Shown in pieces: positions 1 to 64,000 of a stretch of 64,000 nt of DNA. The number at the start of each line of letters is the position of its first letter. Positions within the stretch are counted from its first letter, which is position 1. Made by a program: the position numbers and the translations under genes. The notes beneath the pieces are model-generated. The model saw only the letters and a list, made by a program, of their open reading frames with translations. It ran no database searches and was not told the origin of the DNA. This stretch comes from Buxus sempervirens (Eukaryota > Streptophyta > Magnoliopsida > Buxales > Buxaceae): NCBI GenBank assembly GCA_947561395.2, contig OX387193.1:5890001-5954000 (forward strand). The letters are read 5' to 3'.

Positions 1-240
1 GGGAGATCAAGTTACATTTTGCATGATCGATATTCAGACACTACTCAAATTCCCTTATTTGTTTTCTTGCATGCAGTAGAGTTATTAACCCTCTAGTCGA
101 TCCTAAACAACAAAAATGCTCCCTAAAGATTGACGATAAGCCATTCTGGTACATAATTTGTGTAATTGGATCTTTTTCTGTAGTTTTCAGCAGGTTGGAT
201 ACTGGCTAGCATTAGTTTTGAGTAGGCCATCTTGTCCTTG

Positions 241-248
241 TATATAAT
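241..248 (+). promoter_or_regulatory. TATA box of kiwellin copy 1
   Basis: TATATAAT lies 59 bases upstream of the chosen ATG. The same block (GGCCATC, a few bases, TATATA, then CCATC and a TGTTTTGCA stretch) precedes the copies starting at 16358, 20359 and 23573, so the core promoter was duplicated with the gene. Confidence 0.6.
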
Positions 249-306
249 CCATCGACCCTACCCATGTTTTGCAGTAAGGATTACAACACCATTAGAGAGG
301 GAGAGA

Positions 307-876
307 ATGGGTAAGAGAATTTGTTTGGGTATTTACTTACTCCTACTAATTGTTCTCTTTGCTACAGATTTCCAGATGGCCGATGCCCAGGCGTGCCAGG
401 CGAGTGGAGAACTTGAGGGGAAGGACTATCCTCAAGGACAATGCAACCAGGAGGACGGTTCTGATTGCTGCAAACAGGGAAAGCAGTACACAACGTATGA
501 GTGCTCGCCGCCTGTGTACCAGGAAACACAGGCAATTCTAACACTTAACGACTTCCAGCAAGGAGGTGATGGTGGTGGAGCATCAGAATGTGACGGTCAA
601 TACCACTCAGACGACACACCGGTGGTGGCGCTCTCAACGGGATGGTTCAACAAGAAGAGCAGGTGCAACAGATATATCAATATCAGGGCTAACGGACGCA
701 GTGTTAATGCCATGGTGGTCGACGAGTGTGACTCCACGGTGGGGTGTGACAAAGACCATGATTACGGCCCTCCATGTCGTTACAACATTGTTGATGCGTC
801 CAAAGCTGTGTGGGAAGCCCTGGGAATGCCTCATGATAACTGGGGCGAGTTGGAAGTTGTCTGGTCTGACGCTTGA
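307..876 (+). CDS. kiwellin / ripening-related protein, copy 1 (intact)
   Basis: Single-exon gene for a 189-residue secreted protein. Residues 1-27 form a signal peptide (MGKR, then a Leu/Ile-rich core) ending near ADAQA. The mature part has ten cysteines. The N-terminal portion reads [17 protein letters not shown] then DCC, the kissper-like region of kiwellins. It is followed by the double-psi beta-barrel body with [27 protein letters not shown] and [10 protein letters not shown]. An in-frame ATG lies at 232, but 307 is preferred because MGKR aligns with the other copies and 232 lies before the TATA box. Family knowledge: kiwellins are apoplastic ripening or defence proteins, and maize KWL1 binds a fungal chorismate mutase. 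The role of this copy is inferred only. It differs from the copy at 23004-23573 at about five residues. Confidence 0.93.
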
Positions 877-1690
877 ATCCTAGTACCAGTATGTTATCGT
901 CATCTATACATCTATTTACGTCGCTGCTCTTAATAACTCCATGTATATGGAGACACACATTTGGTCTGATGCTTAAATCTCGATCTTTTATAGTCTATAC
1001 TGTCCTTTGTATGTCACTGGTCTTAAATAACTCCATGTATGGGTGGATGGTGTGTGATACAGATATATGAATCTGTCTGTCTTGCGTATATCTCTCTCCT
1101 TTTCTAGGCATAATATGGTACAATATATATCTACTATGAGTGTTGTGAAATATACAGGTTAATCTGATGGTAAACTGGCTTTCTGAATTGGAATTAATCA
1201 CACCCCCAGACGTAACTTTCATACTCGTAAATCAATCTCTCGCCAGTTATGCATGCCACGCTTTCTTTTTTTTGGTAATCCAGTTATGCATGCCACAGCA
1301 ACATAAAAAAATTAAGCCTTCATTAATAATTTCAGCAAGTTCACTAGACCACTTGAACATGAGGAATACCTACCTTGTCTAGGGAAATGCACGCCCAAAT
1401 TAGAAACAAAAAAGAGCTTTGCTTTTGAAGTGGGATGCCTCCGGTGGAGCATCCTTGTTTTTATGTGGGGTCAATTTAGAAGAACACCAACTGCGGTATG
1501 CTCAAAAGCAAAGGCCAATTTAGGCTCAAACCGCATCCGATTTCATCCAGTTGGTTGTTTATGATGGTGATGTGGGCTAACAAACACTATAATAGTAATA
1601 TATGAAATCAAACTGGAAAGATCTTATAAAGAGTGAAAAGTCTAATCAACACCAGTGGCACCAAGTTTTGCTAAACCATAAACCACATAA
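877..1690. repeat. kiwellin 3' flank, duplicated downstream of the copy at 16358
   Basis: The 3' untranslated and downstream region contains repeated phrases such as AATAACTCCATGTATG and AATCTGTCTGTCTTG. The same order of phrases follows the gene ending at 16921, up to about 17690. The first part also recurs, inverted, beside the genes at 19787 and 23004. It marks the extent of a segmental duplication. No gene is seen in it. Confidence 0.6.
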
Positions 1691-2036
1691 ACTATCTGTA
1701 ACTCAGTTTATCTCCGTAAAGCTAGCCATAGTGAAAATAGAAATCAGACTGTCAAAATTCTCCTTTTCCTGTGATAAAAGCTAATTGGTGAGGATTGAAA
1801 CATTTAGGAACCAAGGTGACAAGTGTAGCATGGCCAGATTTGAAAAAGTTGCTTATGGCAACAATAACATTACACGCATTGAGGAGTAGTACAAATGAGG
1901 ATTATACACACGAGACACTGAGGATTGTACACACGACAATCTCGACACCATAGAACATAACAATATATGAAGCTTGTAAGCCCAGTACAATATACAAACA
2001 CAAACAATATTTAAGTAGACAAAAGTATATGATGAT

Positions 2037-2606
2037 TTAAGCGTCAGACCAGACGATGTCCAAGCCACCCCAATCACTCTTAGGCACACCCAGAGCTTTC
2101 CACACAGCTTTCGAGGCATCTACAATGTTGTTCGAGCAAGGAGGCTGATAATCATGGTCCTGGTCACACCCCATGGTGGAATCACACTCGTCTACTACCA
2201 TAGCCACCACGCTCCGCCCGTTCGCGCTGATTGTGATATTGTTGAGGCACCTGCTCCGGTTGTTGAACCACCCGGTGGAGAGTGCTACCACCGGTGTGTC
2301 ATCTGAATGGTACTGATTGTCACATTCTGATGGCCCGCCACCATCTCCTCCCTTCTCAAAGCTGTTAATCGTCAAAACTGCCTTGGTATGGCCGGACACC
2401 GATGGCGAGCACTTGTATGTTCTGTAGAGCTTTCCGTTGACACAACAATCAGAGTCGTTCTCCTTGTTGCATTGCCCTGGAGGGGGTTTCTTGCCCCTGA
2501 TCTTTCCACTTGGCTTGCAAGCCTGAGCATCAACCATCAAGCAGTCTGCAAGAAAGAGAGCAACTATTAGGAGCAAGAGTACACTCAAATGAATTCCCTT
2601 ACTCAT
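2037..2606 (-). CDS. kiwellin / ripening-related protein, copy 2 (intact)
   Basis: Single-exon gene for 189 residues. The chosen start gives MSKGIHLSV, matching the MSK/MST starts of the related copies; 14 extra in-frame codons upstream are ignored. The signal peptide ends near MVDAQA. Ten mature cysteines are kept, as are [28 protein letters not shown] and VDECDST. It belongs to the second subgroup (FLADC in the signal peptide), with the two pseudogenes and the copy at 13045, but it is the most diverged of that group: it reads [11 protein letters not shown] in the kissper region. It probably acts as a secreted defence or ripening protein. No frame damage is seen. Confidence 0.92.
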
Positions 2607-2681
2607 TTTCTCACTTTCCCAATCTTTCTCTCTCAATTGGTCTTTCAATCCTTAATGCAAAACAGGTATGCTGGCGATGGG

Positions 2682-2691
2682 GTATATATAA
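2682..2691 (-). promoter_or_regulatory. TATA box of kiwellin copy 2
   Basis: CTTATATATA read on the minus strand, about 80 bases upstream of the ATG at 2606. The spacing is like that of the other copies. Confidence 0.6.
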
Positions 2692-2699
2692 GGGTTGCA

Positions 2700-3449
2700 A
2701 AAGAACCTGTTATGTATGAAAACCAATGGCATCTGAATGCTCAACGTGTGATCTGGGATATATGTAAAATATATATTTCCAAACATAACTGAGACGGCCC
2801 ATAGTGCCAAATGAAGTTTGTCTTTGAGATTCCAGTTCTCAGTTTTATCTGCATTTAGAGAAGAAACAGAGATATTTCTATTCCAAAACATACGGGGACA
2901 GAATAGTCGTCTCAGTAAGGTAGTCTTGTAATTTAATTTCGAAATGAGGAGGACTGAAGCTTTAGCTGATCGATCCCCCGCTCTCATCCATGGACGGTAC
3001 AATTGTGCCGTGTACGTCTTGCCACCTTCTGGGTCAATTGGGTTACAGTGAGTCGTAGCCGCTTTGCAGATGCACACAGGTCTAGTATCTGTTAGGACTC
3101 GTTTGGGAGTACGCAATTCAGCCAACTTACCTACTTGTGTTTGTCATAAAGATCCTACAGGACCCACAGCCTGAAAAATGCACCAAGAAATGTCCCTTTC
3201 TGAAACGTATGAACGAATGTTCGAAAGATAGTTGAAAGAAACTGAAACAATCAAAGCCTTCTTCTATAGGAAATGCTAGTTTTGAAATTAGCATTAATAC
3301 AAGGCTCTACTAATGACTGATGACTTTGATTGTTTATATTAAGGCAACGGACATTATAAATAAGGCCAACTTACCTACTTGGGTTTCCTGAATGTTGGAT
3401 TAAAAAAAAATCATTCAATAGAAAAACAAATGATATCTGGATTTATAGC
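2700..3449. other. intergenic, no gene seen
   Basis: Region between copy 2 and the first duplicated unit. A 157-codon open frame on the minus strand (2652-3125) runs through the copy 2 promoter and has no recognisable domain, so I do not call it. GCCAACTTACCTACTTG occurs twice, near 3120 and 3363. Confidence 0.5.
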
Positions 3450-4429
3450 TAGCTGTTTTGTAGGTTTTTAACCCTAGTTTATAGCTTAAGTCACTTCTTC
3501 GTCCTATATATCCAGTAGATATATTTTATATTCAATCTGCCGTAGAGTTCCTCGGGGAAGTGATTTAAGGTAATTATGCATATTTTTCTTTCAATGGGCA
3601 GACACTGCTACTCCTAATTATCTCCATTTGCACTAGTGTTTGTACACAAGAGAAGGGATTGTTTTCCTATATATTTGCAAAACATGAATGATTTAACTGA
3701 ATGCATGTAAACTAAATGAATCTTGTGATATTTGCAGCTCTGGCTCATTCACCAATCTGATAGTCTTAATGGATCTCATCTCAGATCATTCAACCTTCAG
3801 AATCACAAGTTTCGATCCACCTCGTTGAGAGCAAAAACATTTTGAAGAGACCATCTTCTTTAGGTGTGTTCAGAGTTTCGGATCCATTGGTTTCAAGTTT
3901 CTCATATTGACCTATGTCGGCGTGGTGGTCAATACCTAAAGCCTAGAGGTTTGCTCTCCCTCTGAGGTCTCAGGTTTGAACTCTCTTAAGCACAATTTCT
4001 TGGGGCCACCTGCATAAGGTGTATGGGCCTTAGATTTATCCGGGCCATGTGGGTTGCAAGGTCTTGCATGGGCCCTCAGGGATTAGTCGGTTGAGTGTAA
4101 ACGGGCCCGAATATCTTGAGTTCTAAAAAGAAAAAAAAAGTTTCTTAGATTGAGATATATATGCAAAGCGATGAGACTTTTGAGGAATCACCTCTCATAC
4201 CCATACATACATGATACAGCATCAGTAGTCTTGACAGTTTCAAGAAGGACAAACCACTATATATCTACTTCAAAACACTTAACATGGAGAGAAATAAAAA
4301 AGACAGGCAGAGATTCAGATAACTGCACTACACACATCTCCAGACATGGACCTCTTGAAGACACAAGAAAAATATAGACCACATTAATATAAAAGTATAG
4401 ATTAGGAATGAGGACATATATATTGAGGT

Positions 4430-4999
4430 TTAAGCATTAGTCCAGACGATATCCAATTCGCCCCAGTCACTTGGAGGAGCTCCGAGGGCTTTCCACATAG
4501 CTTTCGAAGCATCGACGATGTTGTGGCGACATGGGGGCTGGAAAGCATGCTCGCTATCACAACCCATGGTTGAATTGCACTCGTCAACTACCTTGGCCTT
4601 AACACTCCGTCCATTCGCACTGATAATGATCTGCTTGTTGCACCTGCCATTGTTGCTGAACCACCCAGTTGAGAGTGCTACCACTAGTGTGTCATTTGAG
4701 TGGAACTGCCCGTCACATGCCGATGCTCCACCGCCATCTCCTCCCTTCTCAAAGCTATTAAGTGTCAGAACTACCTTTGTTCTGCTTGACACAGGTGGTG
4801 AGCACTTAAATGTTGTGTAGGGCATTCCCTGAACGCAGCAATCAGAGTTGTTCTCCTAGTTGCATTGTCCCCAAGGGGCTTTCTTTCCGATGAGTTTTCC
4901 ACTGGGCTTGCAAGCCTGGGCATCGACTCTCAAGCAATTTGCAGCAAAGAGAGAAACTATCAAGACTAAGGATAAACTCAAACGAGTTCTCTTACTCAT
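4430..4999 (-). pseudogene. kiwellin pseudogene 1 (nonsense mutation)
   Basis: The full 190-codon kiwellin frame is present at the usual length with no indel. Codon 48 (plus-strand bases 4856-4858) is TAG where the other copies have a Gln codon in the CNQE motif. This would truncate the protein just before the DCC motif, removing the whole barrel. The rest is well preserved ([33 protein letters not shown]), so the stop looks recent. The nearest relatives are the copies at 7368 and 13045. The TATA box is also altered. Confidence 0.9.
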
Positions 5000-5060
5000 T
5001 CTTCGAGGTCTGTTTCCTGGTACTATAATCCTCAATGAGAAGCAGGTTTACAGTCGATGG

Positions 5061-5070
5061 AGTATGTATA
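5061..5070 (-). promoter_or_regulatory. altered TATA box of kiwellin pseudogene 1
   Basis: The plus strand reads AGTATGTATAAG where the sister copies have AGTATATATAAG. One base change breaks the TATATATA run, so the promoter is probably weakened as well as the coding sequence. Confidence 0.5.
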
Positions 5071-5230
5071 AGACCGGATTGCATAAACTATCTCTTGGAA
5101 TGGAATATTCTTAAAGAAGCAATAATGGAGAACGACTCCCACTAGGATCTCGGATTGCATAGACTCTCAGTCAAACATAGTTTTCAATGCAACTAAACCC
5201 GTCATCTTCTCCCACTAGGATTTCGGTTGA

Positions 5231-6489
5231 GGACCCTCCACTTAATCCTATCTCCATCCCATTTTTGTCCAATCAATTTTCTCTTTGACCATTTCCACAG
5301 ACCATTTCTCAACTTAATTGGGCTCATCTTGCGACACGCGTCCTATCTCTCGGCCCGTTAAGTTTTCACGTTATAACCTTCCGTTAGGTTGACTCGGTTT
5401 GTTTTTTCACCCGTCCAATTAATGTCGTGACGCTGAAGACGAAGATAATTGGGCTCATCTTGCGACACGCGTCCTATCAATTGGGCTTATCTTGCCGTGA
5501 CGCTGAAGGCGAGGATAACGCGTCCGATCAATTGGTCTCATCTTTCCGTCACGCGTCCTCCACTTAATTGGGCTCATCTTGCAACACGCGTCCTATCAAT
5601 GCGGTGACGCGAAAACCGAAGATAACAAGTCCAAGAGTATTCGAGCTGGGAACAAAATGGTTCCTTCTTCTTTTTAAAAAGAAAAACAAATTAAAGATCT
5701 CATATTAAAGAAGAATTTTGGAGAGATAATCTTTTGAATAAAGAAACAGAGCACGTAAGATGATCTGAGGAATGAATTAAATATACAGACATCATCATCA
5801 AAACCCAGTTCCCACAAAAGTGGTTTGGCTTGTTAGTCTGTGGTATAAAATGTTGTTATCATTTATCATTCTTTGACCCATCAAAACTGGGTCTCAAAAT
5901 ATGATGCAAGGCTGTGTCATAAAATGATTCTATTGTTTTGGAAGATAAAAATCGATTAGTCAGAAAAACAGGGGAACATGAATCTTGTACACAAATCTAG
6001 TCCTATAATGTCCTCGAGTAACAATTTTCCCCGTTTTACATGAACAATATTGAGAAGTAGCTACAAGAATAGGTGTCTTAGATAGCATGGAAATGTGACA
6101 AGTCGTGGTATGAACTTTATTCAAGGCACCCCCTTCATGAGGAAATGTTCATTTTACAAGAAAATTATGATTCCAACTTTAAAACTTTACAAAATATGCG
6201 CACACACTACTGCAGCTTAATCCTCTATTTAACCTTAAAGCTTTTCATTCATCTTATTTTCTACAACAACAAAGCATGATTCCAACTTTGAGGAAGTGCA
6301 GCTTAATCCTCTATTTAACCTTAAAGCTTTTCATTCATCTTATTTTCTACAACAACAAAGCATGATTCCAACTTTGAGTAAGTAGACGGATTACTCAGGC
6401 CCTTGTTTCTCAACAATTTCTCAATATCCACAATCTCTGCAACAAGAGGAAGTGGACGATCTGGGATTGATGGATCTGCAGAAGAGTAC
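5231..6489. repeat. intergenic with imperfect short repeats
   Basis: From about 5318 to 5640 the phrases AATTGGGCTCATCTTGC and ACACGCGTCCTATC recur four to five times, mixed with variants of GTGACGCTGAAG, forming a scrambled minisatellite. The rest is AT-rich with no recognisable gene. A separate 86-base tandem repeat is listed below. Confidence 0.6.
6212..6378. repeat. 86-bp tandem duplication
   Basis: Two nearly perfect copies with period 86. Each begins GCAGCTTAATCCTCTATTT and runs through AACAACAAAGCATGATTCC. The second copy stops about 5 bases short of full length. Confidence 0.9.
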
Positions 6490-7367
6490 CTTGGGGAAGT
6501 GATTTAAGGTAATTATGCATATTTTTCTTTCAATGAGAAGAAATTGCTACTCCTAACTCTATTTGTAGTAATGTTTGTACATAAGAGGAGGAATTGTTTT
6601 CCTATTTGCAAAACGTGAATGATTTAATTGAATGCATGTAAATTTACTGAATCTTGTGATATTTGCAGCTCCGGCTCATTCACCAATCTGATATTCTTAA
6701 TGGATCTCGTCTCAGATCATTCAACCTTTAGAATCACAGGTTTCAATCCACCTTGTTGAGAGCAAAAACATTTTTGAAGAGACCATCTTCTTTAGGTGTG
6801 TTTAAAGATTCAGATCCATTGGTTTCAAGTTTCTCATATTGAACTTGGTTGGCTTGGTGGTCAATACCTAAGGCTTGGGGCATAGGGGTTTGTTCCCTCT
6901 GAGGTCTCAGGTTTGAACTCTCTTAAGCACAATCTCTTGGGGCCACTTGCTAAGGTCTATGGGCCTTAGATTTACCTAGGCCATGTGGGTTGCAAGGTCT
7001 TGCATGGGCCATTAGGGATTAGTCGGTTGAGTGTAAGCGGGCCCGAATATCTTGGGTTCCAAAAAGAAAAAAAAAGGTTTCTCAAATTGAGATAAATATG
7101 TAAAGCGATGAGACTTTTGAGGAATCACCTCCCATACCCAAACATACATGCTACAACATCAGTAGTCTTGACAGCTTCAAGAAGAACAAACCACTATATA
7201 TCTACTTCAAAACACTTAACAGTGGAGAGAAATAAAAAGGACAGACAGAGATTCAGATAACTGCACTATGCACATCTCCAGACATGGACCTCTTGAAGAC
7301 ACAAGAAACATATAGACCACATTAATATAAAATTATAGATTAGGAATGAGGACATATATATTGAGGT

Positions 7368-7937
7368 TTAAGCATTAGTCCAGACGATATCCAATTCGCC
7401 CCAGTCACTTGGAGGAACTTCGAGGGCTTTCCACATAGCTTTCGAAGCATCGACGATGTTGTGGCGACATGGGGGCTGGAAATCATGCTCGTTGTCACAA
7501 CCCATGGTGGAATCACACTCGTCAACTACCTCGGCCTTAACACTCTGTCCATTTGCACTGATAATGATCTGCTTGTTGCACCTACGCTTGTTGCTGAACC
7601 ACCCAATTGAGAGTGCTACCACAGGTGTGTCATTTGAGTGGAACTACCCATCACATGCCGATGCTCCACCGCCATCTCCTCCTTTCTCAAAGCTATAAAG
7701 TGTTAGAACTGCCTTTGTTCTACTTGACACAGGTGGTGAGCACTTAAATGTTGTGTAGGGCATTCCCTGAACGCAGCAATCAGAGTTGTTCTCCTGGTTG
7801 CATTGTCCCTGAGGGGCTTTCTTTCCGATGCGTTTTCCACTAGGCTTGCAAGCCTGGGCATCGACTCTCAGGCAATTTGCAGCAAAAAGAGATACAATCA
7901 AGACTAAGGATAAACTCAAACAAGTTCTCTTACTCAT
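7368..7937 (-). pseudogene. kiwellin pseudogene 2 (nonsense mutation)
   Basis: The full-length 190-codon frame starts [10 protein letters not shown] and has no indel. Codon 98 (plus-strand bases 7644-7646) is TAG where relatives have Gln, directly after the ACDG that follows GGDGGG. The product would be a 97-residue secreted fragment with only the N-terminal cysteine-rich part. Downstream sequence stays readable ([26 protein letters not shown]). Its promoter still has an intact TATATATAAG, so a truncated transcript is possible. Confidence 0.9.
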
Positions 7938-8009
7938 TCTTCAGAGTCTGTTTAATTTTCTCTACAGGTACTGTAATCCTCAATGAAAAACATGTTTACA
8001 GTCGATGGA

Positions 8010-8020
8010 GTATATATAAG
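8010..8020 (-). promoter_or_regulatory. TATA box of kiwellin pseudogene 2
   Basis: GTATATATAAG on the plus strand, 73 bases upstream of the ATG at 7937. It is the same as in the intact copy at 13614. Confidence 0.55.
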
Positions 8021-8112
8021 ACTGGATTGCATAAATTATCTGTTTTTTTTTTAATGGAAGCATAAACTAACTGTTGGAATAGAACATTCTTAAAGGAGCA
8101 TTAATAATGGAG

Positions 8113-8477
8113 GGCCTCATCTTTGCTAGACCTTGACGTTGGAAGATCGGCTGGAGCATGCATAGATCTCCGCCATTTGTCCTTGATTCATTACTAAGTA
8201 CAACTAAATTCATCATTGGGTATAACTCGCTTATCATGGTACAACCTAGTTTATCTTAGGATACAACTCAACTCATCATTGGTACATGTCATAGGGTACA
8301 ACTCCTCTCATCATTGGGTAATACACAACTTATCATATGTACAACCCAAAGTATGTTGGGTACAACCCATTTCATCATGATAAGTCAATATATATGATGA
8401 ATAAATGGGACATGTGGCGAAGATCGTGGATGCTCTAGTATATCTTGCATGCAAGAAGCTCCAGCCGATGCAAGGGC
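8113..8477. mobile_element. MITE with 9-bp target duplication (Mutator-like)
   Basis: A 365-base insert flanked by the direct repeat ATAATGGAG (8104-8112 and 8478-8486). Units A (near 5118) and C (near 13735) show the uninterrupted site. The ends are related in inverted orientation (ATCGGCTGGAGC, then GCATG and GATCTTCGCCA-type blocks). The interior holds loose repeats of GGTACAACTC and TCATCATTGGG. A 9-base target duplication is typical of Mutator-like elements. It has no coding capacity. Confidence 0.85.
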
Positions 8478-8739
8478 ATAATGGAGAACGACTCCCACTA
8501 GGATTTCCGATTGCATAGACTCTCAGTCGAACACATTTTTCAATGCAACTGACCCGTCATGTTCTCCCACTGCATCCTCTCTTACGCCCCAACATTTTTA
8601 CTACAACAATGAGAGGGTGCCGCGTGTCCTCGTTGGTCCCATAGAACTGACGGCAACGTTAAAGTTTCACCCTAACATTTCTAGACTAAAAAAACCTAAA
8701 TAAAATAAAAGGAGTCGTCCTCTCCACACTTTGAAGAAG

Positions 8740-10110
8740 CAAAAGTCGACCTGCAAAGTTGAGCCCTGCAAAGTGGGTTACAAAATCAAACAGAATGAAG
8801 ATGGGAGTGTAGATCGCTTGAAAGCAAGACTAATGACAAAGGGCTTCCAACAGGTCGATGGTCTAGACTTCACAGAGACCTTTAGTCCAGTTATGCAAGC
8901 CAGCAACAATCCGAGTGGTCCTTGCTCTTGTTGTTCATTTTAATTGGGAAATACGCCAGTTAGATGTTTGAAATGCGTTCTTGCATGGAAATTTGCAGGA
9001 GGATGTCTACATTGAGCAGCCTCATGGCTTCACTGACAAAGATCATCCAGACTATGTACGTAAGCTAAATACAGCCCTCTACGGTTTAAAGCAAGCCCCC
9101 CGTGCCTGGTACAATCGTCTCTCTCAGAGTCTTCAGGAGTTTGACTTTGTTGCTTCCACTGTAGATACATCACTCTTCATTTATCACAAGGCTGATATTT
9201 ATCTCTACATCCTTGTTTACGTCGATGATATCTTACTAACGGACACACATCGTCATGCTATTTCTTCTCTGGTTCGTCATCTACAACAGGATTTCAAATT
9301 AAAAGACCTTGGTAACTTGCATTACTTTCTTGGCATACAAGTGACAAGAAAGTATATTCTTGATCTTCTTCACCGCTCCCGCATGATCGGTGCCAAACCT
9401 AGTCCAGCTCCCTGTGTATCTGGTAGCAAGATATCAGCCCACTCAAGTGATCCTATTGAAGACATCACTCATTATCGCCAGTTGGTAGGAGCATTGCAGT
9501 ATTGTACATTGACTAGGCCGGAGATTTCCTTCACTGTCAACCAACTCTATCAACATCTTCACTCTCCAACTGAGAGTAATGTTGTTTCTGCGAAAAGAAT
9601 TCTTCGCTATCTAAAGGGCAATGTCGATGATGGGCTACATCTCACCCGTGGTTCTCTCCATTTACAGGCCTATTATGATTTACAGGCTACGGTATTTTTC
9701 TTGGTCCATGCTTAGTTTCTTGGTGTGCCAAAAAGCAACAGGTTGTCTCTCGGTCTAGCACCGAAGCTGAATACAGGGCGTTAGCTATGACAGTGGCTGA
9801 GTTATATTGGCTACGCATGGTCCTAAGGATCTTCACATCTCCCTGTCCTCACCTCCAAAAATCTTGTGTGACAATGTCAGTGCCTTCGCCCTTGCTACTA
9901 ATCCGGTTTTTCACTCCCGCACAAAACATATAGAGGTTGATTTTCGTTTCATCCATGAGAAAGTTGCTAACAAAGATGTTACTCTTCAGTTTATATCTAC
10001 GGGTGATCAAATTCCGGACATTTTTACCAAAGGATTATCCAGTCGTCGCTTCCGGTTCTTGAAGTCCAAACTGATGGTAACTCCCCTCCCCCATCAGTTT
10101 GTAGGGGATG
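8740..10110 (+). mobile_element. Ty1/copia retrotransposon fragment (RT-RNase H), broken
   Basis: Reverse transcriptase and RNase H part of a copia polyprotein. Visible in order are KARLMTKGFQQ, DFTETFSPV, then after a frameshift near 8905 and a stop the block [31 protein letters not shown], the catalytic YVDDILLT, the RNase H motif STEAEYRALA and the tail TKHIEVDFRFIHEK plus IPDIFTKGL. Three separate open stretches (8731-8943, 8981-9715, 9807-10172) show that frameshifts and stops have killed it. Gag, protease and integrase are absent. A polypurine-like GTAGGGGATGTTAG at 10101-10114 suggests the 3' LTR would start at about 10108. Confidence 0.92.
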
Positions 10111-10260
10111 TTAGCCAGCAAAGCATCTCTTCAACAAACCATGATAGACTAATGACGTACAGTCTGTTATAGATTTCATTTTTAAATTTAATTTTCTGTT
10201 GTGATATCTCTTTCTGTGATTCTCTTTTGATTTTTTCAAATGTCATGTAACATTTAATAA

Positions 10261-10730
10261 TGTTGGAAAATGGAGGTGGATAGGCAAGAAGAATGGTGGG
10301 TTAGAAGGTAATTTTAAGGTTATAGAATGGATGGGATGAAAAGGTTGTAGGATAGTTGGAATAAGAAAGTGAAAGAGAACACTTGTGTTGAAAGGCTTTT
10401 TATTGGAGCATTTGCTCCCCAAACACTAGAATGTGTTAGCTCTTTTGCTTCACTACATATAAGGCCCCATTGGGGTATTTATACATGAACTCCACCTCCT
10501 TAATTTCTTCTAGAATCTTCTTTCTAGATAAGTCTAGCAAAATCTTATGATCTATCTAGATCATTTACATGATTGTATCACATATTACATGTGTAGAACA
10601 TTCTAAAACTAATCCTTCTAGACTTCTCTCTAATATCATCAAGATGCTTCTAGAATATTTTAGAACCTTCTAGAATCTTTTAGATCCTTCTAGAAGTGCA
10701 TCATATTTTATCAAATAATAACAACCATTA
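10261..10730. mobile_element. possible solo-LTR-like sequence
   Basis: Begins TGTTGGAAAATGG and ends ATAATAACA. Inside are a TATAAGG box and many repeats of TCTAGAA/CTTCTAGAA. It fits a solo LTR by its TG...CA ends, but no convincing target duplication is seen and no internal region is present. Confidence 0.35.
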
Positions 10731-10740
10731 AGAGTTTCCA

Positions 10741-11623
10741 TATTGAACAACTGTTGCACCTAAAAGGTTAAATTAATAAGTGAAGATGTAACTATATGTA
10801 TAAGAGGCGCCCCTATTCTGATACCATGTTAAACAACCGTTTTTTTTTTTTTTTTTTGGGAAAACCCACTAAGGTAGGAAAAACCTTAGTGGCACTCCAA
10901 CAGAGGGAGGAGGTGGAGTTCATGTCAAAAAACCTTACCCCTATCAAAAAACCTAACCATTAGCAAAAACATCATCATGGGGGGGACATAAAACCTAACC
11001 CCAATCAAAATAATCAGAGGACTCAGAATAAAATCATGATGTCTACCTAAAACAAAAAGAGGGAACTTAGTTTCTAATGACATGAAGGCCAGAGCGGTCA
11101 TTAAGGTGATAAGTACATGACGTTATAATTATGTATGTATGTAGAAATAAGAGGGCTTGAATACACAATATCCTAACAATTCCCCTTTCATCAACATGGA
11201 TAATATATTTAGCGATCGAGGGAAAATAAGAAAACGAAAGGAAAATAAAATAACATGTTACACCATAAGAGATTATGAAACTAATTAAACGGACTCGTTC
11301 TCGAATTAAGAACTTGTTACGTGCTGGCTAGTCCCACCCTCATTAGTGAGTGAGACACATTAGAAAGATTCTCTAAAGAAAGAACAGGTCAAGATCCATG
11401 TAAGCCATACAGGAAAATGCAAGATATATATTATTTATAGTTTGATTTGAGTGATATGTATTTGCATTTCCCTTGATGACCGGTTGAAGGATTGAGAAGT
11501 TTATGGTTCGGAATAATGACACCAAGTCCAGATTCAAAACTTGTGCACCTGTTTCTACAGCTCCAAGTCATATATGCGTGTGGAAGACTGGTTGTTGTCG
11601 TGATGGGAGAGATGTTAATGCCC
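10741..11623 (-). repeat. TRIM/LTR-like remnant, paralogous to 14540-15190
   Basis: Read on the minus strand, an LTR-like end GTTGTTTAACA is followed by TGGTATCAGAA, which resembles the usual plant primer-binding site. The phrases CAACTGTTGCACCTAAAAG, AATAAGAGGGCTTGAATACAC and CATCAACATGGATAATATAT all recur in the same order at 14540-15190. About 270 bases from 10841 (T-run, then GGAAAAACCTTAGTGGC) are extra in this copy and look like a separate insert. Confidence 0.5.
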
Positions 11624-12332
11624 GTCCGTCAAGGCAACGGATCCTCTGTGTAGCAGATCCTCTGTGAAGCAAACGTCTTCTTTGTGCAGCGCAATCCAAC
11701 GGTCCAAATTAAATGAAGGCTATCAAATATGGGGGTACCTCAGGCAAACAATGGGGTACCTCTGTCAAATATTGGGGTACCTTAGGCAAACATGGGGTAC
11801 CCGATCTTAACAATGGGGTACCTTTGTCAAATACGGGAGTACCTCAGGCAAACATGGGGGTACCCCCATATTTGATAGCCCCTAATTGACCTTTAGAGCT
11901 TAACAATAGGATACCTCTGTCAAATATTGGGGTACCTCAGGCAAACATAGGGTACCCAATCATCTTCATGGAGGTACCTTCAATTCGGCCTAACAATGGA
12001 GTACCTCTATTAAATACGCCACTATAACCCAAAGGTACCTCCCTAAATCGTGGTAGGTACCCCCCAAAATAAGCTTAAGGTATCCCACTCTAAGTCCAAG
12101 ATACCCTCATGTAAGCCTAAGGTACCCCCCATGGTAAGCCATATGCAGTCACCAAAGTTAGCCTAAGGTACCTTCCTTCTAAGCCTAAGGTACCCCAATA
12201 TAAGTCGAAGGTACCCCAATATAAGCCAAAGGTACCTCCCTACAAAGAGAATCGGACCAAATTAATTTGGTCCATTCGATGGTGTTGCACAGTGCTACAC
12301 AAGAGGATCTGCTGCACAAAGGATCCGGTGCG
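11624..12332. mobile_element. terminal-inverted-repeat element filled with GGTACC repeats
   Basis: A 709-base insert absent from the paralogous site near 15178, where TTAATGCCCCTCC reads through. The ends are imperfect inverted repeats: ACGGATCCTCTGTGTAGCAG against CCGGATCCTTTGTGCAGCAG on the other strand. The match continues to GGTCCAAATTAA on both arms, about 85-90 bases. The interior is built from diverged repeats of GGGGTACCTCAGGCAAACA and of AAGGTACCCCAATATAAGC. The likely target duplication is short (CCC). It is non-coding; the family is uncertain. Confidence 0.7.
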
Positions 12333-13044
12333 CCCTCCTTTTTGGTCCCTTTTTTAAGCTAGCTCTTTGTAGGTTTTTAACCCTAGTTTATAGCTTAAGT
12401 CACTTCTTGGTCCTATATATCCAGTAGATATATTTATATTGCAGTAAGAGTTCCTCGGGGAAGATATTTAAGGTAATTATGCATATTTTCTTTCAACGAG
12501 CAGACACTGCTACTCCGAACTCTATATATTTGCAGTAATGTTTGTACACAAGAGAAGGAATTGTTTTCCTATTTGAAAAACATGAATGATTTAACTGAAT
12601 TCTTGTAAACTAATTAAATGAATCTTGTGATATTTGCAGCTCCGGCTAATTCACCAATCAGATATTCTTAATGTGCCTGGTCTCAGATCATTCAACCTTC
12701 AGAATCACAGGTTTCGATCCATCTTCTTTAGGTGTGTTCAGAGAATAAGATTCATTGGTTTCAAGTTTCTCAGATTGAGATATATATGCAAATCCATGAG
12801 AATTTTGAGGAACCACCTCCCATACATACATACTACAGCATCAGTAGTCTTAACAGCTTCAAGAAGAACAAACCACTATCTACTTCAAACACTTGACAGT
12901 GGAGAGAAATACAAAAGACAGACAGAGATTCAGATAACTGCACCACACACATCTCAAGACATAGACCTCTTGAAGACACAAGAGACATACAGACCACATT
13001 AATACAAAAGTATAGACTAGGACTGATGACACGTATATTGAGAT

Positions 13045-13614
13045 TTAGGCATCGGTCCAGACGATATCCAATTGGCCCCAGTCACTTGGAGGAACTCCGA
13101 GGGCTTTCCACACAGCTTTGGATGCATCGACGATGTTGTGGGGACATGGGGGCTGGAAATCATGCTCGCTGTCACAACCCATGGTGGAATCACACTCGTC
13201 AACTACCGTGGCCTTAACACTCCGTCCATTCGCACTGATAATGATCTGCTTCTGGCACCTGCGCTTGTTGCTGAACCACCCAGTTGAGAGTGCTACCACT
13301 GGTGTGTCATCTGAGTGGAACTGGTCATCACATTCCGATGCTCCACCGCCATCTCCTCCCTCCTCAAAGCTGTTAAGTGTCAAAACTGCCTGTGTTCTGC
13401 TTGACACAGGTGGTGAGCACTTAAATGTTGTGTAGAGCTTTCCCTGTACGCAGCACTCAGAGTCATTGTCCTGGTTGCATTCTCCCTGAGGGGCTTTCTT
13501 CCCCATGATGTTTCCACTGGGCTTGCAATCCTGGGCATCGACTCCTAGGCAATTTGCAGCAAAGAGAGAAACTATCAAGACTAAGCATAAACTCAAAAAA
13601 GTTCTCGTACTCAT
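13045..13614 (-). CDS. kiwellin / ripening-related protein, copy 5 (intact)
   Basis: Single-exon gene for 189 residues starting MSTRTFLSL. The signal peptide ends near GVDAQD. The mature part has the ten conserved cysteines, with [42 protein letters not shown] and VDECDST. It is the only functional member of the three-unit duplication; its sisters at 4430 and 7368 both carry a stop. An in-frame ATG 12 codons upstream is rejected because MSTR aligns with the MSK starts. It is probably a secreted apoplastic protein. Confidence 0.93.
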
Positions 13615-13677
13615 TCTTTGAAGTCTATTTCCAGGTACTGTAATCCTCAATGAGAAAAAGGTTTACAGTCGATGGAG

Positions 13678-13687
13678 TATATATAAG
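13678..13687 (-). promoter_or_regulatory. TATA box of kiwellin copy 5
   Basis: TATATATAAG on the plus strand, 64 bases upstream of the ATG. Confidence 0.6.
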
Positions 13688-13745
13688 ACAGGATTGCATA
13701 AACTATATCTGATGGAATGGAATATTCTTAAAGGAGCAATAATGG

Positions 13746-14539
13746 AGCATTGTGGTAGCTAGAGGACTCATAACCTACTGTTCTGGGCTGCAAGAAAACG
13801 ACCTGGGAATTAATAATTTGAATAATATCTGAAAGCTCACCCTGCAACTTTGACATTTAATTCGATCGTCAATCACGCCACATTGAATGAAGTTTCGGAT
13901 CCTAGTCTTCTTCCTCGTGTTTTTTCCGTGACAAAATAAATTAAGTCATTTTCTTTTTCCAAGCAGAAGAAGAAAATGGACCCGTAGACTTACGGGTATC
14001 AAACGGGCCATGCCATGGCCGGCTTGCTTGGTTAGCCGTGTTGTACCCACCTTCCTAAAGATTGGCCCCCCCCCCCCCCCCCCTCCTCTTGTGCCCACTC
14101 ATGTCTACAACTGATGATCATCTACAGCGCACATCATGCATGTGCAGGACATATACAGGAAGAGATCTGTTGTAGGGCCCACCAAGATTCACTTTATGTG
14201 CAGCCCAGGGCACGCATATTTTCTAGCGGTAAAAGTGTGTGGACAGGGATGTATACACCCCTTCACATGGATATGTGGGGTTTTCCAAATGAAAGGTGGG
14301 CCCCCAAATGAGGGTTATATACACCCCCACCGTAGGAGATGCGAATCGAGTAAAAGCCAATGGTCTAACTAGCTGAGATTGTGTTTTATGGTGTGGGCCT
14401 CCTATATTGACACAAGCATGCTGTCTATGTATTTCATGGATGCTTCGTACCATGAAAGTGATGAAACTAATTAAAGGAAGAATAATGTGAAAAATAGCAG
14501 TCTTAATAAGGTAAAGATGCCATTTATAATACTAACTAT
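13746..14539. other. intergenic, with an 18-base poly-C tract
   Basis: No gene seen. A run of 18 C occupies 14066-14083. After it, a stretch with GTATACACCCC and ATATACACCCCCACC looks repetitive, but I cannot assign a family. Confidence 0.5.
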
Positions 14540-15195
14540 TAGGAGGTTTCATATGTTTAACAACTGTTGCACCTAAAAGCTTAAATTAATAAGTGAAGGT
14601 GTAACTATACGTATAAGAGATCCCTGCTTTGATACCATGTTAAACAACCGTTGCATCTAAAAGTTTAAGATGATAAAATGAAGGTGTAATTATGTATATA
14701 TGTATGCAGAAATAAGAGGGCTTGAATACACAGTACCTCGACAATTTCTCTTTCATCAACATGGATAATATATTTAGCGATCGAGGAAAAATAAGAAAAC
14801 GAAAGGAATATAAAATAACATGTTACACATAAGAGATCATGAAACTAAACTGACTCGTTCTCGAATTAGCAACTTGTCACGTGCCGGCTAGTCCCGCCCT
14901 CATTAGTGAGACAAATTAGAAAGATTATCTAAAGAAGGAACAGGTCAAGATCCATGTAACCCATTCAGGAAAATGCAAGATATATATTATTTATAGTTTG
15001 ATTTGACAGATTTGTATTTGCATTTCCCTTGATACCCGGTTGAATGATTGAGAAGATAATGGTTCAGAATTTTGACACCAAGTCCGGATTCAAATCCTGT
15101 GCACCTGTTTCTACTGCTCCAAGTCATATATGCGTGTGGAAGATTGGCTGTTGTCATCATGGGAGTGCTGTTAATGCCCCTCCTTTTTTGTCCCT
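14540..15195 (-). repeat. TRIM/LTR-like remnant (paralogue of 10741-11623)
   Basis: Contains two nearby LTR-like pieces in minus orientation (GCAACAGTTGTTAAACA and GCAACGGTTGTTTAACA), the second followed by TGGTATCAAAGC, a plausible primer-binding site. The piece near 14750 begins TGTCGAGG on the minus strand. A short related fragment occurs at 19265-19330. Its uninterrupted end near 15178 serves as the empty site for the element at 11624. Confidence 0.5.
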
Positions 15196-15794
15196 TTGGG
15201 TTCCCTTAGATTCGAATAGCAAATAGGCGGGAAGTCATTTTCGTGCTTTGATTTTTAGGAAGGCGTTATCCTTCTAAATCTAGAAGGTTCTTCACAAGGA
15301 CGAAAGCTAGGTTACGGGTGAAAGTGAAAGCATCAGTTATGGCTGTCAAAACCGAGCTTGAGTCCCATTTTTAGGCTCATAGCTAGGGCTGAGCCTAAAA
15401 AATAGCTCGTAAACTTAATGAGCTTGAGCCGAGCTTGAGTGGGCTCAGCTTGGCTTGTTAAGTATATAAAATATATCTATATCATATATTAATTATGTAT
15501 GCTACCAAAAAATATATATATTAATTATGTAGCAACAAAAAAAACCAACTCTTTTGAGAGCACTAATAAATCTTTTGTGAACATTAAAATGAAAAATAAC
15601 ACTCATTAACAATTAATTCAAAAAGTATCAATGCTATCCAATTAAGTGAGTGAATTTGGGTTATTTTTTAAAAGTATCACTAAGAACCAATTTTTCCCTT
15701 AAATTTACACTTCCAGTTTTTATTAAAAACAATGGATATATATACATATATATCTATTCTCTCGATAGACACATATTAGCCACAAACAAAGGTC
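15196..15794. other. intergenic, AT-rich, with foldback-family fragment
   Basis: No gene. Around 15600-15720 the phrases ACACTCATT, AATTAATTCAAAAAGTATCA and TTGGGTTATTTT match one arm of the foldback element at 17960-18480, so this is a fragment of that family. Confidence 0.45.
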
Positions 15795-16070
15795 TTAATA
15801 GCTAGTATACAGAAGCCTCAAAACAAGGCCCCCCGGTGAGAAAAAATGGGGATAAGGGAAAAGGAAGAAAGAAGATAGCAAAACATACGAGTGATTTTTT
15901 CCTTCAAAATCAAAAATTAAGAAACCAAACGTGTAGGGCATATTCCTACGAATTCTGGAAGCATATGCGTGTCGCACGTCTATGCCAATTAGCTTCAGAT
16001 AATACGTACCCCGACAAAAATAATAATAAAGAAATTAGGGGAGCATGAGGTTCGTGGTAAGTTTCGAGGT
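15795..16070 (-). repeat. dispersed repeat fragment, paralogue of 31690-31860
   Basis: On the minus strand this reads GACGTGCGACACGCATATGC, then CCCTACACGTTTGG, then TTTTGAAGGAAAAAATCACT, matching the plus strand at 31711-31860. Near 15983 it joins a segment matching 23960-24003. This copy is therefore the uninterrupted version of the site where the CACTA element sits. Confidence 0.65.
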
Positions 16071-16283
16071 AAGAGTCCAAAAAAGACAAACTTAGGACAC
16101 GAAACTTCATTGGAAATGACGCGAGAGTTACGTATTGCATGGCCTCCATTCAGAGACTGCTCAAATTCCCTTGCTTGTTTTTTGCTGTAGAATTCTTAAC
16201 CCTCTAGTCCGTCCTAATTAAACTGCCAAAATGCTCCTTCTTATAGTTTTCTGGTTGGACTCTAGCATTTTGAGTAGGCCATC

Positions 16284-16294
16284 CTTATATATAC
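16284..16294 (+). promoter_or_regulatory. TATA box of kiwellin copy 6
   Basis: CTTATATATAC, 64 bases before the ATG, inside the conserved GGCCATCCTTATATATACTC block. Confidence 0.6.
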
Positions 16295-16357
16295 TCCATC
16301 AACGCTACTCTTGTTTTGCAGTAAGAATTACGACACCATTAATTAGAGTGGGAGAGA

Positions 16358-16921
16358 ATGGGTAAGAGAAATTGTTTTGGTGTATGCTTAATCCTACTAA
16401 TTGTTCTCTTTGCTACAGATTTCCTGATGGTGGATGCCCAGGAGTACTGCGAACCGAGTGGGAAACTCAAGGGGAAGAAACACTCATGCAACCAGGAAGA
16501 CGGCTCTGATTGCTGCAAACAGGGAAAGAACTACAAAAAGTATGAGTGCTCACCGCCTGTGACCCAGGAAACGAAGGCAATTCTAACACTCAACGACTTT
16601 CAGCAAGGAGGAGATGGTGGCGGAGCATCAGCATGTGACGGTCAATACCACTCAGATGACAGACCGGTGGTGGCGCTGTCGACGGGATGGTTCAAGAAGA
16701 AGAGCAGGTGCAACAGATATATCAATATCAGAGCTAATGGACGCAGTGTTAATGCCATGGTAGTCGACGAGTGTGACTCCACCGTGGGGTGTGATAAAGA
16801 TCATAATTACGAGCCTCCATGTCGCCACAACATTGTTGATGCCTCCAAAGCTGTGTGGGAAGCCCTGGGAGTGCCTCATGATAACTGGGGCGAGTTGGAA
16901 GTTGTCTGGTCTGACGCTTGA
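16358..16921 (+). CDS. kiwellin / ripening-related protein, copy 6 (intact)
   Basis: Single-exon gene for 187 residues, the shortest of the set: two residues are missing in the kissper-like region, which reads LKGKKHSCNQ with no PQG. The signal peptide starts MGKRNCFGV and ends near MVDAQ. Ten mature cysteines are kept, as are [32 protein letters not shown] and [10 protein letters not shown]. It lies in the same orientation as copy 1 and shares both its flanks. It is probably a secreted defence or ripening protein. Confidence 0.93.
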   Translation: MGKRNCFGVCLILLIVLFATDFLMVDAQEYCEPSGKLKGKKHSCNQEDGSDCCKQGKNYKKYECSPPVTQETKAILTLNDFQQGGDGGGASACDGQYHSDDRPVVALSTGWFKKKSRCNRYINIRANGRSVNAMVVDECDSTVGCDKDHNYEPPCRHNIVDASKAVWEALGVPHDNWGELEVVWSDA

Positions 16922-17690
16922 ATATCACCATGTTATCGTCATCATCTATGCGTCTATGTCGCTGATCTTAATAACTCCATGTATATTGGAGACAGATATT
17001 TGGTCGTCTGTTCTGAGTCTCATGCTTAAATCTCAACCTTTTATCGTCGTCTATACGTCTATATTGTCCTTAGTTTGTATGTCGCTGGGTCTTAAATAAC
17101 TCCATGTATGGATGGATGTGTCCTCTGTGTGTGGTACAGATCGGTATGATATATGAATCTGTCTGTCTTGTGTATCTTAATTTCTCTCATTTCTAGTTAT
17201 AATATCTGATACATAGGTCATCTAATGGTAAACTCGCTTCTGAATTGGAAGTAATCTCACCTCAAATCAACAAAATTAAGCCTTTATTAATAACTTCAGC
17301 AAGTTTACTTGACCACTTGAACATGAGGAAGACCTATGTTGTTTGACGATTAGGGGAAAACAAGGAAGAGCTTTGCTTGTGAAGTAAGATGCTTCCGCGT
17401 GAAGCATTTCAAAGTTATTGTTTTTATGTGGGCCCAATTAAAAGAACACCAACCATAGGATGCTCCACATTGAAGCATCCTGGGCAAATTTAGGCCCAAA
17501 TGGCATGCGATTTCATATAATTGGTCATGACAGTGGGTAATTGTAATATCAGGATTATTTTGAGGGCATTTTCGGTATTGCTTTATAATAATAGTAGCAG
17601 ATAAAGTTAAACCGGAAAGATCTTATGAAGAGTGAAAAGTCTAATTAACACCGGTATCACCAACTTTTGCTAAACCATAAACCCTAAAGT
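16922..17690. repeat. kiwellin 3' flank, duplicated from 877-1690
   Basis: Same order of phrases as downstream of copy 1, including TCTGTCTGTCTTGTGTAT, AGAGCTTTGCTT and AAGAACACCAAC. It shows that copies 1 and 6 belong to one duplication of at least 2 kb. No gene. Confidence 0.6.
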
Positions 17691-17959
17691 CATAGTGAAA
17701 AGAGAAAACCAAATTAAGGAGTACGTTCAAAAGAGCCTTAATCTTCCAAATCCAATGTCTAATATGCTAGAGAGGAGAAGAGACGTGCCATTGAATTTTA
17801 TAATTGATTGGTATCCAACACCAATCTACGTACGAAAGAACATATTGCATAAAATGTGTCCATTATAATGGCATGCACATATCTAATTAACTTTTTTTGG
17901 ATCTTAGGTTAGTAGAGAATGGGGAGAACGTAGAGAACAAGACTCTTAAAAATAAAAAA

Positions 17960-18480
17960 AGGGAAAATTGGTTTCTAGTAATACTTCTTAAAAAGAGCCC
18001 ACATTGAGTCACCAAATTCTTGATAATTGGATGGTAGTGATACTTTTTTGAATTAATTGAGAATGAGTGTTATTTTATTGTTCACAAAAGGTTTATTCCA
18101 AAAATGTCCTAAAAATACTTCTTAACCTCCTCAAAAGGGGTCGAAATCTTCTTCTATGTTTACATAAATTGCTCCCTACTTTGGCCATGAGATGCTATTA
18201 TGCGGAGCATCTCATAGTCAATTTTTTTTTTCACTATAATAAATGTTTCACTATCATACATGGCAGCATCTTACAGCTCAAGCAAGGGACAATGTAGTTA
18301 AACATAGCAGGTAATGTCATCTCGATAAGCAAGGTGTTTGCAAGTCGTTTAAGGGCATTTTTGGAAGAAATCCTTTATGAATAGTAAAATGACACTCATT
18401 CTCAATTAATTCAAAAAAGTATCACTACTTTCCAATTGCCTCGCTGAATATGGGTTATTTTGATTTTTGTTATTAGCATG
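17960..18480. mobile_element. foldback MITE with a second MITE-like insert
   Basis: Long inverted repeat: 18025-18110 pairs with 18351-18437 (shared core GATACTTTTTTGAATTAATT), and weaker matching extends outwards to about 17960 and 18480. Between the arms, CCATGAGATGCT...GAGCATCTCATAG and CATGGCAGCATCTTAC resemble the small MITE at 45876-46093, so one element appears nested in the other. Non-coding. Confidence 0.65.
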
Positions 18481-18660
18481 CACTTTGAGCCGAGTTCACA
18501 TCTTGTAAGACCTTTATCTACACCCTTATTTGCAGCTTTTCACAGGATTGCTTAAAAATTTACAGATATGCCATTCACAATACACATGGCATGATCCCAA
18601 CACAGGCTTCACATAAAGTTGTAGATAAAGGTTTCACAGGATCTCAATTGCTTTGAGCCC
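18481..18660. mobile_element. small inverted-repeat MITE
   Basis: The ends pair over about 40 bases. The left reads TTTGAGCCGAGTTCACAT and GACCTTTATCTACA. The right, read on the other strand, gives CTCAAAGCAATTGAGAT and AACCTTTATCTACA. About 180 bases, non-coding. I did not find a clear target duplication. Confidence 0.5.
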
Positions 18661-19559
18661 ACTAGCACTGCCAACCAAAATTTGTTTTCTATCCTTACGC
18701 AAGTTTGAGGTTTGGGTCTTTTGTTTTTCTTTCTATATGACTAGCTGCCTGAGCTTTTATTGATCTTAGGAAACTTATTGTTGTATATAATTTACTAATT
18801 TCCTTTGCCCTTTGCCCTTCTGTGTCCTTTGACATGTATGAATAGTTGTTGAAATTGAAGTTCATGACTGAAGATTTTTATTTTTTTTGGAAATTTAATA
18901 TTTGACTAGTGTGACTTATAATCTTCGTTGATTAATGGATTTGTGTCAAACTAATTGTTTCTAGGAAATTTGAGAGTGTTGTTCGTAATTGCAAGGAATT
19001 TCAGAATCAATGAAAGGATCAAAGTCAAAACTTAATTTTGCTATTTGATTTTACAAGCCCGTTGGATAAAAAAATTTGTAGAGAGAGTTCTATATGTCAC
19101 ACATGAAAATGATGATCAGTGATGTGCTAAGGTTTTCGAGTGTTGATATAATTAGATTTTATTCCACAAGAGAAGAGGCTATAGGATTCTTTTCCGATAG
19201 TATAGATAGTTTGGAATTTTGCTCTCGCTCAAATTGAAAGTGGCATTTTGCGTCAATAGCTATAACTAAAGGGTTCTCCATGTTAAACAACTGTTGCACC
19301 TAAAAGCTTATGCTGATAAGTGAAAGCTCGCGCAGCTATGTATATCGAAGGACCCGTATATGATATTTCCAAACTCCAAAAGCCTGCGAATCTTGCAATT
19401 GGAATCCTGCCAGATCTTGGAAGAAATCATCAGATCTATACAAACAGAATGAATCTTAATTAATATATAGCTCCTAAAAGAAGTATGCACTATTTATTTT
19501 GAGAACAATTATATATGGTAGATGTATGATATTATACGTAAAATAGGAGAGCAAGATAT
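18661..19559. other. intergenic, no gene seen
   Basis: AT-rich. A short segment at about 19115-19215 (GATGTGCTAAGGTTTTC, GGATTCTTTTCCGA) is a third fragment of the repeat at 20936 and 32092. The TRIM-like LTR end recurs at about 19265-19330. Confidence 0.45.
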
Positions 19560-19786
19560 GGAAGACAGACAGATTTACAGAACTGTGTCACATATCCAAT
19601 ACATGGAGTTATTAAGACACAGGGACGACAGACAAACGACACTTATTGCGGACGTATAGACGACGATAAATGATTGAGATTTAAGCATGAGACTCAGAAC
19701 AGACGACCAAATATATGTCTCCATATAATGGAGTTATTAAGATCAGCGACATAGACGTAAAGACGATGACGATAACATGGTGAGAT

Positions 19787-20359
19787 TCAAGCAACAGACC
19801 AGACAACTTCCAACTCGCCCCAGTTATCATGAGGCACTCCCAGGGCTTCCCACACAGCTTTGGACGCATCAACAATGTTGTAGCGACATGGAGGCTCGTA
19901 ATTATGATCTTTATCACACCCCACGGTGGAGTCACACTCGTCGACTACCATGGCATTAACACTGCGTCCATTAGCTCTGATATTGATATATCTGTTGCAC
20001 CTGCTCTTCTTCTTGAACCATCCCGTCGACAGCGCCACCACCGGTGTGTTATCTGAGTGGAATTGACCGTTACATTCTGATGCTCCGCCACCATCTCCTC
20101 CCTGCTGAAAGTCGTTCAGTGTTAAAATGGCCTTCGTTTCTTCGGTCACAGGCGGCGAGCAGTCATATGTTTTGTAGTGCTTTCCCTGTTTGCAGCAATC
20201 AGAGTTGTCCTTCTGGTTGCATCGTCCTCGAGGATAGTGCTTCCCCTCAAATACTTCTCCACTCGGCTCGCACACCCGGGCATCGACCATCAGGAAATCT
20301 GTAGCAAAGAGAACAATTAATAGGAGTAAGTATCCACCAAAACAAATTCTCTTACCCAT
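19787..20359 (-). CDS. kiwellin / ripening-related protein, copy 7 (intact)
   Basis: Single-exon gene for 190 residues, starting [14 protein letters not shown]. The signal peptide ends near MVDARV. The kissper-like region is one residue longer than in its relatives ([20 protein letters not shown]). Ten cysteines, [28 protein letters not shown] and [10 protein letters not shown] are all present. The last residues are SVA, not the usual SDA. It shares its 3' flank (19560-19786) with copies 1, 6 and 8. It is probably secreted to the apoplast. Confidence 0.93.
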
Positions 20360-20419
20360 TACTTCTCTCTGTATCTATCTAATGGTGTTGTAATCCTTAT
20401 TGCAAAAACTTGGAAGGAG

Positions 20420-20430
20420 TATATATAAGG
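20420..20430 (-). promoter_or_regulatory. TATA box of kiwellin copy 7
   Basis: TATATATAAGG on the plus strand, 61 bases upstream of the ATG, in the conserved block with GGATGGCCTACTC. Confidence 0.6.
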
Positions 20431-20935
20431 ATGGCCTACTCAAAATGCTGCTAGTATCCAACCAGAAAACTGCAAAAAATCAAGCTATCAATTGGAGTGG
20501 CGTATTCTCGATCTTTAGGGAGTATTTTGGCAGTGAATTTGAGTAGTCTCGTCTCTGAATGCCGACCATGCAATACTTAATTGTCTCGTCATTTCCAATG
20601 AAGTTTCGTCATTACCAAGTCAGCTATAAAGAATTGGCATTTAGCGTTAGACAACCTCGAAGCTGACCACAAACCTTGTGTTCCCCTTTCTTTTATTATT
20701 ATTTTGTCCGGCGCGTATTGTCTGGAGCCAATTACAACTGGATTTTCTGTTCGTGACATAGTGGAAAACGGCGGACGTGGATGTAGCTTATTCTGGAGTG
20801 AATCACATAGAATCTTGTTCGTTTTTTTGCTCCTAGCAATCTATACGAATCAGATTTGATTCCTTTCGGTGATTGGCCAGTTAAATTCAAAACAATAGGC
20901 CAATTACAAGCCGGTTAGTCCAATAATTATAAAGG

Positions 20936-21455
20936 ATTAATTCTGTATCCAACGTGAGGGCATGATGATTTCGATGATGTGCTAAGGTTTTCTAGTGTTG
21001 AGATAATTGGACTTTATTCCACAAGAGAAGAGCCTATAGGATTCTTTTCCGACAGTATAAGACGGAATTTTGGTCTCAATCAACTGCAAATGGCATTGTT
21101 GTAATCGAAAATACAACTAATAACTGCTTTGATTGTTCGTTAGTGGGGCTTGTTATGATAATTTCTTGGACCAGAGGATTTAGTTCTTTTACTACCTCCC
21201 AGAGGAAGGATCGAGCCCCAAGTGAATCAAGGAGGGTTCGAATCCAAACCTAGCTTAGGCATGACAGCCAAAGGCTCTACCACGAATACATGGGAGACCT
21301 TCCGAAGTTATTGTTAATTTAAAACTAAGGTTTTTTGGCAAAGAACAATGTAGTGCCAGTGGGTTTCTTCGCCACAAAAGATGAGTGGATGATGTAAATA
21401 CTTACGGTGCTGGTTCATTGACAAATACATTGTTAATTTCCCCATTTTTGGAAAA
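20936..21455. repeat. dispersed duplication, paralogue of 32092-32610
   Basis: The two blocks match in direct orientation over about 500 bases, from GGATTAATTCT...CAACGTGAG through TTTTCCGACAGTATAAGACG and GGATCGAGCCCCAAGTGAA to TTCATTGACAAATAC and TTCCCCATTTTT. Here the block runs straight into a copia reverse transcriptase fragment. Function unknown; no open frame is shared. Confidence 0.75.
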
Positions 21456-22760
21456 AATCAAGTGGTCAACTGCTTGTAGAGAGGAGCCTGTGATGATTAT
21501 ATCATCAACATAAATGAGAACATATAATGTAAGCCCCTTATCTTTGTAGATAAACAAAGATGAATCAGATTTGGAGTTTTTAAAGCCCATTTCCAAAAGC
21601 TTAGAGCTAAGTCGAGAAAACCAAGCCCGTGGTGCTTCTTTGAGCCCATAAATGGCCTTTTTTAATTTACAGACATGATCTGGGTATTGTAGGTGGACTA
21701 ATCGAGGAGGTTGCTGCATGTAGACTTCTTCAGAAAGAATTGCATGTAAAAACGCATTTTGTACATCAATTTGCTTAATGGGCCAAGAATTTGAGACTGC
21801 AATGGATAAGATTGTACGAATTGTAGTGGGCTTTACAACTGGGCTAAAAGTTTCATCATGATCCACACCTGCTTGTTGATGAAATCCTTTAGCTACCAGA
21901 CTGGCTTTATGACGCTGGAGGGATTTGTAAACTCACTTGCATCCAAGGATTACAATATCGTTGCGGAAAAAACGGCATGCCGGCGGCACGCCGACGACGT
22001 GCCGGCGAAATGCCAAAAAATTTAAAAAAAGCAAAAAATTAGAAAAAATTTGAATTTTTTTGATTCTGTCGATTTTTCGGCGGCACGCCGACAAAAATCG
22101 CTGGCACGCCGCCAAAAAATCGCTGATAAAATTTAAAAAAATCGACTTTTTTTTTTCCTTTTTATCGCAAAAAATCAATTTTTTTGTGAGTTTCGGTCCG
22201 TTTCGCTCGGCACGACTCCAATTTTTCGCTGGCACGCCGAAAAAATCGGTCAATTTATTTAAAACCGATTTTTGGTGTCGATTCGTTTCGACAATTGAAA
22301 AAAAACGATTTTTCGGCGGCACGCCGCTGAAAACGCTGCTTGCATCCCACTAAATTCTGCTTATGAGGGAGTCGAGGGACCAAAGTTCAAGTGTTATTCC
22401 GTAAGAGTGCATCAAATTCCTGATTCATAGCTTCCCTCCATGCTTAAGATTTGGAAGCCTTTGTGAAACAGGTGGGCTCTGGAAAAGAACTAGAAATAAC
22501 AGCCAAAAGACATTGTGGCAAGGGATATCTTATCGAACCATCAGGATTAAGTCGAGGTTTGGTGATATTATTTTGAAGACGAGTGGTCATTTGATGTGTT
22601 CTAGTTGGATACATGGATTTTTCATTTGAAGTGGTTGGCGAGGATAGATGGAATAGAAGAAGGTGAATGTGAAGGTTCAGATAAGTGAGATTCAGTTGAA
22701 GGCACAGATGTATCAGATATTATAACTAGAAAAGGAGAGAAATTAAGATACACAAGACAG
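21440..22760 (-). mobile_element. Ty1/copia fragment (integrase end to RT), interrupted by a MITE
   Basis: Minus-strand copia polyprotein. Reading in gene order (down from 22760): a linker with MTTRLQNNI and a proline-rich part, AWREAMNQEFDALL, LVGCK, then after the insert [43 protein letters not shown] and the catalytic YVDDIIITG. Several in-frame stops replace expected codons, and the RT is cut off soon after YVDD. It is dead. It belongs to a different copia lineage from the fragment at 8740. Confidence 0.88.
21945..22338. mobile_element. MITE-like insert with 9-bp target duplication, CGGCGGCACGCCG motifs
   Basis: A 394-base insert that splits the copia coding sequence at the Gly-Cys-Lys codons. 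The flanking CTTGCATCC (21936-21944 and 22339-22347) is present twice, so the GCK codons appear on both sides. The inside holds several near-palindromic GGCGGCACGCCG blocks between A/T runs. It has open frames over 90 codons on both strands, but these look like by-products of biased composition, not genes. Terminal inverted repeats are weak. Confidence 0.7.
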
Positions 22761-23003
22761 ACAGATTCATATATCATATCGATCTGTACCACACACAGAG
22801 GACACATCCATCCATACATGGAGTTATTTTAGACCGAGCGACGACGGACAAACGACACTTATTACAGACGTATAGACGACGATAAATGATTGAGATTTAA
22901 GCATGAGACTCAGAACAGACGACCAAATATCTGTCTCCATATACATGGAGTTATTAAGATCAGCGACATAGACGCATAGATGATGACGATAACATGGTGA
23001 TAT

Positions 23004-23573
23004 TCAAGCGTCAGACCAGACAACTTCCAACTCGCCCCAGTTATCCTGAGGCACTCCCAGGGCTTCCCACACAGCTTTGGAGGCATCAACAATGTTGTAA
23101 CGACATGGAGGGCCGTAATCATGGTCTTTGTCACACCCCACCGTGGAGTCACATTCGTCCACTAACATGGCATTAACACTGCGTCCGTTAGCCCTGATAT
23201 TGATATATCTGTTGCACCTGCTCTTCTTGTTGAACCATCCCGTTGAGAGCGCCACCACCGGTGTGTCGTCTGAGTGGTATTGACCGTCACATTCTGATGC
23301 TCCACCACCATCACCTCCTTGCTGGAAGTCGTTAAGTGTTAGAATTGCCTGTGTTTCCTGGTACACAGGCGGCGAGCACTCATACGTTGTGTACTGCTTT
23401 CCCTGTTTGCAGCAATCAGAGCCGTCCTCCTGGTTGCATTGTCCTTGAGGATAGTCCTTCCCCTCAAGTTCTCCACTCGCCTGGCACGCCTGGGCATCGG
23501 CCATCTGGAAATCTGTAGCAAAGAGAACAATTAGTAGGAGTAAGGATACACCCAAACAAATTCTCTTACCCAT
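23004..23573 (-). CDS. kiwellin / ripening-related protein, copy 8 (intact)
   Basis: Single-exon gene for 189 residues starting [14 protein letters not shown]. The signal peptide ends near MADAQA. All ten mature cysteines and the motifs [23 protein letters not shown] and VDECDST are present. It differs from copy 1 at only about five residues although it lies 22 kb away in the opposite orientation. Its upstream region is cut by the CACTA element 431 bases before the ATG; the TATA box is untouched. An upstream in-frame ATG is rejected because MGKR is the shared start. Confidence 0.94.
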
Positions 23574-23641
23574 TAATTCTCTCTGTATCGATCTAATGGT
23601 GTTGTAATCCTTAGTGCAAAACATGGGTAGGGTTGATGGAG

Positions 23642-23650
23642 TATATATAA
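23642..23650 (-). promoter_or_regulatory. TATA box of kiwellin copy 8
   Basis: TATATATAA on the plus strand, about 70 bases upstream of the ATG at 23573, next to GGATGGCCTA as in the sister copies. Confidence 0.6.
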
Positions 23651-24003
23651 GGATGGCCTAATAAAAATGCTAGAATCCAACAAGAAAACTACAGCAAGAA
23701 AACGAGGAAGGGAATTTGAGTAGTCTCTGAACGGCGACCATGCAATACGTAATTGTCTCGTCATTTCCAACGAAGTTTCGTGTCCTAAGTTTGCTCTCGC
23801 TTTTGTGTTTATCTGTCAATAGAAAACATTAACACTACAAAAGAAAATATAGAGGATGCTTAATTGCAGTGCGTCACTCCAAACCAGCTATGAAGAGAAT
23901 TGGCTTTTAGCGGTGGAAATAACCTCGAAATTGACCACGAACCTTTTGTTCCCCTTTCTTTTATTATTATTTTGTCGGGCACGTATTGTCTGGAGCTACT
24001 TGG

Positions 24004-24790
24004 CACTACAAAAAATTAATTTTTTGGCGACACAAATTTTGCGGCGAACATAAATATTTGTCACTGTATATATCATATGACGACATAATTTGACGTTTAC
24101 CACTAAAAAATAAATATTTGTGGCATTTTTTTTATGTTTGTCGTTAATGGAAAAAACATTTGCGACGTAATTTAATGTTTGCCGTTAAAAAAGAAACCAT
24201 TTGTGGCATTTTTTTATGTTTGTCGTTAATGTAAAAAGCATTTGTGACATTACTTAATTTTCGTCGTTAATTTAAAAATTATTTGCAGCGGTATCTAATA
24301 TTCGCCGCTAATTAAGAAAGCATTTGCGGCATTCCTTAATGTTTGTCGTTAATGTAAAAATTATTTGCGGCATTATTTAATATTCGCTGCTAATTAAGAA
24401 AGTATTTGCGGCATTCTTTAATGTTCGTCGTTACTTTAAAAGAATTGGCGGCATTCTTTAATGTTTGCCATTAATAAAAAAAACATTCGCAGCATTATTT
24501 AATGTCCGCTGTTAATTAAAGAGCATTTGTGACATCCCTTATTATTTGCCACTAATGTAAAAAATATTCGTGACATTCCTTAATGTTTATCGTTAATTAA
24601 AAAGGCATTTGCAGCATTTTTTAATGTTCGCCGTTAATTGTAAAAACATTTGCATCATTCTTTAATGTTTGCCGTTAATTTCAAAATCATTTGTGGCACT
24701 CCTTGAGGTTCATCATTAATTAAAAAGGCATTTGTAGTGCTCATTTAAGGTTCGCCACTATATCATACCACTAATACATGGCGATGGAAA
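24004..24790. repeat. left subterminal repeats of the CACTA element
   Basis: About 20 diverged copies of a unit near 37 bases containing CATTTGCGGCATT, TTTAATGTTTGTCGTTAAT and an A-run. Subterminal repeats of this kind are where the En/Spm DNA-binding protein docks. Confidence 0.85.
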
Positions 24791-25184
24791 AGGTTCAATT
24801 AGAACAAATTAAGAATTAAATTAACCTAGCCAAAAAAAACTTTTTAGGTAGGTTTTTGTTTTATTATCGTTCCAGTTTTGTTTCGGTTTTATACTATAAA
24901 ATCCTATTCGGTTTTGGTTCTCTCTCAATTAGGAGATCAAACTAAATTGAACTAAACAATCCTTAATTATATATGTACCAGCAGGGTGCACGTGTAGTAC
25001 TACTGCACGTCGTGGGATCGAGGTAATATGGTACTTGCATAACTGACAATTTAATTAGTTTCCAAAAAATTGAGGAATTTTTTTTTACCATTACACCCTT
25101 TTATTTTAATGTATCTTCACGATGGTGTTTATGGGCTGTTATGGAAAGTTTTGCACTTTAATTGGATGGCGTAAATCCCAAAAG

Positions 25185-25415
25185 GGCACCTTCACCCGGG
25201 AGGTGCCATGGCTCCCTGGGTGCCCCTAGTTGCCCCAAGCTGCCTCGGGCCGCAAGGGGAATATGCCCCACCCGGGGGGTGCCATATATGGCACCTCGGG
25301 TGCCCCCAGTTGCCCCATGCAGCCCCGAGCTGCATGGGGCATATGCCCCACTTGGGGGGTGCCCCCAGTTGCCCCAAGCGGCCCCGGGCTGCATGGGGCA
25401 TATATATGGCCACTT
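25185..25415. repeat. GC-rich palindromic minisatellite
   Basis: Imperfect repeats built from GGGGGGTGCCCCCAGTTGCC and TGCATGGGGCATAT. One perfect hairpin has arms TGCCCCATGCAG (25311-25322) and CTGCATGGGGCA (25330-25341) with a 7-base loop. Every frame is open over it, so several spurious frames arise. It stands out sharply from the AT-rich surroundings. Confidence 0.8.
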
Positions 25416-26990
25416 GGTTATATATAGTATAGGTATTTATATGTATATACACACATGCATGTTTAAGTCAAACCAATAAACTAGCTAGGAATTCGATTTA
25501 TCAAGTTTTAAACCAATAATCTAAACCAATTAAGAAGAATGTATATCAATTACAAAATATATATGTATTAGCTAGCTATTTATGTATCAAAGTATTATAA
25601 TTAAATTTTATGATATAGAATATATGAAATATACATAGAATATAATTATTATAGCTATTTATATTATTTTTTCGGTTTGTTGCTCGATTGAGGTGGGCTT
25701 GGTTCTTAATTTGGATTGGTTCAGTTTTGGTGGTCATAGAGACCTAGCTAGGTTTGGTCATGGGTTGAGGTAAACTTGAGCCAAACCAAACCAAGTTTCA
25801 CCCCCTTGTTAAAATTAGAGAAACCAAACTTTTAGATTTTTATTAATGGTTTTGATTTTATATTAAGAAACCCAATTAAATCAGTTTTGCTTTTGGTTTC
25901 CGTTAATAGACATGCATATATTAATGTCACATTTGGGTTTAATTGTGGTTTTATTAAAAACCCAACCGGACCATTGCAATATATACTTTGAATCGATCCT
26001 CTCTTTCCCGCCGAACAAAACAAATCAAGATTAAACAAGATAGAGATCGTCCTCCATCTTTCTCGCGGCAATATAGCGAGGGAGAAGAAACGTGGGGCTT
26101 CCGTCACTCTCTCACGCCCTGCTCAGTTCATTCCCTCTCTCGATTCAACGAAAGTGGAGAAGACATATGTAGGCCTTGCGCTGTATCACTTCACTCTCGT
26201 TTGATATTTCGCTCTCCGGCTTGCCCTGTCGAAAAGCCAAGACTCTCAAAAGCCACCGTAAAAAAATCTGGTATGTATCTGATTTTTTTCCCATGTATTT
26301 GCTAAACCTCCTCTGTTTTCTTCTTTTCTACGATGAATGGGAGGTTGCCATAAACCGATAGGAAAAGAATTTATATTGAAAAGGTCTTTTTGTTCCCCTT
26401 TAATTTCAATGTGGATCGACTCCACTTCTTTCATTGTTTTCTTGTCTCAGTTAATTATTTACTCCATTTACGTTTACATCTTACATTATCCGTGATAACT
26501 TCCATAATATCTTTGATTTTACTTTCAATGTGGATCGATTCCATCAAAGGAGTAAGGAATTAGGAGTAGAGAGTTAGCCTAATCGTGAACAGTAATTTCT
26601 CTGAAGGGTGAAGAAGTATGTTTTAGTTTGATTATGTTCTGATCTGGGGTTCTTGTTCAGTTCTGAATTTGATATTAATTCGGTTTTGAACTGGGTTCCT
26701 TTTTGCTAAATAGGAAAAGTGTAGGATGTGAATCGGTAGTTACAAGTAAATCTGGTGTGCTGATGTATATATATTATTAATAGAAACTTAAAAGAGTCAA
26801 TAGTTAAGCATAGGCAAAATAAGAATCCAACTCATGTTTTACTAGTCAAGAATGTAGAAGTTATTTTCTTGATGCATTAGATAAATTTCAAGAGAATTAC
26901 ATATAACATAAGCAGGTGAATAAAGAAAAGAACTTCCTTGAAAAACATCTGATCTCTACCAAATAAACTACACTGAATTAATCTTGTTAG

Positions 26991-27935
26991 GGATGGGTGC
27001 GTAACCAGTCCCGAAGACAAACACTATGGAAGGCTCTTCTGCAATTCATTCTATCACAAGTATAATCAGGACCACTTCCACTCTTAGCTCCAAGTTCCTC
27101 ATCTACATTAATGTCTCAGTCAAAAATAGATGAATGGTATAAAATTTTGATATCCTTAAACTATGAATTGTAGATCTTACCAATAGGAAGACACTGAGCA
27201 TAACAAATTCCACATTCAACTTGCTCTGCATCCTTCAGGACATTTGGAGGTGCAAGTAATGTCATCTCTAGTATACTCGCAAGATTTTCACATAGTGGTC
27301 TGTTCATCATCCTATGCAACTAACTTAACTACATTACTATTTATGTTTTAAACAAATATCAGCAAAGTCAGACACACTATAGGAAAATAAAAATTAGAAG
27401 AAAAAAAAGGGAAGGGAGGGAGGGGGCTTAGGTGGCAGCAGTGGAATGAATCTGCTACAATGAACATCTTAAACTGTTATAGCTAACCCCATTTTACATG
27501 CTGCAGAGTACTTATCTTGAAAAACAAGAAAATAGTAACACAAAAAGGCAAAAGATATTCAGGAACCATTAGTGAACTATCAAGAATAATAAAAAAGGAC
27601 CATAACTCAGAATAGGTCTTTTCAAAGAAGGGTAATGAGAGGGGTGGCCCAGCAACATATCTAATTGTTAAAATTTATTTGCAAAGCGGCCACAATTAGA
27701 CTCAAACCTGCGTTCTCATGCTAGCAGCCAAAGGCTACTATCACACAAAGTTGGTCCCCAAAGATTAAGAACTATTATATATGAAAAAACATGTGATCAC
27801 TATCATAACACCAGTTTACATAAAGGACTTGAATTATACCATCTTCTCCTATTTCTCCTCCATTTAGTCACCATATTGTTTAATATTGAATCTGGACCCA
27901 AGAAGCGACATCTGGCACAATTCAACACCCAGTTA
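26991..27935 (-). pseudogene. FANCL: captured FANCL gene fragment (central domain and part of RING)
   Basis: Three minus-strand exons inside the CACTA element. Exon a (27935 or further up, to 27840) encodes CRFLGPDS and KWRRNRRRW, from the region before the RING. Exon b (27311-27181) encodes RPLCENLASILEM and ECGICYAQCLPI. Exon c (27102 to about 26991) encodes DEELGAKSGSG, DYTC and AFHSVCLRDWLRTHP, then meets a stop. Introns have GT-AG ends, and codons rejoin correctly at both junctions (Trp and Asp). FANCL is the ubiquitin E3 of the Fanconi anaemia DNA-repair pathway. The N-terminal exons and the final Cys-x2-Cys zinc ligands of the RING are missing, so it cannot be a working ligase. The opposite strand to the transposase and the position inside the element indicate transduplication. 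Confidence 0.85.
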
Positions 27936-30057
27936 CTGAATGAACAATATAACCTATCAGTAGCAGCACATGTAACTTTTTCTGACTTACTCTGGTAAGG
28001 AGGTTGGACTATAGGCATTTATAGACAACTCAGAAAGCACCCATTTCCTGAGAACATGAGCCCCATCATCGAAATTAGGGATGAACCTGGCAAAAGCATT
28101 CTCTACTATTGGGCTTTTAAAAACCATGTTCATTTATGAACTTTCTTGGGTTAGTCAAAAGTGATTAAAATTTTGTAATTCTATAAAAGTGTTCTTAAGC
28201 CAGAGGGTACTTCTGCAAGAAAATTGTCAATGATAGAGATATGGATCTCCTTGTTGGAAGATGTCTCGAATAGTACAGGTCTATGGGGTGCATCCTACTA
28301 TTGCTCTTGGGTACTCCTTGGATAGGTTTGGGATGATTAGCTCTGGTTTTTCAGGTGTATTCTCTATATTCTGAAAGTTTGATCCTTGTTGGCTTCTATT
28401 TTGAACAATCTTCATAATTTTATAAAAGTTCTTTTAGTCTGTTATTTGCTGTATGGAGTTGATTATGGCTACTTTTCTTTTCCTATTTCCCTGTTTATAA
28501 TTCTTGCATTACAAAGAGTTACTGGATGAGGAATGTTCTAGATTTTGTTGTTCTCTAATCCAAAGAAGAAATTTATATGTTCACTTGTGAAAATTTCAAG
28601 CTAAAGGAGCTTATTCAAATATGTTAAATCTTTAATCAAATCTATAGAGATTCTATAATCTTATATCTATAGGAATGAGTATAGATCCCATTTTATGAAT
28701 GATTCTATTGTTTTGTGGGTGTTAAATATTTAGGGTCTAGTAAGTTTTCGGTTTGAGTTATTGAAGAGAAAAAATGGAGATCCCGTAAATGAATGGGTCG
28801 GTGAAAAAATTGTAAGTAATTACTTTGCTTTCCAAGTGTTTGTGTGCTTTTCTTAAGTTCTCTGAAATGTCATTTTATGTCTTGAAAAAACTATACGAGA
28901 CGAACAAATGTATTCTTGAGGAAGTATGCTAATCCTCTTTCAAATGTTAGTCATGATTATTAAAGGTTGTCTTCTGCAATGAAGTTACTCTTTTAATCTA
29001 TGTCACTGGATTCATACTTTAGCTTCACCTTAAAAAAATTGGATTTTTCTCTCTTTGACTAAGTCAAACCTTCGACTAATTTAAACCACTTGAAATAGTC
29101 CTGAAGAGTGAGTAACCAATTTTGAAAGGCATGACGATCTAATTTTATGAAGAATGCAAGAACTTTTAAAATTTTTAATGCACATTGATTTTAAAACTTC
29201 GTTGATTGGTCTCCATGATATTCATGTTAATCCATTTTATAAAATTGACATGCAATGTTCAACATTATACCTAATAGGTGATATATGCTGAGTTGTGTTA
29301 TTTCTTAGACCTCAATGTGTTGCACCTTGATTCTGGGTTTGCCTCGTGGTCGCTCTTGCATTACTTTAAGCAACTTCGTCACCATCTGGAGATTCTTTAT
29401 CTGGTCCAATTATTTTGTGCAACCAAGGCTTTTTTTAATATTTTCAGCTTCTTCTAGATATTTATCATCATACTTGTTGGCCCATATCTTGATCGTTTTT
29501 TAGTGACTAAATTAATCTGGTTGATCAATTCAAGTAAAAGTTTATCTTTCCATGATTGGAAGTCGGGCATTATAGGCTGGAATTTGGGCTTTCTCAAGGC
29601 AACACCTTGTGACCTTGTAGTGGAATGGCATCGATGATGCAATCTTTGAAATTTGAATAAGGTCTATGTTGGATGGAAAAGGTATCTTGAATGAAAATTC
29701 TTCATGACATTTCCTATAAAAAAAAATTTATGAAAACGTAGACATCTGGAACAATTGTAGTGCCCTTTGAAAATAAATTTTGGGGACAACTTTGCTATAT
29801 CATGGGGAAATTTAAAACCATGAATTTTCTTATCTATATTGATTAGCCTTTTTTGGCACTATCCAAGATATTCAACCTGTAATTTTTGGTGTTATTCTAT
29901 GAGAGCTCTAGCTTATTCTTTGTATTATAAAATATCATTTCTACAAGTGGTTGCTTGTTTCTTCTTTTATTTCCGTCTTCATGATTTATAATTTCTTAAC
30001 ATTAATGTTGCTTGTTTCCTTCTTTTATTTGTTTGCTAAATTTCTAATCTTTGATTT

Positions 30058-30483
30058 ATGGATATACATCAAATTGCTTTGCAGAGACAAGTGGAAGAAT
30101 TATTATCCCAACCAGAAATCGCATCACAAGATAATACTGGAAGAGATGATATTTATTCCCAAGTTATGGGAACTGATGAAAGGCGTGGACAAGTACGTGG
30201 ATATGGTTTGGGCCCAACACCAAGTACATTATGGGGATCTTCCACTTGAGCAGCTGTAACTTCAGATCCTATTTTACAAGATGAAGTTAGATCATTACGT
30301 GATGAACTTGCAGCCAAGGATACAGAAATAGCATCAGTGAAGGAATCTATGGCAATCAAGGACATAGAAATGATCACATTGAAGGAATCTATGGCAACCA
30401 AGGACGTAGAAATGACTTCATTAAAAGAAACTATGGCAATGCTTATGCAACGATTGGATCAAGTGGAGAAAAATGCGGTATGA
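30058..30483 (+). pseudogene. Ptta/En/Spm-type transposon protein, C-terminal part, with in-frame stop
   Basis: Reads QRQVEELLSQPE, then IYSQVMGTDERRGQVRGYGL and GPTPS, a pattern shared by the plant transposase (Ptta/En/Spm) family. A TGA at 30247-30249 interrupts it. The same frame then continues open into a coiled coil with three repeats of the type KESMAxKDxEM, ending MLMQRLDQVEKNA at a GT donor. The block at 30579-30622 (AAATTCCATGGAGG...) may be the last exon. The upstream start is not clear. En/Spm elements encode a DNA-binding protein that recognises the subterminal repeats; this one is probably dead. Confidence 0.65.
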
Positions 30484-30889
30484 TTAATGTTTATGTTAAA
30501 TTCTATTATATAGGTTATAAGAAATAATTGATATTTGTTGCCTTCCTAACAGTTTTTCATTTTCAATTTTCTTTATAGAAATTCCATGGAGGATTTGCTA
30601 ACAAGGGGAAACAGCGAACCTAGAGACTCTTTATTTTGCTGTAATTGACATTCATTTTGCTTATTAGGGAACAATTTATTGTTTATTTGTTCATATGACT
30701 ATAATTTTTTTTCTTTTCTTTATTGATTTTGTTTATATTACCTTTGATTTATAATAATTGATAAGCTTCTTTGCATTTGTCATATGTGTTAATTTGTGGT
30801 CATTTTTAGAGTTTTATCATATCTATTGGTTAATTAATTATTACAGGTGAAAAGGAAAAATCAGTCCAACAAAACAATTATTTGTTTAT

Positions 30890-31662
30890 AATTGGCTTTT
30901 TTGCGGCATTTTTAAATGTCGTTGTATATACATATATGTAGGCATTCAAAATGTGTGCCACCAATATAAACATATAATGGCATGCATTGAATTGTCGTTA
31001 AATTAAACATGTTTGAATGTGTGGCTAAATTAAAGAAATAGTGGCATTTGTATGTGTATCGCTAAAGTAAGCAAATAGCAGAATTTTTATTTGCGTCGCT
31101 CTATATTAACAAATAGTGGCAGACTTGGCGGCTATATGCGTGTCACTAAAAAACAAATAGCGTTGTTTCTATGTTTGTTGCTAAAATAAACAAATCGTGG
31201 CGTTTATATGTGTGTCGCTAAAATAAGCAAATAGTGGCATTTTTATTTATGTCGCTATATATTAACAAATAGCGGCAATTATATGTGTGTCACTAAAAAA
31301 ACAAATAGCGTCATTTCTATGTTTGTCGCTAAAATAAACAAATTGCGGCGTTTATATGTGTGTCATGAAAATAGACAAATAATGACGTTCATATGTGCGT
31401 CGCTAAAAAAGAGCAATAGCGACATTCATATGTGTGTCTCTGATTTAAATCTATAATGACAAACATAATGACACTCATAGCATGCTGCAAATTGTTTACT
31501 TTTGGCGGCTAATGCATAAAACGTCGCAAATTATTTGCGACGCGGCCTTCAGCGACAAAATTCAATTCGTCGCCATGTTCGCCGCCAAAGGTTATAGCGG
31601 CGTTTATTTTAGATTTAGCGGCATTTTTATGAACGCCGTGAAAAACCTAATTTTTTGTAGTG
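30890..31662. repeat. right subterminal repeats of the CACTA element
   Basis: Repeats of ATGTGTGTCGCTAAA, then ACAAATAGCGGCATTT, in the opposite sense to the left array and with a diverged consensus, ending in the inverted CACTA terminus. Confidence 0.85.
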
Positions 31663-32091
31663 TGGCGAGATGAAATCGCCTGCAAATTTAAGGTTGGAGA
31701 CGATGTCATAGATGTGCGACAAGCATATTCTTCCAGACTGGTTGCGAACATGCCCTGGACGTTTGGGTTCTTTGATTTTGAAGGAAAATCTCACTCATAT
31801 ATTTTGCTATCTTCTTCCTTCCTCTTCCCTTATCCCCAGTTTTTCTCAATGCTGGACCAGGTCGCCATTCTTTTGGAGACCACGATATGGCCGATCCAGC
31901 GACTAGTTTGTCTCAGCAAAAGCTCTCTGCAGCCTACTACTAGGTGGCGCATCAGCCATCAACCAATTGCCAGTAAGTTAAAAGCATCATTTGTTACATG
32001 TTGTTTTATTTGATTAGCGATCTCCCTCGGCATGTCTCATCTCATTCTGGAAGGAGACTCGAAGAGCATTATAACGATGCTGTCACTCATA
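31663..32091 (+). repeat. kiwellin upstream block plus RNase H-like fragment
   Basis: 31711-31860 is the paralogue of the block at 15795-15980 and continues the copy 8 upstream region beyond the CACTA element. From 32017 one frame reads AISLGMSHLILEGDSKSII, the pattern of RNase H-like domains in plant non-LTR elements. It ends where the next repeat begins. Only a scrap remains. Confidence 0.5.
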
Positions 32092-32610
32092 GGATTAATT
32101 CTATGTATCCAACGTGAGAGCATGGTGATTTCAGTGATGTGCTAAGGTTTTCTAGTACGTGTTGAGATAATTGGACTTTACTCCTCCAGAGAAGAGGCTA
32201 CAGGATTCTTTTCCGACAGTATAAGACGGAATTTCTGTCTCAATCAACTGCAAATGGCATTGTGGTAATCGAAAACACAATTAATAACTGCTTGGATTGT
32301 TCGTTAGTGGGGCTTGTTATGATAATTTCTAGAACCCGAGGATTTTGTTCTTTTAGTACCTCCCATAGGAAGGATCGAGCCCCAAGTGAACCAAGGAGGG
32401 TTCGAAACCAAACCTAGCTTAGGCACGACAGCCAAAGGCTTTACGACGCGAATACATGGGAGACCTTCCAAAGTTATTGTTAATTTAAAACTAATGTCTT
32501 TTTGGCAAAGAACAATGTAATGCCAATGGGTTCTTCGCCACAAAAGATGAGTGGATCGATGATTTATATACTTACGGTGATTCATTGACAAATACGTTGT
32601 TTCCCCATTT
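32092..32610. repeat. dispersed duplication, paralogue of 20936-21455
   Basis: Direct copy of the block described at 20936, with small indels. Here it is not followed by copia sequence. Confidence 0.75.
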
Positions 32611-32766
32611 TTTGCGAATATATAGTTCTCGATCTCTGACAATTTTTTTGCTGAAATATGAATCGTTTTGAATTTGTGAGGCCCTCAAAAGCAGTAATCT
32701 TATAAAAATTTAGCCATAATCTATAAGCGTAAGATCACCGTGTATAATGTTCTGAGCTGTTGAGGG

Positions 32767-33080
32767 TGTTGGGCTAAAGTCTAGCATCTTGCTCTGGTAT
32801 AAGGAAATAAAGTTGCGCTCTAACTAATAACTTAAGTGGTAAGCGTTGGATCCTAACAAATAAAGTTGCGCTCTAACTAATAACTTAAGTGGTAAGCGTT
32901 GGATCCTAACAATTGGTGTCATAGAGCCCAGGTCTCGGGTTCAATTCCCCCCCTCGGCGGCCGGAGAACATGCTCTGCTGTTTGCAAAGGCATGCTACTG
33001 TGGTCAAGTGTTGACCTGCTGTTTGCCCTGGTTGGCAGGTTTTGACTTGTGGTCGCTGATGCCAGAGGGGGATTGTTGGG
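32767..33080 (+). mobile_element. TRIM-like retroelement remnant
   Basis: An LTR-like segment begins TGTTGGGCTAAAGTC and ends GGATCCTAACA (32767-32911). It is followed by ATTGGTGTCATAGAGCC, close to the usual plant primer-binding site. At 33066-33073 GAGGGGGAT precedes a second TGTTGGGAGCTAAAGTCC, the start of a cut-off 3' LTR. There is no coding sequence. Within the 5' LTR a 53-base segment (AAATAAAGTTGCGCTC...) is tandemly doubled at 32805-32910. Confidence 0.6.
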
Positions 33081-33179
33081 AGCTAAAGTCCTGGGAAACG
33101 ATTTCATACGTGCAAAATCTGAAAGATTCAACTGATGAACGCATGTAATGTAACTGAACAGTGATCTTTCGCAGGTCAT

Positions 33180-33631
33180 GCCCAGTCACGAATATCTGAT
33201 ATTCTTCATAGGCATCTCAGGTTATTTGAATTGCACAATCACAGATCTCCAACAGGTTAATTTGATCGAGCAACGTCATTTTGTAAGAAACCATTTTCTG
33301 TAGGTGGTCCGAGGATCGAATCCAGTAGTTTTAAGTTCTCACAGATTGGGATACATATATACATACTTGTGGGAACAAATTAAACCTGATTGGTATATAT
33401 TTTACCAGATCATCGAAGAAATCCCCAAATACTACAGCAATTAAAAGAGTCCTAAGAGCTTCCAGAAGAACCAGAAGCTCCATTATTCATAAATACACTT
33501 ACAGTTGATGTATGACAGATCACTTCCTGCCTAGAAAAGGAGTAAAATACGGAAGAGGTCTGCATTCAAAAATGTGTACGCACCCTGAAGAACAGCTAAT
33601 GATATAGGGATGATCAGATAATTGAGATTTA
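33180..33631. repeat. 3' flank of kiwellin copy 9, related to units A-C
   Basis: Weakly matches the 3' flanks of units A-C (TCTGATATTCTT, then CATCTCAGGTTATTTGAATT, then TAGGTGGTC and GTTTTAAGTTCTCACAGATT). This ties copy 9 to the same ancestral arrangement. Confidence 0.5.
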
Positions 33632-34201
33632 TTAAGCATAGGACCAAACAACCTCCAACTCGCCCCACTGATCCTTTGGAACTCCTAGGGCTCTCCACAC
33701 AGCTTTTGATGCATCTACAATGTTGTGACGACAGGGAGGCTCGTAATTATGGTCTTTATCACACCCCATAGTGGAGTCACACTCGTCCACCACCTTGGCC
33801 TTCACACTGCGTCCCTTATAATAAATAATGATGTACTGGTTGCACAAGCGCTTGTTGTCGAACCATCCGGTTGAAAGTGCGACCACCGGTGTGTCATCTG
33901 AGTGGAACTCACCGTCACATTCTGAAGCTCCGCCACCATCTCCTCCCTGCTGAAAGTCGTTTAGTGTTAAAATGGCCTTCGTTTCTTCGGTCACAGGCGG
34001 CGAGCACTCGAACGTTTTGTAGTGCTTTCCATGTTTGCAGCAGTCGGAGTCGTCCTCCTGGTTGCATTCTCCTTCTGGGTATTTCTTCCCCTTGAGTTCC
34101 CCACTCGGCTCGCAATATTGGGCACGGATCATCAGGAAATCTGTATCAAAGAGAATAACTAGTATGATCAAGAATACACTCAAATGAATTCTCTTACCCA
34201 T
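33632..34201 (-). CDS. kiwellin / ripening-related protein, copy 9 (intact)
   Basis: Single-exon gene for 189 residues starting MGKRIHLSVFLIILVILF. The signal peptide ends near IRAQ. Ten mature cysteines with CEPSGELKGKKYPEGECNQ, DCC, GGDGGG and [10 protein letters not shown] are present. It is the most divergent of the first subgroup: the strand before GRSV reads YIIIYYK in place of YINIRAN, so the usual NGRSV becomes KGRSV. It is probably secreted. It closes the cluster on the right side. Confidence 0.93.
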   Translation of the reverse strand: MGKRIHLSVFLIILVILFDTDFLMIRAQYCEPSGELKGKKYPEGECNQEDDSDCCKHGKHYKTFECSPPVTEETKAILTLNDFQQGGDGGGASECDGEFHSDDTPVVALSTGWFDNKRLCNQYIIIYYKGRSVKAKVVDECDSTMGCDKDHNYEPPCRHNIVDASKAVWRALGVPKDQWGELEVVWSYA

Positions 34202-34267
34202 TCTCGATCTTTGTTCATGTATTCTCTCTATTGATGCAATTTAAGAAACATGCTTAGGATTGAGCGA

Positions 34268-34275
34268 ATATATAC
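34268..34275 (-). promoter_or_regulatory. TATA box of kiwellin copy 9
   Basis: ATATATAC on the plus strand, about 67 bases upstream of the ATG. Confidence 0.5.
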
Positions 34276-34299
34276 ATGGATGGGTTCATTCAAAATGCT

Positions 34300-36361
34300 A
34301 GTTTCCAATCCGAAAACAATAAAAAAAAGAACATATAAATTATCTATATGAATGGCATATTCTCTTTGAGGAGAATTTCGATTGTTTAGAATCAGCTAGC
34401 TAGAAGGCAAATAATGATACTGCAAGAGTACAAGTAAGGGGATTAAACAACTTGAATAATTTCTGAATGCGACCATGCAATTCTCTGGAAGTTCATTGTC
34501 CAAGAAATTCTCACGTAATTTCCTATGAAGCCTCGGATCCTATCCTAAGTCTGCTTACTTATGTTTTTTCTACGTCAATAGAAGAAACTGATGCTAAAAA
34601 AGGGACAAAAATACACCTTAGTGTTTATTCCTAAGGGGTGAATCGGGTGATACCCACCTTGAAACCGACTCGACCCTTATTTTCTCCTTTTTTTTTTTTT
34701 TTTTTTTTAGTTTTTCTTTCTAAAACCTGGAATGGTTGGGTTAAAACCGATAAGCCAAACCGATCCAAACTTATTTGGGTCAAGTACGTTTTGGGTTGTT
34801 GTTAATCGGTTTCAACTTTATACTACAAGAACCGATTCAGTTTTGGATGTTTACGTCAAACCACCCGTTAGGGAAGGTTCAGTTTATTGGTAAAAAATGA
34901 TAAACTGATCTGAATTGAACATATGAAGATCGGTTTTGGCTTTAAATTAATCGGTTTCGGTTCGGTTTCAATTTTATATATTGAAAAAAAAAACCAATTT
35001 GGTTACGGTTTTCCTCCAAACCGAAACGTTATCATAGCTATCCAAAGCACATACCCGACGAGCACGGGCATGTTTGAATTCATTTGGCTAGAAAATATCC
35101 CTCTTTCTCCTCCAGCTCTTCTCTTTTCCTCTTTTCATATTAGGGAAAATTAATTTTTAGAGATACTTTTTTAAAATAATTAAAATCCAAATAGCAAAGT
35201 CTTCAGTTTTAACTTTTAGGAGGCTTTTGTCAACATAATTAATTTTTATTGACATTTCACCGTTACAAACCAAAATGCCCTTACATCACTCACTCAAATG
35301 GTTTGTACAAATCAATAAAATAACTTTTACAAGTTAATACACAATGTTAATAAAAAATATAAATCATTTTATTGACTTGTACATGTCAACAAGTCATTTT
35401 ATTACTTGTACAAATCATATGAGTTAGTGGTATAAAGGCATTTTTGGAAACATTTATTCGTGACAATAAAATGTCACTAAAATTTATTTATTTTAATAAA
35501 GGTCTCCTAAATTTTCCCATCCACAAATTTCTCATTAATGCTCAATCACGTTTCCATTGTTTTAAAGAAGTTCCACTCAAAAATTACGAAACAGAAACTT
35601 ACATGGATATTGTCCCTTGCGAATTATCTTAGCTGGGATGGAAAGGCAAATGAAGCTTGAGATCTAATTCTCGTTTGGCATTTTTACAACGAATTTTGCG
35701 TGCACGATATTTTGATACCGAGGATAAAGTTTTGAAATATTTAATATATATTACATAAATTAAGTCTATGGGAAAATCTTGAATCATTTGGCTCATTAAG
35801 GATTACAATATTTTTTTTTTTTTAGGAAACTTGGTGTATCCGAACCAGCTTGCGAGCATCACGACTAATCCCCAAAAGCTTGTGCAATCCTCCCGTCCCA
35901 CACAAACCGGATAATTATCAGACCAAAGGCCCTAGGGCCAACCCCAAAGAATTGATAACACCTGAGAGGTTTTGAACCTGAAACCTCGGAGAGAGCATCC
36001 CCAAGGGCTTGTACTCTGTAACCCTATTTGCATAGGTTTAGTGAAGGAACTCTCATGCATCATTGGATAGTAGACATCTTTGCTAAACCCACATAAATCG
36101 TGTGTCAATGTTTACTCTGATTTTGCTTATTTTTACTAATCGTTTTTTCAACATATACTTGAAGTACTCAAAACAAGAATCTGCTGAGATATGGATTACA
36201 AATCTAATCGTAAAGAACTAATGCAATTTATAAATCAACAAGTATGGCAAACATGCACTACAAAGGGATTGGCATAGCAACCTTCTTGCCGTGGTCCTCG
36301 TTTTTCACAAGCTTTATTTATTCATTACTAAGAGGAGCTCAGAGGGCATTTCCAGAACTCT
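34300..36361. other. intergenic between the kiwellin cluster and the GPX gene
   Basis: No gene seen. It holds a long T-run near 34689-34709, a stretch rich in AACCGAT and CGGTTTTGG repeats at 34720-35040 of the kind common in degraded plant elements, and the MITE listed next. Confidence 0.5.
35143..35518. mobile_element. small inverted-repeat MITE
   Basis: Begins GGGAAAATTAATTTTTAG and ends with the near-inverse of it (CCTAAATTTTCCC). Inner arms also pair (AAAATGCC... with GGCATTTTTGG). About 376 bases, non-coding, no clear target duplication. Confidence 0.55.
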
Positions 36362-38724
36362 TCAGATACCCAACACCTTCTTAACATCTTTCTGCAGAAG
36401 CCCAAGACAGTAAATATTAGCTGCTTCTGAGATAGTTATTAATCCATAGCAGATGAATCAAAAGATATATACATCATTATACTAAGTGGGTCTGAACTAA
36501 GAACCATACATACCTCAATGCTAAGAGGGGAGGTTGTGGGAGCATAACGATCGACGACATTCCCCTCCTTGTCGACCAAAAACTTGGAGAAGTTCCATTT
36601 GATGCTGCTTCCAAATATTCCACCTTTGCTCGACTTCAAAAACTTGTAGATTGGTGCAGCATTGTCCCCATTCACATTAACCTATTGTAATAACAACATG
36701 ATAATTTGGTTTATTATGGAAGGCGTTTACCCTTTATTTGATCAAAAACAGAAACAAAAGACAATGAACACATATCATCTTCATCTTCCTACACTCCTAG
36801 GACTGTGGCAAATTAAGAATAATGCACCAAGATCAAATTAATCAAGTAATTAGTCACATCAGAGAGTGAAATCAGTTTTCAACTCCAAATAAGCATGAAA
36901 TGTTGCATATGGTGCTAAAAATAAAGGCATTCTAATCAAGCTAACACTTGAACTGGATTTCTTCCATCTTCTGGCATCACTCCTGTATTGTAAGAATCTT
37001 AATGCAGTAATCCCAGAGGGGTGAGACAAATGAAAGGTGAAATATAGAATGAACTTCAAAATGAGTGAGGAATTAACCAAATTTGAGGCAGCACATCACA
37101 TGCATTTCATTTTTAGCTTCTCATTTTTCGTTTATTGGGGGAGCTTCTTCTGATTTTTCAGGAAAGGAGCGACATCAAAAGTGTAATCACTGGTTTACCC
37201 TCTAATTTGTTCTAGTACCACAGTAGTGAGGATGATCTCGAGTATGCTCAACATGGAAAGTTAAGGTAAGCTCCGCAAGACTTTTAAGATGTTCATCAGT
37301 ATACAAAAATTAAGGAAAAAACAGCATCTCCTTTTCATTTTTGTGATTTGGACTAGTTTTGCTGTGATATATAAAAATATAAAAGAACAACTTCACAACT
37401 GGCTTATGTTGATGATAATGACTTTCAGATTTACCTTGTCAAAAATGGGATACTCTGCTTTGAAGCGAGTGCAAGCGAACTCTTGGATCTGATCATTATT
37501 TCCTGGCTCCTGTGCCCCAAACTGATTGCATGGAAAAGCCAGAATTTCTAGTCCTGCAAAAGACACCAAAACAAAGGAGTGGGGTTGAGGGTGTTGAAGA
37601 AGTCAATTGATTATTCTGAATAAAAATCCAGAACTACCGAATTAGATAATTAGGCTGGAGTCATATAAATGCAGTCCCAAACCTTGATTTTTATACTTCT
37701 CATACAACTGACCCAGCTCCTTGTAGTTCGAGTTGGTCAGGCCACTGTTAACAGAAGTTGAGAAACAGGTGAAATTTACAAAAATGAAACTTAAATATAG
37801 ACTCCAAGGAGGATGTTTTACAATCAAGGCAAATAGAAAGAGAGTGAGAAAAAAAAAAGTGTGCAATCAGTCGAATGTAGAATGAAACTTAAAATTGATT
37901 TCAGGTTCTGAAAATTGAAGCTTCAACCCTTATATGAGAAGTTAACTTCAGGGGAAAGCAAGCTAAGCAGTACTAAAAGATGAACATGACGTACCACTGG
38001 GATGCAACATTGACAATTAACAGGACTTTCCCCTTGTATTGGCTAAGATCCACATCATTTCCTTTAGCATCCTGCAAATGAAAGTGACCCCAATCAAGGA
38101 ATAGAATCAAATGAAAAAAGAAGAAGGATTCAGTTATTTTAGAGAGAGAGAGAGAGGTTTTGGAATCCAGCAGATCTCTATGACGAGAATGAAAACTAAC
38201 AAATCAATTGATTTTATAGCAGAAGACTACAAACCAGAGCTCGTAATTTTTAACCATTGCTTCCTTATTATGTTAAATATTTTGTCCTTTAAAAATCAAT
38301 GTTCCAGAATAAACTTTCAAAAAAGTAACCAGAAACCTAAACTCTCCAACCCACCTTTTCTGTTTTTCCAATTAGGGCAAAACCAACTAAAAATCCAGTT
38401 AAATAGGAGAAAAAAACAATTTGAGAACCACAAATCCCAGTTGAACCTGCTAATTTTGCCAAGAGAAAGATACAAGCGGACGAATCTATAAGATGAATAT
38501 GCAACCGCACCCAAATGCCAGAAGATAATAATATCTCAAAAACTTTCCACTGGATTCTGGATTACAATTACCAAGTGCTTTAGGAGACTTGAGAAAAAGA
38601 AAAGCATATCGCAGAAATCACAACTCACAACCTAACGGATTTTCCAACTTGTTTAGCGAAAGAAACTAACCTTAACAACGAAATCATGGGCTGAAGTTTT
38701 TTGTATCATCGACTGGCTTGCCAT
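36362..38724 (-). CDS. GPX: glutathione peroxidase (plant, thioredoxin-dependent type)
   Basis: Six exons: 38724-38671, 38071-37995, 37744-37683, 37553-37435, 36681-36514 and 36391-36362. Their lengths sum to 510 bases, giving 169 residues, and all junctions are GT-AG. The start [18 protein letters not shown] has no transit peptide, so a cytosolic form is likely. The peroxidatic Cys is in NVASQCGLTNSNY, with its codon split across exons 2 and 3. [14 protein letters not shown] carries the Gln of the active site. The resolving Cys is in [15 protein letters not shown], and [13 protein letters not shown] follows. Plant members reduce hydroperoxides using thioredoxin. The use of Cys, not selenocysteine, is normal here. 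Exons are complete and undamaged. Confidence 0.96.
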
Positions 38725-38920
38725 CGTAGAAGATGTCCCTCAAAAGAACAAAGCAGCAGAGATCTTGAGATGATGATAACAGGGGAACCCTGTTTCAACG
38801 GATTAGGAAAACAAAGGGCAAGAAGAAGAGGCTTAAATAACGGGAACAGGAAAGCGTCTGCAACTGAATATGGAAGATAAGGAAAACAGAGGATCCAAGG
38901 AACTGCTCAAGCGGCGATTA

Positions 38921-38930
38921 CTATATATAG
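38921..38930 (-). promoter_or_regulatory. probable TATA box of the GPX gene
   Basis: CTATATATAG about 200 bases upstream of the start codon, between a GC-richer upstream region and a purine-rich leader. Confidence 0.5.
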
Positions 38931-40400
38931 ACTTTCCTTGTGAATCAAGCGGCCATTTGTATTTTGACTTGACGTGTTCGTATCACAAGAGACGTGTCAC
39001 GTGTGTGCTTGCTGCCTCGCCGCGTGGATCTCAAGTGTGAACGAGGTCTCCTGTTCACTTTATTTGGTTGGCGGCGGCGCAAATTCTGGTCCACAGGTGT
39101 TCTCGTTAAGCCTGTTCGTGTGGTCACAAGATAATAATGCAGAATAATTCTTTTTTTTTTTTTTGATCATATGCAGAATAATTCTTCAAAATTGATTGTG
39201 AATCAATAGAGCAATTAAGTTCGTTTAGATTTCACTGTTCATACTCGTTTGGTCCGTTTACATTGATTTCATAACCAAAAACATACGGCCAGAAACAGGA
39301 TTGGGTTTGGGTTGCCAAAATCAGGTTAAGGGCATATCTCATTTAGTGCCTGACCAGTTCGATTCGTACCATAAGGATGGGTTAGGGTTTGGTATTGGCT
39401 AAAAAGGGCTGTTTTGGGTTTACGAAAACCTACCTTGAACTTGCATCCCTAGCCAGGAACATGCATAGAAATGACTAACATTCTAATACAAATAGACAAA
39501 TAAATGCTAAGATAAACTCATCCCAATTTAGGTTGCGTTTGCGTTGGTTTTTGCTTTTTGCTTTTTGAATCAATAAGCATGTTTAGATAGTAAATGCTTT
39601 TGTTTTTTATGATGAAACAAATAGCAATATAATTGTCTTTTCTTGAGAGTCAAAATTTTATTGTTTCTAAACTAGCAAAAATCGAAAAGCAATAAAATTT
39701 TGTCTCTCAAAAAATGCAAGAGCATTTACTGTCCAACACAACCACGTTTATTGCTTCCAAAAGCAAAAAAACAAAAAACAAAAAACAAAATGCAACGCCG
39801 AAGACAAATAAGTGCAATAATTCATAGGACATGTTACTTTGTCTTTTATGATACATCTTATCCGCAAACAATCAAGAATCGCAATCGAATCATTTTCATT
39901 GAAGATATCATAAGATTTCAGTTGACAGCTTTTTTTTTTTTTTTTTCCCATTTATTTATGCCTCCTGATGTTAACCTTTGGATAAAGAAAGATTTTAAGA
40001 CTTAATCTCGTTTTCAATTAACGGGTCCCAGTATATACACACAAGCTTTATGAGAGCATTTATATTGAAATTTCGTTGAAAAGGAATCCCACTTGTTTGC
40101 CGAAAACCAAATTGAACTCCATGACTCACCGGACCTTTCTCAAATTGAATTCCAAACACAAGCTTCAGAAGCCATCAGAAGCCATTTCTGAAACAAAGGC
40201 TGGAGCTCCTTCACGCACTTTTTTTCTATGTATCAGTCAAACAAATATCAGCTTGTTTTCATACAATTTCTCCACACCCAGACTTCCTAAAATGTCAAAG
40301 AACATAATAATAGAACAACAACCAAAATTCCATAGTCAAGCTTTAATACATGTCCTTACAGATCTTGCACAAAAGTTATTTTATGGTCCCATCTGCAATA
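38931..40400. other. intergenic, no gene seen
   Basis: Upstream region of GPX, then AT-rich sequence with poly-A/T runs (39154-39164, 39932-39947). An ORF at 40076-40450 ends inside the last exon of the next gene on the other strand and has no recognisable domain. Confidence 0.5.
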
Positions 40401-43400
40401 TCACATCTTTGATGGCAACCCTGTTTTCATGCCAGACCCAGTCCCACTGATCGCTCCAGATGGCTGTTTCCTGCGCAGTCTTGCCTTGGCTTTGAATAGA
40501 GTTCCATGAACATCCTCAAAGTGGGGTCTTGTTGCATTTTTTGTGTTCTCAATCCACTGCTGAACTTTCTTGTGCGGGCTTAATATTCGATGACGAACCT
40601 CATCATCCAGAAGCTGAATGCAAAAAGATAAATTCCTCATTATATATCTCTCACTCTCCACATCAGATCTTGTATCTTGACCTTGCAACTAATAAGTACC
40701 AGCTCAATGTTTTGATATATCATAAACCACAATTATTAAGCATTTGTATGAACATTCTGTCAACCCAACCACTCAGTGGTATTTCAGCACAAAAACAACT
40801 CAGCAAAAATCTAGATGCAGCCACAGCCAACCAAAATAGAATTTTTCTGAAGAAATTCAAGTCAAACCACAAAATGATAGTGCCACAATACAACGCATAC
40901 GTGCTCATGTGCATCTTATAAATCATCAGAAAGAGAAAGGATAACAATTTTCCAGTATCTCAGACATATGAACCCAATAAGACAAATTATGTTTTGCAAA
41001 TTGCACAATTAAAATTACTATCTACTCTCTTAATGTCATACCTCATGACACATTTTCTCAAGTGTTCAGTCTACCATGCTGATGGAAGATTTTCTCAATA
41101 TCATAGGTCTAGAGTCTAGACCTTAGGCCGCGAACCCATTTGACAATCTTACATAGTGCAAACAGTCAAATGGCACAGATCAGGATATGGTACCATTTAG
41201 GTGTATGTTTGTGCATGAATGAGGCTGACAATATGGAGATAAGGAACTCAAAATTTAAAAAAAAAATTTTTTTTTGAGACAAAAATTAATTAGTTATTTA
41301 CCAAAAATTAAATTTTGTCTTGTGTACATGCTTAAACAACAGGATGGCATAATATTCCAAAGACAAATGCTGAAAGCAATTGCCACCAGCAAATATCTGT
41401 TCCTATTATTACCTTTTTGACGGCAGAGAAAATATGTTCATTATCATACCATCCTGTCAAAATAAATCACAGCAGAGAAAATGAAATCATTTATACCATA
41501 TAAAATCCTCACAAACAGCTCATTCAACACTCCTGAAATTAACATTAATTTATATGCTACATAGCAAAAATAAAGAAATAAATAAAATATATATAGTTAT
41601 GTTGCACTATGAATTTCCTTTTATTCCCCCCATACCCAAAAAAATTAAATTTGCACTGAAACATTTCAGCAAACAGTAATTCAAGTATCAATTAGCTTTA
41701 CTTTTTTTTACCTCTAGTTGCATGATTTCACAAACAAGGCTGAGATCAGCAATTGATGGTTGCAAGCTTCCCAATAGAAATTTTCCATTCCCTTTGAGCC
41801 AAATGGATTCGATCTTTGACAAGGAAGCATTCAAAATTTTCTCAGCTTCAGCAGCTGCTTCAGGATTTAATGGTCGACCAAATGCAGGCGCTAGCACAGT
41901 ATTTAAAACAAAGGGAGCTGGAAATGGAGAATTATAATCAACAAAAAAAAAAATATGGTAACTAAAATGTCATGACCACATAAGAAAATAAAAATAGAAA
42001 AAAAAAAAGGAGAAAGAAAATAAATGCTTGACTGAACCAAAATATCAGAGCTGGCACAACAAATAGTATCATTAAGTAAGAATTATGGGTACAAATCTTA
42101 GACCCACGCAGCTTGAACCAACAAGAGTTTATCCAGGTTGATTTTTCAACCATTTTCCAGGTTTGGGTTGGCATTTCTCAAATGTTTCATAAATGAACTG
42201 GGATCAAGTTATGTGACCAACAAACCCATTCTCATACTTGCTGAAAAAACTGGAAAGTTCACCATCAGTACCAACTCAATTTTAACTAGTACAAATAAGT
42301 TAACGAATCTGAATCTCATGGTTGATAATCCAGTGATCCAGTTTGCAGGATTATTGACACCTCATAACCAAAACCTAAGGAATGAATTTGGCTGTATGGA
42401 AAAGTGACAGGTTCCCTGCACAAGTCTAACCAATTCTCAGAAAAGTGAAGCTTTTAGACCCATTGTACCCCCATAATCGTAATTTCTTTTCTTCCAAACA
42501 TTCTAAATTAAAAAAAATTGTTTATTATAAATAGCTGCCCACAATTGTTACTAGTGCATCCAGCAACAACTTTGATGTTTGCAGAATCTATCATGCACTG
42601 CAAAGAGAAATGTAAAACTCTTATCAGCCTGAGTTGCAAGCAATGCAGCCTCCTAAACAAAAAATGTAAAGCATATACTTGGCTCCTAAAAATTTATCCT
42701 TTTCAATTGATGACTAATGAGTTTTAGTCACAGATTACCTACCAAAAAGAGATCAAGCTAAACTAAAAATTTTTAGCCAACCGTCCAAAGTTTTTATAGA
42801 CCACTCTTTCCAGGACTTTACTCAATATTACAATTGTCATATAATATGAAAGTCAAACATCCATCAGCAAATATATATTCAAGGAGTTGAATTCACAAGA
42901 CCTGCACCACGGCGTAAGTTGGAGTGATGCCAGTCCAAAACTGAGTTAATCTTAGCTCTCTTGAAAAGATCGGCGGGATACCTTAAAAACAATAGTGAAC
43001 ATGATTGAGGACTTGAAAATAACTGGGATCCAGAACATAGTAACATAAGATAAAAATCTAAAACTGTTTGAATAAATACTTCTATATTTTACAGAAAAGT
43101 AGTAGGCCAGCATACCAATGATCAGCAACTCCGGGGAATACACAAGCAAGGTAGCTCAGAATTGCATGACTGCAAAATATCCAATCGGGAATAAAGCATC
43201 CCCAGATATAGAATAAATAAGGAGAAATGTTTAAGAAATCACCAAGTGATCAAATAATCCCCAAAATATGGAAACGAAAATAACAACATTTTATCATATA
43301 ATTAATATATGTTTATGGTATATGTAGGCTGTTGAGACCTACGTCATCAACATGCTCTGCATAATCTCTCTTCATATGCAAGTTTCTGCCAAAATACATT

Positions 43401-44727
43401 TTTCCATGTGGCCAAAATGGGGTGCTATTCTAAAGGTCTTGCTTAAATATTAAAAATTTTGATGGCATCCTTCACATGGCTAAAAAAGGTTCAATATGTG
43501 GTATTTTAAGGATTATAAGGATGAGAGCTTTCTCAATTAGAATACTGAAAGGTTTCCCATCAGATGGAATATCTGAATTGGCCATGTCAACGTTCCATAC
43601 GGTGGAGATCACCATGTCCCACTAGGAAAATAGACCTAGTGAATCTGTCTAGAAAGACTTTTCCCTTTATGTGATTATGCATTGTTAAAGCATTCCAATG
43701 AAGATTGGTATAGAATCTCAATTTTACCTTTCAAACAGCTTAAACCTTCCATCCACTATTGTTGGAACATTTGCCATAGGGTTGATTTCTGGAGCACGTA
43801 ACAGGAACCATTATCATCATTATAGGAAAGATCATATGTAGTTGACACTTGACACTAGCTATATGATTGTCAAAGACACTAGTCAAGCAAATTATTTTAT
43901 AGCCCAAAGGAACCTGGTGATTTAATTATGATAAACCTTATTCCTCATCTATCATAAACGAAAAATTCTTCAACCAACAACACATCGCTTGAGATTATAA
44001 ATGAGCATTTGAAGGCAGATTAGATCACAGATTCAAGGAGTATAATCTGCAAGACACTATTAATGGGACACACTCATTTATGTTACCAGATTCTGTGAAC
44101 CTATGCATGTCCTGCTTTGTACTCGGGATAAGCAATAAATTTGGAAATTGTTACAAGTCATCAAAGATCAAAAACTCAATTGAAAGACTTGAAACCCAGC
44201 TTAGAATTGCTTGAACCGAACCCCCGACCCCCAAGCCCCATTAAGGCTTAACCATCCGAGCTTCAAAAGCAAAATAATAATAATAGTAATAATTATAATA
44301 TCGTATAGTTTCACCCCCAAGTTTTTGTAGTCTGATAGACGTATTAAGAGAAAGAAAAATAGATAAAGAAAGGGAGTGTAGGTATGAAGGGATCGTCAGA
44401 CGAGAGAAGTTCATAATTCGACGATCTCACCTTTAAATTCAGGAGACAGATGTTTGCGTTTGACCAGGTCTACAATGATCTCCTCAAATTCGATCCGGTT
44501 TACCCTAAAATCCATCAATCAGTAATCAATAGAAGCTAGAGACTAGAAATTCCGATAAAAAAATTAAGCAGAGTTCTTAACTTCTGGTGTAACCGTTTTC
44601 AGATAAGGTGACAGAACGAAAGACATACGAGAGTAACGTCGGAAAAGGGAAGAAGAAATTACTTGCAGAAGATAATAACAGCACGGGATGGTTGGGACAT
44701 CCGATCGGCATAGACTTTGAGCTTCAT
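40401..44727 (-). CDS. GSTT1: glutathione S-transferase, theta class
   Basis: Seven exons: 44727-44663, 44504-44431, 43788-43728, 43169-43116, 42981-42902, 41917-41712 and 40613-40401. They total 753 bases and give 250 residues, close to the usual plant theta length. The N-terminal thioredoxin-like domain starts MKLKVYADRMSQPSRA with the catalytic Ser; NVPTIVDG and the glutathione-binding pair ES follow. The helical domain has ADHWYP, DWHHSNLRRGA and SIADLSLVCEIMQLE. The protein ends GLPSKM, which fits a peroxisomal PTS1-type signal, as known for plant theta GSTs. The likely role is glutathione-dependent reduction of hydroperoxides. Introns are up to 1.1 kb and contain no recognised element. 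Confidence 0.95.
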
Positions 44728-45540
44728 TCTTTCTCAGTTCTTCGATCACTGACTCCTCTCTCTTCTTTTTTTCAGGTTATTTTCCTTCTTTATCTGCTTG
44801 ACGCTTCTGCAACTTTGCTAGTAACCAACCTTGCAAGATCTCAGATGAGAGGACAACACGGGAAGTGCGGACTCCGCACGGATGTACTTCTCGGGTTAGC
44901 CCGATGAGACCTGGTTAACGATCCAAGCCCGACTACGTCAGAGCGCCGAGGGCGAGGAGTAACCACATCCACAATGCTCTGTGGGTCTCAAAGCCGAAAG
45001 GGCATAGGGATGTGTTTGGTAACAAAATTAAGCTGCTCGTATTTATCTGATCATAACTCAGCGGAGGGGCCTCCATATCCTACAGCCACGCTTACAATGA
45101 GCTATGATTGGTTCATTTGTTTTTTCACGAAAGGAAAACGAAAAGGCGATGCTTACGTGTACACACTGTTGGACCAACAGATATTCCAGCATAGGCTTAG
45201 TTGATATGGCTTCATAGGCTCTAGTTGATATGGCCTCATGGTTGACCTTGATCGTGACCATAATAGTTTCCTCCCTGCTATTATGGAATATTCGGATTGA
45301 GCCACAGCTACTTATCATTGAGTGGCTAAACATCCTAAATGATGGCTAACGCTCCTAGCATGACCATAGTGGCTTCCTCCACATCGTGGAATGTTCGGAT
45401 CATATCATAGCTGCCAATCATCTTGTGGGGTCCAATCCTTGGAATTAACCTCTACATGCAAGGAATTTGATCTTATGACCTTGAGCCCTCCAAACAACGG
45501 AAGAGTAATCGACAAAACCAATTGGGAAACCCCTTCCGCG

Positions 45541-45744
45541 AGGATTGAAATCATCTGCCGCCATAATGCTACGACAAACAATGCAGCAATTGTTGGATGC
45601 TGCCATGTGTAGCATCCAACGGCAGCTATTGAAATGTCATTAATGACATTTCACTTTTTTTTAATGTGAAACAGCAGCTGCCATTAAATGCTACACGTGG
45701 AAGCATCGTCTGCCATATCATCACGGTGGCAGACAATTTCATCC
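45541..45744. mobile_element. MITE with 9-bp target duplication (copy 1 of family)
   Basis: CCTTCCGCG flanks the element on both sides (45532-45540 and 45745-45753). The ends are inverted: AGGATTGAAATCATCTGCCGCC on the left, and on the opposite strand at the right GGATGAAATTGTCTGCCACC. Inside, GCTGCCATGTGTAGCAT pairs with ATGCTACACGTGG. It fits a Mutator-like MITE. Confidence 0.8.
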
Positions 45745-45875
45745 CCTTCCGCGGTGCCACGGGCGTTCATCTGCTCAAATTAATTTTTAGTGATGTTTTT
45801 TGAAAATAATCAAAATTCAATCAAATGAGTTGGGCATTGGGTCCACTGCCTCTTGATTGCCCAACCTCGAAAAGG

Positions 45876-46093
45876 TGGAATGAAATCGTCTTTCCTGTTT
45901 CCTTGAACTGCTCCCTGATGTCGCCGTGAGAAGCTGCCATGTGGAGCATCTCACGGCCACTATTTTTTTTGTGTTATAAATGTATCAGATGAGCCCCACA
46001 CGAAAAAACAGTGACCATGAGATGTTCTACATGACAGCATCTCACGGCCACATCAGGAAGCAAATTAGGGAAACATAACAGACGGTTTCAACC
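45876..46093. mobile_element. MITE with 9-bp target duplication (copy 2 of family)
   Basis: Flanked by TCGAAAAGG (45867-45875) and CCGAAAAGG (46094-46102), 8 of 9 bases alike. The ends are inverted (TGGAATGAAATCGTCT and, on the other strand, GGTTGAAACCGTCTG). Internal arms GTGGAGCATCTCACGGCCAC and their inverse form a hairpin. Same family as the element 130 bases to the left. Confidence 0.75.
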
Positions 46094-47091
46094 CCGAAAA
46101 GGTATACCGGTCCTCCTCATGACGGCATCGTCTTGCATCAGGACCCAACAAAACGAACCACCATGAGACGCTTTTTGTTACGCAAGTGATATGGACCCCG
46201 TTCGAGTTATTCAACTTTAGACACCTTGTATGGTCCCACATAGCAACCTATAAAGAAGTGGGAGTAAGATAGATGGCTTTAAGAGTAAACGAAAGATCAA
46301 AGTGCTGTTCTTAAAGGGTCTCACTTCAAAGAGCGTGAGATAAGTGACTTTAGGAGTAGTTATAATGTGCACGTAGATATAGATTTGATGCCATTTTTAC
46401 CTGTTAAGATGTATAATTTTTAAACATATTCAATGGCTTAAGTAATTTAAGAAACCTTAATTGAATTTATGTGCTATTTAATAAATTAATGGCAAGTAGA
46501 TGCCGGATTCTTATAAATATATTTAATCAAACACCCAAAAAAATTTAAAAATTCCGTACACTTTTTCACGCAAACATTCCTATTATGGATAAGTATAATA
46601 GATAGAAATATAAATTATTAAGTCTATTTTGAAGACTATAAAATTGATGGTGGGGGTGGGCACATGAACAAGTGCGGGGTGCTACCCATTGCAATAAGAG
46701 GCGTAAACTAATAAACAAACAAACACAAGCAACTTTATATAAAAAAATCCAGTAAATTAAACTCTCAGCAAAGTTTTAGACAGCTGTGGTACCATAGTTA
46801 CCAAAATGCCCTCAAATAATTGATCGGTTCGTTTCGAGCAACTTTAAACGTGTAGGATTCCAATAAGGGGATGAAATCCTCTGCCGCATAGCCTGTGCTG
46901 CAGACTAGCAGCCTCCGTTAGATTGCTGCCACGTTCAGCATGTCACGGAAAATAAGTTACTGCGGACAGATCGAAAGTGCCCAAGTTCTCCAATGCTAGC
47001 ACGCTCAAACTGACCGCCGTTTCAGCCCACGTGTCTAACCTTCCCGAGATCAACCTCCACCAATGACACATCTCTCCTCTCCCCTCCGCTG

Positions 47092-47100
47092 TATATAAGG
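47092..47100 (+). promoter_or_regulatory. TATA box of the AAE3 gene
   Basis: TATATAAGG, 135 bases before the start codon, after a pyrimidine-rich stretch. Confidence 0.65.
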
Positions 47101-47226
47101 CGACCGTTTCGCGTCTCTCAAGCATCTCATTCATCTTCTCTCTCCCGAATCTCATCGCATCCGTGTTTATCTCTTCCAAAGCAGACCGTAGATACCTAGT
47201 AGAATCCAAATCGGAGGATCAGTTCA

Positions 47227-50200
47227 ATGGAATCCATCACGCTCACCGGTTTATTGAAGCATGCCGCCAGTGAGTTCCCGTCCCGGCGGGCCTTGTCCGT
47301 TTCCGGAAAGTTCGACCTCTCACATGCTCGATTGCAGGATCTCGTCGAGCAAGCCGCCTCTCGACTCGTCGCTTCCGGTGTTAATCCCGGCGATGCCGTC
47401 GCTCTTACGTTTCCGAACACCGCCGAGGTTCGATTTCTCTCCCTGTTATTTTTTTAATCTCTCTTCAAGGCTTCAAGCATATTACATCGCATCCCCTACC
47501 AGCACCAGATCGATTTTACTAATCTCTGCACATTAAATATTAGGATTGTTTATATTTTATTTGATTGTTTTGCAGTTTGTGATCATGTTCTTGGCTGTAA
47601 TCCGAGCTCGAGCCATAGCTGCGCCGCTTAATTCAGCGTACACTTCGGATGAGTTTGAGTTCTACTTATCTGATTCGGAGTCGAAGATACTCTTGACATC
47701 GCAAGAAGGAAACAAGTCGGCTGAAGCCGCCGCTACGAAGCTCAACATTCCTCACACTACTGTTGCGCTCTCTCACGCCGATGGCGAAGTAGTACTATCT
47801 TCATCCCATCCAGACTCGAAGCCTGATTCGATCGCCGGAATCGTGAACGACCCATCGGACGTAGCGCTCTTCCTCCACACTTCCGGTACTACAAGCCGAC
47901 CTAAAGGCGTGCCTCTGACTCAGCTTAACCTTGCCTCCTCGGTTCAGAACATTAAATCGGTGTACAGACTCACTCAGTCGGACTCTACCGTGATCGTCCT
48001 CCCGCTCTTCCACGTTCACGGTTTATTAGCCGGATTGCTGAGTTCGCTTTGCGCCGGCGCTGCCGTGACTCTCCCAGCAGCCGGACGATTCTCGGCGTCA
48101 ACGTTCTGGTCAGACATGCTTGCCTACGGCGCCACGTGGTACACTGCCGTTCCTACGATCCACCAGATCATATTAGATCGCCATCTCAGCAAGCCGGAGC
48201 CGTCTTACCTGAAGCTGCGATTCATACGGAGCTGCAGCGCGTCTCTCGCTCCAATAATATTGGCACGGCTTGAGGAAGCTTTCGGCGCGCCGGTGTTGGA
48301 GGCTTACGCTATGACAGAGGCCTCACATCAAATGACGTCGAACCCTTTGCCTGAGGACGGCGTGCACAAGCCCGGCTCAGTTGGGAAGCCGGTGGGGCAG
48401 GAGCTGGCGATCTTAGACGAGAACGGTGTATCACAACCGGCGCAGGTTAGCGGGGAGGTGTGTATAAGGGGACTGAACGTAACTAAGGGATACAAAAATA
48501 ACCCTGATGCTAATAAGACTGCTTTCTTGTTCGGGTGGTTTCACACCGGAGATATCGGGATTCTTGATGCCGACGGTTACTTGCATCTCGTCGGTCGGAT
48601 TAAAGAGCTAATCAACCGAGGAGGTAATTTTATTTTTTATTTCGAATTTAGCTTATTCATTAAAAATATTTTGAATGAACTCTCCCTTTATTTTTTTTTT
48701 TTCTCTTTTGTTAAAATACGATATCTTGATGATTAAAAAAAAAATCTTTAAAAAACTTTCAAGTCTCTTTACGAGGTCATATTAGCTGGAGCCTATACAT
48801 GTCAGTATCATTCACAGGCCATTCCCCTCGCCATTGGACCAGCAGATGCTCGATGTTCGAGCATGGGGCTCCAGCGGATTTCAAGTCCTTTTCTTTATAT
48901 TTTAAAATAAATCATTTTATTTCTTTTATTTTCTTTCTATCTCCAAGTTGTGGCTGCTATTTGCTAAACATGGGGATGCTAAAAAGGAACACGTCTTGTT
49001 ACTTTTAAACGAGAAGGGTCTAAAAAGTTGGCAAATTCTTCTACGGGTCTTGTTTGACTCTTACTCTAAAAAGAGATTTATAATTACATGATCCCATGAG
49101 GAACCTTTTATATTAATGGCTAAGACACAAGTTGCCTTGATCTAATGTTTTAACTTTTAACATCATGTAAAATTTTAGAAGAAATAACAAAGAAAAACGA
49201 TTCAAAAGAAGTTGTGAGTTTTGCGTTTATTTTGTTTGGCATTTAACGCATTGCATCGGTATGCGTTGCTTATTATGATCCCTCTAAAATAGTTGGACGC
49301 TCCATCTGATAATTTGGGACCACCAACCGATTGGAATCAGTCAAAGTCTGAAGTGGTTAGCTTTGCACCATCCCCAAAATAAATGATTTGGGTGTCAGAG
49401 CCGTAATTCTACTACAATACCGAAAACCACCTTTTATTGTAACGCACCCAAAAAGTTAAGATCCACTAATTTACATGTTTTGCCCAACTTATTTATGCGT
49501 AGGATGTACCAACTTTTCTGGAAACTACTGGTGAACTTTACGAGTAATTTTTATGTTGGAAGTACTTATTTGTTAATATGTTAGACATATGTACTTGTTT
49601 TTTTTTTGGGTGTATTAAAGATATACGGTTTAGCTAAATCACCAAACATAAGAAACAAACTAAGAGTGATATATATATCACTCTTAGTTTGTTTCTTATA
49701 TTTAATATTTTGGTGGACAAATGGGGAATGGGTTGGAAACTTGGAATATATGTAGATGGGGTCTGATTAGTTAGTTTGTTGTGGTGCTCTGTTGTCCCTT
49801 GCGTCATCGTACAGGGGAGAAGATATCGCCCATAGAAGTGGATGCGGTCCTATTGTCCCACCCGGATATTGCACAGGCTGTTGCTTTTGGAGTCCCGGAC
49901 GATAAATACGGCGAAGAGGTAAACGACATTTCCATTTCCTCCTCTTGTTGTTGGCTCTCTCTTTTTGATGGCCATGAAGATCAGGTGTATTAAACCATGT
50001 GAAAAATTGTTCCCACAAAACGATCTCTATGTGAATCCTATTTTGAGGAAATTGCTCTTATTATCTCGAATGCTAAATCATTGCTTATCCGCCTCTGTTT
50101 TACAGATAAATTGTGCTGTCATTCCCAGAGAAGGATCGAGCATCGACGAAGAAGAGGTGTTCAGGTTTTGCAAGAAGAATCTTGCAAGTTTCAAGGTCCC

Positions 50201-50324
50201 CAAAAGGGTTTTCGTCACTGATTCTCTTCCAAAGACTGCTTCTGGCAAGATTCAGCGACGGATAGTAGCCGAGCATTTCCTTTCTGAACTCTCGACTGCT
50301 AATGCGGTCAAGCCCGGTGCTTAA
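47227..50324 (+). CDS. AAE3: oxalate-CoA ligase-like acyl-activating enzyme (AAE3 type)
   Basis: Four exons: 47227-47427, 47576-48623, 49815-49918 and 50106-50324. They total 1,572 bases and give 523 residues, with GT-AG junctions. The ANL adenylating fold is complete: the P-loop LHTSGTTSRPKGVP, the YAMTEASH motif, WFHTGDIG, and the hinge near GRIKELINRGGEKISP. The C-terminal catalytic Lys lies in PKTASGKIQRR. The start MESITLTGLLKHAA, ALSVSGKFDLSHARL and the short middle section match the Arabidopsis AAE3 group. Those enzymes activate oxalate to oxalyl-CoA in the cytosol for oxalate breakdown and limit damage by oxalate-secreting fungi. Intron 3 is nearly 1.2 kb and contains a 52-base perfect palindrome. 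Confidence 0.95.
49648..49699. repeat. 52-bp perfect palindrome in AAE3 intron 3
   Basis: ATAAGAAACAAACTAAGAGT is followed by GATATATATATC and the exact inverse, with no spacer apart from the TATATATA centre. It may be a tiny foldback element. It lies about 115 bases before exon 3. Confidence 0.9.
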
Positions 50325-51456
50325 ACTTAAGCTCGTCTATTTCAACCTCCTACAGGCCTGTTTTGCAATGGAAGGTTTGGGGGATTATCTTTAAATTCGG
50401 TGATCTACGAGTCATTCAAGTGACTTAATTGAGGGAAATTATTTTTCTTGATCCCTATGTTGTGTTTAATATGAATGGCTTTTTCGAGTCTTAAGAATCT
50501 ACTCATTAATAATATCATGACACAAGAGAGTGCTTTGAAGAAATCTTGGTTGGATGAAACATGAACTAGAGGTATTTAAGATGTAGAACTTAGTAGTATC
50601 CAAAAGCTGATCTCGTCCTTCCAAATATCCAAACCTGCAGGTTGAGGGTGCACTACAGATGGAGCTAAAATAAATGGAATTGCTATTAGTAATTTCCGTA
50701 GACTCACAACCTCTTTGTGCTGCCAATAAATGTTGCTGCAAAGTGGTTCACTTTCAGAATTGGCCGTCCATAAGCACATTCATCAAGTTCTCTAAGAAGG
50801 CTAATTGTTTCTGGTGAATTTGTTAAGAGGGTACGGTCATTTCGAATCAGAACATAAAACATGGTCATATGAATGAACAGCAGCCACCTAAAAAGGCTTA
50901 TCAAATTTTCCCTTAGGAGTTAAATCTAGAGATCCTTCCCCAATGTTTTCTTTTATGTTCCATTTTTTTCAACCCCACTCCACTCAATGACTAAATCATC
51001 TGACTTCAATACCTTTGTGATTGAAGAATATAAACTATCGAACAAGACGAACTGCAGAGGTTCAAGATGATATATATTTATGGGGGAAACTAAATGGTGA
51101 ACCAGACGAAGCGTAGAGGTTGAATTGGACGAACAGAGGTTGACCACAAGCTGCAGAGGCAGGAAACCGAAGCCGTCTTAGAATGTGTTTTGGGGTCCGA
51201 TTCCGAATTCGATTCCGAATTTGATTCCGATATCATTCTAATTTCTTAGCGTGATATTAAAACCAACAAAAAAAGGGGAAACAAACGTATCCCACTCAAC
51301 TGCTAATTCTAAGTTCCTAATTATAATTGAACTGTGTTTAGCTTCTTGTTGAACAGTACGTTCTTTCCTTTCCCGTAACATCTTTTCCTGTTTTGATGAT
51401 CTTTAGCTTCCAATCCATCAGTGTTTCTGTATTTCTCAAGAGACTCTCAACCCAGC
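50325..51456. other. intergenic, no gene seen
   Basis: 3' region of AAE3 and upstream region of the F-box gene. Near 51200 the phrases GATTCCGAATTCGATTCCGAAT form a short direct repeat. No domain is recognised in the open frames. Confidence 0.5.
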
Positions 51457-52650
51457 ATGGCCGAGTGGTCGGAGCTTCCAAGAGACCTGTTACGGGTGAT
51501 TATTAATCGACTGAGTAGCGTTTCCGATCAAATCCGGTTTAGATGGGTATGCAGTTCATGGCGATCAGTTGCAGTAGAAAGCAAAATCCATCTTCTTGGG
51601 CTTATGATTCCAGGTAGAAGAACCACTTCCAGGAAACGTCGTTTCTTAACCTTTCCTGAATGCAGGGTCGCGAGACATCTCCCCCTGCGGGTACCCCATA
51701 TAGATTTGTGTCGCGGATCTCACCAAGGTTGGCTCGTAATGGCAAACAACGAACGCGACATGTATATGTTGAATCCCTTCTCGGATTCTCCACGAATCGA
51801 ACTTCCTCATATGAACACTCTCCCTGAGCGTCCGGAAGACTATCTACCCAGGCATGTATGGAGGATCAATAAAGCTATTATATCATCAGACCCTGGTGTA
51901 ATTCCAAACTCAGATTGCATGGTTTTACTCATTTATGAAGGTGGAGAGTTGGCCTTCTGTAAGGTTGGAGACAAAGCTTGGACAGCTATAGAATCTCCAA
52001 TGCACATTAATGACGCCATGTATTACCAAGGAAAGTTCTACGTCGTGCATTATAGTGGAGCAACGTTTGCTTGTGATCTCTCTACGCCATGTCCAAAGCT
52101 AGTCCAAGTTGCTCCTTCACTACCAAGTAGAAGACCCTTCTATAAAAAGTGGTACTTGGTGGAATCAGGAGGCAAGATCTTGTTGGTTTTAAGGATACGG
52201 GTGCTTGATTATGATATTAATCTTGATTATTATATTAGCAGTGAAGAGGAAGACCAAGATGTCGATGATCATGGTGACTGTGATGATGAAATCGATGATT
52301 ATAGCTATCGAACTATTAAGTTCAAAATCTACACGCTGGATACAAGTTCACAGAAATGGATTGGGACGAAGAGCTTAGGCGACTGTACCTTGTTCGTAGG
52401 TTTAAATAACTCGTTTTCTCTTTCAAGACCGGAGATTTTTGGCTGCAAAGGAAACTGCATGTACTTCACGGATGACAATGTTCACGGGCATATGCTTAAA
52501 TATCGTCCAGGCTACGACATGGGCATTTTCCACATGGAGGATTACGTAATTGGCCGTCTCTATCAAACTGGTTCGGAGTTGATGAGATTCATGCCACCTT
52601 CGATTTGGGTTACACCAATTAATCCATGGGAGAAGGCGCCAACGATTTAG
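51457..52650 (+). CDS. F-box protein with DUF295-type C-terminal domain
   Basis: Intronless gene for 397 residues starting MAEWSELPRDLLRVIINRL; the in-frame ATG 12 codons earlier is less likely. Residues 3-45 form an F-box (ELPRDLLRVI, then FRWVCSSWRSVAV), which would bind SKP1 in an SCF ubiquitin ligase. The remaining part, with GSHQGWLVM, MLNPFSD, DAMYYQGKFYVVHYSG and CTLFVGLNNSFSL, matches the DUF295 / SKIP23-like family. An acidic insert (EEEDQDVDDHGDCDDEIDD, about residues 264-282) sits in the middle. The substrate is unknown. Genes of this family are usually numerous and often poorly expressed, but no frame damage is seen here. Confidence 0.9.
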   Translation: MAEWSELPRDLLRVIINRLSSVSDQIRFRWVCSSWRSVAVESKIHLLGLMIPGRRTTSRKRRFLTFPECRVARHLPLRVPHIDLCRGSHQGWLVMANNERDMYMLNPFSDSPRIELPHMNTLPERPEDYLPRHVWRINKAIISSDPGVIPNSDCMVLLIYEGGELAFCKVGDKAWTAIESPMHINDAMYYQGKFYVVHYSGATFACDLSTPCPKLVQVAPSLPSRRPFYKKWYLVESGGKILLVLRIRVLDYDINLDYYISSEEEDQDVDDHGDCDDEIDDYSYRTIKFKIYTLDTSSQKWIGTKSLGDCTLFVGLNNSFSLSRPEIFGCKGNCMYFTDDNVHGHMLKYRPGYDMGIFHMEDYVIGRLYQTGSELMRFMPPSIWVTPINPWEKAPTI

Positions 52651-53725
52651 TTACTTTTGGTTACTTACTTTTTCTTCATTTTTATTGTCATTATGGTTTC
52701 TCTGAATTAAGTCTGCAACTACTTTTTTCTTTTCTTTCAGATCACTCCTGTTGATTTTCTATGTTCATATCTTAATGAACAAGGAGCCTTTCTTCTAAGT
52801 AATTTTTTTCTGTACTTAAACAGAAGCCACATATTTAAAGAATCAGCACCTAGAAGATTCATTGAGTCTGTTATCACTAATTCTTGATCTGTGATCATGA
52901 ACTAGAAAAGTCTATTATTGTTTATGGCTTCCAAATTCCAAGTTGGTTTTAATGTGAGTTGGGGTGGGGAGTGTGTTCTCACAGATCTTAAAATTATTCC
53001 GGGTCAGGTTCGGAATGGATCCAACAAGCCCTATAACTGAATGCTGTTATGAAACAGTTGTGGGTCTTGTCTGACTCTGGTTACCACTTTGCCTTGGACT
53101 TAACCCTCAAATGCCTGTTTTAACATGTACCCAGTACAACACATACTAAACAACGTATTTATAGCGTTTACTACTAAAATATTAACGGATTACCTTGACA
53201 ACCAAGAGTTTGGACTTCGAGTACAACCAGAAAACTGAGACTCAACAAACTGCGAACACAACCGTTTGAAAGGAGGATTAGATGACCGCAGCATATAGTA
53301 TTATTTGGAAGAAAAAATGAGTACCAAAAATTAATCTAGTTGCTATAGTAACATAAAATTATTGAAAAAGAATGCAACCTTCGGTTGATGGGCTCCCTCC
53401 AAGCTCCAACCACAAAATTCTGGAAATAAAAATGCTTGTCTAGTATAAGCAGAGCATGTTTTTTGAAAGCCAGTAAAACTTGCAACTTGCTGAAAATGGT
53501 AAAGATCATTCTGCAAATGGTTAATCACCAAAACATTCAGTAACACCCTAGTGCAATTTTCATAGCGCTTGGCAAATGATTAATCACCAAAACAAAGGCA
53601 ATAGGATATTGCAACAAGCAGAACCCTTGAGTAGAGCAATATCAGAACAAACAAAAATCAACTACATAATGGAAAGTAAAGTGCATCTGCATCTCCCCTA
53701 AGGCAAAACAAGAGCACTTGTCAGT
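52651..53725. other. intergenic between convergent genes, no gene seen
   Basis: 3' ends of the F-box gene and the beta-tubulin gene face each other. AT-rich; no repeats or motifs worth naming. Confidence 0.5.
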
Positions 53726-56358
53726 CTAGGCCTCCTGATATTCCTCTTCATCTTCATACTCTTCCTCGTCTGCAGTTGCATCCTGGTATTGCTGATACTC
53801 CGACACTAAATCATTCATGTTGCTTTCAGCCTCTGTGAATTCCATCTCATCCATTCCCTCTCCGGTATACCAATGCAAGAAAGCCTTCCTACGGAACATA
53901 GCTGTGAACTGCTCACTCACCCTTCGAAACATCTCTTGAATTGATGTTGAGTTGCCAATGAACGTTGACGCCATCTTCAGACCCGTTGGGGGAATATCAC
54001 ACACAGTGGACTTAACATTGTTTGGGATCCACTCCACAAAGTAGGATGAGTTCTTGTTTTGCACATTAATCATCTGCTCATCAACCTCCTTGGTGCTCAT
54101 CTTCCCACGGAACACAGCTGAAGCAGTTAGGTATCTGCCATGACGGGGATCAGCAGCACACATCATGTTCTTTGCATCCCACATTTGTTGTGTGAGCTCA
54201 GGGACAGTAAGAGCACGGTACTGTTGAGACCCACGGGATGTTAATGGTGCAAAGCCAACCATGAAGAAGTGCAACCGAGGGAAGGGGATGAGATTCACAG
54301 CCAGCTTGCGGAGATCAGAATTGAGCTGACCAGGGAACCGGAGGCAGCATGTGACCCCACTCATGGTGGCTGATATCAAATGGTTCAGGTCTCCAACTGT
54401 ACAAACAGAAAGAACCCATCAATGATGGTAATTTGTGAAAAAGAGGGGGGGGGGGGGGGGGGGAAATCCTGATCAAAAAGGCCATGACACATGGGCCACA
54501 TTACTGCCGGTAGCATCTATGGGGTGAAATCGGACCATGTGATCCCCATTAAATAGCGCCAACTAAATCAACCTAAGCAGCTGATGCATCAGATTCCTGG
54601 TCACCAGCGCTATTCATGCGAGTCCCAGATGTACTTTGCCTAAATGAGATAGAAGCAACTGACAAAAGAGTAACCAGCAAGAAATTGGCCAGATGCCTGT
54701 ATTTTTTCTTATATAATACTTCAAAATCCATAGCCCTGTCTTCCAAGATACAACTGAAACTATGAAACGTAAAATGTTTTCTATTTTCTTTCTGAGACTA
54801 AAGAAGATTTTTCTTAAGAAAATTAAATCACTCAATTCCAACTAAAAAAGGGAAAAATCCAAGACCCACGTGAGGTCACAGCTGTATCTGTGCTAAAGAG
54901 CAGTAATGAAACCAAGAACGATGAGATCAGAATAATGCAAAAAAAAAAAAAAAATTTAAGGAGATGATTTTAATAACAGAAAAAGATGGCCCAAATGAGA
55001 CATGGACACTTTCTGTCCCGTCAAATCTCCCCACGCCAACCACTTGAGTCACAAGGAACAAAACGAGTTGGCGATCAATGTAATTTCGCAGCATTGTAAC
55101 AACCGTTCAGCCGGATGCGGATAACAAACGAAATTGTTTATGAATAAAGTTGAGAGATAAAGCATGACCCGCTATCCCTTCTAAAAAGACATATCAACGA
55201 CTAACGAAATTGTTTATGAATAAAGTTGAGAGATAAGCATGACCCGCTATCCCTACTAAAAAGACATATCGACCAAGTGGGAAGCACCAACCGACGTTTC
55301 TCAGGCCGACGATTCCCGATCCATAATAACAATGAAAACAAATTGTAAGTAAATAAGTTCCTAACAATTGACGGAATCTGTGATCAGTAAGAGGGAACTT
55401 ACAGCTCGGTGTGGTGAGCTTGAGCGTTCGGAAGCAAATATCATAAAGCGCCTCATTGTCCAGAACCATACACTCGTCGGCGTTCTCAACAAGCTGGTGA
55501 ACAGAGAGAGTGGCATTGTAGGGTTCGACAACAGTGTCTGACACCTTTGGCGAAGGAAAAACAGAGAAGGTAAGCATCATTCGGTCTGGATATTCTTCCC
55601 TGATCTTCGAAATGAGAAGTGTTCCCATGCCTGAGCCAGTTCCACCTCCCAATGAATGGCACACTTGAAACCCTGAAATAAATCGACCAGAAAGCGAAAT
55701 ATGAGATCGCATAACAACGGAAATATCGAAACAGTCCGATTAAAGAATTGTCCATGCCAAAGGTAAAGAAAGGAAAAAGAAAAAGGACATCAAACAGGCG
55801 GAAGAACGCGCAACATAATCAAACAAAAGTGGTTGAAACGAAGTAACTAAGTGAAAAATCACAAAAACAGTACTTTAGGGCATAAATCAATGCATCAGAT
55901 TCATTCCAACAGACTTCATTCAGAATATAAAATCACAACTAAAAAGAACAAAACGAAGTGATACCTTGCAGACAGTCGCAATTCTCGGCCTCCTTCCTAA
56001 CAACATCAAGGACCGAATCAATGAGCTCCGCTCCTTCTGTGTAGTGACCTTTAGCCCAGTTGTTTCCTGCACCAGACTGGCCAAAAACGAAGTTATCAGG
56101 CCTGAAGATCTGACCGTAAGGGCCAGATCTAACACTATCCATCGTCCCGGGCTCCAGATCCATCAAAATAGCCCGAGGAACAAACCTCCCGCAACTCGCT
56201 TCGTTGTAGTAGACATTAACCCTCTCAAGCTGGAGTTCCGTGTCTCCATGGTACCTCCCCGTCGCATCGATCCCGTGCTCTAAGCACACAACTTCCCAGA
56301 ACTTGGCACCAATCTGGTTGCCGCACTGGCCTCCTTGAATGTGCAAAATCTCACGCAT
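53726..56358 (-). CDS. TUB: beta-tubulin
   Basis: Three exons: 56358-55965, 55672-55403 and 54396-53726. They total 1,335 bases and give 444 residues, with GT-AG junctions and the three-exon layout usual for plant beta-tubulins. It starts with the autoregulatory MREI, then [15 protein letters not shown]. The GTP-binding loop [24 protein letters not shown], and [10 protein letters not shown] are present, with the acidic tail [18 protein letters not shown]. It is the GTP-hydrolysing half of the microtubule subunit. Slightly unusual substitutions include [16 protein letters not shown] and [10 protein letters not shown]. Intron 2 (1 kb) contains a 76-base tandem duplication and 19 G in a row. Confidence 0.98.
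54445..54463. repeat. 19-base poly-G tract in the beta-tubulin intron 2
   Basis: Nineteen uninterrupted G on the plus strand (C on the coding strand), about 50 bases upstream of exon 3 in gene orientation. It lies close to the splice acceptor and would form part of a long C-run in the pre-mRNA. Confidence 0.85.
55127..55272. repeat. 76-bp tandem duplication in the beta-tubulin intron 2
   Basis: Two copies with period 76, each with ACGAAATTGTTTATGAATAA and CATGACCCGCTATCCC, differing by a few bases and one indel. Confidence 0.9.
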
Positions 56359-56509
56359 CCTCGAATTCAGTTAGCGAAACTAGGGAAAATGAGAGAATCT
56401 AACTGAAAACGCGAACAGATCTGAGTCGGAGATGTTGCAGACGGAGAGTATCGCTAATGGAGGCGAGAGGAGCCGAAGAGGAAATGGAGAAGACGAAGGA
56501 CGCGTCGCG

Positions 56510-56520
56510 TATTTATTTAG
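56510..56520 (-). promoter_or_regulatory. possible TATA element of the beta-tubulin gene
   Basis: TATTTATTTAG on the plus strand gives CTAAATAAATA on the minus strand, about 155 bases upstream of the ATG. A weak match. Confidence 0.35.
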
Positions 56521-58367
56521 GTTAAAAGTTAACGGCCGAAAGTGCCGTTTCGGATCGTTAAATTAACGGCGATTTAGTAACGCCGTTCTGTTTTAGTGGG
56601 AATTTGAATTTTGAAACGAAACATCGCGGCTAAGAGGCTCGTTTATTGAGTCGAGACGCTCTCAAGGATGTTCTAATCTTAACCGTGGAAACCATATCAG
56701 ACGGCTATAATCGCTTCCATGAGTTGACCGAACTACACGCCACGTTCTGGAAACCCTATCCGGAGATCTCAAATCATACGGTGGAGGTTATAGAGTCGCT
56801 AGTGTAAAAAGAGGGGCCGTGTCACGTGTGGCGGATGGAATCTAGCACGTGAGTCATGAAGATGGCGTGAACTGTTTAACTACTACGGAGGCTGATGATG
56901 CTGTTGATGTTTGAGCACGTGTGTGTCACATCCAACTCTTTCTGACTTGCCTCACGTGATCTGTGATTTGCTTTGCCTTTCTTTCCTTTTCTTTTTTTCT
57001 TTTTGGATTTTACAGCCCGAAAATCATAATTAAAAATATTAATTCACAAATTTGTCCCCTCATTATTTATATTAAAAGTAAAAATATTTATTTATACGTT
57101 GAGTACTACAAATGGCCTAAGGGAAGATGTGAATCGGATATAAGTTTTTCACATTTGAGCCAATGTTGGAACGTTGAACCAACCAATTAAAAGGTAATCT
57201 TGGTATTTAATTTTAAATAATTAGAATAAAATGTGCAAAATTGTCAATATATATTTTATCTATTTTACCACCATACACATAACAAATTTTAAGGTGGTAA
57301 ACTAATATTTCAAAAACTTCAAGAGAAAGAGTGGGATGATCAAAAACCTCGAGGGACTTTCATTCTTAAAGGCAAGATCCTGTGACTTTCATTGGCCCCA
57401 TTAATTAAATAAATCTCAGCCTTTTTTGCTTTGTTCCTCTTTAATGCAAGATCCTGTGACTTTCCCTGGCCCTATTAATTAAACAAATCTCGGCTAGTAA
57501 CCAATAAATACCTAAAAACACTACCAGTCAAGGTAGGTACACTTAAATACATCAAAAACTTTTTTTTTTTTTTTGGTTGCAAATATCAATTAATATGTTT
57601 TGGCCACAGCAATGGAGATTTAAATAATTCAAATTTATAGATGTTTAAATTTTGATATATGCCTAACTTATAATTCTCAAGGTTATAAATTAAACAGGGT
57701 TTCAAAAACCAAACCAATCATTAGAATTTTGGACAAAGATATTTCAATTGTTAATTCAACCTTGGGTCATGTTTGATTATTAAACAAGTGTTTAGAGACT
57801 TCAGAGTATCAAACTTAGGGATGTCAAACGGCTCCAACTAGGCACAACAAGTGTTACATTTTTTATTTACATTTTATTTTTTAAATTTAATAATGAAAAA
57901 AATGAATAGGCAAAGGAGCCTGCCATTAGGCGTGCCTTATGAAACTACATGTTTTATTTTTAAGGTTTCAAGTTTAAACAGTCATATTTCTAGTCTTCTA
58001 CTTTTTATTTTTTGGACCTGCTTACGCTCAATTATCTAATTCTTAAGGGCCCATGCAAAACCCTGTAACCCATACTCACATGGCCTGATTTCTCTATTCT
58101 ATTTCATTTAAAACACAGAAAATTACAAAATTGCTTCCTCTCTTACATGCAGTCTGCACGTGCACCTTGCACGTGCACCTCGTAGTTTGTATTAAGATTT
58201 TACATGTTACAGTGTCATTTCTCTATTCTACCCTCCGCGGCGCTCAATAGGGTTGTAAGCAATCTTCCGGGTTTCCGATTCACGAACCCGTTGTCTGTCT
58301 GTCCTGGTGTCCGTTTGTGTTTGAAACTTTGTTTCTAGTTGATTTCCTCCAGAAGTGGAGGCGGAAG
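56521..58367. other. divergent intergenic region between beta-tubulin and the CCHC gene
   Basis: No gene. It includes GC-richer promoter DNA of beta-tubulin, CACGTG boxes at 56824, 56845, 56913 and 58155 (potential bZIP/bHLH sites), AT-rich spacer, and a 74-base tandem repeat at 57372-57515. Confidence 0.5.
57372..57515. repeat. 74-bp imperfect tandem duplication
   Basis: GCAAGATCCTGTGACTTTC, then GGCCC and ATTAATTAAA, then AAATCTC repeat with period 74. Confidence 0.8.
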
Positions 58368-61300
58368 ATGGTGCATCAAAGGCAGAGATTGGCTCGCAAG
58401 CGATTCAGGGAAGACCATCCAGAGCTGATTCGCAAGCCAGAACCTCGGCCACCGAAAGACTCTGGTGACAAAAAGAAGAGTAAGTTTAAGCGCAACAGAA
58501 GAAAAGAAGCCAAAGGACCAAAATCCCTAGACAAAACCAAGCAGAGGACTTTCAGAAAGCATCCTTTGAGAGTCCCTGGAATGAAACCTGGCGAATCATG
58601 TTTTATCTGCAAATCTAAAGATCATATTGCCAAGCTTTGCCCTCAGAAGGCCGAGTGGGAAAGGCATAAGGTTTGTTTCTTAATATCTATTTGCTTCTCT
58701 TTCTTTCTCTTCCCTTTAGTTTTTGGTCCTTTTTTCGTTTAGTTATTAATTGTGTATAAAAAATGAGGGCTTGGAATTGATTTCCATGTGGGGTTGCTAT
58801 GTTAACGAGTAAAAATCTGGTGCGTTTGCAGACATGTTTGCTTTGTAGGCAACGAGGGCACAGCCTCAAGAATTGCCCGAACAAGGGCGATGATAGCATG
58901 GAGAAGAAGTTCTGTTATAACTGTGGAGAAACTGGGCATACACTTTCTAAATGTTCGCAACCTCTTCAAGATGGTAATACTATCTGAAATAAATTTGTTA
59001 TAGAATTCATTTGAGTTGTCCTTCGCTATCTACTTTTTGGAAGTATTTTTATGTGGTTGGTTGATGCTATTGTTTTGGTTTCAAGTCTTCTTATATAAAC
59101 CTACCTGGTTTAATCATGCATAACTGTTAATGTTGGAACTTTCTGTTGAAACCTGAAATGCATGTGATCTATGGATGGAATTGAAGTAGTGTCTTGGCTT
59201 TGGAGCTTTTTTTTTTTTACCTCTCGGGCTCACTGTATTTAGAGGCATTACGTTTTTTTTTGTCCTATTCAGTTTGTTGAGTATCGGATCTTTCATTATC
59301 AGTAATGATTACCTTGATTGGTACCAATTAAGCAATTCCACTGAAAATGTTTTGGTCTTGATAGCTGGCTACCTCATGATATAATGTTTGAAATATGGTC
59401 ATAGAGAAATTGTGGAGTTGATTGCAGGAAGCCTGCCTGAGAAAAATGAAGCAGGAGGGCCTTTTAAGAAATTAACCCAACGATAATGTTTAATTTCATG
59501 TTCAAGAAGACAAAAGTTAGGTTATTAATTTTTTTCCGAATGAAGGGTAAAAGTTGTTTGATTGTATCAATAGGTTTTAGCAATGCATGTTATGTTTGAT
59601 TGTATCAATAGGTTTTAGCAATGCATGTTATGCTTATTTCAATATCTTTGTTTGGGTGGCAACCTCTATGCTTGTTTGCTTTCTGTAATCTTTGTTTAAG
59701 AACTGGTTTTGAGTTTGTTCAATTATAGAAATAAGCAATTTTTTCTTTTCTTCTGCTTTATGCATTTTTTTGTCCATTCTTAGGTGATGTTTATCATTTT
59801 TTAAAATATTTTTCTTGACTATTTCAGTAGTCTGTAACTATTAATTTTGTCTTATGTGTGTATCAGAATGCTTGAAAGCTTTTCTTGTGAATAAGGCAGT
59901 GCATGTGTTGGGCAGTTGACTTGCATACTTCCTGTTATCTTGTGTCTTGATCTCTTTTCTCTTAGCTGTCTTTCGGCTAATGCAGGAGGTACAAAATTTG
60001 CCAGTTGCTTTGTTTGCAATGAGCATGGACATCTGAGTAAGAATTGCCCTAAAAATACCCGTGGGATTTATCCAAAGGTATTATTGTTGTACCTTTCCTA
60101 CGCCTGTTATCTTTTCATTTTGTTAATTGGAGACTTGTACGTTCCTGGTACTTACTATGTGATATTGATGCACATTGATCCATCTGTTCAAAAATATCTT
60201 GCCATATGGATTTGTATGCATGAAACCATCATGGTAGTGTATAGGAATAAGTTATCATTTAATTTGGATAATCGTTGTAACTTTATATTCTTCATCTTCT
60301 TTATGTATACCTTCTTTAGGGGACCATTATTTGGTATGATGGTAGGAAGATATTGATTCACATTTATCCATTTCTTGAGAATTATCTTGCAACATGACTT
60401 GTTTATGCATTCAATCATCTTGGTACTGGTAGTGTACAGAATCAAGTACTTATTTGATTTGGATAACTGTCATAACTATAACTTTTTATCTTATTTATGT
60501 ATGGCTTATTAGGGACCAATATTTGGTACAATGGTAGGAGCCTCAGGCATAGCCACTTTGCATATAGATGTTAAATGTTAAGTCTACTGCCAGACTGCCC
60601 TTCCTGAGACCTTGCCTTGGTGGGACTTACAACTGCTTATGATCATTGTATTTATGTATGCCTTAGTTTACATTAACTGAATATGCTATCCAGACTGGAC
60701 TTATGTCTTTGTTTTTTCAGTCAAGGTTAAGCCCTGATATTGATTCTTTCATTTATTGTTCTTCTACAGGGTGGATGTTGTAAAATATGTGGGGGTGTCA
60801 CACATTTGGCTAAAGATTGCCCTAACAAAGGAAACAGAAGTTCTGTTGCCATTAATGAACTAGAGAAAACATGTAAGATTTTGGGCTACAACCTTTATAT
60901 GCTTTTAATTCTGCATGCCATTATTTTATTTGTATGTTTATTGAAGAATTTAGCATAAATTTTATTGTTTCTGCCACCAGTATTTCCCCTGAAACGGAAC
61001 TGGAATTATTTATCTTTGATATCTCCCTATTGTTTTCTCCCAAGATGAAGTTCTCAACTTGCAATTGAAATGCTTCAAAATTGTATTTTTAAGTATTTCG
61101 AAATACAATTTTGTTTTAAAAGTTTTACACTCTTTAGGTTATTGTATTCTGGTTGATAATAAGTAATGGGCAAAAATTAGAAGATAGCAATATAGCAGAA
61201 GCAGCAAAATGTAGTCTTATAAGTTCTACATTAGAGGAACAAACAACTAGGATTCATGGGTTGAGAGGCTTGATATAGTGTCTTAAAACACACTGTGAGC

Positions 61301-62962
61301 TGAGGAGTTTCACTTGTTTACTTGTCCAATGTACAAGGGCTTAGATTTTATGTATATAGCTAAAAATGTTGAACATTCAAATTCTGGACCCATTAAATTA
61401 GAGTAATTACTGGAATCAACATTATATGACATCCATAAACCAACAATTAAATAAAATGAGTAATATCTACTTATTTTACTGGAGTTAACAATGTCAATCC
61501 GCCTAAATCTTGGTTACTCTGAGAAATCAAGTATCATATTAATTTTTCTAAAGTTGAGAAAATACCTCATGGCTAATGAGTGTTTGCCTTGTTTACACTC
61601 AAGGATAGTAAGTGTTTGCCTCATGAGCAATGTGTACTTCATGGTTTCACCTTTGGATGTTCTGGCATTGCATTACCTCGAGGTAATGGTGGTTTGATAT
61701 AGTGAAACTAGTTCAGCCTAGTTGATATATTTTTGAGGTAGCGTGAGGAGTTATCTGGAATTTCTGGCAGAATGAATTTATTGTTTACTGAACTTGAAAG
61801 TGGCTCTGGAAAATCCATCTACATCCTGCTGATATTGATTTGAACATGAACCAACATTAGTTGTTGCCTGTTGGTGTGTTCTTTATTTCTTTAAGTTGCT
61901 TAGAAATAGCCAGTGGTATATAAGTTTATGAAACTAATCGGGGTTAGGATGGTTGGAAAAGAAGGGAATCTTTTTTGGTGGTGCATGACTTTGTGAGTTC
62001 TAGGTTTGACAAACTTGGCCTGGCAACATCAGATATCCCCTGTATGGGAAGAACATTGATAATTGCCACTTGTCAGCATTTTCTTTCCTATAATTTTTTG
62101 CCTTCTCATTACAATTTGAGAGAATGTGGTACAGGGCTTTGTTGTCAGTACTTGGTTTAGGATGCCAGAGAAAAAAGGTCAAGAAGAAAAAAAAAACTAA
62201 TTTACCGCATAAGAAGCTGAACTTCTTGGTACTTCTTGGTAACCCAAGCTTGTATTAATTGCTTAGTGTGGATTATATTGTTTCTATGTTGGTGCTATGT
62301 TGACAGCCAATTGAAGCAGTCTTAAAATTAGCATGGTAAATAGTCTTTTACTCACTGCAGTCTAGGGCATCCTGAGTCTCTCTATAGTCTCACATACTTC
62401 TGCTTTTAAATTATTTTCACATTGTTTTTTCCCCTCAGATACCTTCCCAACCTCCTCCCTACCCCAATATATCTATCCTGTTAAACAAATGAGAAGCAGT
62501 TACACTCAAATCTGAGAAAGTGAAGAGAGACAAAATGCAATGAACTCTCTCTCTCTCTCTCTTCATCTATATTTGTGTTACATGTAATATTACGATATTG
62601 TAAAACTCTTACTTGACATTCTTGGCCTGAGAGAAGTCTTTAGATTCTTGTTTTGAGCAAAGTCAATAATATTTTCAGCTGGGAGTTTGTTTTCCTGCTT
62701 CATGGGATTTTTTTTTTTTTTTTTGCTTTGTCACTTTATTTGTAATACCCAGCTATTTTTGTTTGCAGCAAGTGAATATGGAGAATGGCCAAGAATGCAG
62801 GTGACGAAGTTCGAGAGCGGGGACACCCTCCATGATGATTTTTTGGAAGAGAAAACAAGCAACAACAGTAACAAAGCTCCTATATCTCAATCAAAAGAAA
62901 CAAACGGTCCTGTACAACCGAGGAAGAAAAAGGGGTCTAAAGTTGTGAATTTTGTAGGTTGA
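58368..62962 (+). CDS. CCHC zinc-knuckle protein, ZCCHC9-like
   Basis: Five exons: 58368-58670, 58832-58973, 59986-60077, 60770-60872 and 62769-62962. They total 834 bases and give 277 residues, with GT-AG junctions and no frame break. The N-terminus is a very basic tract (KKKSKFKRNRRKEAK) that could act as a nuclear or nucleolar signal. Five CCHC knuckles follow: CFICKSKDHIAKLC, CLLCRQRGHSLKNC, CYNCGETGHTLSKC, CFVCNEHGHLSKNC and CKICGGVTHLAKDC. The C-terminal part ends with PRKKKGSKVVNFVG. The layout resembles eukaryotic ZCCHC9 proteins, which are nuclear RNA-binding and linked to rRNA processing; function here is by analogy. A longer in-frame start at 58317 lacks support. Confidence 0.92.
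59555..59630. repeat. 38-bp perfect tandem duplication in CCHC gene intron 2
   Basis: TGTTTGATTGTATCAATAGG and TTTTAGCAATGCATGTTA are repeated with period 38. Confidence 0.9.
60168..60541. repeat. diverged tandem duplication (about 185 bp) in CCHC gene intron 3
   Basis: Two successive blocks each contain CATTGATCCAT or CATTTATCCAT, TATCTTGC, GTAGTGTA, TTGGATAA and then GGGACCA, ATATTTGGTA or TTATTTGGTATGATGGTAGGA. An older duplication than the others. Confidence 0.65.
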
Positions 62963-63828
62963 ATTTGTGGTTTCATCTCTGAATGACATTTGAGGGGAAT
63001 ATTCTGGCTTCTTTTGGATTTTATCTATGCATTTCTCATAAGAAGCTAGACAACAATACTGCATAGATCAAGGAAAATATAAATTTTAAGGAAGCTTATG
63101 ATGGTGATTCATGAAAAGGGTAAAAAATCTAGTCCCGAATTAAATTTTTCTTTCATTATACTATTAGCATAAGCTGCAACAGTTCATAGTGTCTTGAATA
63201 TTAAAAACTGAAAATCAGCAAATCGGGAGATCAGTGGACTTTTCGCAAGAAGTAGAGAAATTTACACTTTGCACCCCCCTCACGTTTCTGCCGAGTAATT
63301 ATTTTCCCTTACATTGTGAAAGAGGCAAGCATTTCCCTCAAAACTCTTGGAACTCAAATTTGGTCAAATGAGGTTAAGTTAAATAAGGGAAATGACCTAA
63401 ATAATAAAAAAGAATTTAAATCTTCTCACTATTTTAAGAAAAAGAGATGGAATAAAAAATTAAATTCCCAAAAACTATTTTTGAAAAATTTCAGGCTCCC
63501 AAACGGAATTTTTGGTAGAACAAGGGTGTGTTTTAATCCATATCTTGAGCATGTTGTTGGTGTCATCATATAACGTGGCAACAAGAAAGTGTAACATGGA
63601 CGTGATCCACCCTAGCAAACTAAAGAGAATTCCCTACCCTTATTTTCTCCTGCAAAATCTCTCCTCACCTCCTGTCATTCCCCCCTAGAAAACCCAGCAC
63701 CTCTCGTTTCTCCCAAAATCAAGGATCTCTCTTCTCTCTATAGTCCCATTTCCCAACCTCCTGGTTTTCTCTTGTTCCCCTCCCTCTCTCCATTTCACAG
63801 GGCCCATCTCACATTGGAGGAGGACAAC
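62963..63828. other. intergenic and probable promoter/5' UTR of a following gene
   Basis: After the CCHC gene the sequence is AT-rich, then from about 63650 becomes strongly pyrimidine-rich (CTCTCTTCTCTCTATAG, CCCCTCCCTCTCTCC), as in the leaders of highly expressed plant genes. Confidence 0.5.
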
Positions 63829-64000
63829 ATGGTATGTTCACAGATCCTTCTCTTTCTTTCTTTTGATTAATTTATCTATCTTGAATCTGCATATGTTCTT
63901 CAATCTCAAAACAATGAACGAGAGATAATGACATGATGAATATATTCAAAAGAAAAACAGGTATAATCAAAACTCAGGAAAAAAGATTAAGACATGCCAT
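63829..64000 (+). CDS. probable start of a gene that leaves the window
   Basis: GAGGACAACATG is followed directly by GTATGTTCAC, a good splice donor, so the first coding exon would consist of the ATG alone. Such a layout behind a pyrimidine-rich leader is common in plant ribosomal-protein and other translation genes. No protein sequence is available, so the product is unknown. Confidence 0.35.

Follow-up and report, generated by a model that had tools for sequence, protein, structure and literature searches.

In Chenopodium, CACTA elements have captured fragments of Neprosin and AP2 genes, which lie in the 5′ region of the element, ahead of the transposase ORF (PMC8978399). The grapevine element Cactavine-5 has transduplicated a PPR fragment that stands antisense to, and downstream of, the transposase ORF (PMC2528002). 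Tgm-Express1 of soybean, inserted in intron 2 of F3H, carries five host fragments that were shown to be spliced (PMC1947982), and the Pack-CACTA elements of Arabidopsis combine CACTA ends with host coding DNA (PMC8903248, PMC13317346). siRNAs from captured sequences act on donor genes in maize; the systems named in the part of that source consulted are Helitrons, Pack-MULEs and Sireviruses, not CACTA elements (PMC13317346). No paper joining CACTA elements with FANCL was found in the literature searched, nor, judged by titles and abstract openings, any on the capture of FANCL by a plant transposon.

We analysed a stretch of 64,000 nt from Buxus sempervirens (contig OX387193.1; hereafter the window), in which a CACTA element carries a piece of FANCL. 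The comparisons that follow refer to the consulted parts of the reports above. As in Chenopodium, a host gene fragment lies 5′ of the transposase ORF; here, however, the gene is FANCL, the fragment is about 1 kb long and includes three whole introns, and a single genome suffices to trace its donor, its breakpoints and a sister element (PMC8978399). The captured part is opposite in orientation to the CACTA transposase, like that of Cactavine-5, but lies upstream rather than downstream of it (PMC2528002). Like the host fragments of Tgm-Express1, also a CACTA-type element, it retains exon–intron structure, although splicing is reported from transcripts in soybean and predicted from sequence here (PMC1947982). 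The window copy resembles Pack-CACTA elements in having host coding DNA and no tnp2, but keeps a weak Transposase_24 remnant; unlike in Pack-CACTA, the FANCL piece is also present in an element with tnp2 domains, on C14, and is therefore not confined to a non-autonomous form (PMC8903248, PMC13317346).

An internally deleted CACTA element with an antisense FANCL segment

The terminal inverted repeats (TIRs) of the window element are 22 nt long, begin with CACTA and are 91% complementary, and the element is flanked by a TGG target-site duplication (24001–24003 and 31663–31665). Relative to the C14 copy, it has lost 4,988 bp, including tnp2. Sister copies on C3 and C19 (33.13 Mb) likewise carry about 5.0 kb more at the position of the deletion junction, where tnp2 was shown on C14. 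No tnp2 domain was detected in the window copy at E ≤ 0.1 (Pfam, six frames), and the sole Pfam transposase trace in the six frames is the sub-cut-off Transposase_24 match, in a remnant with an in-frame TGA (30247–30249, by eye) followed by three 42-bp repeats (30310–30435). A sub-threshold NHase_alpha match (13.9 bits) was taken as chance. The 5′ part of the element also contains G+C-rich repeats of the form TGCCCC...GGGGCA (25208–25422), and the region at 26.0–26.3 kb, upstream of the FANCL piece, looks leader-like by eye. Around the element, frames for secreted proteins of one family, presumably kiwellin-like, lie in both orientations (232–34201), and an exact 53-bp tandem duplication lies outside it at 32805–32910.

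Table 1. Features of the CACTA element and its captured sequences (window coordinates)
Feature	Position	Strand	Basis
CACTA (En/Spm) element, 7,659 bp, internally deleted copy	24004–31662	+	TIRs, subterminal repeats, C14 relative
5′ terminal inverted repeat, CACTACAAAAAATTAATTTTTT	24004–24025	+	repeat analysis
5′ subterminal repeat array, 41-bp unit	24112–24756	.	
X-right, segment of locus C3:51.717 Mb	26786–26983	-	genome DNA search
Junction sequence FANCL/X-right, 15 nt, perhaps partly FANCL-derived	26984–26998	-	donor alignment
Captured FANCL genomic segment, exons and introns	26999–28073	-	alignment with C4 donor
Exon D, DEELGAKSG..DWLR, truncated at capture breakpoint	27102–26999	-	profile search and donor alignment
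Exon C, ends ..VECGICYAQCLPI, carries first two RING cysteines	27311–27181	-	profile search and donor alignment
Exon B, CRFLGPDS..KWRRNRRRW	27911–27840	-	profile search and donor alignment
Exon A, FANCL_d3 part, ends ..LSINAYSPTSLPE	28047–27991	-	1-nt deletion relative to donor
X-left, other part of locus C3:51.717 Mb	28068–28139	-	genome DNA search
Y, 373 bp	28140–28512	.	matched solely in four FANCL-carrying elements
Deletion junction, 4-bp microhomology AAGA	28764–28767	.	comparison with C14
Transposase_24 remnant (profile match 30088–30222)	30088–30435	+	16.4 bits, Pfam cut-off 28.7
3′ subterminal repeat array, 37-bp unit	31018–31438	.	
3′ terminal inverted repeat	31641–31662	-	repeat analysis

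The original prediction had placed three minus-strand FANCL exons at 26991–27935, inside a CACTA transposon that had captured them. We confirm the identity of the gene: the spliced peptide of exons B–D scored 53.6 bits against Pfam FANCL_C (cut-off 27.3) and 24.0 bits against FANCL_d3 (cut-off 23.7; the N-terminal part of the peptide by itself gives 26.2), and its top PDB match was FANCL (chain 7kzp_L, E 2.9e-12). Given these scores and this best match, the peptide is neither a chance similarity nor part of another RING family. The capture by a CACTA element is likewise confirmed, by the TIRs, the TGG duplication, the subterminal arrays and the occurrence of the piece in four elements. All three predicted peptides are present, as are the GT–AG introns, the rejoined codons and a TAA after the last recognisable residue; the span is indeed FANCL, but its first predicted exon begins at 27911, with intron at 27935–27912, and a fourth exon (exon A, 28047–27991) had been missed. 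Exon A was found by frameshift-aware comparison with the FANCL letters of two PDB chains (score 32, where shuffled sequences averaged 18.6 and 1 of 200 did as well). It joins exon B with the codon split as GA and A, giving LPE-CRFLGPD, and raises the FANCL_d3 score from 26.2 to 36.4 bits. We had earlier taken the sequence directly upstream of CRFLGPD for frameshifted FANCL; exon A replaces that candidate. A frame in X-left/exon A had no Pfam or PDB match.

The captured segment extends from the end of the intron preceding exon A to ..DWLR. Its last FANCL-aligned letters are TTACGC (26999), the BLAST match runs on to 26984, and the frame of exon D continues past the end of FANCL, through RTHP, to the TAA at 26989–26987. 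A full RING has eight zinc ligands, of which the captured peptide would keep six. The complete set is not present, as the last Cys pair is encoded by a donor exon outside the capture; the prediction of a partial RING lacking its final Cys pair was thus correct. Since the FANCL alignment ends at 26999 and the Cys-pair exon lies further on in the donor, the pair is missing because of the capture breakpoint. The sequence after DWLR (TRQSF..LFG) had been a candidate for decayed FANCL: Pfam gave 55.1 bits with either frame, and the phmmer alignment appeared to extend into it. In the frameshift-aware comparison with FANCL, however, 96 of 200 shuffles did as well, so the similarity lacks significance; the stretch belongs instead to a second locus, X.

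The donor gene on C4 and the mosaic around the capture

Genome searches covered the assembly of 676.5 Mb in 247 contigs; match counts are lower bounds for repeats. A DNA search with positions 28000–26900 gave 21 matches. They fall in the window, on C14, at C3:11.47 Mb, at C4:10.6 Mb and at C19:33.13 Mb (two pieces), with a match to the flank only at C3:51.717 Mb; the remaining 14 are short, 69–76% identical, and all in a repeat of intron B. This repeat (window 27762–27564) is SINE-like by eye and predates the capture, because the donor intron has it too. A protein search gave 15 matches, three per locus in five main loci. All 15 had seemed to be CACTA copies, with parental FANCL absent from the genome, a reading that we rejected since the C4 locus is a fuller gene. 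Of seven FANCL_C profile matches in the genome at E ≤ 0.1, five exceed the cut-off, two of them in the C4 gene and the other three singly in the C3, C14 and window copies. The weak matches at C3:61064183–61064311 and C3:61469632–61469760 (23.7 and 24.2 bits, below the cut-off) are probably other RING proteins. Plant FANCL relatives were also sought in viral_contigs and genome_contigs, where 9 and 54 pattern matches included no relative by tblastn; a scan with a whole frame of the element found nothing.

The fuller FANCL gene lies at C4:10.595–10.6005 Mb. When the window element with 200-bp flanks was compared with a 9.9-kb stretch of this locus (L026), the sole match at E ≤ 1e-10 was 26984–28073, with 96.2% identity to C4:10598.9–10599.99k. 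Eight in-phase exons run from IDKMGRMHILEM to ..SFDVLFGSCPYCSEPVAIKVSTND and the stop codon, bounded by GT donors and AG acceptors and free of internal stops; a further exon, IEEIGWEHLVRLGKDLSFLSFRV, lies about 3 kb upstream, and the downstream terminal CPYC exon, absent from the captured piece, is retained. The first coding exon was not found within the C4 stretches. Profile scans of these stretches, of the six-frame type, detected FANCL_C and FANCL_d3; the one other match was unrelated and sub-threshold. Between donor exons, a direct repeat of about 170 bp occurs in two near-identical copies (L026:5090–5570) that look LTR-like by eye. Because C4 has further exons, it is very unlikely that this locus was copied from the element.

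The species' own FANCL gene, to which the original prediction would have the captured piece aligned, is thus the donor on C4, and the window piece is not the only FANCL locus. This bears on the reading of the window piece as a host FANCL gene, decayed or the only one, that was invaded by CACTA sequences. Such a gene would account for the similarity to FANCL at the protein level, but not for four copies that share breakpoints and sit in elements of one kind. The fuller gene on C4 refutes this reading, and we consider its chances negligible.

The FANCL piece is embedded in sequence from an unrelated locus (X, at C3:51.717 Mb), with 72 bp to its left and about 200 bp to its right, both 94% identical to that locus. 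There the two parts are 96 bp apart, and in the element FANCL stands in place of those 96 bp. A genome search with X gave nine matches: one is X itself, and the others fall in the four elements with FANCL, two in each; a search with the adjoining segment Y gave four, one per element. The left breakpoint of the FANCL piece is alike in all four copies, and the right one in the window, C14 and C3 copies, having been removed by a deletion in the C19 copy. The X–FANCL–X pattern fits break repair with template switching, which we infer as the mechanism.

Sister elements and decay of the captured exons

At least three further CACTA copies carry the same FANCL piece, on C14, on C3 (11.47 Mb) and at C19:33.13 Mb. 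The C14 copy is complete from TIR to TIR (12,664 bp), with TIRs that begin with CACTA and an ATG target-site duplication. Its extra stretch matches Transposase_21 (340 bits), DUF4218, DUF4216 and Transpos_assoc, and Transposase_24 below the cut-off (22.6 bits); since its open frames are split by stops or introns, we claim no transposase activity. On this element FANCL is on the minus strand, upstream of tnp2 on the plus strand, so that the predicted antisense orientation holds. The C3 copy has the 5′ TIR and an altered 3′ part, in which the 3′ end was not found; the C19 copy was examined without its 3′ end, which lies beyond the stretch compared. Its exon C is interrupted by an insertion of about 3.4 kb (C19:33126.2–33129.6k), which has G+C-rich ends and AGGTGCAG on both sides (an 8-bp duplication).

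A query with the tnp2 region of C14 (40 scored of 409 candidates) identified four members with 96–100% identity: C14 itself, C19:33.13 Mb, C3:11.47 Mb and an element on C10. The next relative is 83% identical and others 71–83%. Genome DNA searches with FANCL, X and Y gave no match in the C10 element, which is interrupted and partly deleted and was compared over part of its length; it may have lost the FANCL piece rather than never having had it. At the 5′ site that FANCL occupies elsewhere, it contains 369 bp of unrelated sequence that includes a long poly-C run (C10:9068.4–9068.8k); this may indicate a site that often takes up foreign DNA.

The captured exons are no better conserved than the introns. 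Intron K2P distances are 0.024–0.033 between copies and donor and 0.007–0.019 among copies; the corresponding exon values are 0.019–0.030 and 0.017–0.028. Private changes in the four copies, polarised by majority rule, comprise 12 nonsynonymous, 4 synonymous and 14 intronic changes, that is, 16 exonic changes in 366 bp against 14 intronic ones in 723 bp. The nonsynonymous share, 12 of 16 in a small sample, shows no deficit against the neutral expectation of 76%; decay is at neutral proportions. The donor alone differs at 14 intronic, 3 synonymous and 1 nonsynonymous sites, by changes that arose either on its own branch or on that of the capture. Another four sites carry a change shared by two sequences; C3 has the donor's base at three of these, which suggests that C3 branched first.

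Three of the four copies have a stop or frameshift relative to the donor: a 1-nt deletion in exon A of the window copy, absent from the other three; a Trp-to-stop change in exon B on C14; and, on C19, 4 nt inserted in exon A and 41 nt lost where exon D ends, in addition to the insertion in exon C. On C3, the donor frame is still open. The frame had been described as clean and ascribed to recent capture or selection. It is open as read, but with the deletion in exon A; the intron distances bear out a fairly recent capture, whereas 12 nonsynonymous to 4 synonymous changes speak against selection. We conclude that, within the power of 30 changes, the clean look of the frame reflects youth, not selection. 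Weak or copy-specific selection may remain, since these are only 30 private changes in four related copies. A rate of 7e-9 per site per year would place the capture roughly 2 million years ago, or several times further back with slow woody-plant rates.

The same changes weigh on the idea that the window copy is a new chimeric gene, whose partial-RING protein could act dominant-negatively. An ATG in X-left (28133–28131) opens a predicted spliced frame of 153 aa through all four FANCL exons with GT–AG sites, and captured fragments are spliced as exons in Tgm-Express1 (PMC1947982). However, this frame hangs on the deletion that the other three copies lack, and in C14 and C3, the two copies compared, the frame from the X-left ATG ends after 41 aa. 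All four private exonic substitutions of the window copy are nonsynonymous, two of them beside its deletion and alignment-dependent; six of eight zinc ligands are left, and the promoter is putative. We regard a chimeric gene as very improbable.

Origin of the fragment and possible effects on the host

We are confident that the piece is a transduplicated gene fragment: a CACTA ancestor copied host FANCL and multiplied, and the piece is now drifting. Transduplication as such is ordinary, a process already known. In this scenario, an ancestral tnp2-bearing element would have copied from the host gene a FANCL piece of about 1.08 kb, at the DNA level, since introns are included, together with two pieces of the unrelated locus X. 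These pieces would have entered the 5′ part of the element, ahead of tnp2 and antisense to it, probably by break repair with template switching. The element would then have transposed to give the at least four present copies, of which the window copy lost about 5.0 kb, including tnp2, at a later stage. The fragment appears to have drifted since capture without detectable constraint, and most likely for that reason does nothing for the plant.

An effect on the host might still arise if antisense FANCL in the transposase transcription unit gave rise to small RNAs that dampen or methylate donor FANCL, or shield the element from silencing. The arrangement would suit this, as FANCL is antisense to tnp2, upstream of it, and downstream of the region that looks leader-like by eye. 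Of 286 donor-exon 21-mers, 187 are perfectly present in the window copy, 174 in C14, 177 in C3 and 146 in C19:33.13 Mb, but any recent capture would show such identity, and a related element on C10 has no FANCL. Sequence identity and orientation are all that speaks for an effect of the piece, through small RNAs or a dominant-negative protein. In the consulted parts of the sources, donor-silencing siRNAs are described for maize captures other than CACTA (PMC13317346), and regulatory potential is proposed for the antisense PPR fragment of the grapevine CACTA element (PMC2528002). We consider a small-RNA effect unlikely. That transposon transcription would, through such small RNAs, throttle the host's interstrand-crosslink repair is a more specific proposal to which we give little credence; if true, it would tie the dose of a DNA-repair gene to transposon activity.

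No effect on the plant thus remains the most likely outcome for the transduplicated fragment, and its significance lies in what it records. One genome holds the donor, both breakpoints and a second donor on both flanks; it also holds a carrier that has transposase domains, a derivative reduced by deletion and a relative of these elements that lacks the FANCL piece. This is an unusually complete capture record, and it lends support to repair by template switching within the 5′ part of CACTA elements. It also cautions against taking an open frame and good splice sites as a sign of function when the capture is young. Small RNAs from the fragment, if ever shown, would provide a testable link from a transposon to a repair gene.
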